Source of the DNA: an uncultured Ramlibacter sp.
GTDB lineage: Bacteria > Pseudomonadota > Gammaproteobacteria > Burkholderiales > Burkholderiaceae_C
Length of the DNA stretch: 64,000 bases
Assembly (NCBI RefSeq): GCF_936925435.1
Contig: NZ_CAKZHQ010000013.1
Coordinates: 1-64,000 of the forward strand
Direction: 5' to 3'
The notes under the pieces were generated by a model. The model saw only the letters and a program-made list of their open reading frames with translations. It searched no databases and had not been told where the DNA came from. The first letter of the stretch is position 1. Every line of letters begins with the position of its first letter. Shown one piece after another: positions 1 through 64,000 of this stretch. Both the position numbers and the translations under genes were made by a program.

Positions 1-1
1 C

Positions 2-253
2 GGCCTGGCGCAGCCCGTCGACGGCCCCGTGGAAGCCGATGGCGTGTTGTCCTTCTACCGTCGCAAGGGCCCGCCCTGGCAGCCCGAAGCGCTGCGCTTC
101 TGCGCCGGGCCGGCGACGGCTGTGCCAGGCGAGCGTTTCCGGTACGGCGACTGCGACACGCTGGTGCTGGCGGGGCTGATCGAGCACCTCACCGGCCAGC
201 CCATCCGCCAGCTCATGCAGCAGCGCCTGGCGCAGCGTTTCGGCGTGCAGTGC
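2..253 (+). pseudogene. Fragment of a serine hydrolase (beta-lactamase/class C fold), open at the left edge
   Basis: The open frame enters from the left edge and reads as the middle of a beta-lactamase-related serine hydrolase. The stretch encoded at about 140-250 has the pattern [12 protein letters not shown]...[11 protein letters not shown]...LAQRFGV. In this family that pattern is the segment around the second catalytic Tyr (Y-x-N/S) and the following helix. The catalytic Ser-x-x-Lys would lie upstream, outside the window. The frame does not stop: at about 250-259 it passes without interruption into NusA sequence. No hydrolase C-terminus is present, so only a fragment exists here. Family assignment is from pattern recognition. 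The exact subfamily is not resolved. Confidence 0.6.
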
Positions 254-1561
254 CTGGTGCCTGACGAAGCCGGCCTGCAATTGCCCGACCAAGAAATCCT
301 GTTGTTCGAAGCCAAGGAGCAGATTCCCGATATCGAGGTCGATGAGTACATCGAAGAAGGTGTGGAGTCGGTGCCGATTGGTCGTATCGGCGCCATGGCG
401 GCGAAACAGGTCATCCTGCAGAAAATCCGCGACGCCGAGCGCGAAATGCTGCTCAACGATTTCATGTCCCGCGGCGACAAGATTTTTGTCGGCACCGTCA
501 AACGCATGGACAAGGGCGACATCATTGTGGAAAGCGGTCGTGTCGAAGGCCGCCTGCGCCGCAACGAGATGATCCCGAAGGAAAACCTGCGCACCGGCGA
601 CCGCGTGCGCGCCATGATCATGGAGGTGGACCTGACGCTGCGTGGCGCGCCCATCATCCTGTCGCGTTCAGCGCCCGAGTTCATGATTGAGTTGTTCCGC
701 CAGGAAGTGCCCGAGATCGAACAAGGCCTGCTGGAGATCAAGTCCTGTGCCCGTGATGCCGGCTCGCGCGCCAAGATCGCGGTGCTGTCGCACGACAAGC
801 GGGTTGATCCGATCGGCACCTGCGTCGGCGTGCGCGGCACCCGCGTCAACGGCGTGACCAACGAGCTGGCCGGCGAGCGCGTGGACATCGTGCTGTGGTC
901 CGAGGACCCGGCGCAGTTCGTGATCGGCGCCCTGGCCCCGGCCAACGTCTCGTCCATCGTCGTCGATGAAGAGAAGCACGCCATGGACGTGGTGGTCGAC
1001 GAGGAAAACCTCGCCATCGCCATCGGCCGAGGCGGCCAGAACGTGCGCCTGGCTTCCGACCTCACGGGCTGGAAGATCAACATCATGGACGCCAACGAGT
1101 CGGCACAGAAGCAGGCCGAAGAGACCGGCACCATCCGCAAGCTGTTCATGGAAAAGCTGGACGTCGACGAGGAAATCGCCGACATCCTGTTCTCCGAGGG
1201 CTTCACCAGCCTGGAAGAAGTGGCCTACGTGCCGATCCAGGAAATGCTGGAGATCGAGAGCTTCGACGAGGACACGGTCAACGAGCTGCGCACGCGCGCC
1301 AAGGATGCCCTGCTGACCATGGAAATCGCCCGCGAAGAGAGCGTCGAGGAAGTCTCGCAGCACCTGCGCGACCTCGAAGGCCTCACCCCCGAGCTGATTG
1401 CCAAGCTGGTCGAGAACGGCGTGAACACGCGCGACGACCTGGCCGACCTGGCCGTCGATGAATTGACAGATATCACCGGCCAGTCTTCGGACGAGGCCAA
1501 GACCTTGATCATGAAGGCTCGCGAGCACTGGTTCACCAGCGCCACCGCGGCCCAAGAGTGA
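254..1561 (+). CDS. nusA: Transcription termination/antitermination factor NusA, lacking its normal N-terminus
   Basis: NusA binds RNA polymerase and nascent RNA and controls pausing, termination and antitermination. NusA-like sequence begins at [20 protein letters not shown]. It continues through the S1 domain (about 480-690), the two KH domains with [14 protein letters not shown] and [13 protein letters not shown], and two C-terminal acidic repeats, ending normally. About 60 residues that normally precede this point, half of the RNA polymerase-binding N-terminal domain, are absent and replaced in frame by a serine-hydrolase fragment. No ribosome-binding site or start for nusA is visible. 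The downstream infB, rbfA and truB order is the classical nusA operon. Because nusA is essential, the join is more likely an assembly chimera or contig-end artefact than a working fusion. Confidence 0.9.
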
Positions 1562-1584
1562 TGTGATGGAAGGCACCAGAACAC

Positions 1585-4449
1585 ATGTCCAGTACGACCG
1601 TCGCCGAGTTTGCAAACGAACTCAAGAAATCTCCCGACACGCTGCTTGAGCAGCTTCGCAGCGCAGGTGTGGCCAAATCGGCCGCGACCGACGCGCTCAG
1701 CGAAGCAGACAAGCAAAAGCTGCTCGGTTTCCTGCAGGCCAGCCATGGCACGGCTGCGCCTGAGCGCAAGAAAATCACCCTGGTGAAGAAGTCCACGAGC
1801 GAAATCAAGCAGGCCGACTCCACCGGCAAGGCGCGCACCATCCAGGTCGAGGTGCGCAAGAAGCGCACCTTCGTCAAGCGTGACGAGGGCGATACCGCCG
1901 TGGCCGAGCAGCCCGAGGACCAGGAGCCGGAGCAGGCACCGCCGGGCGCACCGCGCATCGACGAGGCCGAGCTGTCGCGTCGCGAGGAAGAAGCCCGCCG
2001 CCAGGCCGAGCTGATCCGCCGCCAGGAAGACGACCTGGTGGAAAAGCGCCGCCAGCGCGAGGAGGCCGAAAAGCGTGAGCGCGAAGCCGAAGAGCGCGCC
2101 GCCAATTACGCCGCCACCGCAGAACAGAAGAAGGCTGCCGAATCGAGCAACCAGGCCGAGGCTGCCCAGGCTGCTGCCGAAGCTGCCGCTGCCCGCGCCG
2201 CCGCCCAGACCGAAGCGCGCGAAAAGGCCGCTGCCGAGTCGAAGGCCCGCGCCGACGAGGAGGCCGCACGTGCCGCCGACTTGGGCGACCGCCGCCGCAA
2301 GGCCGAGGCCGAAGCCGCCGCCATCCGCTCGATGATGTCCGCGCCCAAGAAGGTGCTGGTGGCCCACAAGCCGCCTGAAAAAGTCGTGGTCAAGGCCGAT
2401 CCGCCCAAGCCCGGCGCCGCCAAAGGCACGCTGCACAAGCCCGCCGTGGGCACCGGCACCGGCCGTCCGGCCCCGGCCGCCCCTGCGGGTCCCGGCGCTG
2501 GCAAGGAAGTCAAGTCCGCCAAGCTGTCGTCCAGCTGGGCAGGCGATCCGGCCAAGAAGAAGGCCATCCCCACCCGTGGCGATGCCTCGGGCGGCGTCGG
2601 CCGCAACAGCTGGCGCGGAGGCCCGCGTGGCCGTCGCGGCAACGACCGTGACCAGCGCGACGACCATACGCAGGCCGCACCGGTCGAGGCGCGCATCATC
2701 GAAGTGCACGTGCCCGAAACCATCACCGTGGCCGAACTGGCGCACAAGATGGCGGTGAAGTCCTCCGAGGTCATCAAGGCGCTGATGAAGATGGGCCAGA
2801 TGGTCACCATCAACCAGCCGCTGGACCAGGACACGGCCATGATCATGGTCGAGGAAATGGGCCACAAGGCCGTGGTCGCCGCACTGGATGACCCGGAAGC
2901 CTTCGCCGAGCAGGATGCCGGTGTCGCCGATGGCGAGGCCCTGCCGCGCGCTCCCGTCGTCACTGTCATGGGCCACGTCGACCACGGCAAGACCTCGCTG
3001 CTGGACTACATTCGCCGCGCCAAGGTGGCGTCGGGCGAAGCCGGCGGCATCACCCAGCACATCGGCGCGTACCACGTGCAGACCGAGCGCGGGATGATCT
3101 CCTTCCTGGACACCCCGGGCCACGAGGCGTTCACCGCCATGCGGGCCCGCGGCGCCAAGGCCACGGACATCGTCATCCTGGTGGTGGCGGCCGATGACGG
3201 CGTCATGCCGCAGACCAAGGAAGCCATCAAGCACGCCAAGGCGGCGGGCGTTCCTCTCGTGGTGGCGATCAACAAGATCGACAAGCCCGGCGCCAACGCG
3301 GACCGCGTCAAGCAGGAGCTGGTGGCCGAGGAAGTCGTGCCCGAAGAGTACGGCGGCGAGTCGCCCTTCGTGCCGGTGTCGGCCAAGACCGGCGAGGGCA
3401 TCGACGCCCTGCTGGAACAGGTGCTGCTCCAGGCCGAAGTGCTGGAACTCAAGGCCCCGGTCGAAGCCATGGCCAAGGGCCTGGTGATCGAGGCCCGGCT
3501 GGACAAGGGCCGCGGCCCTGTCGCCACCGTGCTGGTGCAGTCCGGCACGCTCAAGGCCGGCGACGTGGTGCTGGCCGGCCAGACCTATGGCCGTGTTCGC
3601 GCCATGCTCGACGAGAACGGCAAGGCCATCAAGTCGGCCGGTCCTTCCATTCCGGTGGAAATCCAGGGCCTGACCGAAGTGCCACAGGCTGGTGACGAGT
3701 TCATGGTGATGACCGACGAGCGCCGCGCCCGCGAAATCTCCACCTACCGTGCCGGCAAGTTCCGCAACACCAAGCTGGCCAAGCAGCAGGCCTCCAAGCT
3801 GGAGAACATGTTCACCGACATGACCGCCGGCGAGGTGAAGATGGTTCCCATCATCATCAAGGCCGACGTCCAGGGTTCGCAGGAAGCGCTGGGGCAGTCG
3901 CTGCTCAAGCTGTCGACCGACGAAGTCAAGGTTCAGCTGGTGTACTCCGCCGTCGGCGCCATCAGCGAGTCGGACGTCAACTTGGCCATCGCCTCCAAGG
4001 CGGTGATCATCGGCTTCAACGTGCGGGCCGATTCCGGTGCGCGCAAGACGGCCGAGAGCACAGGCGTGGACATCCGCTACTACAGCATCATCTATGACGC
4101 GGTGGACGAGCTCAAGATCGCCATGTCGGGCATGCTGACGCCGGACAAGAAGGAAGAAGTCATCGGCACGGCCGAGATCCGCACGGTGTTCGTGGCGTCC
4201 AAGATCGGCACTGTTGCCGGTTGCATGGTCACCTCGGGCCAGGTCAACCGCAACGCGCATTTCCGCCTGTTGCGCGACAACGTGGTGATCTACACCGGCG
4301 AAATCGAGTCGCTCAAGCGGGTCAAGGACGATGTGCGCGAAGTCAAGGAAGGTTTTGAGTGCGGTATCAAGCTCAAGAACTACAACGACATCTCTATCGG
4401 TGACCAGCTCGAGGTCTTCGAGATCAAGGAAATCGCCCGGACGCTGTAA
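1585..4449 (+). CDS. infB: Translation initiation factor IF-2
   Basis: IF-2 is the GTPase that places initiator fMet-tRNA on the 30S subunit and promotes subunit joining. The 954-residue product has an IF2 N-terminal subdomain (about 1-55), a long charged Ala/Glu/Arg-rich linker (about 100-240), a second IF2_N element ([20 protein letters not shown], about 380-400), then the G domain. G1 is GHVDHGKTS near residue 463, G3 DTPGH at 509, G4 NKID at 563 and G5 SAK at 599. The C-terminal domains follow. It starts 23 bp after nusA and is followed by rbfA, as in the conserved nusA-infB operon. Length is normal for beta-proteobacteria. Confidence 0.98.
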
Positions 4450-4470
4450 AGCGACCAAGGTGCAGCAGTC

Positions 4471-4845
4471 ATGGCAGCGAAAAAGTCATCCACACCCAAC
4501 CGCGGCTTCAAGGTCGCCGATCAGATCCAGCGCGATCTGACGGAGCTGATCGCGCGCGAACTGAAGGACCCGCGGGTGGGCATGGTGACCATTCAGGCCG
4601 TCGAAGTGACGCCTGACTACGCCCACGCCAAGATCTTTTTCAGCGTGCTGGTGGGCGACCCCAACGAGTGCGAGGTGGCCTTGAACCAGGCCGCCGGCTT
4701 CCTGCGCAATGGGCTGTTCAAGCGCCTGCACATCCACACCGTGCCGACGCTGCACTTCCAGTTCGACCGCACGACCGAGCGCGCCGCCGACATGAACGCG
4801 CTGATCGCGCGCGCGGTCGCTTCCCGTTCCAAAGACGACGCATAG
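4471..4845 (+). CDS. rbfA: 30S ribosome-binding factor RbfA
   Basis: RbfA is a small KH-fold protein that assists late maturation of the 16S rRNA 5' end in the 30S subunit and cold adaptation. The 124-residue product carries the family pattern [28 protein letters not shown] near the N-terminus and [12 protein letters not shown] in the KH core. It lies 21 bp after infB and 2 bp before truB, consistent with one transcript coupling initiation and ribosome-assembly factors. Nothing unusual is seen. Confidence 0.97.
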
Positions 4846-4847
4846 CC

Positions 4848-5797
4848 ATGAGCGCACCACGAGCACGGGTCGTGAGGCGCCCCGTGCATGGGGTGCTTCT
4901 GCTGGACAAGCCTTTGGGCCTGTCGAGCAACAACGCCCTGCAAAAATGCAAATGGCTGCTGCGCGCCGAGAAGGCCGGCCACACCGGCACGCTCGACCCG
5001 CTGGCCACCGGCGTGCTGCCGCTGTGTTTTGGCGCCGCCACCAAGTTCAGCCAGCTCCAGCTCGATGCCGACAAGACCTACGAGGCCGTCGCCCGCCTGG
5101 GCGTCAAGACGGCCACTGGCGACGCCGAGGGTGATGTCATCGCGCAGCGACCCGTGCCGGCCGTCAGCGCCGAGATGCTGGCGCGGGTGCAGGCGCAGTT
5201 CACCGGAGCGCAGCGCCAGCTGCCACCCATGCACAGCGCGTTGAAGAAGGACGGCAAGGCCCTGTACGAATACGCCCGCGCCGGCCAGGAAGTGGAGCGG
5301 GCACCCCGCGACATCACCATTTTTGAGTTGAATCTGTCTGTAGCCCCCGCTGAATATGGCCCGGATGCTATCAAGATAGTAGCAAAAGTCAGCAAGGGAA
5401 CCTACATCCGCACGCTGGGCGAAGACATCGGTGAGGCCCTGGGCTGCGGCGCCCACCTGATCGCGCTGCGCCGCATCGCCACCGGCCAGTTCGGCCAGGC
5501 GCAGTGCGTGACGCTGGAGGCTCTGGAGGCGATGGGCGAAGACGAGCGGCTGGAGCGCCTGTTGCCTGTGGACGCGCTGCTGCCCGATCACACGGCCGTC
5601 ACGCTGGACGCCGACAATGCAGGCCGTTTCCTGTCGGGCGTGCGCCGGCGTGGCGACTGGCCCGACAACGAACACATCGCCGTCTTCGGCGCGCAGCCGC
5701 GCGCCCTGCTGGGCACGGGCCATACCCGTGCCGGCGAACTGATCCCGGGGCGCTTGCTGGCCCCTACCGAAATTCAGCAAATCCTGGAACCGAGACC

Positions 5798-5801
<4 letters not shown>
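4848..5801 (+). CDS. truB: tRNA pseudouridine(55) synthase TruB
   Basis: TruB makes pseudouridine 55 in the T-loop of tRNAs. The 317-residue product has the catalytic motif [15 protein letters not shown] with the nucleophilic Asp at residue 50, and [14 protein letters not shown] further on. The ATG at 4848 is chosen because homology begins at [10 protein letters not shown] and rbfA ends 2 bp earlier; upstream in-frame starts lie inside rbfA. The stop overlaps the typA start (ATGA), suggesting coupling. The segment at about 5328-5396, encoding roughly residues 161-183, is AT-rich compared with the rest of the gene and matches a dispersed repeat (listed separately). It falls in a variable linker just before SKGTYIR and keeps the frame. 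Confidence 0.97.
5328..5396 (+). repeat. Copy of a dispersed Comamonadaceae-type repeat inside truB
   Basis: This stretch reads ttgaatctg...gatgctatcaagatagtagca. It resembles the dispersed element I remember from Comamonadaceae genomes (TCAAATCTGGCTCTAGCGCTT ... GCTATCAAAAATAGTAGCA), which carries short inverted repeats. It is more AT-rich than its surroundings and is translated in frame within truB. Related copies are at 9174-9240 (reverse orientation) and 18147-18208. The consensus is from memory and was not computed. Confidence 0.5.
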
Positions 5802-7630
<1,829 letters not shown>

Positions 7631-7634
7631 ACCC

Positions 7635-8516
7635 ATGAAACTGCGCCACGGTCAGGCCGTGTGGGTGATGGTGGCGGTGACCCTGATGTGGTCCATCGCC
7701 GGCGTTGTCGCGCGCCAGCTGGAACACGCCCGCAGCTTCGAGGTGACTTTCTGGCGGAGTTTCTTCACCGCGGCGTCGCTGCTGGTGATTCTGCCCGCCT
7801 GGCAGGGCCGCCAGGTGTTTCGCAACATGCACTGGCGCAGCCCGTACTTCTGGCTGTCCGGCGTGTGCTGGAGCGTGATGTTCACCGCCTTCATGGTGGC
7901 GCTCACGCTGACCACGGTGGCCAACGTGCTGATCACGCTGGCCCTGGGGCCGCTGTTCACCGCCCTGGTTTCGCGCGTCTTCACCGGCCACAGGCTGGCG
8001 CCGCGCACCTGGGTGGCGATCGCGGTGGCCGGCGTCGGCATCGTCTGGATGTTTGGCTCACAGGTGAGCCTGGGCACGCCGGGCGTGCTCGCGGGCATGC
8101 TGGTGGCCCTGTGCGTTCCCTGCGCCGGCGCCGTGCAGTGGACGGTGACCCAGCGCAGCCAGGCGCGCGGCGACAAGCTGGACCTGGTGCCCTGCGTGCT
8201 GGTGGGTGCGCTGATCTCCACCGCCGTCAGCCTGCCGCTGGCCCTGCCGTTTGGCGCATCGGGCGCGGACGTGGCCTGGCTGGCCCTGCTGGGCCTGGTA
8301 CAGCTGGCCATTCCCTGCGTGCTGTCTGTGGTCTGCGCCCGCGTGCTCAAGGCGCCCGAGGTGTCCTTGCTGGCCTTGCTGGAAGTCATCTTCGGCATCG
8401 CCCTGGCCTGGGCCGGCGCCAATGAGCAGCCAGGCCCCAACGTGCTGGTCGGCGGCGCCCTGGTGCTGGGCGCCCTGGTCGTCAATGAACTGATCGGATG
8501 GAAGCAAAGAGGATGA
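7635..8516 (+). CDS. DMT-superfamily permease (EamA family)
   Basis: This is an inner-membrane protein of 293 residues with about ten predicted membrane segments arranged as two EamA repeats, the layout of drug/metabolite transporters. Visible signs are the N-terminal segment MVAVTLMWSIAGVVARQL, WRSFFTAASLLVILPAW, and the closing segment ILVGGALVLGALVV. The substrate cannot be inferred; members export amino acids, purines or other metabolites. The ATG at 7635 lies 4 bp after typA and its stop overlaps the next gene (ATGA at 8513), so it is probably cotranscribed with both neighbours. Earlier in-frame codons belong to typA sequence. Confidence 0.85.
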   Translation: MKLRHGQAVWVMVAVTLMWSIAGVVARQLEHARSFEVTFWRSFFTAASLLVILPAWQGRQVFRNMHWRSPYFWLSGVCWSVMFTAFMVALTLTTVANVLITLALGPLFTALVSRVFTGHRLAPRTWVAIAVAGVGIVWMFGSQVSLGTPGVLAGMLVALCVPCAGAVQWTVTQRSQARGDKLDLVPCVLVGALISTAVSLPLALPFGASGADVAWLALLGLVQLAIPCVLSVVCARVLKAPEVSLLALLEVIFGIALAWAGANEQPGPNVLVGGALVLGALVVNELIGWKQRG

Positions 8517-9616
8517 GCGATGTCATCGCCGAGGTCCGCGGTCGCGCCGGCCTCATCACCCTGAACCGGCCCAAGGCGCTCAACGCGCTGTCCCTGGCCA
8601 TGGTGCGCGACCTCACTGCGGCCCTGCTGGCCTGGCGCGACGATCCGGCCATCGAGGTGGTGGGCATCCGCGGCATGGGCAAGGACAGCGCCAGCCCCAG
8701 CGGCGCCAGCCCTTTTGGGATGTTCTGCGCCGGTGGCGACATCCGCTTCTTCCACCAGGTGGCGCTGGCCGGCGGCGTGGCGATGGAGGACTTCTTCACC
8801 GAGGAGTACACCCTCAACCACCTGATCCACCACTATCCCAAGCCCTATGTGGGCTTCATGGACGGCATCTGCTTTGGCGGCGGCATGGGCATCACCCAGG
8901 GCGCGGCCCTGCGCATCGTCACCGAACGCACGAAGATGGCCATGCCCGAGACCAACATCGGCCTGTTCCCCGATGTGGGCGGCGGCTATTTCCTCAGCCG
9001 CTGCCCGGGCCGCATCGGTGAGTACCTGGCCCTGACCGGCGAGATGATCGAGGGCCATGACGCGCTGGCCGCCGGCCTGGCCGATCTGCTGCTGGACGCG
9101 GCCCGCCTGCCGGCCGTCTGGGACAGCCTGGCCAGCCAGGGCGCGGCCGCCGTGGCACCGCTGCGGGACCCGGATGCTATGCAATCCATAGCTGAAAAGA
9201 GCCATTTGGCGGGGTCCAGGGGCCAGATTGACCGATTTTTCGGGCTGGACAGCGTGGCTGCGATCGTGGCCGCGCTGGAAGCCGACAGCACGCCCTGGGC
9301 GGAAGCGACCGCGGCCGTGCTGCGCAAGCGTTCGCCCCTGATGCTGCATGTGGTGCTCGAGCAGTTGCGGCGCGGGCGCAGCATGGCCTTGGCCGAGGAC
9401 CTGCGCATGGAGCGCGACATGGTGCGCCACTGCTTCCACCTGCGGCCCGGCACCGCCAGCGATACCGTGGAGGGCATCCGCGCCCTGGCGGTCGACAAGG
9501 ACCACAGCCCGAAGTGGAATCCGCCGCGCATCGAGGACGTGACGCCGGAGATGGTGGCGCCGTTCTTCGCCAGCCCCTGGCCCACGCATGCGCATCCTTT
9601 GCGCATGCTCTCCTGA
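8513..9616 (+). CDS. Enoyl-CoA hydratase/isomerase family protein, 3-hydroxyisobutyryl-CoA hydrolase-like
   Basis: This is a crotonase-fold protein of 367 residues. The segment FCAGGDIRFF, the glycine-rich GICFGGGMGIT and MPETNIGLFPDVGGGYFLSR match the 3-hydroxyisobutyryl-CoA hydrolase (HIBCH) branch better than simple enoyl-CoA hydratases. HIBCH releases 3-hydroxyisobutyrate during valine breakdown. The start at 8513 is preferred over 8498 because AAGAGG sits just upstream and the ATGA overlaps the permease stop. At 9174-9240 the gene contains a reverse copy of a dispersed repeat, read through in frame in a variable region before the C-terminal helical part. It ends 3 bp before the convergent smpB. 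Confidence 0.85.
   Translation: MSDVIAEVRGRAGLITLNRPKALNALSLAMVRDLTAALLAWRDDPAIEVVGIRGMGKDSASPSGASPFGMFCAGGDIRFFHQVALAGGVAMEDFFTEEYTLNHLIHHYPKPYVGFMDGICFGGGMGITQGAALRIVTERTKMAMPETNIGLFPDVGGGYFLSRCPGRIGEYLALTGEMIEGHDALAAGLADLLLDAARLPAVWDSLASQGAAAVAPLRDPDAMQSIAEKSHLAGSRGQIDRFFGLDSVAAIVAALEADSTPWAEATAAVLRKRSPLMLHVVLEQLRRGRSMALAEDLRMERDMVRHCFHLRPGTASDTVEGIRALAVDKDHSPKWNPPRIEDVTPEMVAPFFASPWPTHAHPLRMLS
9174..9240 (-). repeat. Reverse copy of the dispersed Comamonadaceae-type repeat inside the HIBCH-like gene
   Basis: Read on the minus strand this is tcaatctggcccc ... cagctatggattgcatagca, the same arrangement as the copies at 5328 and 18147 (AATCTGGC box, then GCTAT and TAGCA). It is more AT-rich than the surrounding gene and stays open in the crotonase-family reading frame, adding about 22 codons. 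Assignment rests on visual comparison. Confidence 0.45.
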
Positions 9617-9619
9617 AGT

Positions 9620-10093
9620 TCAGCGGTTGCGCGACTTCATCGCGCGCTCGACCTCGCGCTTGCCTTCGCGGTCCTTGATGGTGTCGCGCTTGTCGTGCTC
9701 CGCCTTGCCCTTGGCCAGCGCGAATTCGCATTTGACCTTGCCGGTCTTCCAGTGCAGGTTCAGCGGCACCAGGGTGTAGCCTTTTTGCTCGACCTTGCCG
9801 ATCAGGCGGCGGATCTGCTCCTTGTGCAGCAGCAGCTTCTTGGTGCGGATGGAGTCCGGATTGACATGGGTAGAGGCCGTCTTGAGCGGATTGATCTGGC
9901 AGCCGATGAGAAAGAGCTCGCCATTGCGCACGACGACATACCCATCGGTCAGCTGCACCTTGCCTTCGCGCAGCGCCTTGACCTCCCAGCCCTGCAGCAC
10001 CATGCCGGCCTCGAACTTTTCCTCGAAGAAATAGTTGAAGGCGGCCTTCTTGTTGTCGGCAATGCGGCTGGCGGTTTCGGGTTTCTTGGTCAT
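9620..10093 (-). CDS. smpB: SsrA-binding protein SmpB
   Basis: SmpB binds tmRNA and brings it to stalled ribosomes for trans-translation. The 157-residue product has the family motifs [37 protein letters not shown] and [11 protein letters not shown], and the basic C-terminal tail ([17 protein letters not shown]) that enters the decoding centre. It is divergent from ratA with about 60 bp between starts, a common arrangement in proteobacteria. It is convergent with the preceding gene, with no obvious terminator in the 3-bp gap. Confidence 0.97.
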
Positions 10094-10153
10094 CAGACTA
10101 CAAATGGGGATGTGTTGGTGTCTCTACAATCCCGCGCGGGCCCCGCATTCTCT

Positions 10154-10594
10154 ATGAAAACAGTTCTCAAATCCGTCCTCATCTGGTACAGCGCCCAGGA
10201 AATGTTCGCCCTGGTCACCGATGTGGAGAAATATCCGCAATTCCTGCCCTGGTGCGACCGCGCTGCGGTGCTCGAGCGCGACGAGCACGGCATGCGGGCC
10301 GAAGTCGGCATCGCCTTCGGCGGCATCCACCAGAGCTTCACCACCCGCAACGAGCACGTCGCCGACCGCGAGGTGGCGATGAAGCTGATCGACGGCCCGT
10401 TCTCGCGGCTGGACGGCCACTGGACCTTCAGCCCCGTCGGCGATGCTGCCCAGCGCTCGTGCAAGGTCGAACTGCGCCTGCACTACGGCTTCAAGAGTGC
10501 CGCTCTGGCGACACTGGTCGGTCCGGTCTTTGACAAGATCGCCGGCAGCCTGGTCGACGCCTTCGTCAAGCGAGCAGAGCAAGTCTACGGCTAG
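10154..10594 (+). CDS. ratA: RatA/coenzyme Q-binding START-domain protein
   Basis: This 146-residue polyketide cyclase/START-fold protein begins MKTVLKSVLIWYSAQEMFALVTDVEKYPQFLPWC. This is the signature of the RatA/COQ10 family: in E. coli RatA has been linked to 70S assembly, and its relatives bind ubiquinone. The ATG at 10154 is chosen because conservation starts there; the longer open frame overlaps smpB on the other strand. A TACAAT -10-like hexamer lies at 10135-10140 in the smpB-ratA divergent region, without a clear -35. It is followed 9 bp later by rnfH, its usual partner (ratAB). Confidence 0.93.
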   Translation: MKTVLKSVLIWYSAQEMFALVTDVEKYPQFLPWCDRAAVLERDEHGMRAEVGIAFGGIHQSFTTRNEHVADREVAMKLIDGPFSRLDGHWTFSPVGDAAQRSCKVELRLHYGFKSAALATLVGPVFDKIAGSLVDAFVKRAEQVYG

Positions 10595-10603
10595 GGCCCC
10601 ACG

Positions 10604-10933
10604 ATGCAAGTCACCGTTGCCTGGTCGCCGGCGCCGCGCGAGGTGCGGGAATGGACGCTCAGCCTGGAGGAGGGCGCCACGGTGCTGGCGGCGCTGCAGG
10701 CCAGCGGGCTTGCAGCCGCCTGCCCGGAACTGGACCTGGCGCAGGCGCCGGTCGGCGTCTGGGGCCGCGCGGCGACGCTCGGCCAGCAGCTGCAGCCGGG
10801 CGACAGGGTGGAGGTCTACCGGCCGCTGCTGGTCGACCCCAAGCTCGCGCGGCGCGAGCGCTTCCGTGAGCAGGGCACGCGGGCAGCCGGGCTGTTCGCC
10901 AAAAAGAAAGCCGGCCCCAAGGCCGGCTCTTGA
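10604..10933 (+). CDS. rnfH: RnfH/RatB family ubiquitin-like protein
   Basis: This 109-residue protein of the RnfH (UPF0125/RatB) family has a beta-grasp fold. The core pattern is VTVAWSPAPREVREWTLSLEEGATVLAALQASG near the N-terminus and LQPGDRVEVYRPLLVDPKLARRERF in the C-terminal half. Function is not settled; it is the constant neighbour of ratA, as here. The Lys/Gly-rich end (KKKAGPKAGS) is encoded by the DNA hairpin at 10909-10928, which serves as a terminator on the opposite strand. Confidence 0.9.
   Translation: MQVTVAWSPAPREVREWTLSLEEGATVLAALQASGLAAACPELDLAQAPVGVWGRAATLGQQLQPGDRVEVYRPLLVDPKLARRERFREQGTRAAGLFAKKKAGPKAGS
10900..10928 (-). terminator. Rho-independent terminator for the DUF4124 gene
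   Basis: A perfect 8-bp stem AGCCGGCC / GGCCGGCT with a 4-nt loop lies at 10909-10928. Read on the minus strand it is followed by TTTCTTTTT, the classical intrinsic terminator layout, 22 bp past the stop of the leftward gene at 10950. On the plus strand it overlaps the last codons of rnfH and has no T-tract, so it should act mainly leftward. Confidence 0.8.
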
Positions 10934-10949
10934 CTGGACCGGATGGCGC

Positions 10950-13093
<2,144 letters not shown>

Positions 13094-13094
13094 T

Positions 13095-13165
13095 TCTGGC
13101 CAGAGTTGAAAAACAGGCCAGATACTGCTACCATTTTGGCCAGAGTCTCCACTTCTGGCCAAAAT
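13095..13165 (+). promoter_or_regulatory. Operator array of four GGCC boxes upstream of the antitoxin gene
   Basis: Four related boxes are present: TCTGGCCAGA at 13095-13104, AGGCCAGA at 13115-13122, TTTGGCCAGA at 13135-13144 and TCTGGCCAAA at 13154-13163. Their GGCC centres are about 18, 22 and 19 bp apart, close to two helical turns. The last two form a perfect 12-bp inverted repeat (ATTTTGGCCAGA, 9-bp spacer, TCTGGCCAAAAT) ending 1 bp before the antitoxin ATG. This is the expected layout for autoregulation by an antitoxin or toxin-antitoxin complex. The array begins directly after the guaB stop. Confidence 0.75.
13106..13134 (+). promoter_or_regulatory. Sigma-70-like promoter of the toxin-antitoxin operon
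   Basis: TTGAAA (13106-13111) and TACCAT (13129-13134) are separated by exactly 17 bp. They lie within the GGCC operator array, so bound antitoxin would cover the promoter. Transcription would start near 13141, leaving a leader of about 26 nt with no good Shine-Dalgarno before the ATG at 13167. Confidence 0.6.
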
Positions 13166-13166
13166 C

Positions 13167-13415
13167 ATGCACACCACCGGGATTTTTGAAGCCAAAAACA
13201 ACTTTTCCGCCCTGATCGAGCAGGTGGAAAAGGGTGAAGAGGTGCGCATTACCCGCCACGGCAAGGAAGTCGTGCGCATGCTGCCGGTGCGCCGCAAGCC
13301 GGTCATCACCGACGAGCAGATTGAGCGCGAACTCAGCCAGATAGACGCCTTGCATGCGTCCATCAAGCCCGGTCCCACAGTGCGTGAGCTGCGTGACGAA
13401 GGCCGGCAGGAATGA
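13167..13415 (+). CDS. Type II toxin-antitoxin system antitoxin, Phd/YefM (VapB-like) family
   Basis: This 82-residue antitoxin has an N-terminal Phd/YefM DNA-binding pattern (GIFEAKNNFSALIEQVEKGEEVRITRHGKEVVRMLPV) and a C-terminal charged tail expected to wrap and block the toxin. It should bind the GGCC boxes just upstream and repress its own operon. Its stop overlaps the toxin start (ATGA at 13412), the usual coupling. No clear ribosome-binding site precedes the ATG because the operator abuts it; translation may be leader-poor and weak. The module sits between guaB and guaA on the same strand. Confidence 0.88.
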   Translation: MHTTGIFEAKNNFSALIEQVEKGEEVRITRHGKEVVRMLPVRRKPVITDEQIERELSQIDALHASIKPGPTVRELRDEGRQE

Positions 13416-13846
13416 CGGCCTTCGTGCTCGACGCCTCCGTCACCGCCGCCTGGCTGCTGCCCGACGAGGCCGGCGAGCACACGCGACGCCTGTACACCCT
13501 GATCCGGCGCGACGAGGTGGAACCCCAGGCGCCCAATCTCTGGCAATGGGAATGCGCCAATATCCTGGCCAACGGCGTGCGCCGCGGCCGCATCCCGCAG
13601 ACGGCGGTGGAAGGGCTGTGGGGCGTGCTCGACGCCATCCGCCACCGCGTGGAGCTACATGAGCTGGCGCCCGCGCAGCACAAGGCGTCCCTGGCCGTCG
13701 CCATGGACGCGGGCCTGTCGGCCTACGACGCCGGCTACATGTGGCTGGCGCGCTCGCTGAACCTGCCTCTGGCCACTTTCGACAAACGCCTCATCGACGC
13801 CGCCCCCGCCTGCGGCGTCAAGCTCCTGGACCTTTCTAGCCTCTAG
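13412..13846 (+). CDS. PIN-domain toxin, VapC family
   Basis: This 144-residue PIN-domain ribonuclease begins [16 protein letters not shown], typical of VapC. The acidic active-site residues are all visible: D7, E47 in [10 protein letters not shown]106 in [11 protein letters not shown] and D124 in ATFDKRL. The toxin should therefore be catalytically competent, cleaving RNA (often tRNA or rRNA in this family) when the antitoxin is degraded. It overlaps the antitoxin gene by 4 bp and stops only 2 bp before guaA. Toxin transcripts therefore probably continue into guaA. Confidence 0.9.
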
Positions 13847-13848
13847 CC

Positions 13849-15462
<1,614 letters not shown>

Positions 15463-15495
15463 GCACGGCTTCCTAGGCCCATGCCTTAGGGCGGC

Positions 15496-15510
15496 TAGGC
15501 AATTTGCCTA
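15496..15510. promoter_or_regulatory. 15-bp palindrome upstream of the GAF-domain gene
   Basis: TAGGCAA-T-TTGCCTA is a perfect 7-bp inverted repeat around one central base, 63 bp before the start at 15573 and 34 bp after the guaA stop. There is no T-tract, so an operator is more likely than a terminator. Its symmetry would suit a NarL/LuxR-type response regulator, but no regulator is identified. Confidence 0.4.
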
Positions 15511-15572
15511 TCAAGTGCGGGGGTACGTCTAGTTACATTGGTTCTAAGCCCAATGCCAACGGAGTCCCCCCA

Positions 15573-16583
15573 ATGCTGAGTACCCCGGTCTTCCAGTCCA
15601 AACTGCAACCGTCCCAGGTGCTGAGCGACAACTATCTGTCGCCGGTCCCGCGCGACGAACGCTATGAGCGCATCACCCGCACGGCGATGCGCCTGCTGGA
15701 AATTCCGATGGCCTTCATCGCGATGGAACAAGAAGAGGCCAAGCCCTGGCTGCGCTCGGCCCATGGGCTGCCGGCCCACCAGACCCGCCATGCGCTGCAG
15801 TTCTGTGCCGCGCCGGTCGATGGCGGCCAGGCCCGCCTGGAAACCGACGCCAGCCTCAACCCGGTGTTCTGGGACAACCCCCTGGTGACCGGCCCCACCC
15901 ACGTGCGCTCCCTGCTCAGCGTGCCGCTTTACCTGGACAACGGCGAGCGCGCCGGCGCCCTGTGCGCCATGGACACCACCCCCCACGCGTTTCGCCAATC
16001 CCATGTGCAGGGCCTGCAGGACCTGGCGAGGCTGGCCGAGGCCGAATTGCGTCTGGACGTGCTGGCCGACAGCCACAAGCGGGCGCTGATCCGCCTGGGG
16101 CAGATGGAGCGCCGGGCCTTGTACGAGCGGGTCGCCGGCGGCCTGCCGGTGCGGCGCTTCCGCGAGTTGCTCAGTGGCGAACTGGCACTGGCGCGGCAGC
16201 AGAACACCTCGCTGGCCCTGTGCTACCTGCGTGTGCGCAACATGGACGAACTGGCCGGCGTGCAGGACAGGTCCCGTGCGGCCACCGTGCGCCAGTTGAT
16301 CGCCCAGGTGCTGCGCCAGCGCCTTCCCGATGACGGCGCCCTGACCGCGCTGGGCAACACCGATTTTTGTGCCCTGGTGCCGGGCGCGACGGCCGCTGCC
16401 GTGGACGAACTGCTGGCCTCCTTGCGCAATCCGCGCGTGGCCCTCGATGCCCCGGGGATCCGCCTGGACCTGGAACTTCAATTGGGCCTGGGCCTGGCCA
16501 GGCTGGACGAGATGCCCGCCACAGCCAGCGCCATCGACATCTGGGCCACGACCCTGGCCCGCCTGGAGCCCCTGGACGCCTGA
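15573..16583 (+). CDS. GAF-domain sensor with a degenerate GGDEF-like domain
   Basis: This 336-residue cytoplasmic protein has an N-terminal GAF domain at about 25-160 (YERITRTAMRLLEIPMAFIAM ... VRSLLSVPLYLDNGERAGALCAMD) and a C-terminal region that follows the diguanylate cyclase layout (VRRFRELLSGELALARQQNTSLALCYLRV). The GG(D/E)EF signature is replaced by a GNTDF-like sequence at about residue 264, so cyclase activity is unlikely. It may be a sensory or scaffold protein. The ATG at 15573 follows ACGGAG with good spacing and is preferred over the upstream in-frame codon at 15504, which lies in the palindrome region. The function is not known. Confidence 0.75.
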   Translation: MLSTPVFQSKLQPSQVLSDNYLSPVPRDERYERITRTAMRLLEIPMAFIAMEQEEAKPWLRSAHGLPAHQTRHALQFCAAPVDGGQARLETDASLNPVFWDNPLVTGPTHVRSLLSVPLYLDNGERAGALCAMDTTPHAFRQSHVQGLQDLARLAEAELRLDVLADSHKRALIRLGQMERRALYERVAGGLPVRRFRELLSGELALARQQNTSLALCYLRVRNMDELAGVQDRSRAATVRQLIAQVLRQRLPDDGALTALGNTDFCALVPGATAAAVDELLASLRNPRVALDAPGIRLDLELQLGLGLARLDEMPATASAIDIWATTLARLEPLDA

Positions 16584-16614
16584 AGGGCGGCAGCCGGCGG
16601 GGCACAATTGCCCC

Positions 16615-17226
16615 ATGGACCAGCCGCCACAAGACCTGTTTGGAGAGGTGCCGCAACCGGCGCCCCGACGTCCGGCGCAGCGGCGAGCGCCGGCCGCGCA
16701 GCCGCGCCACACCCTGTTTTTCGCACTGCGGCCGGACCCCTCCGACGCGGCCGCGATCGATCGCTTCGCCGCCGGCCTGCTGGCATCGCTTGGTGTCTCG
16801 GGCAAGCGCATCGCCCCGGAGCGCTTGCACGTCACGCTGGACCTGGTCGGGCACGACGCGGACCAAGCCAGCGTGGACGCGGCCCGCCGCGCGGCTGCCA
16901 CCGTCCGCTTTGCGGCCATCGATGTGCGCTTCGATGCTGTCATGAGCTTCGACGCGCCCAGTGCTCCCTTGGTGCTGCTGGGCGCCCAGGGACTCGATGC
17001 GGTGCGCGGCCTGCGCACAACGCTGGGCGGCGCGCTGGCCGACCAGGGCTTCAAACCGCCGCGGACCTACGAGCCGCACATGACCCTGTGCTACGACCCG
17101 CGCCACCGCATCGAGCGCAAGCCCCTGGAACCTATCGGCTTTCGCGCCACGGGATTCGCCCTGGTCCGCAGCCATATCGGCTTGTCGCGCCACGAAGTGC
17201 TGGGAACCTGGCCGCTGGGCAACTGA
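16615..17226 (+). CDS. thpR: RNA 2',3'-cyclic phosphodiesterase (2'-5' RNA ligase family)
   Basis: This 203-residue member of the 2H phosphoesterase family is related to ThpR (formerly LigT). The two signature HxTx motifs are HVTL with His72 and HMTL with His155, so the active site is complete. Family members hydrolyse 2',3'-cyclic phosphates on RNA and can act as weak 2'-5' ligases. The N-terminus has a Pro/Arg/Gln-rich extension of about 30 residues before the conserved HTLFFALRPD. The start at 16615 is the first ATG after the preceding gene's stop at 16583. Confidence 0.88.
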   Translation: MDQPPQDLFGEVPQPAPRRPAQRRAPAAQPRHTLFFALRPDPSDAAAIDRFAAGLLASLGVSGKRIAPERLHVTLDLVGHDADQASVDAARRAAATVRFAAIDVRFDAVMSFDAPSAPLVLLGAQGLDAVRGLRTTLGGALADQGFKPPRTYEPHMTLCYDPRHRIERKPLEPIGFRATGFALVRSHIGLSRHEVLGTWPLGN

Positions 17227-17304
17227 GCGCCGCATCGCAGTGATGCGCAATTTGCACGGCGCCGCCGTGGCTTCTTGCTAAAGTGCAAGCCAGGAGAGAG
17301 CGCC

Positions 17305-17922
17305 ATGTACCAACCGCCGCAGTTCAAGAACAAGGATTCCGCCATCGCCGCGGAGCTGATGCGCTCGCATCCTTTCGCGAGCCTCATCTCGTGCGACGAC
17401 ACCGGCCTGCCGTTTGTCACCCACCTGCCGCTGCATCTGGAAGAGCGCGACGGCGGCTTCGTGCTGCTGGGCCATTGCGCCAAGCCCAATCCCCACTGGC
17501 GCTATCTGCAGCAACGGCCCCGGGCTGTCGTGAATTTCCTGGGGCCGCACGCCTATCTGTCGCCCAAGGTCTATCCCGACCTGCAGCGCGTGCCCAGCTG
17601 GAACTACCTTGCCGTGCACTGCACCGTCGAAGCCGTGCTGGTGGAGGATCCGCTGGCCAAGGACAGGTTGCTCAAAAAACTGATCGGCGACCACGAGCCG
17701 CCCTATGCCCAGCAGTGGCGCGACCTGGGCGAGGAATTCGCCCACAAGATGCTGGCCGGCATCGTCGGTTTCGAGCTGAAGGTGACCGAACTGCAATGCA
17801 AGCTCAAGCTGAACCAGCACCGCCCCGAGTCGCATGCTGCGCTCCGGCAAGCCTATGCCGGCGGCAACGAGCAGGAGATGGCGCTGGCGCAGTGGATGGA
17901 CAAGCTCGGGATGGGAGCCTGA
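17305..17922 (+). CDS. FMN-binding negative transcriptional regulator, PaiB family
   Basis: This 205-residue protein of the PaiB family (flavin-reductase-like split-barrel fold) begins MYQPPQF, the characteristic start of the family. It contains LISCDDTGLPFVTHLPLHLE, NPHWRYLQQRPRAVVNFLGPHAYLSPKVY and a C-terminal KLKLNQHRPE. In Bacillus, PaiB was described as a repressor of degradative enzymes and sporulation genes. In proteobacteria the role is unclear, and an FMN-binding oxidoreductase activity is as likely as regulation. The start at 17305 has AGGAGA eight bases upstream. Confidence 0.88.
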   Translation: MYQPPQFKNKDSAIAAELMRSHPFASLISCDDTGLPFVTHLPLHLEERDGGFVLLGHCAKPNPHWRYLQQRPRAVVNFLGPHAYLSPKVYPDLQRVPSWNYLAVHCTVEAVLVEDPLAKDRLLKKLIGDHEPPYAQQWRDLGEEFAHKMLAGIVGFELKVTELQCKLKLNQHRPESHAALRQAYAGGNEQEMALAQWMDKLGMGA

Positions 17923-17923
17923 C

Positions 17924-20495
<2,572 letters not shown>

Positions 20496-20517
20496 AAGCG
20501 CGGCGGGAGAGGGCGCC

Positions 20518-20862
20518 TCAGCCGACCAGCGGGCTGTGGCGCGAGTTCAGGCCGTTGGGCAGCAGGCCCTGGAACATCCGGGTGATGGCCTGGATTTTCT
20601 CGCGGGCCGCCATCTCGCCATGCATGGCCGCCAGGGCCGCCATCAGGTCGCCCCGCAAGTACCACAGAGCCTGGATGTCGTTGGCATAGCGAATGCGGCG
20701 GGTGACCTGCGGGAAGTTTTTCGGACCCGCGTCTCCCAGCAGGGCCAGCATGGACTCGCGGATGTCCTCTGTGCCGCTTTCCAGGGCCGAGTCCGACAGT
20801 GGGACCGGATTGCCCAGCAAGCCGTAAATGCTGCTTCGAAGATTAGGTTTCAGCCAACGCAT
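20518..20862 (-). CDS. Conserved-looking hypothetical protein
   Basis: This 114-residue, mostly helical, soluble product begins MRWLKPNLRSSIYGLLGNPVPL. It contains TRRIRYANDIQALWYLRGDLMAALAAMHGE, which looks like a conserved motif rather than random sequence. The start at 20862 is chosen because the upstream extension to 21018 is low in Gly/Ala and looks non-coding. It is divergent from the FHA-cyclase gene and convergent with ldcA, sharing the 286-bp region 20863-21148 with the cyclase. I do not recognise a family. Its place opposite an FHA protein suggests a regulatory or phosphoprotein role, but this is a guess. Confidence 0.65.
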   Translation of the reverse strand: MRWLKPNLRSSIYGLLGNPVPLSDSALESGTEDIRESMLALLGDAGPKNFPQVTRRIRYANDIQALWYLRGDLMAALAAMHGEMAAREKIQAITRMFQGLLPNGLNSRHSPLVG

Positions 20863-21148
20863 ATGTCTTTTTTGTCTGGTTCGCGCACTTTTGCCGACGC
20901 AAGATGACAGTATGCGCAGCTTGGCTGAAGGGCAAGTCAAAGACGTGACGTAGTTAACGAAAAACAACAAGAAAATCAATGAGTTGGTAACGGTTAGTGA
21001 GGCCATTTCGAGCTCCACGTCAAGTGAGTGCTTTTTATTTCATTTTGCCGAATTTGAACTCGCCAGGACAGTTGCAGTTGACGAACGAGGCGTGAAGCCA
21101 CCAAGCATCCCCTAAACTCTGCTGTATTCAATTCAAGGCATCACGGGC
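20863..21148. promoter_or_regulatory. AT-richer divergent intergenic region
   Basis: This region separates the leftward hypothetical gene and the rightward FHA-cyclase gene. It is clearly less GC-rich than the surrounding genes and must hold both promoters. I could not identify convincing -35/-10 pairs, operators or hairpins in it. Confidence 0.4.
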
Positions 21149-22066
21149 ATGAGGGCTACGACCACCGTCGTCTTTGCGGACCTGACGGGCAGTACCGGGG
21201 TTTTCGAGGCCCTGGGCAATGACCGCGCCACCCGTTCGATCACCAAGCTCACTTACTGGATCGGCGAGGTCTGCGCTGCCCACCATGGCCGCGTCGTCAA
21301 GAACCTCGGGGATGGGGTACTTGCCATCTTTGCCGACAGCAAGGACGCAGTGGATGCGGTCGTGGAAATGCAGCGGGTGCACCTCAAGCGGATTGCTGGC
21401 TGGCCCGAAAAGCTGCGCATGCGCCTGCAGGTGGGCGTTGCCTGCGGCGACGTGGTCGAGGTGGACGGGGATTGCTACGGCGATGCTGTCAACGTTGCCT
21501 CGCGGCTGTCAGACCTGTCAGGTGCCGACCAGATCTGGGCGACGGACACGGTGACGGAACAGATCCATGCGCCGGGTGAGGGGGTGCGGTTCCGCAGCCT
21601 GGGCCCCATTGCCATCCGTGGCAAGGTCGAGTCGCGGGTCGTCTTTCGCATCGAATGGCAGGAAGAGCTGCATACCGGCCTATTCACTCAGCCGGCCGAC
21701 CTGGCCCAGCAGAGCCGGCCCGTAGCATCGAATGGGGCGCGGATTGAGCTCGCCTGGCTCGACCAGCGCGGCAGCTTTACCGCGGCCGACTTGCCGATCA
21801 ACCTGGGACGGGCGCCCGAGGCTGAATTCATGGTGAACGATCAGCGTGTGTCGCGCCTGCATGCCGGTATCGCATGGCGCAATGGCACCTTTGTTTTGAC
21901 CGACATGAGCAGTTTCGGCACGTGGGTGCGCTTTACCGGCAGCCAGACGGAACTGGCCCTGAGACGTGACAACTGCGTGCTGCACGATAGCGGCGAGATC
22001 GCGCTGGGCGCTCCATTCGATGATTTCACTGTGCCGACCGTGAGCTTTGTGCTGGAGGAACGCTGA
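21149..22066 (+). CDS. Class III adenylate/guanylate cyclase domain protein with C-terminal FHA domain
   Basis: This 305-residue cytoplasmic protein has two domains. Residues about 5-170 form a class III cyclase catalytic domain. The two metal-binding aspartates are visible (Asp11 in VVFADLTGS and Asp55 in KNLGDGVLAIF), as is the YGDAVNVASRL segment with the transition-state Asn and Arg. Residues about 220-290 form an FHA domain (LGRAPEAEFMVNDQRVSRLHAGIAWRNGTFVLTDMSSFGTWVR) with the phosphothreonine-binding Arg, Ser and His. This suggests cyclic-nucleotide synthesis tied to Ser/Thr phosphorylation. No kinase or phosphatase gene lies nearby. The purine preference cannot be read safely from sequence alone. 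Confidence 0.88.
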   Translation: MRATTTVVFADLTGSTGVFEALGNDRATRSITKLTYWIGEVCAAHHGRVVKNLGDGVLAIFADSKDAVDAVVEMQRVHLKRIAGWPEKLRMRLQVGVACGDVVEVDGDCYGDAVNVASRLSDLSGADQIWATDTVTEQIHAPGEGVRFRSLGPIAIRGKVESRVVFRIEWQEELHTGLFTQPADLAQQSRPVASNGARIELAWLDQRGSFTAADLPINLGRAPEAEFMVNDQRVSRLHAGIAWRNGTFVLTDMSSFGTWVRFTGSQTELALRRDNCVLHDSGEIALGAPFDDFTVPTVSFVLEER

Positions 22067-22103
22067 ATTCGTCTTGCTGCTAGCTGTGCGGAGCTGTCAT
22101 ATT

Positions 22104-22131
22104 ATTTGACATAATACACATCGTATTAAGC
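22104..22131 (-). other. Candidate dif-like (XerC/XerD) site, degenerate
   Basis: Read on the minus strand the 28-bp sequence is GCTTAATACGA-TGTGTA-TTATGTCAAAT. Compared with E. coli dif (as remembered), the XerD arm matches at 10 of 11 positions and the 6-bp centre at 5 of 6. The XerC arm matches at only 4 of 11. It lies in the 142-bp gap where rightward genes on the left meet leftward genes on the right, the expected place for a terminus site. The weak XerC arm keeps confidence low. Confidence 0.3.
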
Positions 22132-22208
22132 AATAAGGGCGATCCAAGATCGGGGCAATCAGGCCCTGACATGGTCATTTCACTCGAACTACCGCTCGCA
22201 AACCCTTG

Positions 22209-22868
22209 TCACCACTTGCCTTTTGGTTGCGCAGACCGCACCGAACTGGCGATTAGTTCGGCCGACTCCGCGCGGTTGGCACGGTGCGCGAAATCGATTG
22301 CTGTCAGTCCGATCTGGTTCTTCAACCCGGCGTCGGCGCCGCCGTCCAGCAACAGCTTGACGGCGGCAGGCGTGCCGTAATGGGCTGCCATCATCAGCGG
22401 AGTCGTTCCGTTAGGCGATTCGGCGTCGATGTAGGCATGGTTTTCCAGCAGCATCCGCATGATCTCCAGATGGCCGCTGGTGGCGGCGTAATGCAAAGGC
22501 GCCCAACCGGTCTTGTTGACGTCCGCCCCCCTGGCGATGAGCTTCTTCGCCAAGGCCGTGTGACCACGCAGCGCCGCCAGCATCAGCGGGCTCTCGTCCT
22601 CGGCCGAACGTGGCTCGGGATTGGTCTTGGGCCAGTCCAGCAGCGCATCGGCGGCCTTCAGCGAGGGTTCGCGCACGGCCAGAATCAGTCCCACAACGCC
22701 CTGAGGACCCGGCGTGTTGGGATCGAATCCCCGGCGCAACAAGGCCGTGATGGCGGCTGGGTCGTCGCGCTTGATGGCGATGAAAAAGTCATCGTAAGAG
22801 CCTGCACTCGCAACAGAAAATACTGTTGTGACAGCAAGATAGATAACTCTTCTAAACCATTTTCTCAT
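22209..22868 (-). CDS. Exported ankyrin-repeat protein
   Basis: This 219-residue protein has a probable signal peptide (RRVIYLAVTTVFSVASAG) and about five ankyrin repeats, for example ESPLMLAALRGHTALAKKLIARGADVN, APLHYAATSGHLEIMRMLLENHAYID and TPLMMAAHYGTPAAVKLLLDGGAD. Its start overlaps the tatD stop (ATGA on the minus strand), so it is the last gene of the pilZ-tatD operon. Periplasmic ankyrin proteins of this kind have been linked to catalase function or stress protection in a few bacteria. No partner is evident here. Confidence 0.85.
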   Translation of the reverse strand: MRKWFRRVIYLAVTTVFSVASAGSYDDFFIAIKRDDPAAITALLRRGFDPNTPGPQGVVGLILAVREPSLKAADALLDWPKTNPEPRSAEDESPLMLAALRGHTALAKKLIARGADVNKTGWAPLHYAATSGHLEIMRMLLENHAYIDAESPNGTTPLMMAAHYGTPAAVKLLLDGGADAGLKNQIGLTAIDFAHRANRAESAELIASSVRSAQPKGKW

Positions 22869-23671
22869 GATTGCACCGCTCTGAAGAGACGCTCGAAATT
22901 GGCACTGGTCAGGCTGGCGATCTGCTCGACCGGCAGTCCGCGCAGCTCGGCCAGTTGGCGGGCCACATAAGGGACATACGAGGGATTGTTGGTCTTACCT
23001 CGGTAAGGAATCGGTGCGAGGTAGGGGCTGTCGGTCTCGATCAGCAGCCTGTTCAGCGGCACGAAGGCCGCAACTTCGCGCAGGTCGGCCGCGCTCTTGA
23101 AGGTCAGGATGCCGGAAAACGAGATGTAAAACCCCAGGTCCAGGGCGGCGCGGGCCACCTCGGCGGTCTCGGTGAAGCAATGGAAGACACCGCCAGCCGA
23201 CCCGGCGGAGCCATCCTCGCCCTCTTCCTTGAGGATGGCGACGGTGTCAGCGGAAGCGGCCCGGGTATGGATCACCAGCGGCTTGCCGGTCTGCCGGGCG
23301 GCATGGATATGGGTGCGAAAGCGCGTGCGCTGCCATTCCATGTCCGCCACTGTGCGGCCACCCTTTCGCTCCTCCATCTGGTAGTAGTCGAGCCCGGTTT
23401 CCCCGATGGCCACGATCTTGGGCAATGCGGCGCGGTCCAGCAGGTCCTGCAGGCTGGGCTCGGTGACCCCCTCGTTGTCCGGATGCACGCCGACGCTGGC
23501 CCAGAAGTTGTCGTACTGCAAAGCCAGCGCGTGGACGGCGTCGAACTCTTCCAGCGTGGTGCAAATGCACAAGGCCCGGTCCACCTGGGCCTGGGCCATG
23601 GCCTGGCGGATCTCCGGCAGCCGTTGCGCCAGCTCGGGAAACGTCAAATGGCAATGCGAATCGACAAACAT
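22865..23671 (-). CDS. tatD: TatD family metal-dependent DNase
   Basis: This TIM-barrel hydrolase of the TatD/YcfH family has 268 residues from the ATG at 23671. The metal-binding residues appear in order: DSHCHL (His-x-His), GETGLDYY (Glu), VIHTRAA (His), VFHCFTE (His) and IETDSPYLAP (Asp). Members have 3' exonuclease or D-aminoacyl-tRNA deacylase activity. An in-frame TTG at 23686 would add five residues, but the ATG next to FVDSHCHL fits the family better. It sits between pilZ and the ankyrin gene in a holB-type operon, as in many proteobacteria (tmk-holB-pilZ-tatD). Confidence 0.93.
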   Translation of the reverse strand: MFVDSHCHLTFPELAQRLPEIRQAMAQAQVDRALCICTTLEEFDAVHALALQYDNFWASVGVHPDNEGVTEPSLQDLLDRAALPKIVAIGETGLDYYQMEERKGGRTVADMEWQRTRFRTHIHAARQTGKPLVIHTRAASADTVAILKEEGEDGSAGSAGGVFHCFTETAEVARAALDLGFYISFSGILTFKSAADLREVAAFVPLNRLLIETDSPYLAPIPYRGKTNNPSYVPYVARQLAELRGLPVEQIASLTSANFERLFRAVQS

Positions 23672-23721
23672 CGTCTTTTGGCTCAAAAAGTAGGGTGAGC
23701 CCCGATGAAATGGGCGTTGGA

Positions 23722-23740
23722 TGCTACAGAAATTGTAGCA
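23722..23740. repeat. Perfect 7-bp inverted repeat between pilZ and tatD
   Basis: TGCTACA-gaaat-TGTAGCA forms a short perfect hairpin in the 70-bp pilZ-tatD gap. It resembles the terminal inverted repeat of the dispersed element seen at 5328 and 18147, so it may be a remnant of that element. There is no T-tract to suggest termination. Confidence 0.45.
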
Positions 23741-23741
23741 A

Positions 23742-24104
23742 TCAGATCGTCTGCGTGGGCCGCTCGGAGCCCAGGTGGGCGCCCAGGATCTCTTCGATCT
23801 TGATCTTCAGCAGCCTGGATTTTTCGTCCGAGGGAAAGCGGATGCCGACCCCTTGCGTCCGGTTGGCGGCCGCCCGCGCGGGCGTAACCCAGGCGACCTT
23901 GCCTGCCACCGGATAGCGCTGCGGATCCTCGGGCAGCGACAGCAGGACATAGACATCGTCGCCCAGCTTGTAATCGCGCGTGGTCGGGATGAAGACCCCA
24001 CCGTCGGTGAACAAGGGGATGTAAGCCGCGTACAACGCGGCTTTTTCCTTGATGGCCAGTTGGATGACGCTCGGGCGTGGGGTGGTGGGCGAAGGATTGC
24101 TCAT
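23742..24104 (-). CDS. pilZ: PilZ domain protein (type IV pilus biogenesis type)
   Basis: This 120-residue PilZ-family protein reads RPSVIQLAIKEKAALYAAYIPLFTDGGVFIPT, then LGDDVYVLLSLPEDPQRYPVAGKVAWVTPARA and GVGIRFP. This matches the Xanthomonas/Pseudomonas PilZ that supports type IV pilus assembly. The N-terminal RxxxR c-di-GMP-binding motif is not present, as in that subgroup, so it probably acts through protein contacts rather than c-di-GMP binding. It follows holB by 8 bp in the tmk-holB-pilZ arrangement. Confidence 0.92.
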   Translation of the reverse strand: MSNPSPTTPRPSVIQLAIKEKAALYAAYIPLFTDGGVFIPTTRDYKLGDDVYVLLSLPEDPQRYPVAGKVAWVTPARAAANRTQGVGIRFPSDEKSRLLKIKIEEILGAHLGSERPTQTI

Positions 24105-24112
24105 GACGGCGC

Positions 24113-25108
24113 TCAGGGTCTTGAGTTTAGGGCCGTACGGGCCTGGCTCACAAGGGCTTCGAGCATCAGCCCCGCATTGAATGGATGCTCCACCGTCCGG
24201 GCCGTGCGGCTGAGCGCCTTGGCCCAGGCATTCAAGGCCGGGAGCGAGCCGCCTGCCGGCAGGTCGGTGGCGCTGAAAAAGCGGGGCTGGGCGCCCGCGC
24301 GCACTGCCAGCAGGTCATGGCAGAGCTTTTGCAACGCATCCACAGCCTGGGCGGGCGTCCAGTCGGCCAGCACGGAACCATCGCCCCGGGCGATGCCGCG
24401 AGGCAACAGTCCCCATTGCGTGCCATCCCGCCCTGACTGGGCCAGCTGGAGGGCGTCCTGGGGTCTGCCGCCGGCGGCGCGCAGCAGCACCGGCGCATCG
24501 CCTGCTGGCAGGCCTAGGCTTTGCAGCCAGTCAACGCTCTGCGAAGGTTCGGGCCAGGCCATGGTGTGGCCCAGGCAGCGGCTGCGGATGGTGGGCAGCA
24601 GCAGATGCGCGGCCTCGCTGGCCAGCACGAAGCGCACGTCGCCCGGCGGCTCTTCCAGTGTCTTGAGCAGGGCGTTGGCCGTGACGTGGTTCATCCGTTC
24701 GGCCGGGTAGACCAGAACCGCCTTGCCGCGGCCGCGGGCGCTGGTGCGCTGCGAAAACTGGATGGCGTCGCGCATGGCCTCGACACGGATTTCCTTGCTG
24801 GGCTTGCGCTCCTTCTTGTCGATGGCGTCCTGGGCTTTTTCGGACAGGGGCCAGCCCAGTTCGAGCATCACGGTCTCGGGCATGAGCACGCACAGGTCCG
24901 CGTGGGTGCGCACGTCCACCGCATGGCAGCTGTCGCATTGCATGCAGGCGCCGTCGGGCCCCGGCCGGTCGCACAGCCAGGCCCGGGCCATGCTCAGGGC
25001 CAGGCTGTATTGGCCAAGGCCGGAGGGGCCCTGCAGCAGCCAGGCGTGGCCGCGCTGCGCCAGCAGTGCGCGGGTCTGGGCGGCGATCCAGGGGGCATCC
25101 AGGCTCAT
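24113..25108 (-). CDS. holB: DNA polymerase III subunit delta'
   Basis: This is the delta' subunit of the clamp loader, 331 residues from the ATG at 25108, which overlaps the tmk stop (ATGA). The AAA+ fold is visible: [23 protein letters not shown] holds a P-loop in which the Lys is Gln, expected because delta' does not hydrolyse ATP. The zinc-binding cysteines are in [41 protein letters not shown] and IRSRC (arginine-finger region) follow. The larger open frame to 25468 is antisense-like sequence inside tmk. Confidence 0.93.
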
Positions 25109-25737
25109 GCCAGCCATCCTTTGCCGCGGATGGCAGCCAGCACATCGCGCCAGACCGCTTCGCGTGGCTGGTCGGCCTGAACGCGTGCAAAGCGGGCCGG
25201 CTCGCCGCTCGCGCGGGCATCGTAGCCATCGGCCACACGCTGGAAAAAGGCCTGGGACTGCGACTCGAACTTGTCGGGCACGCGGGCAGTGGACAGCCGG
25301 GCCGCGGCGACCGCAGGCGCGATGTCGAATAGGATGGTGAGGTCCGGCTGGCGCAGCCCGCCGTCCACACGCTGCTGCACCCACTGCTCCAGTTGGGCAA
25401 GGACAGACCGGTCGAAGCCCCGCCCTCCTCCTTGGTAGGCGAAAGTGGCGTCGGTGAAACGGTCGCACAGGACCACGTCGCCGCGTGCCAGCGCCGGCTC
25501 AATCACCTGCACAAGATGCTCGCGGCGGGCGGCGAACATCAGCAGGGCTTCCGTGAGCGGATCCATGGCTTCGTTCAGCGCCAGGGCGCGCAGCTGCTCG
25601 GACAGCGGGGTGCCGCCGGGCTCGCGGGTCAGCACGAGCGCCCTTCCCTGCTCCCTGAACGCCTGGGCCAGGGCTTCGATATGGGTCGATTTGCCGGCCC
25701 CGTCGATGCCCTCGAAGCTGATGAAGATGCCCGTCAT
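25105..25737 (-). CDS. tmk: Thymidylate kinase
   Basis: Tmk phosphorylates dTMP to dTDP. The 210-residue product has the P-loop [16 protein letters not shown], the DRY/DRF-like motif [16 protein letters not shown], and [15 protein letters not shown]. It overlaps mltG by 4 bp upstream and holB by 4 bp downstream. mltG, tmk, holB, pilZ and tatD therefore form one compact operon, as in many gamma- and beta-proteobacteria. Confidence 0.96.
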
Positions 25738-26729
25738 TGGCCGCGCTGGTATTTGTTGACCGCCCGGTTGTGCTCGTCCAGGCTCTCGCTGAAATGGCTG
25801 CTGCCGTCGCCGCGCGCGACGAAGTACAGGGCCTTGCCACCAGCCGGTTGCACCGCCGCCAGCAACGATGCCTTGCCGGGCATGGCGATGGGCGTGGGCG
25901 GCAGGCCGGGCCGGGTGTAGGTGTTCCAGGGCGTGTCGGTCTGCAGGTCGACCTTGCGCAGATTGCCGTTGAAGGCCTCGCCCATGCCGTAGATCACGGT
26001 CGGGTCGGTCTGCAGCGGCATGCCCACGCGCAGCCGGTTGTTGAAAACGGCGGAAATCAGCGGCCGGTCGGCGCCCTTGCCGGTTTCCTTTTCAACGATG
26101 CTGGCCAGGATGAGCGCCTGTTCCGGTGTCTTGGCCATGGCCTGTGGCGTGCGCAGGGCCCAGGCGGCGGCCAGGCGCTTGTCCATGGCCCGCTGGGCAC
26201 GCTTGAGGACGGCGACGTCGCTCGACCCCTTGGCATAGGTGTAGGTGTCCGGGAAGAAGCGGCCTTCGGGATGGCGCCCGGGCAGGCCCACCAGGGTCAT
26301 CACGGCGTCGTCGGTCAGGCCACGCGTGTCGGGCTTGAGCTGATCTTCCTTACCAAGGGCGGCGCGGAACTGCCGAAAGGTCCATCCCTCCACCAGGGTG
26401 ACCGCGCGCAGGGCCTCTTCGCCGCGCGCCAGCTTGGACAGCAGCCTGTGCGGCGTGATGCCCGCTTCCAGTTCGTAGCTGCCGGCCTTGATCGCCCGGT
26501 CCTGGCCCGACACCCGGAACCACAGGTACAACAGGTCGGGATTGACATTGACGCCGGCGTCGGCAACCGCCTGCGCCACGCCGCGCGGCAGGGTACCGGG
26601 CTCGATGGACAGATCCAGCGTCGCCGCCGGCATGCGCATGGGCTGGTAGACCCACCAAAGGGCCCAGCCGCCCGCGGCCAGGACGGACAGCGCTGCGACC
26701 ATAAAAACCGTCAACAGGAAACGCCGCAC
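25734..26729 (-). CDS. mltG: Endolytic transglycosylase MltG
   Basis: MltG is an inner-membrane lytic transglycosylase that cuts nascent glycan strands and limits their length. The 331-residue product has an N-terminal membrane anchor ([25 protein letters not shown]), a LysM-like region, and the YceG catalytic core with [27 protein letters not shown] (catalytic Glu), [12 protein letters not shown] and [21 protein letters not shown]. It starts with GTG at 26729 and is the first gene of the leftward operon. The divergent ygfZ start lies 54 bp away. Confidence 0.95.
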
Positions 26730-26783
26730 GGACTGCTGCCCCTACATGATGGATGGATTGGACCGACGATGATAATTCAGGCA

Positions 26784-27692
26784 ATGAGCAACGCATTGAA
26801 CGGCATCGCCCCCCTGCCCCACCTGGGCATCATCCGCGTCGAAGGCGAGGACGCGGCCAAATTCCTGCAGGGCCAGCTGACCCAGGATTTCGCCCTGCTG
26901 GGCCAGGACCAGGCCCGGCTGGCGGCCTTCTGCAGCGCCAAGGGCCGTATGCAGGCCAGTTTCATCGGTTTCAAACGCGGCCCGGACGAGATCCTGCTGG
27001 TCACCAGCCGCGACATCCTGGCGCCAACCCTGAAACGGCTGTCCATGTTTGTCCTGCGCGCCAAAGCCAGGCTCAGCGACGCAAGCGAGGCGTTCAGCCT
27101 GTACGGGATGGCTGGTGACGCTGCCGCGAGCCTGGCGCAAATGCCCTGGGTCAAGCAGGACCTGGGAGCCGCGAGCGTCGTGACGCTCTACCCGGCCGAT
27201 GGCCAGCCACGCGCCCTGTGGGTAGCCCCCGCCGGCGAAGCTGCGCCGGCAGGTCTGCCGCTGGACACATCGCTGTGGCAATGGGGCGAAGTGCGCAGCG
27301 CCATCGCCAGCATCACCGTGCCCATCGTGGAAGCCTTTGTGCCGCAGATGCTCAACTACGAGTCGGTCGGCGGCGTGAATTTCAAGAAGGGCTGCTATCC
27401 CGGGCAGGAAGTCGTGGCGCGCAGCCAGTTCCGCGGCACCCTGAAGCGGCGCGCCTACCCGGCGCATTCGCAGGCGCCGCTGGCCGCTGGCCAGGAAGTT
27501 TTTCATGAGAGCGACGGCGAGCAGCCCTGCGGGCTCGTGGCCCAGGCCGCTGCCAGTCCGCTGGGCGGCTGGGACGCGGTCGTGTCGCTGCAGACATCGG
27601 CCGCGCAAGGCGGGCGCCTCAGCCTGGGCGGTCCGCAGGGGGCGGCGCTGCAGCTCGAGCCCCTGCCCTACCTGCTTGCCGCTGACGTCTGA
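26784..27692 (+). CDS. ygfZ: Folate-binding Fe-S cluster repair protein YgfZ
   Basis: This 302-residue YgfZ/GcvT-like protein supports iron-sulphur cluster enzymes using tetrahydrofolate. The signature KKGCYPGQEVVAR with the conserved Cys is present, as are the N-terminal VEGEDAAKFLQGQLTQDF and the middle FCSAKGRMQASF. The start at 26784 has CAGG upstream and matches where conservation begins; ATG 26769 is in frame five codons earlier. It is divergent from mltG and overlaps the convergent glycotransferase gene by 25 bp at the 3' end. Confidence 0.92.
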   Translation: MSNALNGIAPLPHLGIIRVEGEDAAKFLQGQLTQDFALLGQDQARLAAFCSAKGRMQASFIGFKRGPDEILLVTSRDILAPTLKRLSMFVLRAKARLSDASEAFSLYGMAGDAAASLAQMPWVKQDLGAASVVTLYPADGQPRALWVAPAGEAAPAGLPLDTSLWQWGEVRSAIASITVPIVEAFVPQMLNYESVGGVNFKKGCYPGQEVVARSQFRGTLKRRAYPAHSQAPLAAGQEVFHESDGEQPCGLVAQAAASPLGGWDAVVSLQTSAAQGGRLSLGGPQGAALQLEPLPYLLAADV

Positions 27693-29983
27693 GGCACGTT
27701 GGGATAACCCAGCTTGGCCCAGTAGACCGGCGGGATGTATCCCAGCAACGCCATACGCTCCGCGTGCGGCGTCATGTCCATGGCCTTCTTGAAGGATTCC
27801 AGCGCCTTGTCGGGGTCGTGCAGGCCTGTGGTGTAGATGCTGCCCAATTGCATGTAGCCCTGCTTTTGCGTGGCAGGCCAGCCCTTCATGCGCAAATCCA
27901 TGGCTTTGAGCGCCATAGGGTAGTCGCCGGTGCGCCAGCCCAGGATGAAGGCCGCATTGATCAGGTCGAAATCGTAGATGCCTTTGTCGATGGCATCGCG
28001 CGCCAGCTCCATCGCCCGCTTTTCCTGTCCGATCCGGCCCAGCAGAACGACTTCGAGGGAGCGCACAGCCGGGGCATTGGGCTGTATTTTCTTGGCCCGC
28101 TCCAGAAAGCCCAGCGCCTTTTCGGGTTGGCCTGTCGAGGTGTAGCCACGGGCGATGTTGGACATGATGGCCACCACATACGGCCGGGACGACACCACGC
28201 TTTCCCAGACCCAGATGGCATTTTTCCAGTCGCCCCATTTGGCCAGTTCGTCGGCCACCATCGGGGTGACCTTGCGGTAGTGGGGATTGATGTCCGTGCC
28301 TTCCTTGATCAGCCGCAGCATCTCGGACTTTGTTTTGTCCCATTTGGGGTTATTGACATCACCCGAAGCCGAGATGGTCAGCGCCAGCTTGGTCGCCCTG
28401 ACGATCTTGTACTCGCATTGCGCGGCTTGCTGCGTGATGTAAGCCGCCAGCGCCAGACAGACCGCGGTGACCATGGCCCCCGCATGCGAGTAGGACGGCT
28501 TCCAGTTCAGGCGTGAAGCCGCCCAGCGATGGTTCAGGCCCAGGCGCGCATCCGAGGCGGCCAGGCCGGCCAGGCACAAGGCAAAGAGCGCGCCGGTGCT
28601 GGCCATGCGCCAGGGGAAGCCGACATTGCTGACGATGAACAACGCGAGCAAGGCAGTGAGCAACACGGCTCGCAGGGGCGCTTCGGCCTGCGCTTCAGCG
28701 CTGTGGTCCGTCAGGGTGCGCCAGGCCGCCGTCAACAGGTAAGCGAACAGCAGCAGCAGGAACAGCCAGCCGACGAGGCCGTATTCGGCCAGCAGTTGCA
28801 GGAATTCATTGTGGACGTAGTAGTCGGTTTCAAGCTGCGATCCCTCCGCCTGGTAGAGCGGAATATCGCTTTCCCAGGCGCCGGCGCCCACCCCGCTGAG
28901 GGGCCGTTGCTCGATGATGCGGCTGGTTGCCTTCCACATGATGAAGCGGATCCCCAGCGACGAATCCTGCGTGGAGATCGATCCGGTCCGCTTGAAGCCA
29001 CGCTCCAGGGCTGTGACACCGCGCTCTTCCACGACGATCTTTTCATTGCCGGTCCTGACCATGCCCAGGCCGGCCACGGTGGCGACCAGCAGGCCCACGG
29101 CCAGCATCCGCTTGCCTGCATCCCATTTGGGAAAAGCAAACTGCTTGCGGTAGAGCCAGCCGATCAGCGGCAGCAGAACGATCAACTGGAACCACAGCGC
29201 GATCAAAGCGCCCCGGGTTCCGGTCATCAGGGTCGCCACGATGATGAAACCGGTGCTGGCCGCCATCAACGCGATCTGCGAACTTTGTCGCGCACGCGCC
29301 AACAGCAGGGCGGAAAACGGCAAGGTGCACACCACGAACTCGGCGAAGAAGTTGCGGTTGACGAAAGTCGAAGCGGGATTGGGACCTTGGGGGAAGTAAC
29401 GCAAGTCCACCCAGAACTGCAGTGCCGTCCACAAGGAGGCGCCCACAGCGCCCCAGTGCACGCCTTGCGCCAACCAGGGCAGGCGCTCACGCGACAAGGT
29501 ATTCAGTCCCAGCCACAGCAGCAGGCTGAAGACAAACCAGCGGACCGCTTCCACCCCGCCCAGGTAGGTGTGCGACCAGGCCATGCTGCCCAGCGCGTAG
29601 GCCATCAGCGCCAATGGCAGCCAGACCATTGCATGCCAGCGCAGTCCGTCGCGGCGGTTGCGTTGCTGCCAGAAGAAGATCAGTGCGGCGCCCAGCGCCG
29701 CGAACGAGACCACGATGGACTTGAGCGTGTCCTGCAGCATTTCCTCGTGCGGCACGCCCAGGGTGGGCGCGAAGAACATCATCAGGGCGAAGATCAAGAC
29801 AGTCCAGTCCCCGCGCACGACCTCCGTGGGCAAGCTCAGGGATGCGGCTGCAGGCCGGCTGCGCGCCGGGTTCGTCGGCTCCGCACGCCCGACGGGGAGA
29901 TTCAGGGGAGCGCCGCTGGCGGCGAGTTCGGCAACACCGCCTTCGGCGCGCCTGTCGGGGCTGTTTCGTTTTTTCTTGGCCAT
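27668..29983 (-). CDS. O-antigen ligase/PglL-type membrane glycotransferase with C-terminal TPR region
   Basis: This 771-residue protein has a Pro/Ala-rich cytoplasmic N-terminus, about 11-12 membrane segments and a large periplasmic loop. In the loop, TRGALIAL, SGVGAGAWESDIPLY and YVHNEFLQLLAEYGLVGWLFLLL match the Wzy_C/O-antigen ligase family (also PglL protein glycosylases). After the last membrane segment (about 530) comes a soluble domain with TPR-like repeats (NIARGYTSTGQPEKALGFLERAKKIQPN and LHDPDKALESFKKAMDMTPH). This suggests a bactoprenol-linked glycan transferred to lipid A-core or to protein. No pilin or LPS genes are near. It overlaps ygfZ tail to tail by 25 bp. Confidence 0.85.
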   Translation of the reverse strand: MAKKKRNSPDRRAEGGVAELAASGAPLNLPVGRAEPTNPARSRPAAASLSLPTEVVRGDWTVLIFALMMFFAPTLGVPHEEMLQDTLKSIVVSFAALGAALIFFWQQRNRRDGLRWHAMVWLPLALMAYALGSMAWSHTYLGGVEAVRWFVFSLLLWLGLNTLSRERLPWLAQGVHWGAVGASLWTALQFWVDLRYFPQGPNPASTFVNRNFFAEFVVCTLPFSALLLARARQSSQIALMAASTGFIIVATLMTGTRGALIALWFQLIVLLPLIGWLYRKQFAFPKWDAGKRMLAVGLLVATVAGLGMVRTGNEKIVVEERGVTALERGFKRTGSISTQDSSLGIRFIMWKATSRIIEQRPLSGVGAGAWESDIPLYQAEGSQLETDYYVHNEFLQLLAEYGLVGWLFLLLLFAYLLTAAWRTLTDHSAEAQAEAPLRAVLLTALLALFIVSNVGFPWRMASTGALFALCLAGLAASDARLGLNHRWAASRLNWKPSYSHAGAMVTAVCLALAAYITQQAAQCEYKIVRATKLALTISASGDVNNPKWDKTKSEMLRLIKEGTDINPHYRKVTPMVADELAKWGDWKNAIWVWESVVSSRPYVVAIMSNIARGYTSTGQPEKALGFLERAKKIQPNAPAVRSLEVVLLGRIGQEKRAMELARDAIDKGIYDFDLINAAFILGWRTGDYPMALKAMDLRMKGWPATQKQGYMQLGSIYTTGLHDPDKALESFKKAMDMTPHAERMALLGYIPPVYWAKLGYPNVPQTSAASR

Positions 29984-30042
29984 GGGTTCAGGAAAGGCAG
30001 GCGCCTATTGTCGCCGCTGTCCCTGGCCGTGATGGGGCCCGC

Positions 30043-30921
30043 TCAGGGGCGCGCCAGCGGCAGCGTGATGGCCATTTCGAGGTGGGGGATGCCGGCCTCG
30101 ACAAAAGCTTCACCGCGCCCGGCAAAGCCCAGGCGGCGGTAAAAGCCCTCGGCGCTGCGCTGGGCATGCAGCAGCACCTCGCGGTCGCCGCGCGCTGCCG
30201 CCGCCGCGACCAGGGCCAGCAGCACCTGTTGCCCGACCCCGGAGCCGCGCAGCACCTTGTCGACCGCCATGCGGCCGATCTGGGCCACGCCAGGCGCCGG
30301 CTGCAGCAGGCGGCCTGTGGCCAGCGGCTGGCCCAGGCCGTTGTAGGCGACGGCGTGGACAGCCGTGGCATCGGCGGCATCCCACTCCAGTTCGGCCGGG
30401 ATCTGCTGCTCCTCGACGAAGACCCGGGTGCGCAGGGCGCCGGCATCAGCGCCCAGCTCGGCCCAGGTCCCGGTGCGTACCTGCACCATGGCCTGGCCGG
30501 CTTCGAAGCCTTGCAGGATGTCGCGCAAGGCCTGGGGCACAGGGCGCGAGGTCTGGGTCGCCGGGTCGGCAAACACATAGACCAGTTCACAGGTGATCAG
30601 CATTTGCTCGGCGCGGAAGATCGCGCCGCTGAAGGTCATGGACGAGGTGCCGATCCGGCCGCACTTCATGCCGATCTCGAGTTGATCGTCCATGCGCGCC
30701 GAGGCATGGAATTCCACGGTCGCCTTCTTGACGTACAGATCCCCTTGCAGCTGCGCCATGGCTTCTTCATACGGCAAGGCCAGGGCCCGCCAGTAGTCCG
30801 CCACCGCCGTGTCGAAGTACATCAGGTAGTGGGCATTGAACACGATCTTTTGCATGTCCACCTCGGCCCAGCGCACGCGCAGGCGGTGGAAAAAGCGGAA
30901 ATCGTCTTTGCTGGTGGTCAT
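30043..30921 (-). CDS. Fusion of a YbgC/FadM-type acyl-CoA thioesterase and a GNAT acetyltransferase
   Basis: This 292-residue chain has two domains. Residues about 8-135 form a hotdog thioesterase (RVRWAEVDMQKIVFNAHYLMYFDTAVADYW with the Asp of the 4HBT family, then KKATVEFHASARMDDQLEIGM). Residues about 145-289 form a GNAT acetyltransferase (LRTRVFVEEQQIPAELEWD, IGRMAVDKVLRGSGVGQQVLLAL with the acetyl-CoA pyrophosphate loop, and AEGFYRRLGFAGRGEAF), close to the ElaA type. The two activities together suggest acyl or acetyl-CoA chemistry on a shared small substrate, but the substrate is unknown. The start overlaps the upstream hydrolase stop (ATGA). Confidence 0.87.
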   Translation of the reverse strand: MTTSKDDFRFFHRLRVRWAEVDMQKIVFNAHYLMYFDTAVADYWRALALPYEEAMAQLQGDLYVKKATVEFHASARMDDQLEIGMKCGRIGTSSMTFSGAIFRAEQMLITCELVYVFADPATQTSRPVPQALRDILQGFEAGQAMVQVRTGTWAELGADAGALRTRVFVEEQQIPAELEWDAADATAVHAVAYNGLGQPLATGRLLQPAPGVAQIGRMAVDKVLRGSGVGQQVLLALVAAAAARGDREVLLHAQRSAEGFYRRLGFAGRGEAFVEAGIPHLEMAITLPLARP

Positions 30922-31868
30922 GGGTGCAGGGCCTCGGCAAGGGCGCGCGCCGCGTCGCCATGGGCTTGCCGGGCTTCGGGGATGGCGCGTCCCATCTTGA
31001 TGAATTCATGGGTGACGCCGCGGTAGATTTCCAGCTGCACCGCGACGCCGGCGGCCCGCAGTGTATCCGCGTAGAGCAGGCCTTCGTCGACCAGCGGGTC
31101 GCATTCGGCCAGGCCGAACCAGGCCGGCGCCAGGCCTTCGGCGTCGGGCACGTTCAGGGGCGAGAAGCGCCAGTCCGCGCGGTCCTGGGAGTCGATGTAG
31201 TGGCCGAAAAAGTAGTCGATGTGGGCCGCCTCCAGCGCCAGGCCCTCGGCAAAGGACTTGTGCGAAGGCGTGTCCTGGTAGGCCGCGCAGCCTGGGTAGA
31301 ACAGCAGTTGCAGGGCCAGCGGCAAGCCGGCGTCGCGCGCCAGGATGGCGCTGACGGCGGCCAGCGTGCCGCCCGCGCTATCGCCGCCCACCGCCAGACG
31401 GCTGCTGTCCAGGCCCAGGTCCCTGCCCTGCCCAGCCAGCCACTGCACGGCATCCCAGGCATCGTTAACGGCGATGGGAAAGCGGTGCTCGGGCGCCAGC
31501 CGGTAGTCCAGCGAGACCACCGCGCAGCCGCTGAGCCGGCTCAGTTCCCGGCACAGGATGTCGTGGCTGGCAATGCTGCCGATGGTGAAGCCGCCACCAT
31601 GGAAGTACAGCAGCACCGGCAGGCGAGCCTGGCTGGGCGCATACAGCCGGGCCGGCAAGGGCGTGCCATCGCGCGACGGGATCGCGAAGTCCTCCACCCG
31701 CGCCAGCGCGGCCTTGGGAACTTCCAGCACGCCTGCTCCGGCTTCATAGGCCGCCTTGGCTTGCGCAGGCCCCAGGGTGTACATGGGGGGATGGCCGGCA
31801 CGGGCCATGCGTTCGAGCACCGAACGCATGGCGGGCGTGAGCCGGGCCGAGGCCGGCGGCGGATTCAA
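30918..31868 (-). CDS. Alpha/beta hydrolase, hormone-sensitive lipase family
   Basis: This esterase/lipase of the HSL family has the oxyanion motif HGGGFTIGS, the nucleophile elbow GDSAGG, and the late Asp and His (ECDPLVDEGLLYAD and GVTHEFIKMG). The longest open frame starts at 31955 but runs into the divergent alcohol dehydrogenase gene. The TTG at 31868 is preferred because AGGTGA lies five bases upstream and family homology begins soon after (316 residues). Members hydrolyse short- to medium-chain esters. It is coupled to the thioesterase-GNAT fusion downstream, suggesting a shared acyl-ester substrate. Confidence 0.85.
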   Translation of the reverse strand: MNPPPASARLTPAMRSVLERMARAGHPPMYTLGPAQAKAAYEAGAGVLEVPKAALARVEDFAIPSRDGTPLPARLYAPSQARLPVLLYFHGGGFTIGSIASHDILCRELSRLSGCAVVSLDYRLAPEHRFPIAVNDAWDAVQWLAGQGRDLGLDSSRLAVGGDSAGGTLAAVSAILARDAGLPLALQLLFYPGCAAYQDTPSHKSFAEGLALEAAHIDYFFGHYIDSQDRADWRFSPLNVPDAEGLAPAWFGLAECDPLVDEGLLYADTLRAAGVAVQLEIYRGVTHEFIKMGRAIPEARQAHGDAARALAEALHP

Positions 31869-31944
31869 GCTGTCACCTGCTGGATATGCATGGCCCCCTG
31901 CGTGCCGTAAAGTGCGATTTTTCCATCGTACAACGGCGCGCACC

Positions 31945-33081
31945 ATGGCTTTCATCTACTACGTCACCCAGATCCAGTTCGACTTCGGCGCCGTGAAACT
32001 GCTCAAGCAGGAATGCGAGCGCGTGGGCATCACCCGTCCCCTGATCGTCACCGACCAGGGCGTCAAGGCCGCCGGCGTCCTGCAAAAGGCCCTGGACGCC
32101 CTGCCCGGCCTGCCGGTCACCGTGTTCGACCAGACGCCGTCCAACCCGACCGAGGCGGCGGTGCGGGCGGCCGCCCAGATGTACAAGGCCAACAACTGCG
32201 ACGGCCTGATCGCCGTGGGCGGCGGCTCGGCCATCGATTGCGCCAAGGGCGTGGCCATTGCCGCCACCCATGAAGGCCCACTGACCCACTACGCCACCAT
32301 CGAGGGCGGCTCGCCGCGCATCACCGACAAGGCCGCGCCGCTGATCGCCGTGCCCACCACCAGCGGCACCGGCAGCGAGGTGGCGCGCGGCGCCATCATC
32401 ATCGTCGACGACCACCGCAAGCTGGGCTTCCATTCCTGGCACCTGGTGCCGCGCACCGCCATCTGCGACCCTGAGCTGACCCTGGGCCTGCCGGCCAAGC
32501 TCACGGCAGCCACCGGCATGGACGCCATCGCCCACTGCATGGAGACCTTCATGGCCTCGGCCTTCAACCCGCCGGCCGACGGCATTGCCCTGGACGGCCT
32601 GGAGCGCGGCTGGGCCCACATCGAGCGCGCCACGCGCGACGGCAGCGACCGCGAGGCCCGCTTCAACCTGATGAGCGCTTCCATGCAGGGCGCGATGGCC
32701 TTCCAGAAGGGTCTGGGCTGCGTGCACTCCCTCAGCCACAGCCTGGGCGGGGTCGACCCTCGCCTGCACCATGGCACGCTCAACGCCATGTTCCTGCCTG
32801 CCGTCGTGCGTTTCAATGCCCAGGCCGAGTCCGTCATCAAGGACAGGCGGCTCGAGCGCATGGCCCACGCCATGGGCCTGGCTTCGGCAAGCGACATCGC
32901 CGATGCAATCCGCGACATGAACGCCCGCCTGGGCCTGCCCACCGGCCTGGCCGCCATGGGGGTGCAGCAGTCGGCCTTCGGTCAGATCATCCAGGGCGCG
33001 CTGGCCGACCACTGCCACAAGACCAATCCGCGCATTGCCAGTGCCGCCGAGTACGAGGAGCTGCTGGCCACCTCCCTGTAG
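31945..33081 (+). CDS. Iron-containing alcohol dehydrogenase
   Basis: This 378-residue protein belongs to the group III (iron-activated) alcohol dehydrogenase family. The nucleotide-binding GGGSAIDCAKGVA and the threonine-rich VPTTSGTGSEVARGAIIIV are present, as are the metal ligands in TGMDAIAHCMETF, CVHSLSHSLGG and RLHHGTLNA. Oxidation of 1,3-diols, butanol-type alcohols or lactaldehyde is possible; the substrate cannot be chosen. The ATG at 31945 follows a divergent gap of 76 bp from the HSL hydrolase. It ends 23 bp before the convergent acyltransferase. Confidence 0.93.
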   Translation: MAFIYYVTQIQFDFGAVKLLKQECERVGITRPLIVTDQGVKAAGVLQKALDALPGLPVTVFDQTPSNPTEAAVRAAAQMYKANNCDGLIAVGGGSAIDCAKGVAIAATHEGPLTHYATIEGGSPRITDKAAPLIAVPTTSGTGSEVARGAIIIVDDHRKLGFHSWHLVPRTAICDPELTLGLPAKLTAATGMDAIAHCMETFMASAFNPPADGIALDGLERGWAHIERATRDGSDREARFNLMSASMQGAMAFQKGLGCVHSLSHSLGGVDPRLHHGTLNAMFLPAVVRFNAQAESVIKDRRLERMAHAMGLASASDIADAIRDMNARLGLPTGLAAMGVQQSAFGQIIQGALADHCHKTNPRIASAAEYEELLATSL

Positions 33082-33104
33082 CAACGCAGGCTTGCTGCTG
33101 GCGC

Positions 33105-34187
33105 CTAGCGCAGCGCGCGGCGCTTGCTCCATTCGCGCAGAGGCTTCTCGACAAACCGCTCGCTGGCCAGCGCCAGCAAAAAGGCCGAGCCGATCACGGC
33201 GGCTGACAGCGCGAGGCGCCCCCCGACAGGCCATTGCTCGGGGCTGCCCCAGCCGAGGCGGGGGATAACGGTCCAAGTCAGGCCGAAGAAGAGCACGGGG
33301 TGCATCAGGTACAGCCCGTAGGTGGCGTCCCCCAGGTGGGCGGCGGCTCGGGCGCTGTCGTGGCGCAGTGCCAAACCGGTCGACAGCCAGACCAGCAGGA
33401 AGCACAAGGCCATGCACAGCAGGCCGCGCCAGCCCAGGAGTTCGTCGCCTGCTTGCGCGGGATTGAGCAGCCACAGCAGTCCAAATCCGCCGGCGAGCAC
33501 ACCGGGCACCAGGGCCGGAGCGATCGTTGGCATCCGGCCGGCACGGCGCGCCAGCCCGAGCAGGCAACCGCCCATGAAATAGGCAGCGAAGGCCGGCACC
33601 TGGTGGTAGGCCACCGCATTGGCGGCATAACCCTCGGGGCCACCGGCGGTCCAGCGGATCCAGGCGAGCTGCAGCACCAGCAACAGGCACAAGAGCACCA
33701 GGCCGGCATGGCGCTTGAGGCCGGCCCACAGAAACAGCGGGAACGCGAGGTAGTACACGGCTTCAATCCCCAGTGACCAGCCGCCGATCAGCACGGAATT
33801 GGCCGCCGGGTTCCAGAAACCGAACAGGAAGGCGGCATTGAGCGCCAGCTTGGCCAGCAGAGTGTCCGTCACGCCGTCCCTGGCCATCTTCCAGGGCAGG
33901 ACCAGGAGCATCAGCGCCAGATACAGCGGCGCCAGCCGCATGTAGCGCACCCACAGGAACTGGCGGAACCTGAAGCCGCCCTGCTCGAAGCGGCCGGCAT
34001 AGGTGTAGGCCAGGCTGGCGCCTGAGAGCACGAAAAACAGATAGACCCCGTAGCTGCCAAAGCTGTGCAGGGCGGTCACACCCTGCCACAGCAGCAGGTG
34101 GTAGACCGCGACCGCGAGCGCGCTCAGGCCGCGCAGCACATCCCAGCCAAGGACGCGTTCGCCAGCGCCACCGGCCGCGCCACTCAC
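33105..34187 (-). CDS. Acyltransferase-3 (OafA/NodX) family membrane protein
   Basis: This multi-pass inner-membrane acyltransferase has about ten membrane segments. The family start GWDVLRGLSALAVAVYHL holds the catalytic His region, followed by YGVYLFFVLSGASLAY, RYMRLAPLYLALML and, near the end, TYGLYLMHPVLFF. It probably O-acetylates a surface or cell-wall glycan. The GTG start at 34187 is chosen because it overlaps the patatin stop (GTGA); an ATG at 34226 would add 13 residues of low-complexity Gly/Ala/Pro. No LPS genes are adjacent. Confidence 0.87.
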   Translation of the reverse strand: MSGAAGGAGERVLGWDVLRGLSALAVAVYHLLLWQGVTALHSFGSYGVYLFFVLSGASLAYTYAGRFEQGGFRFRQFLWVRYMRLAPLYLALMLLVLPWKMARDGVTDTLLAKLALNAAFLFGFWNPAANSVLIGGWSLGIEAVYYLAFPLFLWAGLKRHAGLVLLCLLLVLQLAWIRWTAGGPEGYAANAVAYHQVPAFAAYFMGGCLLGLARRAGRMPTIAPALVPGVLAGGFGLLWLLNPAQAGDELLGWRGLLCMALCFLLVWLSTGLALRHDSARAAAHLGDATYGLYLMHPVLFFGLTWTVIPRLGWGSPEQWPVGGRLALSAAVIGSAFLLALASERFVEKPLREWSKRRALR

Positions 34188-35272
34188 AGTGGCGCCACCC
34201 GGTCCATGTCCGGGCGCTCCAGCCACTGCGCAAATTCATCGACCAGCTGCGCGCTGGCACTGACCGCGCTGTTCCAGGCTGTCATGCGGCCCTGCAGGTC
34301 GGGGCCGTAACGCGTGAAGTCGGTGCGGTCCGGCAGCTTGCCATTGGGCAAGGTTCTGACCCACTCGGGGTTGGGCGCCAGCACCACCATGCTGTCCAGA
34401 AAAGGCGTGGCGCCGTGCCGCCATTTCAGGCCCTTGTCCAGCCAGCCTGGAATCACGGCCTTCTGGAAATGCGGATACAGCACCAGGCCCGCAGGCTGCG
34501 CCGGCGCGTAGTCCAGGTGCAGGTGGTAGTCGGTGATGCCGCCATCCCAGTAGGCGCCGCGCGGCGCGCCAGGGATGTCGTGGATGGCGCGCAGCACGAA
34601 GGGAATGGAGCAGCTGGCCTGCAAGGCCGCATTGAAATTGGCTTCCGACAGCGCGACCTGGCGCGTACGGTAGTCGCCCGTGCCAAAGGGCAAAGCTGCC
34701 GGCGTCTGGCCACTGGCGCTGGAGAAGACCACCCGCTCCAGCCAGCCGCCCATGGCCTTGCGGTGCAGCAGATTGGTCAGGAAGGCGCCCAGGTAGCCCA
34801 GCGGCGTGGCCAGGCCGTGTTCGCGGCCCAGCATGTGGCGGCCGCGCGAAGTGACGATGTGCAGGCGGTAGCGCGGGTGGTTGAGCACCTGGGCGATGCG
34901 CCCGCCATAGAAGTCCTGCAGACTGGCGCCAAAGCGCTCGCTGACCAGGTCGGCCGAGGGCATCTTGCGGCCCGGTTCCGGTTCGTAGTGCTGGGCGATG
35001 TAGTCGCGCTCGAGCCGCTCGAAGGCCGGCACCGGCTGGTCCAGGCAGGCGGTGGCCATGCGCCAGGCGCCGATGGAGGCGCCCACCAGGTCGATGGGCT
35101 GATCCGAACGCGCCAGCCAGTGGCCGAACAGGAAGCGGTCCAGCGGCCCGAGGATCAGGCCCTTGGGCCCACCGGCTGCGCCCGGCACCACACCCACATC
35201 CTGCGGCCGCAGGCCGTGCTGTTCGATGTGGCGGAGGGCGCCAGGGCCGGCAAGAATGCGCAGGGCCTGCAT
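34184..35272 (-). CDS. Patatin-like phospholipase
   Basis: This 362-residue protein has patatin-family lipid acyl hydrolase features. The glycine-rich oxyanion segment is GAAGGPKGLILGPLDRF, the nucleophile Ser66 is in GASIGAW, and the catalytic Asp is in YWDGGITDYH. The dyad is therefore complete. Patatins release fatty acids from phospholipids; some are secreted effectors, but no signal peptide is visible here and the protein looks cytoplasmic. It overlaps the acyltransferase-3 gene by 4 bp and follows tex by 12 bp on the same strand. Confidence 0.9.
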   Translation of the reverse strand: MQALRILAGPGALRHIEQHGLRPQDVGVVPGAAGGPKGLILGPLDRFLFGHWLARSDQPIDLVGASIGAWRMATACLDQPVPAFERLERDYIAQHYEPEPGRKMPSADLVSERFGASLQDFYGGRIAQVLNHPRYRLHIVTSRGRHMLGREHGLATPLGYLGAFLTNLLHRKAMGGWLERVVFSSASGQTPAALPFGTGDYRTRQVALSEANFNAALQASCSIPFVLRAIHDIPGAPRGAYWDGGITDYHLHLDYAPAQPAGLVLYPHFQKAVIPGWLDKGLKWRHGATPFLDSMVVLAPNPEWVRTLPNGKLPDRTDFTRYGPDLQGRMTAWNSAVSASAQLVDEFAQWLERPDMDRVAPL

Positions 35273-35284
35273 GCGGTGTGGGAC

Positions 35285-37621
<2,337 letters not shown>

Positions 37622-37752
37622 TCTGTACTGCTGTTTTTCGAGGGAACGCGGCAGTTTGCCACAGGCTGCGGACACGAAATCGGCGTGTCGGCTGACAGGG
37701 GGCCAGCGCCTGGGCCAGCAGCATGAACGCATCCCTTTCCTAGGAGCACACC

Positions 37753-38271
37753 ATGCGAGCCCGACTGGTCATTCTTGTTCTTGCCATCCTCGCGGTGGCC
37801 GGCTTCGCCGCGCTGAACTGGTCCGAATTCCTGCGCACCACGCCGCTGAGCTTCGGCCTGGTGGTGATGGAGGCGCCTCTGGGCCTGATCATGCTGGCCA
37901 TTTTGGGCATCACGGCACTGGCCTTCCTGGCCGCCAACGCCACCTCGCAGACCCAGTTGCTGATCGAGTCGCGCCAGCACAGCAAGGCCTTGCAGGCCCA
38001 GCGTGACCTGGCCGACAAGGCCGAAGCCTCGCGCTTCACCGAGCTGCGCCAGCACCTGGACGCGCAATTGCGCGAAAACCGCCAGCGCGAGGCCATCGCC
38101 GCCACCGAGTTCGAGAAGGCCATGGTTGGCAGCCAGCGCGAGCTGCGCACCCAGCTCGAGCAGATGAACCGCACCCTGGCAACCCGGATGGGCGAGATCG
38201 AGACGCGCATCGATGCGCGGCTGGAGCGCGCCCGCCCGGCAACCGACTTGCGGACCACGCCGCTGGTCTGA
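37753..38271 (+). CDS. LapA-like membrane protein with cytoplasmic coiled coil
   Basis: This 172-residue protein has two N-terminal membrane segments (RLVILVLAILAVAGFAALNW and LGLIMLAILGITALAFLAAN) and a long predicted coiled coil (about 70-160, rich in Glu, Gln, Arg and Leu). The hairpin around FLRTTPLSFGLVVMEAPLG resembles lipopolysaccharide-assembly protein A (LapA/YciS) domains, but the coiled coil is longer. It has an AGGAG ribosome-binding site just upstream. It is convergent with ogt, 7 bp apart. Function is not known. Confidence 0.8.
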   Translation: MRARLVILVLAILAVAGFAALNWSEFLRTTPLSFGLVVMEAPLGLIMLAILGITALAFLAANATSQTQLLIESRQHSKALQAQRDLADKAEASRFTELRQHLDAQLRENRQREAIAATEFEKAMVGSQRELRTQLEQMNRTLATRMGEIETRIDARLERARPATDLRTTPLV

Positions 38272-38278
38272 CCGGCCG

Positions 38279-38824
38279 TCAGGCGTCGAACAGGCCCGGG
38301 CCGTTGACCTGGGCGCGCTCGATCTCCAGCATCTTGAGCTTGGTGTCGACCCCGCCGGTGGCCGAAAAGCCGCCCCCGCGCCCGCCTGCGGCCAGGATGC
38401 GGTGGCAGGGCACGACCGGCGCAAAGGGGTTGTGGCCCAGCGCCTGGCCGACAGCCCGCGCCGCGCCCGGCTCGCCCAGCTGCTGCGCCATTTCCCCGTA
38501 AGTCATGGTGCGGCCCGGCGGGATGGCCCGCGCCAGCGCATAGACGCGCTGGTGGAACGGCGGCACGCCCTCCATGTCCAACGCAACGTCCAGCAGGCTG
38601 TCCGGCTCGCCTTGCAGCAGCTTGCGAACGCGCGCTATCACGGCCTGCACGGCCTCGGGCGGCGTCGTTTCAGGCGTGTCCGCGAAGCGGCTTTGCATGC
38701 GCCTGCGCGTGGCCTGTGCATCAGTCCCCGGCAATTGCACACCCACGAGGGCCTGCGCGCCCCAGGCCATGCCACAGGGCCCGATGGCCGTGTCGAAGAC
38801 GCAAAAGCCCAGCGCCGTGGCCAT
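38279..38824 (-). CDS. ogt: Methylated-DNA-protein-cysteine methyltransferase
   Basis: This 181-residue repair protein transfers methyl groups from O6-methylguanine in DNA to its own cysteine. The active-site motif PCHR has Cys140, preceded by GRTMTYGEMAQQLGEPGAARAVGQALGHNP (helix-turn-helix with the arginine finger) and followed by GGFSATGGVDTKLKML. The start at 38824 lies 11 bp after the preceding SDR gene's stop; the longer frame runs antisense through the SDR. A repair enzyme at the end of an acyl-CoA gene series is probably incidental. Confidence 0.93.
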   Translation of the reverse strand: MATALGFCVFDTAIGPCGMAWGAQALVGVQLPGTDAQATRRRMQSRFADTPETTPPEAVQAVIARVRKLLQGEPDSLLDVALDMEGVPPFHQRVYALARAIPPGRTMTYGEMAQQLGEPGAARAVGQALGHNPFAPVVPCHRILAAGGRGGGFSATGGVDTKLKMLEIERAQVNGPGLFDA

Positions 38825-38835
38825 GGGCTGGTCCG

Positions 38836-39744
38836 TCAGACGGCCTCGCGCAAGGCCGCGCGCAGCTGCTCGCCCAGCTCGGGCCGCTCGCCGAAGGGGT
38901 CGGCCGGGTTCTGGATCTGCACGATGGACTCCATGCGGCTTTGCACGTTGCCCAGGGCCTTGGGGTGGCTGAAGATGTAGAACTGGTCGGCGGCAATGGC
39001 ATCGAAGACCTTTTGCGCCACGTCCGCCGCTGTCACCTTGCCCGAGCCCACGGCCTTGTCGCTCATGGCCTGGCCGATCAGCTGGCTCTTTGTCGGCTTG
39101 TCCGCTGCCAGCTCGCCGGGCCGGTTGCGCTGGCTCTGGCTGATGCCGGTGGGCACGAAGTACGGGCACAGCACGCTGGCGCCGACCTGGTCCGTGACCA
39201 GGCGCAGATCCTGGTAGAGGGTCTCGCTCAGGCTGACCACCGCATGCTTGCTGACGTTGTAGATGCCCATGTTGGGCGGCGTCAGCAGGCCAGCCATGCT
39301 GGCGGTGTTGACGATGTGGCCCTGCCAGGACGGGTCTTTCTTCGCGGCTTCCAGCATCATGGGCGTGAACAGGCGCACGCCGTGGATCACGCCCCAGAGG
39401 TTGACGCCCAGCACCCACTCCCAGTCGGCGACGCTGTTTTCCCAGAGCAGGCCGCCGGCGCCCACGCCGGCGTTGTTGAAGACGAAGTGCGGCGCGCCGA
39501 AGCGCTCGAACGTGGCCTGGGCCAGGGCTTCCATGGCCGGCGCGTTGGCGACGTCGACCTTGCGCGCCAGCACCTGGGCACCGGCGGCCTTCATTTCCGC
39601 TTCGGCCTTGTCCAGCGCATCCTGCTGGACGTCGACCAGCACCAGGTTCATGCCCAGCCGGGCGCCAATGCGCGCGCACTCCAGGCCGAAGCCCGAGCCC
39701 GCGCCGGTCAGCACCGCGGTCTTGCCCTTGAACTCCTTGATCAT
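38836..39744 (-). CDS. Short-chain dehydrogenase/reductase
   Basis: This 302-residue classical SDR has the cofactor motif TGAGSGFG (residues about 14-21), the NNAG motif, catalytic Ser in NTASMAG and YNVSKHA with Tyr and Lys. The Asp of VLVDVQ after the second strand favours NAD(H). The C-terminal extension (about 50 residues beyond the core) is typical of SDRs acting on larger hydrophobic substrates. Its start overlaps the GST gene stop (ATGA), so the two are probably coupled within the acyl-CoA gene series. Confidence 0.92.
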   Translation of the reverse strand: MIKEFKGKTAVLTGAGSGFGLECARIGARLGMNLVLVDVQQDALDKAEAEMKAAGAQVLARKVDVANAPAMEALAQATFERFGAPHFVFNNAGVGAGGLLWENSVADWEWVLGVNLWGVIHGVRLFTPMMLEAAKKDPSWQGHIVNTASMAGLLTPPNMGIYNVSKHAVVSLSETLYQDLRLVTDQVGASVLCPYFVPTGISQSQRNRPGELAADKPTKSQLIGQAMSDKAVGSGKVTAADVAQKVFDAIAADQFYIFSHPKALGNVQSRMESIVQIQNPADPFGERPELGEQLRAALREAV

Positions 39745-40697
39745 GCTGCGCTCTCCACTTTCTTCAGGACATAGCCAATGCGGGGGAAATGCACGTGGAC
39801 GGTACCGGCGCGCGCGTCCTCGCGGCGCAGCGTGTAGTGCATGCGGGTGGCGGCGATGAGCTCGCCCTCGGTAGCTTCGGTGCCAAAAGTTTCCGGCGTC
39901 ACCGTGACACGGCTGCCCAGCGCGATGCCGTGCTCGTCCTGGAAGGCGCTGTCGATCAAGAGATTGGCGCCGGCGGGCATGGGTTCTGCAGCATTGGCCA
40001 CGGCGATGGCGTCAGCGGCTGTGAACTTGTCCATGCCGCCGTGGCCGATGGCCGCCAGCCTGTCCATCCATTCGCCGACGGCCGGCGTGGCATTCATGAT
40101 GTCGGCCACCACCGGCACGCGGGTGCGGGTGAACCACAGCGGGTGGTAGGTGGCGAAGTCGGCCACGCAGGGCTCGGCGCCGAACAGGAACTCGTGCTCT
40201 TCCACCATGTGGGCGATGCGCCGCAGGTAGGAGCGGTAGGCCGCGCTGGCATCGGCCGAGCGCAGCCGCACCATGTTGCTGCTCATGGCCTTGCGGTCGT
40301 CGCCAAAGGCTTTCGCCACCTCGGGCGGCGCGCCGGCAAACATGTGGGCCGCGCCCTTGGGCTGCAGGTTGTGCGCCATGGCCGCCCAGAACAGCGTGGT
40401 GTCGGCCCATTGCGCGAACACCCGCGACACGCCCTTGAGATGCGGCGGATACAGGGTGGGCTCGGGCTGCACGTGCTCGAGCACGTCGCAGATCAGGGCG
40501 CTGTCGCAGTAGATGTCGGCGCCGACCTGCATGAAGGGCGTCTTGCGGTAGCCGCCGGTCAGGGCCAGGACGTCGGGCTTGGGCATGATGGACGGGATCA
40601 CCACCGACTTCCAGCCCAGCTTTTTGCGGCCAAGGATCAGGCGGACCTTCTCGGAAAAGGGGGATGTCGGGTAGTGGTGCAGGATGAGGTCGGCCAT
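39741..40697 (-). CDS. Glutathione S-transferase family protein
   Basis: This 318-residue protein has an N-terminal thioredoxin-like GST domain (LILHHYPTSPFSEKVRLILGRKKLGW, then KTPFMQVGADIYCDSALI with the Ser/Asp contacts to glutathione). An alpha-helical GST C domain (about 95-215) follows, then an extra C-terminal domain of about 90 residues containing RVTVTPETFGTEATEGEL that is not part of a normal GST. GSTs with such a tail are frequent in Burkholderiales but have no assigned substrate. It overlaps the SDR by 4 bp and follows the acyl-CoA dehydrogenase by 9 bp. Confidence 0.88.
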   Translation of the reverse strand: MADLILHHYPTSPFSEKVRLILGRKKLGWKSVVIPSIMPKPDVLALTGGYRKTPFMQVGADIYCDSALICDVLEHVQPEPTLYPPHLKGVSRVFAQWADTTLFWAAMAHNLQPKGAAHMFAGAPPEVAKAFGDDRKAMSSNMVRLRSADASAAYRSYLRRIAHMVEEHEFLFGAEPCVADFATYHPLWFTRTRVPVVADIMNATPAVGEWMDRLAAIGHGGMDKFTAADAIAVANAAEPMPAGANLLIDSAFQDEHGIALGSRVTVTPETFGTEATEGELIAATRMHYTLRREDARAGTVHVHFPRIGYVLKKVESAA

Positions 40698-40706
40698 GGA
40701 TGTCCT

Positions 40707-42347
40707 TCAGCGCGGCAGGGCGCGCGCAATGATGCTGTCGAAATCGGTTTGTGCGCCCAGGCTGCCGAAGCTGTGGCCCCAGTTGCCGGCGATGCGCGAG
40801 TCGCAAAACGCACTGAACACCGCGGCCGGGGCGCTCTGGAACAACAGCGCCGCTTGCACGGCCATTGCCACGTCCTGGGCCAGGCGGCGGACCTCGGTCT
40901 CGCTGGCCATGTCCTCCACCCGGGCCGGCAGCGCAGCGGCCAGGCGGTCCAGCGCGGCGTGCGCTCCTTTGGCGGGTGCGAGTTCCTGCGCCAGCGCCGC
41001 CGCTGCATCGGCCTTGCGCAGCGCACGCAGCAGGTCCAGCGCCATGATGTTGCCGGCGCCCTCCCAGATGGAGTTGAGTGGCATCTCGCGGTAGATGCGG
41101 GCCATGATGCCCTCGCCGCCCTCCTCCACATAGCCGTTGCCACCCAGGCATTCCATCGCCTCCTGGGCGAAATGGCTGCCGCGCTTGCAGATCCAGAACT
41201 TGGCGATCGGCGTGAGCAAGCGCGCCATGACCGCCTCGTGCGCCTCATTCTTGTGGTCAAAAGCCCTTGCAAGCCGCATGGACAGGGCGCAGGCCGCTTC
41301 ACTTTCGATAGCAAGATCGGCCAGCACATTGCGCATCAGCGGCTGCTCGATCAGCGGCTTGCCGAAGGCCTGGCGCTGTTGCGCGTGGTTCAGCGCGATG
41401 GCCAGCGCCTGACGCATCAGGCCGCTGGTGCCCAGGGCGCAGTCCAGCCGCGTCATGGTGCCCATCTCCAGGATCTGCGGGATGCCCCGGCCCTCTTCGC
41501 CGACCAGCCAGGCGCTGGCGCCGTGGAACTCGACCTCGGAACTGGCATTGGCCTTGTTGCCCAGCTTGTCCTTCAGCCGCTGGATGTGGATGACGTTGAT
41601 GGCGCCATCTTGTAAAACGCGCGGCACGAAGAAGCACGACAGGCCGGCCGGCGCCTGCGCCAGCACCAGAAAGGCGTCGCACATGGGCGCCGAGAAAAAC
41701 CATTTGTGGCCGGTGATGCGGTAACGCTGGCCCCAGCCGTCCTGGCCATCGGCCACGGCCTGGGTCGTGTTGGCGCGCACGTCCGAGCCGCCCTGCTTCT
41801 CGGTCATGCCCATGCCCATGGTCAGACCGGCCTTGTCTTTCCAGGGCTTGAGCGCCGGGTCATAGGCGCGCGCCGTCAGCCCAGTCTGCCAGTCGGCGTA
41901 CACGGCGGGGTTGCTGCGCAGCGCCGGCGTGACGGCATAGGTCATGGAGATGGGGCACAGGATGGAGGGCTCCAGCTCGGTGAAGAGCATGAAGCCGGCC
42001 GCCCGCTGCACATGGGGCGAGGTGCCCTCGCCCAGCCACGGCGTGCCGTGCAGGCCGGCTTCGGTGGCCAGACCCATCAGGGCGTGGTAGCTGGGATGGA
42101 ACTCGACCTGGTCGACCCGCCGGCCGAAGCGGTCATGGCTGTGCAGTTGCGGTGTGTGGACGTTGGCCAGGCGCGCATGGGTCTGCATGTCCACGCTGCC
42201 CAGCCTTGCGCCCATCGCCGACAGGGCCGCGGTGTCCAGCTGCGGCGCGTTGAACTTGAGCGCGTCGCGCAGGCCGGCGTTGCCTTCAAACAGGTTGTAG
42301 CCGGCCAGCGGCGCCGGCTGGTTGAAGACCTCGTGGGTCGCCTCCAT
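40707..42347 (-). CDS. AidB-type acyl-CoA dehydrogenase
   Basis: This 546-residue flavoprotein belongs to the AidB branch of acyl-CoA dehydrogenases. The N-terminus NQPAPLAGYNLFEGNAGLRDAL, the middle MTEKQGGSDVRANTT (flavin-binding) and KWFFSAPMCDAFLVLAQA, and ECLGGNGYVEE near the end match AidB. Length is close to E. coli AidB (541). AidB counters alkylation damage, but its paralogues in Burkholderiales lie in fatty-acid clusters, as here, and may act as true dehydrogenases. The start at 42347 is the point where conservation begins; upstream frame is antisense to the next gene. Confidence 0.92.
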   Translation of the reverse strand: MEATHEVFNQPAPLAGYNLFEGNAGLRDALKFNAPQLDTAALSAMGARLGSVDMQTHARLANVHTPQLHSHDRFGRRVDQVEFHPSYHALMGLATEAGLHGTPWLGEGTSPHVQRAAGFMLFTELEPSILCPISMTYAVTPALRSNPAVYADWQTGLTARAYDPALKPWKDKAGLTMGMGMTEKQGGSDVRANTTQAVADGQDGWGQRYRITGHKWFFSAPMCDAFLVLAQAPAGLSCFFVPRVLQDGAINVIHIQRLKDKLGNKANASSEVEFHGASAWLVGEEGRGIPQILEMGTMTRLDCALGTSGLMRQALAIALNHAQQRQAFGKPLIEQPLMRNVLADLAIESEAACALSMRLARAFDHKNEAHEAVMARLLTPIAKFWICKRGSHFAQEAMECLGGNGYVEEGGEGIMARIYREMPLNSIWEGAGNIMALDLLRALRKADAAAALAQELAPAKGAHAALDRLAAALPARVEDMASETEVRRLAQDVAMAVQAALLFQSAPAAVFSAFCDSRIAGNWGHSFGSLGAQTDFDSIIARALPR

Positions 42348-42355
42348 GGCTGGGC

Positions 42356-43372
42356 TCAGATCACCTTGACGAGCTGCTTGCCGAAGTTCTTGCCCTTGAG
42401 CAGGCCCAGGAAGGCTTCGGGCGCGGCCTCGATGCCTTCGGCCACAGTCTCGCGTGGGCGCAGTTTGCCGGTGCCCACCAGGGTGCCCAGCTCCTTGAGG
42501 GCCTCGGGCCAGACTTCCATGTGCTCGCTGACGATGAAGCCTTCGATCTTCAGGCGGTTGGTCAGAATCAGTTGCGGATAGGCCAGCGGCAGGGGCTGGC
42601 CATCGTAGCCGGCGATCATGCCGCACAGGGCGATGCGGCCGAAGGCGTTCATGCGGCTGAGCACCGCGTCCAGCACGATGCCGCCGACGTTCTCGAAGTA
42701 GCCGTCGATGCCGTCCGGGCAGTGTTCCTTGAGCGCCTTGGACAGCGAGGCCGCGTCCTTGTGCAGGCGGTAGTCGATGCAGGCATCGAAGCCCAGTTCC
42801 TCGACCGCGTACTTGCACTTGTCCGGGCCGCCGGCGACGCCAACCACGCGGCAGCCGCGCGCCTTGGACAGGGCGCCGAAGGCGCTGCCCACGGCGCCGG
42901 TGGCGGCGCTGACCACCATGGTCTGGCCGGCCTTGGGCTCGATGATCTTGACCAGGCCATACCAGGCCGTGACGCCGGGCATGCCGACGGCGCCCAGGTA
43001 GTGCGACAGCGGCACATGGGTGGTGTCGACCTTGCGCAAGGCGCCGACCTGGTCGCCATTGACCACGCTGTACTGCTGCCAGCCGCCAAAGCCCACGACC
43101 TTGTCGCCGACCGCGTATTTGGCGTTCTTGCTCTCCACCACCTCGCCGACGGTGCCGCCCTGCATGACCTGGCCCAGCGGCTGCGGCACGGCATAGCTCT
43201 TGGAGTCGTTCATGCGGCCGCGCATGTAGGGGTCCAGGCTGAGGAAATGGTGGCGCACCAGGACCTGGCCGTCCTGCAGGGCCGGCGTGTCGGCTGTCAC
43301 CAGCTTGAAGTTGGAAACGGTGGCTTCGGCTTGCGGACGGTTGTCCAGTTGGATCTGCTTGTTCTGGGGCAT
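42356..43372 (-). CDS. NADP-dependent oxidoreductase, CurA/prostaglandin reductase type (MDR family)
   Basis: This 338-residue zinc-free medium-chain dehydrogenase/reductase has YMRGRMNDSKSYAVP and QGGTVGEVVESKN at the N-terminal domain, AATGAVGSAFGALSKARGCRVVGVAGG as the NADPH-binding motif and FIVSEHMEVWPEAL near the end. These match CurA/leukotriene B4 12-hydroxydehydrogenase-like enzymes that reduce alpha,beta-unsaturated ketones or aldehydes. No structural zinc cysteines are seen. It sits in the leftward acyl-CoA cluster 8 bp before the AidB-type gene. Confidence 0.92.
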   Translation of the reverse strand: MPQNKQIQLDNRPQAEATVSNFKLVTADTPALQDGQVLVRHHFLSLDPYMRGRMNDSKSYAVPQPLGQVMQGGTVGEVVESKNAKYAVGDKVVGFGGWQQYSVVNGDQVGALRKVDTTHVPLSHYLGAVGMPGVTAWYGLVKIIEPKAGQTMVVSAATGAVGSAFGALSKARGCRVVGVAGGPDKCKYAVEELGFDACIDYRLHKDAASLSKALKEHCPDGIDGYFENVGGIVLDAVLSRMNAFGRIALCGMIAGYDGQPLPLAYPQLILTNRLKIEGFIVSEHMEVWPEALKELGTLVGTGKLRPRETVAEGIEAAPEAFLGLLKGKNFGKQLVKVI

Positions 43373-43397
43373 GTGTGTCTCCTTGGGGTGCCGTGCG

Positions 43398-43826
43398 TCA
43401 GTCGGTTGAAATGACGTTCAGCGGATTGGCGCTTTTGGGCCCGGTGGGCAGGCGCTTGACGTACTTGAAGGTGCCGGTGGCATGGGCGCAGGCCTTGCCA
43501 TCGGCGTCGAAAATCGTGGCCTCGGTGAAGGCCATGGTGGCCGTGCGGTGGATCAGCCGGCCCTTGCCGGCCAGCAGGCCGCGGGCCGGCTGCATGAAGC
43601 TGGTCTTCATCTCGATGGTGACAACGCCCATCTCCTTGTCGACGCTGCGCGCCGCCACCGCCATGGACACGTCCATCAGCGTCATGATGGCGCCGCCGTG
43701 GGTGACCCCGAAGGAATTGAGGTGCTCGGCCTGGGCCTGGTAATGGATCTCGGACTGGCCGCCCTCGAACAGCACCAGCTCGAAGCCCAGGTGGGTGACG
43801 AAGGGGATCTCGACGCCGAAGTTCAT
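43398..43826 (-). CDS. PaaI-family hotdog thioesterase
   Basis: This 142-residue single hotdog domain of the PaaI/YdiI type hydrolyses acyl- or aryl-CoA thioesters. The core reads HLNSFGVTHGGAIMTLMDVSMAVAARS, with the conserved Asn, His-Gly-Gly and Asp of the active site, followed by VTIEMKTSFMQPARG. It probably recycles CoA from dead-end intermediates of the neighbouring pathway. The upstream gap to the SDR (43827-43914) is filled by a GC-rich repeat, and no good ribosome-binding site is seen before the ATG at 43826. Confidence 0.9.
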   Translation of the reverse strand: MNFGVEIPFVTHLGFELVLFEGGQSEIHYQAQAEHLNSFGVTHGGAIMTLMDVSMAVAARSVDKEMGVVTIEMKTSFMQPARGLLAGKGRLIHRTATMAFTEATIFDADGKACAHATGTFKYVKRLPTGPKSANPLNVISTD

Positions 43827-43830
43827 GACC

Positions 43831-43910
43831 AGTCGGCGCTGGGCCGCCCCAAGCCGACGACGGCCCCCTCGGGGGGCAGCGCATTACACGAAGTGAAAAG
43901 CGTGGGGGCC
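43831..43910. repeat. GC-rich intergenic repeat with a strong hairpin
   Basis: The 80-bp stretch between the SDR stop and the thioesterase start contains GGCCGCCCCAAGCCGACG, a hairpin GCCCCC-TCG-GGGGGC (43863-43877), and ends GAAAAGCGTGGGGGCC. I recognise this as an intergenic element scattered widely in Comamonadaceae genomes (recall, not a search). It may act as a transcript-stabilising or attenuating hairpin between the two genes. Confidence 0.55.
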
Positions 43911-43914
43911 ATGT

Positions 43915-44706
<792 letters not shown>

Positions 44707-44731
44707 TCTTGTCCTTCTTGTCTGCGAAAAA

Positions 44732-44944
44732 TCAGCTGTCGATTGTGCTCTTGACCATGGTCGAACGGACCCAGATCAGGACCACGCCCGCAGCGGCGGC
44801 AAGGCCGCCCAGCACCACCAGCACCCAGCCCACGGCCAGTTGGTGGTCCAGCAAGGCCAGGCCCAGTACCAGGGTCAGCAGGCCGCCGAAGAGCAGCACC
44901 CAGACCAGGGTCTCGACCCGCGCGATGGCTTTGGCCGAGGCCAT
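44732..44944 (-). CDS. Small two-TM membrane protein
   Basis: This 70-residue hydrophobic product has two membrane segments (TLVWVLLFGGLLTLVLGLALL and VGWVLVVLGGLAAAAGVVLIWV) and a short polar end. Its start overlaps the acyl-CoA dehydrogenase stop by one base (TGATG), which supports it being real. No family is recognised. Position inside the acyl-CoA cluster is the only hint to its role. Confidence 0.7.
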   Translation of the reverse strand: MASAKAIARVETLVWVLLFGGLLTLVLGLALLDHQLAVGWVLVVLGGLAAAAGVVLIWVRSTMVKSTIDS

Positions 44945-46773
44945 CAGAAAGCCTCTTCCGGCATGTCGGCGCAGGTGCTGTCGCGGCCGGTGACCACGTT
45001 CAACCAGGCGCCGATCTTGGGCAGTTCGTAGTGATAGAAATAGGTGGTAGCCCGCAGCCTGCCTTCTTGTGCTGCTGCGTTTTCAGTAGCGCCTGAGGGC
45101 TGGGCCAGGAGCACATCGAGCCAGACCCAGGCCAGCACCATATGGCCGAAGGCCTGCATATAGGGCACGGCATTGGCCAGCGCTTCATTGGGCACGCCTG
45201 TGGCCCAGGCCGCCTTGGTGGCGGCGCCCACCTGTGCCAGGGCCTTGCCCAAGGCATTGGCGTGCGCCGCCAGCTCCGGCCGCTGGATGGCGCGCTCGAT
45301 GGTGGTGTTGATGCGGCCTGCCAGCAGCATCAGGCCGCGGCCGCCCTCCATCAGCACCTTGCGGCCCAGCAAGTCGGTGGCCTGGATGCCGTGCGTGCCC
45401 TCGTGGATCATGTTCAGGCGGTTGTCACGCCAGTACTGCTCGACCGGAAAGTCGCGCGTGTAGCCGTAGCCGCCGTGGACCTGGATGGCCAGGGAGTTGG
45501 CCTCCAGGCACCATTCGCTGGGCCAGCTCTTGGCGATGGGGGTCAGCACCTCCAGCAGCAGGCGGGCCTCGTCGGCCGCCGCGGCGTCGCCAGTGTGCTG
45601 CTCGTCCACCAGTCGGGCGCAGTACAGACCCAGGGCCAGCGCGCCCTCGGCATAGGACTTTTGCGCCAGCAGCATGCGCTTGACGTCGGCGTGCTCGATG
45701 ATGCGCACCTGCGGCTGGGCCGCGTCCTTGCCTGCCGGTCCGACAGGTCTTCCTTGCGGCCGGTTCTTGGCGTAGTCCAGCGAGGCGTAGTACCCGGCCA
45801 GGCCCAGCATGACGGCGGCCAGGCCGACGCCGATGCGCGCCTCGTTCATCATGTGGAACATGCAGCGCAGGCCTTCGTGGGGCTTGCCCACCAGGTAGCC
45901 CACGGCACCTGCCTGTCCATCGACAGGGAACTTGCCCTCGCCGAAATTGAGCAACGTGTTGGTCGTGCCGCGCCAGCCCAGCTTGTGGTTCAGGCCGGCC
46001 AGGGCCACATCGTTGCGCACGCCGGTCAATTGGCCGTCGGTGCCGACCAGCTTCTTGGGCACGACGAACAGCGAGATGCCGCGCGTGCCGGGGATGAGCT
46101 TGCCGTCCGGGCCCGGGATCTTGGCCAGCACCAGATGGACGATGTTCTCGGTCAGCTCGTGCTCGCCGGCCGAAATCCACATCTTGTTGCCTTTGAGGCG
46201 GTAGCGCGGACCCAGGGGCTCGGCTTCGAAATCGGCGCCGTCCGGGACGGCGCGCGTCGTGATGTCCGACAGCGAGGAACCGGCCTGTGGCTCGGACAGG
46301 CACATGGTTCCGGAAAAACGGCCGCTGAACTCGTTGCGCGCGAACACCTGCTTTTGCATCTCGGTGCCGTGCACCAGCAGCAGGTTGGCATTGCCCTTGG
46401 TCAGCAGGCTCGAGCCCATGCTGACCGAGGCCAGGCCGAAGAAGGCGTTGGCCGCCGCCTCGATGGTGTAGGGCAGCTGCATGCCGCCCTCCTCGTAGTC
46501 CTGCGCGGCGCTGAGCATGCCGGACTCGGCATAGGCGCGGTTGGCGTCGTGCGTGGCCTGCGGCAGGATGACCTTTTCGCCGTCGAAGCGGGGCTCCTCG
46601 GTGTCCACCGTGCGGTTGAACGGCGCGTACTTCTCGCGGGCGATGCGCTCGCAGGTGTCGAGCACCGCGTCGAAGGTCTCGCGAGAGTGGTCGGCAAAGC
46701 GCTCGCGGCTCGCCAGCCCCTGCGCCTCCAGCCAGTCGTACAACAGGAAGTCGAGCGTGGGGCGAAGGCTCAT
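44944..46773 (-). CDS. Acyl-CoA dehydrogenase, C-terminally extended (DmdC-like) type
   Basis: This 609-residue acyl-CoA dehydrogenase has RFSGTMCLSEPQAGSSLSDITT and KMWISAGEHELTENIVHLVLAKI in the flavin/beta domain. The segment EARIGVGLAAVMLGLAGYYASLDYAKNRPQGRP, the loop QVHGGYGYTRDFPVEQYWRDNRLNMIHEGTHGIQATDLLGR and a C-terminal extension are typical of the long family that includes 3-methylmercaptopropionyl-CoA dehydrogenase (DmdC). The catalytic Glu lies in the NMIHEGT segment. Substrate could be medium/long acyl-CoAs or sulphur-containing acyl-CoAs. The ATG at 46773 is 4 bp after the thiolase stop, indicating coupling. Confidence 0.93.
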   Translation of the reverse strand: MSLRPTLDFLLYDWLEAQGLASRERFADHSRETFDAVLDTCERIAREKYAPFNRTVDTEEPRFDGEKVILPQATHDANRAYAESGMLSAAQDYEEGGMQLPYTIEAAANAFFGLASVSMGSSLLTKGNANLLLVHGTEMQKQVFARNEFSGRFSGTMCLSEPQAGSSLSDITTRAVPDGADFEAEPLGPRYRLKGNKMWISAGEHELTENIVHLVLAKIPGPDGKLIPGTRGISLFVVPKKLVGTDGQLTGVRNDVALAGLNHKLGWRGTTNTLLNFGEGKFPVDGQAGAVGYLVGKPHEGLRCMFHMMNEARIGVGLAAVMLGLAGYYASLDYAKNRPQGRPVGPAGKDAAQPQVRIIEHADVKRMLLAQKSYAEGALALGLYCARLVDEQHTGDAAAADEARLLLEVLTPIAKSWPSEWCLEANSLAIQVHGGYGYTRDFPVEQYWRDNRLNMIHEGTHGIQATDLLGRKVLMEGGRGLMLLAGRINTTIERAIQRPELAAHANALGKALAQVGAATKAAWATGVPNEALANAVPYMQAFGHMVLAWVWLDVLLAQPSGATENAAAQEGRLRATTYFYHYELPKIGAWLNVVTGRDSTCADMPEEAF

Positions 46774-46777
46774 GGCG

Positions 46778-47953
46778 TCAGAGGACTTCGAAGACCCCGG
46801 CTGCGCCCATGCCGCCGCCGATGCACATGGTGACGACGACCTTCTTGGCACCGCGGCGCTTGCCTTCGATCAGGGCATGGCCGGTCAGGCGCTGGCCCGA
46901 GACGCCATAGGGATGGCCGACGGCGATGGCGCCGCCGTTGACGTTCAGGCGGTCGCCCGGGATGCCCAGCTTGTCGCGGCAGTAGATCACCTGCACGGCG
47001 AAGGCTTCGTTGAGCTCCCACAGATCGATGTCATTGACCGTCAGGCCCAGCTTCTTGAGGACCTTGGGGATGGCATAGATCGGGCCGATGCCCATCTCGT
47101 CGGGCTCGCAGCCGGCGACGGCAAAGCCCAGGAAGCGGCCCAGGGGCTTGAGGCCCTTGCGGCTGGCCACGTCTTCGTGCATCACCACCACGGCGCCGCC
47201 GCCGTCGGAGAACTGGCTGGCATTGCCGGCCGAGATCACGCCGCCGGGGATGGCCGGGCGGATGCCGCTGATGCCTTCTTTGGTCGTGCCCGGGCGGATA
47301 CCTTCGTCATCAGAGATGGTCACTTCCTTGGTGCGCAGTCCCAGCACCGCGTCGGCCACGCCGGCCTGCACGGTGATGGGGGCGATCTCGTCCTTGAACA
47401 AGCCCTTTTCCAGGGCAGCGGTGGCGCGTTGCTGGCTGGCGGCGCCGTACTCGTCCATGGCGTCGCGGCCGATGTTGTAGCGCTTGGCAACCTGTTCGGC
47501 CGTCTGCAGCATGTTCCAGTAGATCTCGGGCTTGATCTTGTCCAGCGCCGGGTCGCGCATCATGTGGGTGTTCATTTCCTGCTGCACGCAGGAGATGCTT
47601 TCCACGCCGCCGGCCACGAAGATGTCGGCCTCGCCGGCGATCACGCGCTGGGCCGCCATGGCGATGGTCTGCAGGCCCGAGGAACAGAAACGGTTGACCG
47701 TCATGCCCGAGGTGGTGATGGGGCAGCCGGCCATCAGCGCGATCTGGCGCGCGATGTTGGCGCCGGTCGCGCCCTCGGGGTTGGCGCAGCCCATGATGAC
47801 GTCGTCGACTTCGCCGGCATCGATGCCGGCGCGGGCGATGGCGTGCTTGACGGCGTGGCCGCCCAGGGTGGCGCCGTGCGTCATGTTGAAGGCGCCCTTC
47901 CAGCTCTTGGCCAGGGGCGTGCGGGCGGTGGAAACGATCACGGCGGAAGTCAT
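46778..47953 (-). CDS. Acetyl-CoA C-acyltransferase (thiolase)
   Basis: This 391-residue thiolase performs the last step of beta-oxidation. The nucleophilic Cys is in [10 protein letters not shown], the His in [17 protein letters not shown] and the second Cys in [30 protein letters not shown] is also typical. Length and motifs fit FadA/FadI-type 3-ketoacyl-CoA thiolases; it should work with the FadJ-like multienzyme encoded upstream in the cluster. The start at 47953 follows AAAGGCC; the longer frame is not conserved. Confidence 0.94.
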
Positions 47954-47987
47954 GGCGAGGCCTTTCTCTGTCAGGTATTCTGGGAAA

Positions 47988-49481
47988 TCAGGGTGCCGGC
48001 GCAGCCGTCGAGGCCGTGCCGGACGCGTTTTGCAAAAGCTGGTGGTAGAAGCGCACCAGCTCGGCCAGGTTGGCCGTGGAGATGCGCTCATCCGTCCCGT
48101 GCAGCCGCGGCAGGTCTTGCGGCGTCACGCGCACGGGCGAGAAGCGGTAGATGTTGTCGGTCAGCCCGGTGAAATACTGGGAGTCCGAACCGGCCACGTA
48201 GAGGGCGGGAGAGACCAGCACGTCCGGGAAGACCGCGCGCAAGGTCCGGTTGAGCATCTGGTAGGGAGCGGCGCTGGTCGGCGCCACGCCGGTGGGATCG
48301 ATGGCGCCGGGAAGCTCCGTCACCTCGACGCCCTCGCCCACCTTGGAACGCACATGGGCCAGCACGGTTTCACGCGTCTCGCCGGGCATGATGCGGAAGT
48401 TGACCACGGCCTGCGCCTGGCCGGGGATCACGTTGTCCTTGTTGCCGGCGTTGACGATGGTCAGCGCCGTGGTCGTGCGCAGCATGGCATTGGTGCCGCC
48501 GCTCTTTTCCAGCTGCGGCTGCACCAGGGGCCCGAACAGCCACAGGTTGGACAGGGCCACGCGCTGGAAGCCGCCCATTTCCGGCGCCAGCGTTTCGAAC
48601 ATCTCGCGCGCCACGCCCTTCAAGGCGGCGGGCAATTGCTGTTCGTCCAGCCGGCGCAGGGCCGCGCTGATGCGCGAGATGGCGGTGTTGCCCGGCGGCG
48701 GCGGCGCCGAGGAGTGCCCTGCAACGCCGCTGGCCGTGAGCGTGGCCGACAGGTAGCCCTTCTGGGCGATGCCCACGATCGCCAGCGGCTTGTCCAGGCC
48801 GGGAAACAGGCCCTGCGAGATGAACAGGCCTTCGTCGATCACGAAGTCCAGCTGGACCTTGCGCGACTGCAGCAGCGCCGCAATCGGCTTGGCGCCGCGC
48901 AGGCCGTTGACCTCCTCATCGGCCCCGGAGATGAGGTAGACGGTCTGGCGCGGCTTGAAACCGCTGGCCAGCAGCATCTCCACCGCCTCCATCTGAGCGA
49001 TCAGGTTGCCCTTGTCGTCCCAGGTGCCGCGGCCCCAAACATGGCCGTCGCGCAGTTCGCCCGCAAAAGGAGGGAAAGTCCACTTGCCTTCGGTGCCGGG
49101 CTCGATGGGCACCACGTCGTGGTGCGCCAGCAAGGCGATGGCCTTGGCCGCCGGGTCCGTGCCGGGCCAGGTATAGAGCAGGCTGTAGCCGCCGACCACC
49201 TCGCGCTTGAGCGCGGCGTGGACCTTGGGAAAACGCTGCTCCAGGTACGCATGGAGCTTGCGGAACTCGTCGGCGTTGGCTTCCGGTTCCGTCAGGCTGG
49301 AGATGGTCCGGAACCGGACCGCGCCCACCAGCTTGTCGGCGACGCTCTTCTCGTCCACTGCCAGCGGCGGCGCCGGCGGCACGGCGATCTGGCGCGACCC
49401 CTGGCGCAGCGTGTTGGCAGCGACAACGGCCACCAGCAGCAACACCAGCGCCAGCAGGCCGAGCAGGACTCGTTTGATCAC
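47988..49481 (-). CDS. M20 family metallopeptidase, PM20D1/carboxypeptidase S-like, membrane-anchored
   Basis: This 497-residue peptidase has an N-terminal membrane anchor ([21 protein letters not shown]). The zinc ligands and catalytic residues appear in [45 protein letters not shown] and FVIDEGLF, and the dimerisation domain has GHSSAPP. This subgroup includes yeast carboxypeptidase S and animal PM20D1, which hydrolyse or condense N-acyl amino acids. It starts with GTG. Its place between the thiolase and the FadJ-type gene suggests that its substrate may be an N-acylated compound whose acyl chain is then oxidised; that is inference. Confidence 0.88.
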
Positions 49482-49489
49482 TTCCGTGC

Positions 49490-51589
49490 TCAGCTGAAGC
49501 TCTTGCCTTCGGCCACCAGCTTGCGGATCAGCGGCGCCGGCTCCCAGAAGGCGGCGTCATCACGCGGGTTCTGCTGGAAACGCTTCATGGACTGGGCCAC
49601 ATTGAACAGGCCGACCTGGTCGGCATAGTTCATGGGGCCGCCGCGGTGGATGGGGAAGCCGTAACCAGTGATGTAGACCATGTCGATGTCGCTGGCCTTG
49701 GAGGCGATGCCGTCTTCCAGGATGTGGGCGCCTTCGTTGACCAGGGCGAACACCAGGCGCTGCACGATCTCCTCGTCGGAGATCTTGCGCGGCGTGATGC
49801 CCAGCTCCTTGCGGTGCTCCTCGATCATCTTGTTGACCAGCTCGGAGGGGATGGCGTCGCGCTTGCCGGCCTGGTAGTCGTACCAGCCGGCGCCGGTCTT
49901 CTGGCCGAAGCGGCCGAGCTCGCACAGCTTGTCGGCCGTGCGGCTGTACTTCATGTCGGCACGCTCGGTGGCGCGGCGCTTGCGGATGGCCCAGCCGATG
50001 TCGTTGCCTGCCAGGTCGCCCATGCGGAACGGGCCCATGGCGAAGCCGAACTTCTCGACCGCCTTGTCGACCTGCTGCGGCGTCGCGCCTTCATCGAGCA
50101 GGAAGCCGGCCTGGCGGCTGTACTGCTCGATCATGCGGTTGCCGATGAAGCCGTCGCAGACGCCGGACACGACCGCCGTCTTCTTGATCTTCTTGCCGAT
50201 GGCCATGACCGTGGCCAGCACGTCCTTGGCGGTCTTGGCGCCGCGCACCACTTCCAGCAGCTTCATCACGTTGGCCGGGCTGAAGAAGTGCATGCCGACC
50301 ACGTCCTGCGGGCGCTGGGTGAAGTCTGCGATCTGGTTGACGTCCAGGGTCGAGGTGTTGGAGGCCAGGATGGCGCCGGGCTTCATCACCCGGTCCAGTT
50401 CCTTGAAGACCTTTTCCTTGACGCCCATTTCCTCGAACACCGCCTCGATCACAAGGTCGGCGTCCTTGAGCTCGTCGTAGCTCAGGGTGGTGGACAGCAG
50501 GGCCATGCGCTGCTCGTACTTGTCCTGCTTGAGCTTGCCGCGCTTGACCTGGGACTCGTAGTTCTTGCGGATGGTGGCGATGCCGCGGTCGAGCGCCTCC
50601 TGCTTCATCTCCAGGATCTTCACCGGGATGCCGGCGTTGAGGAAGTTCATGGAGATGCCCCCGCCCATGGTGCCGGCGCCGATCACGGCCACGGCCTTGA
50701 TCTCGCGCTTGGGCGTGTCTTCCGCCACGTCCGGGATCTTGGAGGCGGCGCGCTCGGCCACAAACAGGTGGCGCAGGGCGCGCGATTCGGGCGTGAACAT
50801 CAGCGCGGTGAAGACCTCGCGCTCATAGGCCATGCCCTCGTCGAACTTCTGCTTGGTGGCCGCTTCCACCGCGTCCACGCACTTGGCGGGCGCCGGGAAG
50901 TTCTTGGCCATGCCCTTGACCATGTTGCGGGCAAACTGGAAGTAGGCGTCGCCCAGCGGGTGCTTGCACGGCAGCTTGCGCACCAGGGGCAGCGGACGGG
51001 CATCGGCCACGGAGCGGGCGTAGGCCAGGGCTTCCTCGGCCAGCGACTCGGGCGAGGCCGCCATCTTGTCGAATAGCTTCTGGCCGGGCAGCGAGGCCAG
51101 CAGTTCGCTCTTGACCGGCTCGCCGCTGACGATCATGTTCAGGGCCGTCTCGACGCCCAGCACGCGCGGCAGGCGCTGCGTGCCGCCGGCGCCGGGGATC
51201 AGGCCCAGCTTGACTTCGGGCAGGGCGACATTGGTGCCGGGTGCGGCGATGCGGTAGTGGCAGCCCAGCGAGAGCTCCAGGCCGCCGCCCATGCAGACCG
51301 AATGGATGGCAGCGACCACCGGCTTGGCTGAATTTTCGACCGCCAGGATCACGGACAGCAGGTTGGGCTCGGCCAGCGCCTTGGGCGAGCCGAACTCCTT
51401 GATGTCGGCGCCACCGGAGAAGGCCTTGCCGGCGCCGGTGATGACGATGGCCTTGACGGCGGCATCGGCGTTGGCCTGCGCCAGGCCGTCGGTCAGGCCC
51501 TTGCGCGTGGCGTAACCCAGGCCATTGACGGGCGGGTTGTTCATGGTGATCACGGCCACGTCGCCGTGGACCTTGTAGTCAGCCGTCAT
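49490..51589 (-). CDS. FadJ/FadB-type bifunctional enoyl-CoA hydratase/3-hydroxyacyl-CoA dehydrogenase
   Basis: This 699-residue beta-oxidation multienzyme has an N-terminal crotonase domain (about 1-190) with GKAFSGGADIKEF and GGGLELSLGCHYRIA ... PEVKLGLIPGAGGTQRLPR. The NAD-binding 3-hydroxyacyl-CoA dehydrogenase domain (about 295-480) has VIGAGTMGGGISMNFL and VGMHFFSPANVMKLLEVV. Two C-terminal HAD domains follow. It hydrates 2-enoyl-CoA and oxidises the hydroxyacyl-CoA. It is the first gene of the leftward cluster, just downstream of a palindromic operator at 51614, and its product is the probable partner of the thiolase. Confidence 0.95.
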   Translation of the reverse strand: MTADYKVHGDVAVITMNNPPVNGLGYATRKGLTDGLAQANADAAVKAIVITGAGKAFSGGADIKEFGSPKALAEPNLLSVILAVENSAKPVVAAIHSVCMGGGLELSLGCHYRIAAPGTNVALPEVKLGLIPGAGGTQRLPRVLGVETALNMIVSGEPVKSELLASLPGQKLFDKMAASPESLAEEALAYARSVADARPLPLVRKLPCKHPLGDAYFQFARNMVKGMAKNFPAPAKCVDAVEAATKQKFDEGMAYEREVFTALMFTPESRALRHLFVAERAASKIPDVAEDTPKREIKAVAVIGAGTMGGGISMNFLNAGIPVKILEMKQEALDRGIATIRKNYESQVKRGKLKQDKYEQRMALLSTTLSYDELKDADLVIEAVFEEMGVKEKVFKELDRVMKPGAILASNTSTLDVNQIADFTQRPQDVVGMHFFSPANVMKLLEVVRGAKTAKDVLATVMAIGKKIKKTAVVSGVCDGFIGNRMIEQYSRQAGFLLDEGATPQQVDKAVEKFGFAMGPFRMGDLAGNDIGWAIRKRRATERADMKYSRTADKLCELGRFGQKTGAGWYDYQAGKRDAIPSELVNKMIEEHRKELGITPRKISDEEIVQRLVFALVNEGAHILEDGIASKASDIDMVYITGYGFPIHRGGPMNYADQVGLFNVAQSMKRFQQNPRDDAAFWEPAPLIRKLVAEGKSFS

Positions 51590-51613
51590 GCTGTTGCTCC
51601 TGAATTAGAAAAA

Positions 51614-51625
51614 GAACGATCGTTC
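51614..51625. promoter_or_regulatory. 12-bp palindrome, likely TetR-type operator for the beta-oxidation cluster
   Basis: GAACGATCGTTC is a perfect 12-bp palindrome 25 bp upstream of the FadJ-type gene, in an AT-richer patch (GAAAAAGAACGATCGTTCGTTTTGGATTTTAAG). Palindromes with AACGATCGTT cores are typical of TetR-family repressors of fatty-acid genes. No regulator gene is in the window, so the binding protein is unidentified. Confidence 0.55.
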
Positions 51626-51734
51626 GTTTTGGATTTTAAGCCGAGCCTGCTGCGGCGCAATATCGGCTTGTCTCAGTTGGGACAGGCGGCGGTATGGGCC
51701 GGCACGCGCAGGCCCGCACCATCGTGCTGCAGGC

Positions 51735-52430
51735 CTAGACCTCCAGCCACTCCTTGCGAGTGTAGGCGTCGGCACGCAGGCTGTCAGGCGTGCCCTGGAA
51801 GACGATGCTGCCGTGGCCCATGACCAGGGCCCGGTCGGAAATCTGCATCGCGATGGTCAGCTTCTGCTCGATCAGCAGCACCGAGATGCCGCGGTCCTTG
51901 AGCTTTTTGAGGTACTCGCCCACCAGTTCGACGATCTTGGGCGCAAGCCCTTCGGTGGGCTCGTCGATGATGATCAGGTCGGGGTCGCCCATCAGGGTGC
52001 GGCACAGGGTCAGCATCTGCTGCTCGCCGCCGGACAGCACGCCCGCTTCGGTGTGCTGGCGCTCCTTCAGGCGCGGGAACATCTCGTACATCTCGTCGAA
52101 CGACCAGCGCCCCTGTCTGCGCGCGCTCTTCTGGCCCAGCATCAGGTTCTGGTGCACCGTGATCTTGGGAAAGATGTCGCGGTTCTCGGGCACGTAGCCG
52201 ATGCCCAGGTGGGCGATCTCGTAGGGCTTGCGGCCCAGGATCTCCTGGCCCTTGAGCTGGATCGAGCCCTGGGCGTCGACCATGCCCATGATGGCCTTGG
52301 CCGTGGTCGAGCGGCCCGAGCCGTTGCGGCCCAGCAGGGCCAGGATCTCACCCGGCCGCACGTCGAAATCGACGCCGTGCAGCACGTGGCTTTTGCCGTA
52401 GTAGGCATGGAGGTTCTTGATCTGCAACAT
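51735..52430 (-). CDS. livF: Branched-chain amino acid-type ABC transporter ATP-binding protein LivF
   Basis: This 231-residue ABC ATPase is the LivF subunit of a HAAT-family importer. The Walker A reads GRNGSGRSTT: the normally invariant Lys is Arg at residue 40 (codon 52311-52313). The signature LSGGEQQM, Walker B LIIIDEPTEGLAP and the H-loop region (LLIEQK, Gln where many have His) are otherwise ordinary. LivG in the same operon keeps the Lys. LivF proteins with this Arg are, as I recall, not rare in Burkholderiales. It ends the livK-H-M-G-F order. Confidence 0.93.
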   Translation of the reverse strand: MLQIKNLHAYYGKSHVLHGVDFDVRPGEILALLGRNGSGRSTTAKAIMGMVDAQGSIQLKGQEILGRKPYEIAHLGIGYVPENRDIFPKITVHQNLMLGQKSARRQGRWSFDEMYEMFPRLKERQHTEAGVLSGGEQQMLTLCRTLMGDPDLIIIDEPTEGLAPKIVELVGEYLKKLKDRGISVLLIEQKLTIAMQISDRALVMGHGSIVFQGTPDSLRADAYTRKEWLEV

Positions 52431-52432
52431 GT

Positions 52433-53218
52433 TCAGTGCCCTCCCGCCTGCTGGTCGGCCACCGAGGAGCCCAGGTAGGCCTCCTGCACGCGCGGGTTGG
52501 CGCGCACCGCATCGGGCGTGTCAAAGGCCAGCACCTCGCCATAGACCACCACGGCGATGCGGTCGGCCAGGCCGAACACCACGCCCATGTCGTGCTCCAC
52601 CGTCAGCAGGGTCTTGCCGACGGTCACTTCCTTGATCAGGCCGATGAAGCGGGTGGTTTCGCTGCGGCTCATGCCGGCAGTGGGTTCATCCAGCAGGACC
52701 ACGTTAGCGCCGCCGGCGATGGTGATGCCGATCTCCAGGGCCCGCTGTTCGGCGTAGGTGAGGTTGGTTGCCAGCACGTCGCGCTTTTTCTCCAGCTTGA
52801 TCATCTCCATCAGCTCCTCGGCGCGGCGGTTGGCGTCGTCCAGGCCGGACAGGAACTTCAGGAAGGTGTAGCCGTAACCCAGGCTCCAGAGCACGCCGCA
52901 GCGCAGGTTCTCGAAAACGCTGAGCTTGGGGAAGATGTTGGTGATCTGGAAGCTGCGCGACAGGCCCAGCCGGTTGATCTCGAAGGGCTTCTTGCCGTCG
53001 ATGCGCTGGCCGTGCAGCAGCACCTCGCCGCTGGTGGGGGCGAAGCGGCCGCTGATGAGGTTGAACAGCGTGGACTTGCCTGCGCCGTTAGGGCCGATGA
53101 TGGCCACGCGCTCGCCGGCCTGGACGCTCAGGTCGATGCCGCGAATGATCTCGGTCTTGCCGAAGCTCTTGCGCAGGCCGCGCAGTTCGACCGCGCAGCT
53201 GGAAGTGCCGCCGCTCAT
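52433..53218 (-). CDS. livG: Branched-chain amino acid-type ABC transporter ATP-binding protein LivG
   Basis: This 261-residue ABC ATPase has the Walker A GPNGAGKSTLFNLISG, an ABC signature of the degenerate LivG type (LTYAEQRALEIG), Walker B VVLLDEPTAGMS and the switch His in VEHDMGVVF. It pairs with LivF to drive the LivHM permease. The start at 53218 overlaps the livM stop (ATGA). Its stop lies 2 bp before the livF start. Confidence 0.95.
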   Translation of the reverse strand: MSGGTSSCAVELRGLRKSFGKTEIIRGIDLSVQAGERVAIIGPNGAGKSTLFNLISGRFAPTSGEVLLHGQRIDGKKPFEINRLGLSRSFQITNIFPKLSVFENLRCGVLWSLGYGYTFLKFLSGLDDANRRAEELMEMIKLEKKRDVLATNLTYAEQRALEIGITIAGGANVVLLDEPTAGMSRSETTRFIGLIKEVTVGKTLLTVEHDMGVVFGLADRIAVVVYGEVLAFDTPDAVRANPRVQEAYLGSSVADQQAGGH

Positions 53219-54522
53219 AGTGCCTCCTGGCGCTTGATCGCGCGCTCTATGTCTTCCTGGGTCTGCTCCCATTCCCGCTTGAATTGCCTGCGCGTCACCT
53301 CGAACAGGCCCAGGCCGGTGAGGAACACGAAGATCGCGCCGGCCCAGCTGTTGATGCCTGTGGTGTCGAGCTTGGCGCCCAGGAAGGGAACGACCGGGCC
53401 CAGCGCCGAATTGAGCTGGATGTGGTAGATCATCTCGACGATGGCCGCCGCGCCCAGCACCGCCACCAGGGCCGTGCCGGCCAGCGCCAGGTAGGCTGTC
53501 CACAGCCGGCGCAGCATGCCGTACTTGGCCACCCGCAGGTTCATCATGATCAGGCTGGCGATGCCACCGGGCGCGTACATCACCATGAACAGGAAGACCA
53601 GGCCCAGATAGAGCAGCCAGGCCTTGCTCAGCTCGGACAGCAGGATGGAGGCCAGCACCAGCAGCACCGCGCCGATGATGGGACCGAAGAAGAAGATCGC
53701 GCCGCCCAGGAAGGTGAACAGCAGGTAGCCGCCCGAGCGCAGGCCCGACAGGCTGTCCATGGCGTTGACGATCTCGAAGTTGATCGCCGCCAGGCCGCCG
53801 CCAATGCCGGCGAAAAAGCCGGCGATGATGAAGGCGAAGTAGCGCACCCGCTGGGTGTTGTAGCCGATGAACTCGACCCGCTCCGGGTTGTCGCGCACCG
53901 CGTTGAGGATGCGGCCCAGCGGCGTGCCGGTGAAGGCGTACATCAGGCCGGTGCAGATGAAGCAGTAGACCGCGATCAGGTAGTACACCTCGATCTGCGG
54001 GCCGAAGTCCATGCCGAAGAACTTGCTGCCGTAGACCCGGTTGGTGGTGATGCCGCCCTCGCCGCCGAAGAAGCCCGGAAACATCAGCGCCATGGAGGCC
54101 ACGAGCTCGCCGATGCCCAGCGTGATCATGGCGAAGGTCGTGCCCGATTTGCGTGTGGTGACGAAACCGAACAGCGCCGCGAAGAACATGCCGCCGATAC
54201 CGCCCACGATGGGGATGGCCACCAGCGGCACCGGGATGGCGCCCTTGGTCGCCAGGTTCATGGCGTGGACAGCAATGAAGGAGCCCAGGCCGACATAGAC
54301 CGCATGGCCGAAGCTGAGCATGCCGCCCTGCCCCAGCAGCATGTTGTAGGACAGGCAGATGATGGCCAGGTAGCCGATCTGCGAGAGCATGGTCAGTGCC
54401 AGGCTGCTCTTGAAGACCAGCGGCGCGACGGCCAGCATCAGGGCGAACAGGCTCCAGATGATGAAGCGGCCGACGTTGAGCGGCTTGAAGCTGTAGTAGG
54501 TGGGTGTGGTGCTTGTGCTCAT
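53215..54522 (-). CDS. livM: Branched-chain amino acid-type ABC transporter permease LivM
   Basis: This is an inner-membrane permease of 435 residues. The usual LivM core is visible: SYNMLLGQGGMLSFGHAVYVGLGSF, TTFAMITLGIGELV, TPLGRILNAVRDNPERVEFIGYN and FTFLGGAIFFFGPIIGAVLL. LivM proteins are commonly 320-360 residues. Here the core is followed by two further membrane segments (about 345-365 and 395-415) and a charged coil ending WEQTQEDIERAIKRQEAL. It overlaps livG by 4 bp. Confidence 0.94.
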   Translation of the reverse strand: MSTSTTPTYYSFKPLNVGRFIIWSLFALMLAVAPLVFKSSLALTMLSQIGYLAIICLSYNMLLGQGGMLSFGHAVYVGLGSFIAVHAMNLATKGAIPVPLVAIPIVGGIGGMFFAALFGFVTTRKSGTTFAMITLGIGELVASMALMFPGFFGGEGGITTNRVYGSKFFGMDFGPQIEVYYLIAVYCFICTGLMYAFTGTPLGRILNAVRDNPERVEFIGYNTQRVRYFAFIIAGFFAGIGGGLAAINFEIVNAMDSLSGLRSGGYLLFTFLGGAIFFFGPIIGAVLLVLASILLSELSKAWLLYLGLVFLFMVMYAPGGIASLIMMNLRVAKYGMLRRLWTAYLALAGTALVAVLGAAAIVEMIYHIQLNSALGPVVPFLGAKLDTTGINSWAGAIFVFLTGLGLFEVTRRQFKREWEQTQEDIERAIKRQEAL

Positions 54523-54523
54523 G

Positions 54524-55477
54524 TCAGTCCTCCCGCTTGCCCAGGAGGCCCTTGGGCCGGAAGATCAGGATCAGCACCAGGAACAGGTAAGGCAGGATGG
54601 GGGCAACCTGCGAGATGGTCAGCGACAGCAGCGGGTAGCCAAAGGTCTGCTCGGTGACGGCGACGCCGGCGGCCTGGAGCACTGAGGCGCCCGAGTAATC
54701 CAGCGCCACGGCGAAGGTCTGCAGCACGCCGATCAGCAGCGAGGCCAGGAAGGCGCCCGCCAGCGAGCCCATGCCGCCGACCACCACCACCACGAAGATG
54801 ATGGAGCCCACTGAGGCGGCCATGGCCGGCTCGGTGACATAAGTGTTGCCGCCGATCACGCCGGCCAGGCCAGCCAGGGCGGCGCCGCCGCCGAAGACCA
54901 GCATGAACACCCGCGGCACGTTGTGGCCCAGGGCCTCGACCATGTCGGGATGGGTCAGCGCGGCCTGGATCACCAGACCGATGCGGGTGCGGGTGAGCAC
55001 CAGCCAGACCGCCACCAGCATGGCCATTGCGACCAGCATGATGAAGGAGCGCGACTTGGGGAACTGGGTGCCGAACAGGGTGAACAGCGGTCCCTGCAGC
55101 TGGGTGGGCAGGCCATAGGGCACGGTGGAGCGGCCCCAGACCAGTTGCACCAGTTCCAGAATCAGGTAGGACAGGCCAAAGGTGATGAGCAGCTCGGGCA
55201 CGTGGCCGTACTTGTGCACGCGGCGCAGGCAGTAGCGCTCGAACGCGGCGCCCAGAGCGAAGACCAGCAGCGGCGACAGCACCAGCGCCGGCCAGAAGCC
55301 GACCACGCCGGAGATGGTGTAGGCCAGGTAGGCCCCCAGCATGTAGAAGCTGGTGTGCGCGAAATTGAGCACACCCATCATGCTGAAAATGAGCGTCAGG
55401 CCCGAACTGAGCATGAACAGCAGCAGCCCGTAGCTCACGCCATTGAGCAGCTGGATGGTGAAAAACTCCGGATTCAT
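54524..55477 (-). CDS. livH: Branched-chain amino acid-type ABC transporter permease LivH
   Basis: This 317-residue inner-membrane permease begins FTIQLLNGVSYGLLLFMLSSGLTLIFSMMGVLNFAHTSFYMLGAYLAY, a typical LivH start. It has FGLSYLILELVQLVWG and VFGGGAALAGLAGVIGG further on. It forms the channel with LivM. It is separated from livK by a strong terminator, so permease and ATPase genes should be expressed below the binding protein. Confidence 0.95.
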   Translation of the reverse strand: MNPEFFTIQLLNGVSYGLLLFMLSSGLTLIFSMMGVLNFAHTSFYMLGAYLAYTISGVVGFWPALVLSPLLVFALGAAFERYCLRRVHKYGHVPELLITFGLSYLILELVQLVWGRSTVPYGLPTQLQGPLFTLFGTQFPKSRSFIMLVAMAMLVAVWLVLTRTRIGLVIQAALTHPDMVEALGHNVPRVFMLVFGGGAALAGLAGVIGGNTYVTEPAMAASVGSIIFVVVVVGGMGSLAGAFLASLLIGVLQTFAVALDYSGASVLQAAGVAVTEQTFGYPLLSLTISQVAPILPYLFLVLILIFRPKGLLGKRED

Positions 55478-55491
55478 GGCCCCTCGAATCT

Positions 55492-55520
55492 AAAAAAAGG
55501 CCCGATCGGCGATCGGGCCT
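55492..55520 (-). terminator. Intrinsic terminator/attenuator between livK and livH
   Basis: A perfect 10-bp stem AGGCCCGATC / GATCGGGCCT with a 3-nt loop is followed on the minus strand by a run of seven Ts. It lies after the binding-protein gene and 14 bp before the livH start. It should stop most transcripts from the livK promoter, so readthrough gives the usual excess of binding protein over permease. Confidence 0.85.
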
Positions 55521-55560
55521 GTGCCTGGCGCGGCGGCGTGCATGCCGCTGCGGACCCCCA

Positions 55561-56799
55561 TCACATGCCGGGACGCTTCATCTGGCAGGAGGTGGGCGTG
55601 CTGGCCACGTAGGGCTCGTAGTACTTGACCGGCACGAAGGTGTGGCCGGTGTTCTCGGCATCGACCGGGAACTTGCCGACGGCCTTTTCCCACCTGGAGA
55701 TGTACAGGCCCTGCTGCAGCTGGTGGTCGGTCTTGCGCATGGCGACGTCACCGTTGAAGCTCTTGAACTTGATGTCGTCCATGGCCACGGCGACCTTCAC
55801 CGGGTCGGTCGACTTGGCCTTGGCGAAGCTCTCCGACAAGATGGCGTAGGCGGTGTAGGCGGCCGAGGTGTAGAGGTCTTCGTTGAAGCGCTTCTTGAAC
55901 TCCTTGCCCAGGCGCTCGATATCGCCGCCCATGTTGTAGTGGCCGTAGCCCACCTGGTAGACGCGGCCGGCGGCGGTGGCGCCCATGGCGGTGGGCGTGC
56001 CGCTGACGGTGCCGTAGTAGGTGTAGAACTTGACGTTGTTCAGGCCGGCGTCGTTCGCGGCCTTGACCAGCAGCGACAGGTCCGAGCCCCAGTTGCCGGT
56101 GATCACGGTGTCGGCGCCCGACTGCTTGATCTTGGCGATGTAGGGCGAGAAATCGCGCACCTGGGCCAGCGGGTGCAGGTCTTCGCCGACGATCTGCACG
56201 TCGGGACGCTTGCGCGCCAGGTTCTCCTTGGCGTACTTGGCCACTTGCACGCCGTGCGAGTAGTTCTGGTTGAGCAGGTAGACCTTCTTGACGTCGGCCT
56301 GGTCCTTCATGAAGGTGGTCAGGGCTTCCATCTTCATGGAAGTGTCGGCGTCCAGGCGGAAGTGCCAGTAGCTGCACTTGCTGTTGGTCAGGTCGGGATC
56401 GACGGCTGCGTAGTTCAGGTACAGGACTTCCTTGCCCTTGTTGCGCTCGTTGTGCTTTTCGATCGCGTCGATGATGGCCAGCGCCGGGCCGGAGCCATTG
56501 CCCTGCACCACGTAGCGGGCGCCCTGGTCCATGGCCGAGCGCAGCGCGCTGGTGGTTTCCTGCGGGCTGAGCTTGTTGTCGATGCCGATGATCTCGAACT
56601 TGACGCCGGCGACGTTCTTCTTGTTGAACTCCTCGGCCAGGAACTGGTAGGTCTTGAGCTGGTTGGTGCCCACGGCCGCCATCAGGCCGGACAGCGGGTC
56701 CAGCCAGGCGATCTTGACGGTTTCGCCCTTTTGGGCGAACGAAGCACCGGACGCGGCGACGAGGGCGCAGGCGGCGACTGTTTTCAGCACGAACTTCAT
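55561..56799 (-). CDS. livK: Branched-chain amino acid-type ABC transporter substrate-binding protein
   Basis: This 412-residue periplasmic binding protein of the Peripla_BP_6 type has a signal peptide (MKFVLKTVAACALVAASGASFA-Q). The mature start ETVKIAWLDPLSGLMAAVGTNQLKTYQFL is typical of class I fold proteins. The ligand may not be leucine: in such clusters with acyl-CoA genes, relatives bind aromatic or aliphatic acids or other small metabolites. An unpaired Cys near the C-terminus (TSCQMKRPGM) and another at NSKCSYWHF may form a disulphide. It is the first gene of the liv operon, with its promoter in 56800-56930. Confidence 0.93.
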   Translation of the reverse strand: MKFVLKTVAACALVAASGASFAQKGETVKIAWLDPLSGLMAAVGTNQLKTYQFLAEEFNKKNVAGVKFEIIGIDNKLSPQETTSALRSAMDQGARYVVQGNGSGPALAIIDAIEKHNERNKGKEVLYLNYAAVDPDLTNSKCSYWHFRLDADTSMKMEALTTFMKDQADVKKVYLLNQNYSHGVQVAKYAKENLARKRPDVQIVGEDLHPLAQVRDFSPYIAKIKQSGADTVITGNWGSDLSLLVKAANDAGLNNVKFYTYYGTVSGTPTAMGATAAGRVYQVGYGHYNMGGDIERLGKEFKKRFNEDLYTSAAYTAYAILSESFAKAKSTDPVKVAVAMDDIKFKSFNGDVAMRKTDHQLQQGLYISRWEKAVGKFPVDAENTGHTFVPVKYYEPYVASTPTSCQMKRPGM

Positions 56800-56930
56800 G
56801 GGCGTCTCCAGGGTTGACTTGACAGCGCGCAGAGTACAGTTTTTTGTGCAGCGCAGCGCTCAGGGAATGCCCCTAAGCAAGCCCTTTTCTATCGCCCATG
56901 TGACAGTGCCTGTCCGTTCCGCAATGCAGA

Positions 56931-58559
<1,629 letters not shown>

Positions 58560-58597
58560 GTCTTCCTCTTTGGAATTTGGTGAACCGGGTTGCGATG

Positions 58598-59797
58598 CTA
58601 ACTCTCCCGCTGGCTCCCCTCCCCCACCGCGCGGAAATACAGGGTGATCACGGCGCCCTGCCCGACTGTGGACGCCAGTTCGATGCTGCCGCGTATCGAC
58701 TGCATCACGCGGTGGCAAAACATCAGGCCCATGCCGTTGCCGCCGGACTGGCCGCGCGTGGTGACGGGCTCGCGCGTCAGCTTGGCCAGCACCTCGGGCG
58801 CGATGCCGGGCCCGTTGTCCTCGAAGCGGATCCAGGATCGGGCCTGGGCCGCCGGCCCACCCTCCACCCCGACGCTGACACGCAGGCTGGGCTGGAGGGA
58901 CAGCTGGCTGCCGCGCAGCGCCTGCAAAGCGTTCTTGGTCAAGGTGCACAGCACCAGGTACAGCAGATCACGGCGGCCCGGCAGGCTGAAGTCCTGCAGC
59001 ACCTGGCTGCTGACCCAGGAGCGCTCGTTGTCCTCGAACGGAAATTCGTCCAGCAAGCTCGCCACCAGGCTGGAACCGGTGACCGCCTGCGGCGCCGCGC
59101 CCGGGTAGGCGTCACGCGCCGATTGCACGAAGGTCGAGACCAGCGACTGGCAGTACAGGGCGCGGCGCTGGGCCCGCTCCAGCGCCGCCAGCAACTCGCC
59201 GGGATGGTCTTCGGCAAACTGCGCCATGCCTGGCGGCCCGCCATCGCAGGGGCGGTAGCGCTCGGCCACCGTCGTCACGCAGCCGCGCACCGTGGCCAGC
59301 GGCGTGTTCAGTTCGTGCGCCAGGAAGCCCAGCGTCTCTCGCAGCGCCGCCACCCGACCCTCGTTGAGCAGGCGCTCGAAGGCCTGGGTGCGGTGCAGCG
59401 CCAGTGCCTCGCGCAGCGCCTCGCGCGTGAGCGTGTCGTCCAGGGGCTTTTCCAGGATGCGCAGCACCTTGCCCTGGTTGACTGCGGCGATCGCCACCTC
59501 TTTCTCGGCATAGGCGGTGGCCAGCAGGCGCACCAGATGCCGGTAGTCGCGCTGCACGGCGCGCAGCAATTTCATGCCATCCTGCTCGGGCATGCGGTAG
59601 TCGGTGAGCAGCACGGCAAACTCCTGGCCGCGGCCGGCCAGCAGGTCCAGCGCCTCGCCCACGCCGGCGGCGGTGACGATATTGAACTCGTCGCCGAAGT
59701 TGCGGGCAAACCATTTGCGCGAGGCCGCTTCGTCGTCCACGAACAGGATGCTGCGCGCTTCGTCGGACAGGATGGCGGGCGCCTGCGGGTTCTTCAT
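58598..59797 (-). CDS. Receiver-first histidine kinase (ATP-binding response regulator, PhcQ-like layout)
   Basis: This 399-residue protein has an N-terminal receiver domain (about 15-130; acidic pair D21/D22, phosphoacceptor Asp66 in LLTDYRMP, Lys117 in LEKP). A HisKA-like helix follows with His161 in FLAHELNTPLATV, then a HATPase domain with N box TLTKNALQAL, DNGPGI and GGNGMGLMFC. This receiver-plus-kinase order is like PhcQ of Ralstonia. It starts inside the stop of the hybrid kinase gene (ATGA), so the two are translationally coupled. It is probably a phosphorelay output or signal-modulating kinase; no DNA-binding domain is present. Confidence 0.9.
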   Translation of the reverse strand: MKNPQAPAILSDEARSILFVDDEAASRKWFARNFGDEFNIVTAAGVGEALDLLAGRGQEFAVLLTDYRMPEQDGMKLLRAVQRDYRHLVRLLATAYAEKEVAIAAVNQGKVLRILEKPLDDTLTREALREALALHRTQAFERLLNEGRVAALRETLGFLAHELNTPLATVRGCVTTVAERYRPCDGGPPGMAQFAEDHPGELLAALERAQRRALYCQSLVSTFVQSARDAYPGAAPQAVTGSSLVASLLDEFPFEDNERSWVSSQVLQDFSLPGRRDLLYLVLCTLTKNALQALRGSQLSLQPSLRVSVGVEGGPAAQARSWIRFEDNGPGIAPEVLAKLTREPVTTRGQSGGNGMGLMFCHRVMQSIRGSIELASTVGQGAVITLYFRAVGEGSQRES

Positions 59798-62271
59798 GTC
59801 GCCCTGGCCGCCGACTGGGCGGCTGCATAGGCCTGCAGGGCCTGCTCGGTCTGGCCGGCCAACGCCTGGATCTGGCCCACCCAGCCGCTGCGCGGCGGCC
59901 AGCAATGGCCCTCGGCCATGGGCACGTAGAAGCGGCGCACCAGCTGGTACAGGGCGGTGGCGCCGGCCTCGCCGCTCATGCCCAGCAGCGAATGCAAGGT
60001 GTCCAGGCTGCCTTGCAGGTCGCCGTCCGCCACGTTGTGGTCCAGTGTGTCGACCAGGCGGCTGATCTCGGGCAGGTAGTCGGCCAGCAGCTCGTCGAGC
60101 ATGCCGATGCGCCGGTAGCTCTCCAGCCGCTGCGGGTCCAGCACCTGTTCCAGCACCAGCGGGTCGAGCGCGACAGCACTGTGCGCGCTGCCACCCATCA
60201 ACTGCTGCAGCTTGGCATACAGCAGGGCTGCATCCACCGGTTTGGTGATGAAGTCGTTCATGCCCGCGGCCTGGGCGGACTGCACCATGGCCGGGTCGGA
60301 ATGCGCCGTCAGCGCGATGATGGGCAGCTGATGCCAGGGCGCGCCGCTGGCGCGGATGGCCTGGGCCGCGTCCAGGCCCGACAGGCCGGGCATGTTGATG
60401 TCCATCAGCACGGCATCACAGCTGCCGCCCAGTTGCAGATGGTCCAGCACGGCCTGGCCGTGGCCGGCCTCATGGACCTGGGCACCGGCATGGCGCAGAT
60501 AGGCCGCGACCGCCTTGCGGTTGTAGTGGTTGTCGTCGGCCAGCAGGATGTGGCGGCCCGCCAGCAGGCCGGCGCCGCCGCGTTCGGTCGCCACCGGCTG
60601 CATCAGCGCCTGGTGCAGGGCCTGAACCAGCGGCAGCTGCGCGCAGGGCTTGCCGACAAAGGCGTCCATGCCAGCCTTCTGCACCTTGACTTCGGCCAGG
60701 TGGGCCGGCTCGCTGGTGTAGGCGACGATGCGCACGCCGCGGTTGGGCGCCGCCCGGCCGCGGCGCACCGCCTGCGCCACCGCAAAGCCGTCCACCGAGG
60801 GCATGTTCAGGTCCAGCAGGACCAGGTCATAGGGACGCAGCGCCAGCAGTTCCAGCGCCTGCAGGCCGCCGGCCGCCTCGTCGATGACGGCGTCCAGTGT
60901 CTCGAGCTTGTGGCGCGTGGCGCTGCGCTGGATGGCGTCGTCGTCCACCAGCAGCAGGCGCCGTCCGGCGAAAGCGCTGCGCGCCCTGGCCAGAATCGTC
61001 TGCAGATGGGCCTGGCTCTCCTGCAGGCTGATGGGCGGGAAGCGCATGGTGAACTCGGTGTACTGCCCCTGCTCCGCCGCGCAGCTGATCTGCCCCCCGA
61101 AGGCACGCATGACGCGCTGGCAGTACGCCAGGCCCAGGCCGGTGCCGCCGGATTTGCCGACCGAACGGAACGGCTCGAACAGATGGGCCAGCACCTGCGG
61201 CGCCATGCCCGGACCGTTGTCGCGCACCCTGACCTGCTGTGCCTCAATGGTGATGGTGATGCGCGCCTGCGGGTGCGCCGGCAGGTAGTACAGGGCGTTC
61301 TTGAGCAGGTTGAACACCAGGAACAGCCAGGCCGTCTCGTCGCCGCGGAAGCTGAAGTCCTCCAGCACCCGCACGTCGATGCGGGCGCGGTCGTCATCGT
61401 TCTCGTAGCCGTATTCCTGCACCGCCTTGTGGGTGGCCTCGGCCGCCGACAGATAGGCAAAACCCGCCGTGTCCAGCGGCTTGGCATTGACCTCGTCCAG
61501 CGTCATGGCGATCACCTGCAGGCCGCGCCGCACGGCGACCTCGCCATTGGCCAGGTGGCGGTACAGCGCGTTGACCGCGTGCGCCTCGATCGGCCGCGCC
61601 GCCTGGTCAGTGCCGGGCAGGGGCAGGGCCTCCTTCATGCCTTCCAGGCTATGTTTGAGTTGCGACAGCGGATTGCGCATCTCGTGGGCGATGGAGCCGG
61701 CCAGCGCCTGGGTCGCGCGCAGCTTGCGCTCGGCATCGATCTGCTCGGTGGAAAACTTGAACAGGTTGCCGCCCACCGCGATGATCAGGTAGGCGGGCAG
61801 CTGCGCCACCATGTCCATGGGCACCCTGGGGTCCGGGTCGGTCGCCACATAGGCGACGACGGCCAGGCCCGTGCCCAGCGTCAGCATGACGAAGGTGTTG
61901 CGCCAGTCGGTCAGCAGCATGACGAAGCACAGGGTGATGAAGCCGTTGGAAATCGATGCGATACCGCCGCCGCGCTCCAGGCCGTTGAACACTGTGAAGA
62001 ACGGCAGGCAATACAGCATCGCCACATAGGAATAGGCGATGTAGTGGCGCTTCAGGCGGGCGGGCCATTGGTCCTTGAGCGCCAGCAGCAGCATCATCAG
62101 GACCACCAGGCCACGCATGGCGATGTCGTCGAAGGGCTGCGGATTGGGCCGGGTGAAGCGCAGGAAATAAAAGGCCATGAAGGTCAGCATGCCCACAAAG
62201 CCCATGTACTTCAGGCGCGGCGGCCCATAGGCGTGGTACGCGTGGTAATGCTCGAACAGCTTTTTCAGCAT
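59794..62271 (-). CDS. Hybrid sensor histidine kinase with six-TM sensor, two receivers and Hpt (CqsS/PhcS-like)
   Basis: This 825-residue inner-membrane kinase has about six membrane segments (22-171) with almost no periplasmic domain, as in CqsS/LqsS/PhcS sensors of membrane-soluble signals. HisKA has His196 in IAHEMRNPLSQLKHS. The HATPase has FNLLKNALYYL, VRDNGPGM and GGTGLGLAYC. Receiver 1 (435-555) has Asp487 and Lys541; receiver 2 (573-693) has Asp624 and Lys677. The C-terminal Hpt domain has His760 in LHSLLGMSG, where the usual Lys after the His is Leu. The start at 62271 overlaps the acyltransferase stop by 7 bp. Signal identity is unknown. Confidence 0.9.
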   Translation of the reverse strand: MLKKLFEHYHAYHAYGPPRLKYMGFVGMLTFMAFYFLRFTRPNPQPFDDIAMRGLVVLMMLLLALKDQWPARLKRHYIAYSYVAMLYCLPFFTVFNGLERGGGIASISNGFITLCFVMLLTDWRNTFVMLTLGTGLAVVAYVATDPDPRVPMDMVAQLPAYLIIAVGGNLFKFSTEQIDAERKLRATQALAGSIAHEMRNPLSQLKHSLEGMKEALPLPGTDQAARPIEAHAVNALYRHLANGEVAVRRGLQVIAMTLDEVNAKPLDTAGFAYLSAAEATHKAVQEYGYENDDDRARIDVRVLEDFSFRGDETAWLFLVFNLLKNALYYLPAHPQARITITIEAQQVRVRDNGPGMAPQVLAHLFEPFRSVGKSGGTGLGLAYCQRVMRAFGGQISCAAEQGQYTEFTMRFPPISLQESQAHLQTILARARSAFAGRRLLLVDDDAIQRSATRHKLETLDAVIDEAAGGLQALELLALRPYDLVLLDLNMPSVDGFAVAQAVRRGRAAPNRGVRIVAYTSEPAHLAEVKVQKAGMDAFVGKPCAQLPLVQALHQALMQPVATERGGAGLLAGRHILLADDNHYNRKAVAAYLRHAGAQVHEAGHGQAVLDHLQLGGSCDAVLMDINMPGLSGLDAAQAIRASGAPWHQLPIIALTAHSDPAMVQSAQAAGMNDFITKPVDAALLYAKLQQLMGGSAHSAVALDPLVLEQVLDPQRLESYRRIGMLDELLADYLPEISRLVDTLDHNVADGDLQGSLDTLHSLLGMSGEAGATALYQLVRRFYVPMAEGHCWPPRSGWVGQIQALAGQTEQALQAYAAAQSAARAT

Positions 62272-63100
62272 GGCGCATGCTCTGCAACTGCGCCGGCCTG
62301 GCCGGCGCAGTCGGCCAGCGCTGCCGCCGGCTCGCCCAGGCCGCTGGCCAGCCTGCGCTCGGCCTCGTTGCCGGCCACGGCCAGCAGCACCTCGCGGGCC
62401 TGGCCATGGATCAGCGAATAGGCACCATCGGTGTTCTCCCAGGCCTGCTTGACCACCACTGAGAAAGCGAAGCGCCGGTACAGGCGGGCCAGCACCGGCG
62501 TGCAGGAAGCAAAGATGTCCTTGACCTCGGTGTGGCGGATCATGTGCACCAGCGTCAGGCACAGGCAGCGCTTGAGCAGGGAGGGATCTGCACGAAATTG
62601 CGGCGCCAGCACCAGGCGGCCGACCTCCCAGCTGGCCTCACCGTCCAGCGTCATCGGCGGCGGCTGGAGTTCTCCGAGCAACTGCTCGCAGGGCGACAGG
62701 CCCTGGTCCATGGGCAGGACGCGCACGGTGCCCACGAGGGTGCCGCGGAACTCGAAAGCGCCAGTCACACCGTACTCGTCTCTTTTTTTTCGCGGGCGTG
62801 GAAATAGGGATCTGACAATGCGGCGGCCGGCAGCTGGATCGCGCCGCGCAGGGCCCGAACCCGCTCGATGTCCTGGTGCGTCTTCAGGTGGATGAAGCGC
62901 AGCTCCTCCAGGGGGATGTCCTGGCGCTCTTGCGTCTCCTCGGGCGGGGCGGCCCGGTGCAGCATGGACATCGCAAAGCCCGGCACCAGGCCGGATCGCG
63001 ACAAGGCAGACAGCTCCCCGGCGGCCAGCAGCGGTGACACACCACTGGCAAGGTTCGCGGCGATCCCGCGCGGCAAGGACAAGGCCGAAAGATGGCTCAT
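62265..63100 (-). CDS. GNAT-fold acyltransferase resembling autoinducer/N-acyl-amino-acid synthases; frame broken at an A8 run
   Basis: This gene is read in two frames. From the ATG at 63100 (AGGGAG upstream) the first frame gives 111 residues (RFIHLKTHQDIERVRALRGAI ... DPYFHAREKK), then a stop at 62765. The -1 frame continues from the A8 run at 62783-62790 as RDEYGVTGAFEFRGTLVGTVRVLP, WEVGRLVLAPQFR and ARLYRRFAF to a stop at 62265. Joined, they make 278 residues with the layout of FeeM/LuxI-related acyltransferases and of PEP-CTERM-associated acyltransferases. The run contains the slippery heptamer A AAA AAA. Programmed -1 frameshifting, transcript slippage, phase variation, a null mutation or a sequencing error are all possible. 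The gene overlaps the hybrid kinase by 7 bp. Confidence 0.75.
62783..62790 (-). other. A8 homopolymer / slippery site inside the acyltransferase gene
   Basis: On the coding strand the codons are GAA AAA AAA GAG. In the initial frame this offers the heptamer A AAA AAA for a -1 slip. Insertion of one A or removal of two would also restore the frame. The frame upstream of it and the -1 frame downstream of it both look like genuine protein sequence of one family. Confidence 0.8.
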
Positions 63101-63253
63101 GTTTTGATTTCTCCCTGAAATCCTGGCGTCTTGGTGCACTGGCTGCTGCCGGTTTCCGCGCCTGTGCAGGAATTATCTGCATTTGGCCGTCCAGCGCAAC
63201 AGCGCAAGCCCCTGCCCGCCCATGCCTGTGGCTGTCCGGGGACAATGCAAGGC

Positions 63254-64000
63254 ATGCAAGAAGACGTCGCCGCCCTGGAGCGCCCCCTGGACCTGCGCCT
63301 GACCTGGCGCAACAGTTTCGCCGCCCTGGGCCCGGCCTTTTTCACCGAGCTGCAGCCCACGCCCCTGCCCTCGCCCTGGCTGGTGGGGCTGAACCTGCCG
63401 CTGGCCAGCCAGCTGGGCCTGGACGCCGGCCTGCTGGCCAGCCCGTCCGGGGTGCAGGCACTGACCGGCGGCCTGGCGATCGCCGGCACCCGGCCGCTGG
63501 CCAGCGTCTACAGCGGCCACCAGTTCGGCGTCTGGGCCGGCCAGCTGGGCGACGGCCGCGCCATCTTGCTGGGCGAGGCCGACACCCTGGCCGGGCCGCA
63601 GGAGTTCCAGTTCAAGGGCAGCGGCCTGACGCCCTATTCGCGCATGGGCGACGGCCGCGCCGTGCTGCGCTCGAGCATCCGCGAGTACCTGTGCTCCGAG
63701 GCCATGGCCGGCCTGGGCATCCCGACCACCCGGGCCCTGTCGGTCACCGGCTCCGACCAGCCAGTGCGGCGCGAAGAGATCGAGACCGCCGCCGTGGTCG
63801 TGCGGGTGGCGCCCAGCTTCATCCGCTTCGGCCATTTCGAGCATTTCTCGGCGCGTGAGCAATACGGCGAGCTGCGCCTCCTGGCCGACCACGTCATCGA
63901 CCGCTTCTACCCGGCCTGCCGCACCACCGACAAATTCGCCGGCAATGCCTATGCCGCTTTCCTGGAGCAAGTCAGCGAGCGCACAGCGGTGATGGTGGCG
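63254..64000 (+). CDS. selO: Protein adenylyltransferase SelO (YdiU), 5' part
   Basis: SelO is a pseudokinase-fold enzyme that transfers AMP to Ser, Thr or Tyr of target proteins and is linked to redox homeostasis. The 249 residues present show the family start [51 protein letters not shown] and [45 protein letters not shown] (ATP-binding Lys and nucleotide pocket) follow. The gene runs off the right edge. An in-frame ATG at 63245 is an alternative start. It is divergent from the acyltransferase gene, with 153 bp between starts. Confidence 0.95.

Follow-up and report, generated by a model that had tools for sequence, protein, structure and literature searches.

The window, by which we mean the whole 64,000-nucleotide stretch of DNA analysed here, covers positions 1-64000 of contig C13 in a source genome of 4.49 Mb assembled in 57 contigs, and both its coordinates and its sequence confirm the tightly packed set of three leftward genes at 58598-63100 described in the original prediction. 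Read leftward from 63100 on the minus strand, an acyltransferase gene (hereafter, the GNAT gene) is followed by a hybrid kinase (59794..62271), a receiver-kinase (58598..59797), and then a 3-(methylthio)propionyl-CoA ligase (56931..58559, minus strand), which matches NF005426 with 1035 bits against a cut-off of 822 and is probably not part of the module. The ATG of the hybrid kinase (62271) lies within a 7-nt overlap with the acyltransferase stop, and its own stop shares 4 nt (59794-59797) with the start of the receiver-kinase. The promoter scan found no promoters in the operon, and the terminator predictions for it were no better than shuffle level. On the plus strand, a gene at 63191-64000 that we take to be SelO/YdiU-like diverges from the module; 25 of the 41 genus loci carry a relative of it, the distance being variable.

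The acyltransferase had been read as a single open reading frame; instead, the gene is split over two reading frames. The 5' part, in the zero frame (62765..63100, minus strand), runs for 111 codons from the ATG at 63100 to a TGA at 62765, has no Pfam match up to E 1, and ends in a conserved stretch (HLKTHQDIERVRALRGAIQLP...F..REKK). The FeeM/LuxI-like acyltransferase domain lies in the -1 frame (62265..62780, minus strand; 172 codons including the stop at 62265-62267), where the FeeM profile is entered only at its position 39 (profile positions 39-140). The frames join at CGC GAA AAA AAA GAG, within eight A's that belong to the putative slip site GAAAAAAAAGAGAC (62778..62791, minus strand) and appear as a T8 run of the plus strand at 62783-62790; this is the one A8/T8 run of the 64-kb window. 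When the two halves were searched apart in 41 fetched loci, an N-half match was obtained for 25; its frame differs from that of the C half in all of these except L063, which has no run, and L068 (23 of 25). N-parts homologous to that of the window were also recovered, in the zero frame, from 29 named loci.

Special attention was given to the conservation of this junction, for which a census of 59 distinct junctions was compiled, the window's own included. The identical frame break is found in 49 of them, and 48 are letter-identical, with GAAAAAAAAGA before an Asp codon; in the remaining one, from R. ginsenosidimutans, the junction reads GAAAAAAAAAG with the phase unchanged (1/59). Nine further junctions are in frame, have no run, and are continuous across the junction, and that of R. 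montanisoli (L118/G013) combines an A8 run with an unbroken frame (1/59), a state that may be an assembly error; the record has other indels here. Among the 49 shifted loci, the G and the eight A's are invariant, the GA that follows is kept in 48, and the run has exactly eight A's in 48. Downstream of the run, the third codon positions of the -1 frame vary freely (mean 0.49 bit, versus 1.1 and 1.4 at the other two). Such a site is unexpected from the codon use of the kinase genes (HK and RRHK) of the genus loci, where AAA supplies 88 of 1113 Lys codons, AGA 10 of 3868 Arg codons, and GAA 838 of 2868 Glu codons. The junction 14-mer has 38 matches in 37 of the 59 genus genomes, each at the start of a GNAT gene by its coordinates, and the reversed 14-mer, used as a control in the same 59 genomes, has none. 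In 548,274 bases, 39 A8/T8 runs are located at the junction (one of them the G013 variant) and nine elsewhere. It is important to note that eight GNAT matches stand outside the census (G044, two in G014, G004, and the second copies of G022, G054, G023, and G001), and that G044 shows the motif as well; G059 was left out because its frame breaks again downstream, yet its junction also shows the motif. In the 59-junction census, no locus was seen to have its frames joined merely by a change of the run, which suggests selection for the break itself. A conserved slippery run at the frame transition, with both frames conserved, is the arrangement of programmed-frameshift and slippage genes.

The hosts are soil and water bacteria related to Ramlibacter. 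Shifted copies were identified in Ramlibacter, Caenimonas, Polaromonas, Paraburkholderia (four records, one of them Burkholderia sp. H160), and the genera g48, g56, and g134. In our family sample, the GNAT gene is present in 12 of 399 genomes and 7 of 141 genera, in-frame copies included, while in the order sample it was found at E <= 1e-12 in the source genome only (1/399). No relatives on plasmids were found at E <= 1e-5, and the continuous Hydrogenophaga relative L120 has no PHROGs match. A tree of 59 rows, built from the C part, separates a subfamily B of six in-frame rows, which form one clade, from a subfamily A of 53 rows, of which 49 are shifted and four are in frame. These four represent four separate changes, even when only well-supported branches are counted. 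With B as the outgroup, sequence comparison points to a break that was ancestral to subfamily A and has been lost several times. In L120, the in-frame junction GAA AAG AAA CGA GAC encodes E-K-K-R-D, the exact residues that a -1 shift yields in the shifted copies; together with the history of the tree, this indicates that what selection maintains is very probably the junction-spanning protein. Two tandem in-frame GNAT genes of subfamily B, each with its own sensor-type kinase, were observed in R. monticola (L121:6782-7435 and 9436-10143).

A split gene at a nearly unchanging A8 run beside a sensor kinase suggests an enzyme made only upon a slip, and on these comparisons we consider it highly probable that the GNAT gene undergoes programmed recoding. 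A frame break is the usual sign of a pseudogene, and further indels do occur in these genes of G013 (R. montanisoli) and G059 (R. terrae); nevertheless, decay, sequencing error, or assembly artefact is ruled out for practical purposes by the junction census (49 of 59), since letters and phase are the same in 48 distinct junctions from several genera, including the single-contig genomes G055 and G058, both halves are kept as protein, and in-frame copies have arisen on four branches. A split acyltransferase assembled from two separately translated halves is hardly more credible. The -1 frame does extend far upstream in some loci, by as many as 281 codons, and no more than 10 of the 49 lack any ATG, GTG, or TTG up to domain codon 17, but 36 of 49 have no such codon between the upstream stop and the run, that interval is open for at most 12 codons in 14 of 49, the nine run-less relatives are continuous across the junction, and a fixed A8 would be left unexplained. 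Homopolymer runs mutate often, and the run could thus be a DNA-level switch of phase variation in which cells with an altered run make the synthase; this we judge unlikely, given that exactly eight A's are kept in 48 of 49 loci and that no frame-joining change of the run appears in a comparison of one genome per species.

As to the mechanism of the programmed recoding, the frame break and its conservation are observed, and from them we infer the shifting itself, its frequency, and its route. The likeliest route would be slipping of RNA polymerase on the A8 run, resulting in mRNA with an extra A, and a less likely one would be a -1 shift by ribosomes. Without a shift, translation would end soon after the run, where the zero-frame tail measures 3 to 84 codons, and most of the domain would remain unmade. 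As the comparison revealed no conserved stimulator, we somewhat favour RNA-polymerase slippage over ribosomal frameshifting. When the 49 shifted sequences were folded as RNA, with 40 shuffles each, the mean z values were -0.33 (+2..+62), -0.45 (+6..+86), and -0.75 (upstream), and the per-site table of the 49 loci has no conserved Shine-Dalgarno-like letters upstream of the run. On these grounds, the folding being unremarkable on average and no element being conserved upstream, stimulated ribosomal frameshifting was rejected. The same module with a synthase produced by -1 ribosomal frameshifting on A_AAA_AAA is nonetheless a possible, if doubtful, reading of the locus: the phase fits, as the run is read GAA AAA AAA and its -1 re-reading gives the E-K-K-R-D of L120, and some loci fold well, with z < -1.5 in 3 of 49 (+2..+62), in 10 of 49 for the longer downstream window (+6..+86), and in 13 of 49 upstream. 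Apart from the average structure and the per-site table, it has against it that frameshift-prone heptamers without a stimulator reach 2.1-10x a background of ~0.055%, these being general heptamer values for E. coli reported in part of PMC4066793. On the other side, an A8 run appears short for RNA-polymerase slippage, which counts against the slippage reading; the relevant part of PMC1088944 names nine A's as the usual length for selection against slippage, and suggests that eight A's are productive in IS elements of Deinococcus and Nostoc.

The slipping favoured here may also govern translation of the sensor, since in 40 of the 49 shifted loci the kinase gene either overlaps the end of the -1 frame (19 loci) or starts within 50 nt of it (21 loci), the other nine being further away. 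It is tentatively conceivable that slips of RNA polymerase act as a switch of cell-cell signalling, the slipped mRNA giving rise to the synthase and its translationally coupled sensor and the unslipped mRNA to neither. If so, the unslipped mRNA might perhaps end early in the ~0.5 kb that would here be left untranslated, the A8 run would determine how much signal each cell puts out, in rare and digital events, and that run would be held by selection across at least six genera; the same reading would also imply one sensor family that swaps its synthases, with three or more chemistries among them (PLP, KAS III-type, and GNAT).

With regard to the enzyme, the original prediction of a GNAT of the FeeM/LuxI kind holds for the GNAT fold and for the FeeM cut-off, and it is less specific for LuxI, as AHL synthases are among the best matches and ordinary GNATs score alike. 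The C part matches the Pfam FeeM profile (PF21926) with 36.7 bits against a cut-off of 27; of three continuous relatives scanned, one passes (29.0 bits), and L120 has no Pfam match up to E 0.1, so that the apparent similarity to FeeM is weak. The AlphaFold2 model of the naturally continuous L120 has a pLDDT of 83.3, with low confidence at residues 48-53, and its alignment (A4) has only three full-length rows in the N-terminal part. Foldseek searches with this model retrieved GNAT proteins, headed by an uncharacterised Bacillus protein and NcdE, and the 50 best rows include RpaI (rank 3), TofI (13), and LasI (17), at a TM of ~0.5 that ordinary GNATs reach alike; phmmer gave TofI at E 0.014. The exclusion of a PhcB methyltransferase and of a CqsA PLP enzyme was borne out: the gene adjacent to the sensor is a GNAT by fold, and the CqsA-type synthase (NF005526) has no match in the source genome at E <= 1e-60. 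A CqsA-type synthase over the cut-off is encoded in 38 of the 59 genus genomes.

The hybrid kinase (59794..62271, minus strand) has, as predicted, an N-terminal membrane domain of about residues 1-180, followed by HisKA, HATPase, two receivers, and a weak Hpt in the Pfam matches, where HisKA (20.0 bits) and Hpt (22.7 bits) are both below their cut-offs. Its membrane domain (61729..62268, minus strand) was the query for our searches and for an AlphaFold2 model (pLDDT 87.6), which predicts six membrane helices with almost no periplasmic part, the long helices spanning residues 18-39, 49-63, 70-98, 103-119, 122-143, and 157-179. A six-span design is that of CqsS-type sensors, as described in part of PMC4821796. 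Comparison of profiles also assigns the sensor to the CqsS type (hhalign 99.9%, E 6.3e-34, 169 columns), with nine sensors as the reference, eight of them confirmed beside CqsA and the ninth being L147. Seven matches to the sensor were found in the plasmid collection, Vibrio replicons among them. The V. campbellii kinase, 26.9% identical over query residues 12-641, is located beside CqsA, and in both Vibrio loci examined (2/2) the kinase is beside an alpha-hydroxyketone autoinducer synthase that is over the cut-off. In the order, all seven tested neighbours of sensor relatives belong to the CqsA family, these seven having been chosen by their appearance from 16 fetched loci. Other surroundings were observed as well. 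On plasmid 2 of Paraburkholderia caribensis, a CqsS-like kinase (L143:3352-6993; a 38.7% relative) lies directly behind a gene annotated with a 3-oxoacyl-ACP synthase III C-terminal domain, possibly another type of synthase for this sensor family, and at L153:1711-6486 a sensor relative is flanked by a PhyH-type dioxygenase and a 438-aa protein without a clear family. The source genome itself has a further GNAT on contig C8 and a second, weaker CqsS-like kinase of 443 aa (G000:C48:10041-10424; L159), followed by a 325-aa ORF that resembles receiver proteins found beside other such kinases; with a second GNAT and a second sensor, cross-talk is possible.

The pairing of synthase and sensor is consistent with the dedicated module that had been proposed. 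A sensor is found downstream of all 59 GNAT genes (59/59), starting at most 807 nt away, and at E <= 5.2e-20 it is present in 43 of 43 genus genomes with the GNAT gene versus 0 of 17 without it. Weak sensor matches are present in four of these 17 genomes (best 1.3e-6) and absent from the other 13, some of the 17 being incomplete. The N-terminus of the sensor groups with the CqsS type, and the GNAT gene was not found apart from the kinases in relatives. Strong sensors away from any GNAT were identified in G017, G002, G026, and G011. In addition, a haem-oxygenase-type iron-containing redox enzyme is encoded in a subset of loci (tblastn: 9 of the 41 loci from the genus and 11 of the 35 named ones; PF14518 in 4/4 tested). 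In Paraburkholderia and at a few further loci it lies between the GNAT gene and the sensor, and in several Ramlibacter loci just upstream; we speculate that it may modify the GNAT product. Examples of the PF14518 type are L108:7476-8129, L115:7537-8193, and L161:430-1095, the last of these near a GNAT-less sensor.

The third gene (58598..59797, minus strand) encodes, as expected, a receiver-first kinase, which Pfam resolves as receiver-HisKA-HATPase; none of the Pfam matches of the module's proteins is a DNA-binding domain. Its proposed likeness to PhcQ was not upheld. In the part of PMC8578825 that describes these proteins, PhcR has a receiver and kinase domains and PhcQ a receiver only, so the layout is that of PhcR and PhcQ identity is ruled out on layout. 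Of 35 named loci, 23 have the receiver-kinase, eight do not (four from Paraburkholderia, together with L111, L115, L120, and L121), and four end too soon. One relative of the third gene is present on a plasmid, at 39.3%, in Polaromonas naphthalenivorans.

Taken as a whole, the locus is likely to have a signalling role, and the fuller description of it as a small-molecule signalling module, with a GNAT synthase made only by programmed -1 recoding, a CqsS-type sensor, and a PhcR-like relay, is one that we regard as fairly likely. According to this model, the FeeM/LuxI-like GNAT acyltransferase would produce an acylated signal, arising only via programmed -1 recoding at the conserved A8 run inside its domain; the adjacent six-helix hybrid kinase of the CqsS type would detect that signal, and the PhcR-like receiver-kinase would pass the phosphorelay onward. 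The GNAT product, whatever its chemistry, would then be the ligand of the kinase. It is also conceivable, with a rather low probability, that the GNAT product is a lipid or another acylated metabolite to which the neighbouring kinase does not respond. N-acyl amino acids are what FeeM itself produces, as its family name records, and the four genomes named above carry sensors without an adjacent GNAT, but the GNAT gene is strictly paired with a sensor, and relatives of that sensor adjoin other synthases, of the CqsA type in 9 of 9 cases picked by their CqsA-like look and of the KAS III type by annotation. The module is real and the signalling idea is in part right; of greater weight is the conserved break in the reading frame.

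If the model is correct, recoding would control the synthase of a communication signal at a site that is nearly letter-identical across genera, and, judging by genomic pairing, the GNAT would join the synthases seen beside CqsS-type sensors. Such genes would be expected to be flagged as broken by annotation pipelines, and the module may have escaped notice for this reason. Outside mobile elements, the bacterial genes known to use programmed recoding form a limited group. Magnesium chelatase is one of them, according to part of PMC3711429. A search of the open-access full-text literature for a frameshifted signal synthase gave none among the matches listed, and the word autoinducer has no occurrence in the available portions of the recoding papers PMC3711429 and PMC5009743, the latter of which describes a frameshift in an ICE linked to quorum sensing.

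Several known systems resemble the module in part. Like CqsA/CqsS, responsible for CAI-1 in Vibrio, and the related LqsA/LqsS, it places a six-helix membrane kinase beside its own synthase, and its sensor is homologous to CqsS (26.9%; hhalign E 6e-34); it differs in having a GNAT in place of a PLP enzyme, two receivers and a weak Hpt, and a synthase gene in two frames. With phcBSRQ of Ralstonia it shares the order of synthase, sensor kinase, and receiver-kinase of PhcR layout (PMC8578825, in part), whereas PhcB is a methyltransferase and the operon of the window has no PhcQ-like receiver protein. The LuxI AHL synthases and the FeeM N-acyl amino acid synthases share the GNAT fold, as reflected in the Foldseek matches to RpaI, TofI, and LasI and in the passing of the FeeM cut-off by the window protein; identity is only ~14-17%, and the synthase of the module is paired with a membrane kinase and has a split frame. 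As for recoding, msi172/msi171 of the Mesorhizobium loti ICE is likewise a case of programmed frameshifting linked to quorum sensing, although that one, as presented in part of PMC5009743, is a +1 ribosomal frameshift in a regulator of mobile-element excision and not in a synthase. The dnaX gene of Thermus and the IS elements with nine or eight A's, as covered in part of PMC1088944, share the A-run at the frame transition; the shift in dnaX adds a shorter product, whereas here the gene likely encodes a signal synthase and the shift would be needed for its only full-length product.
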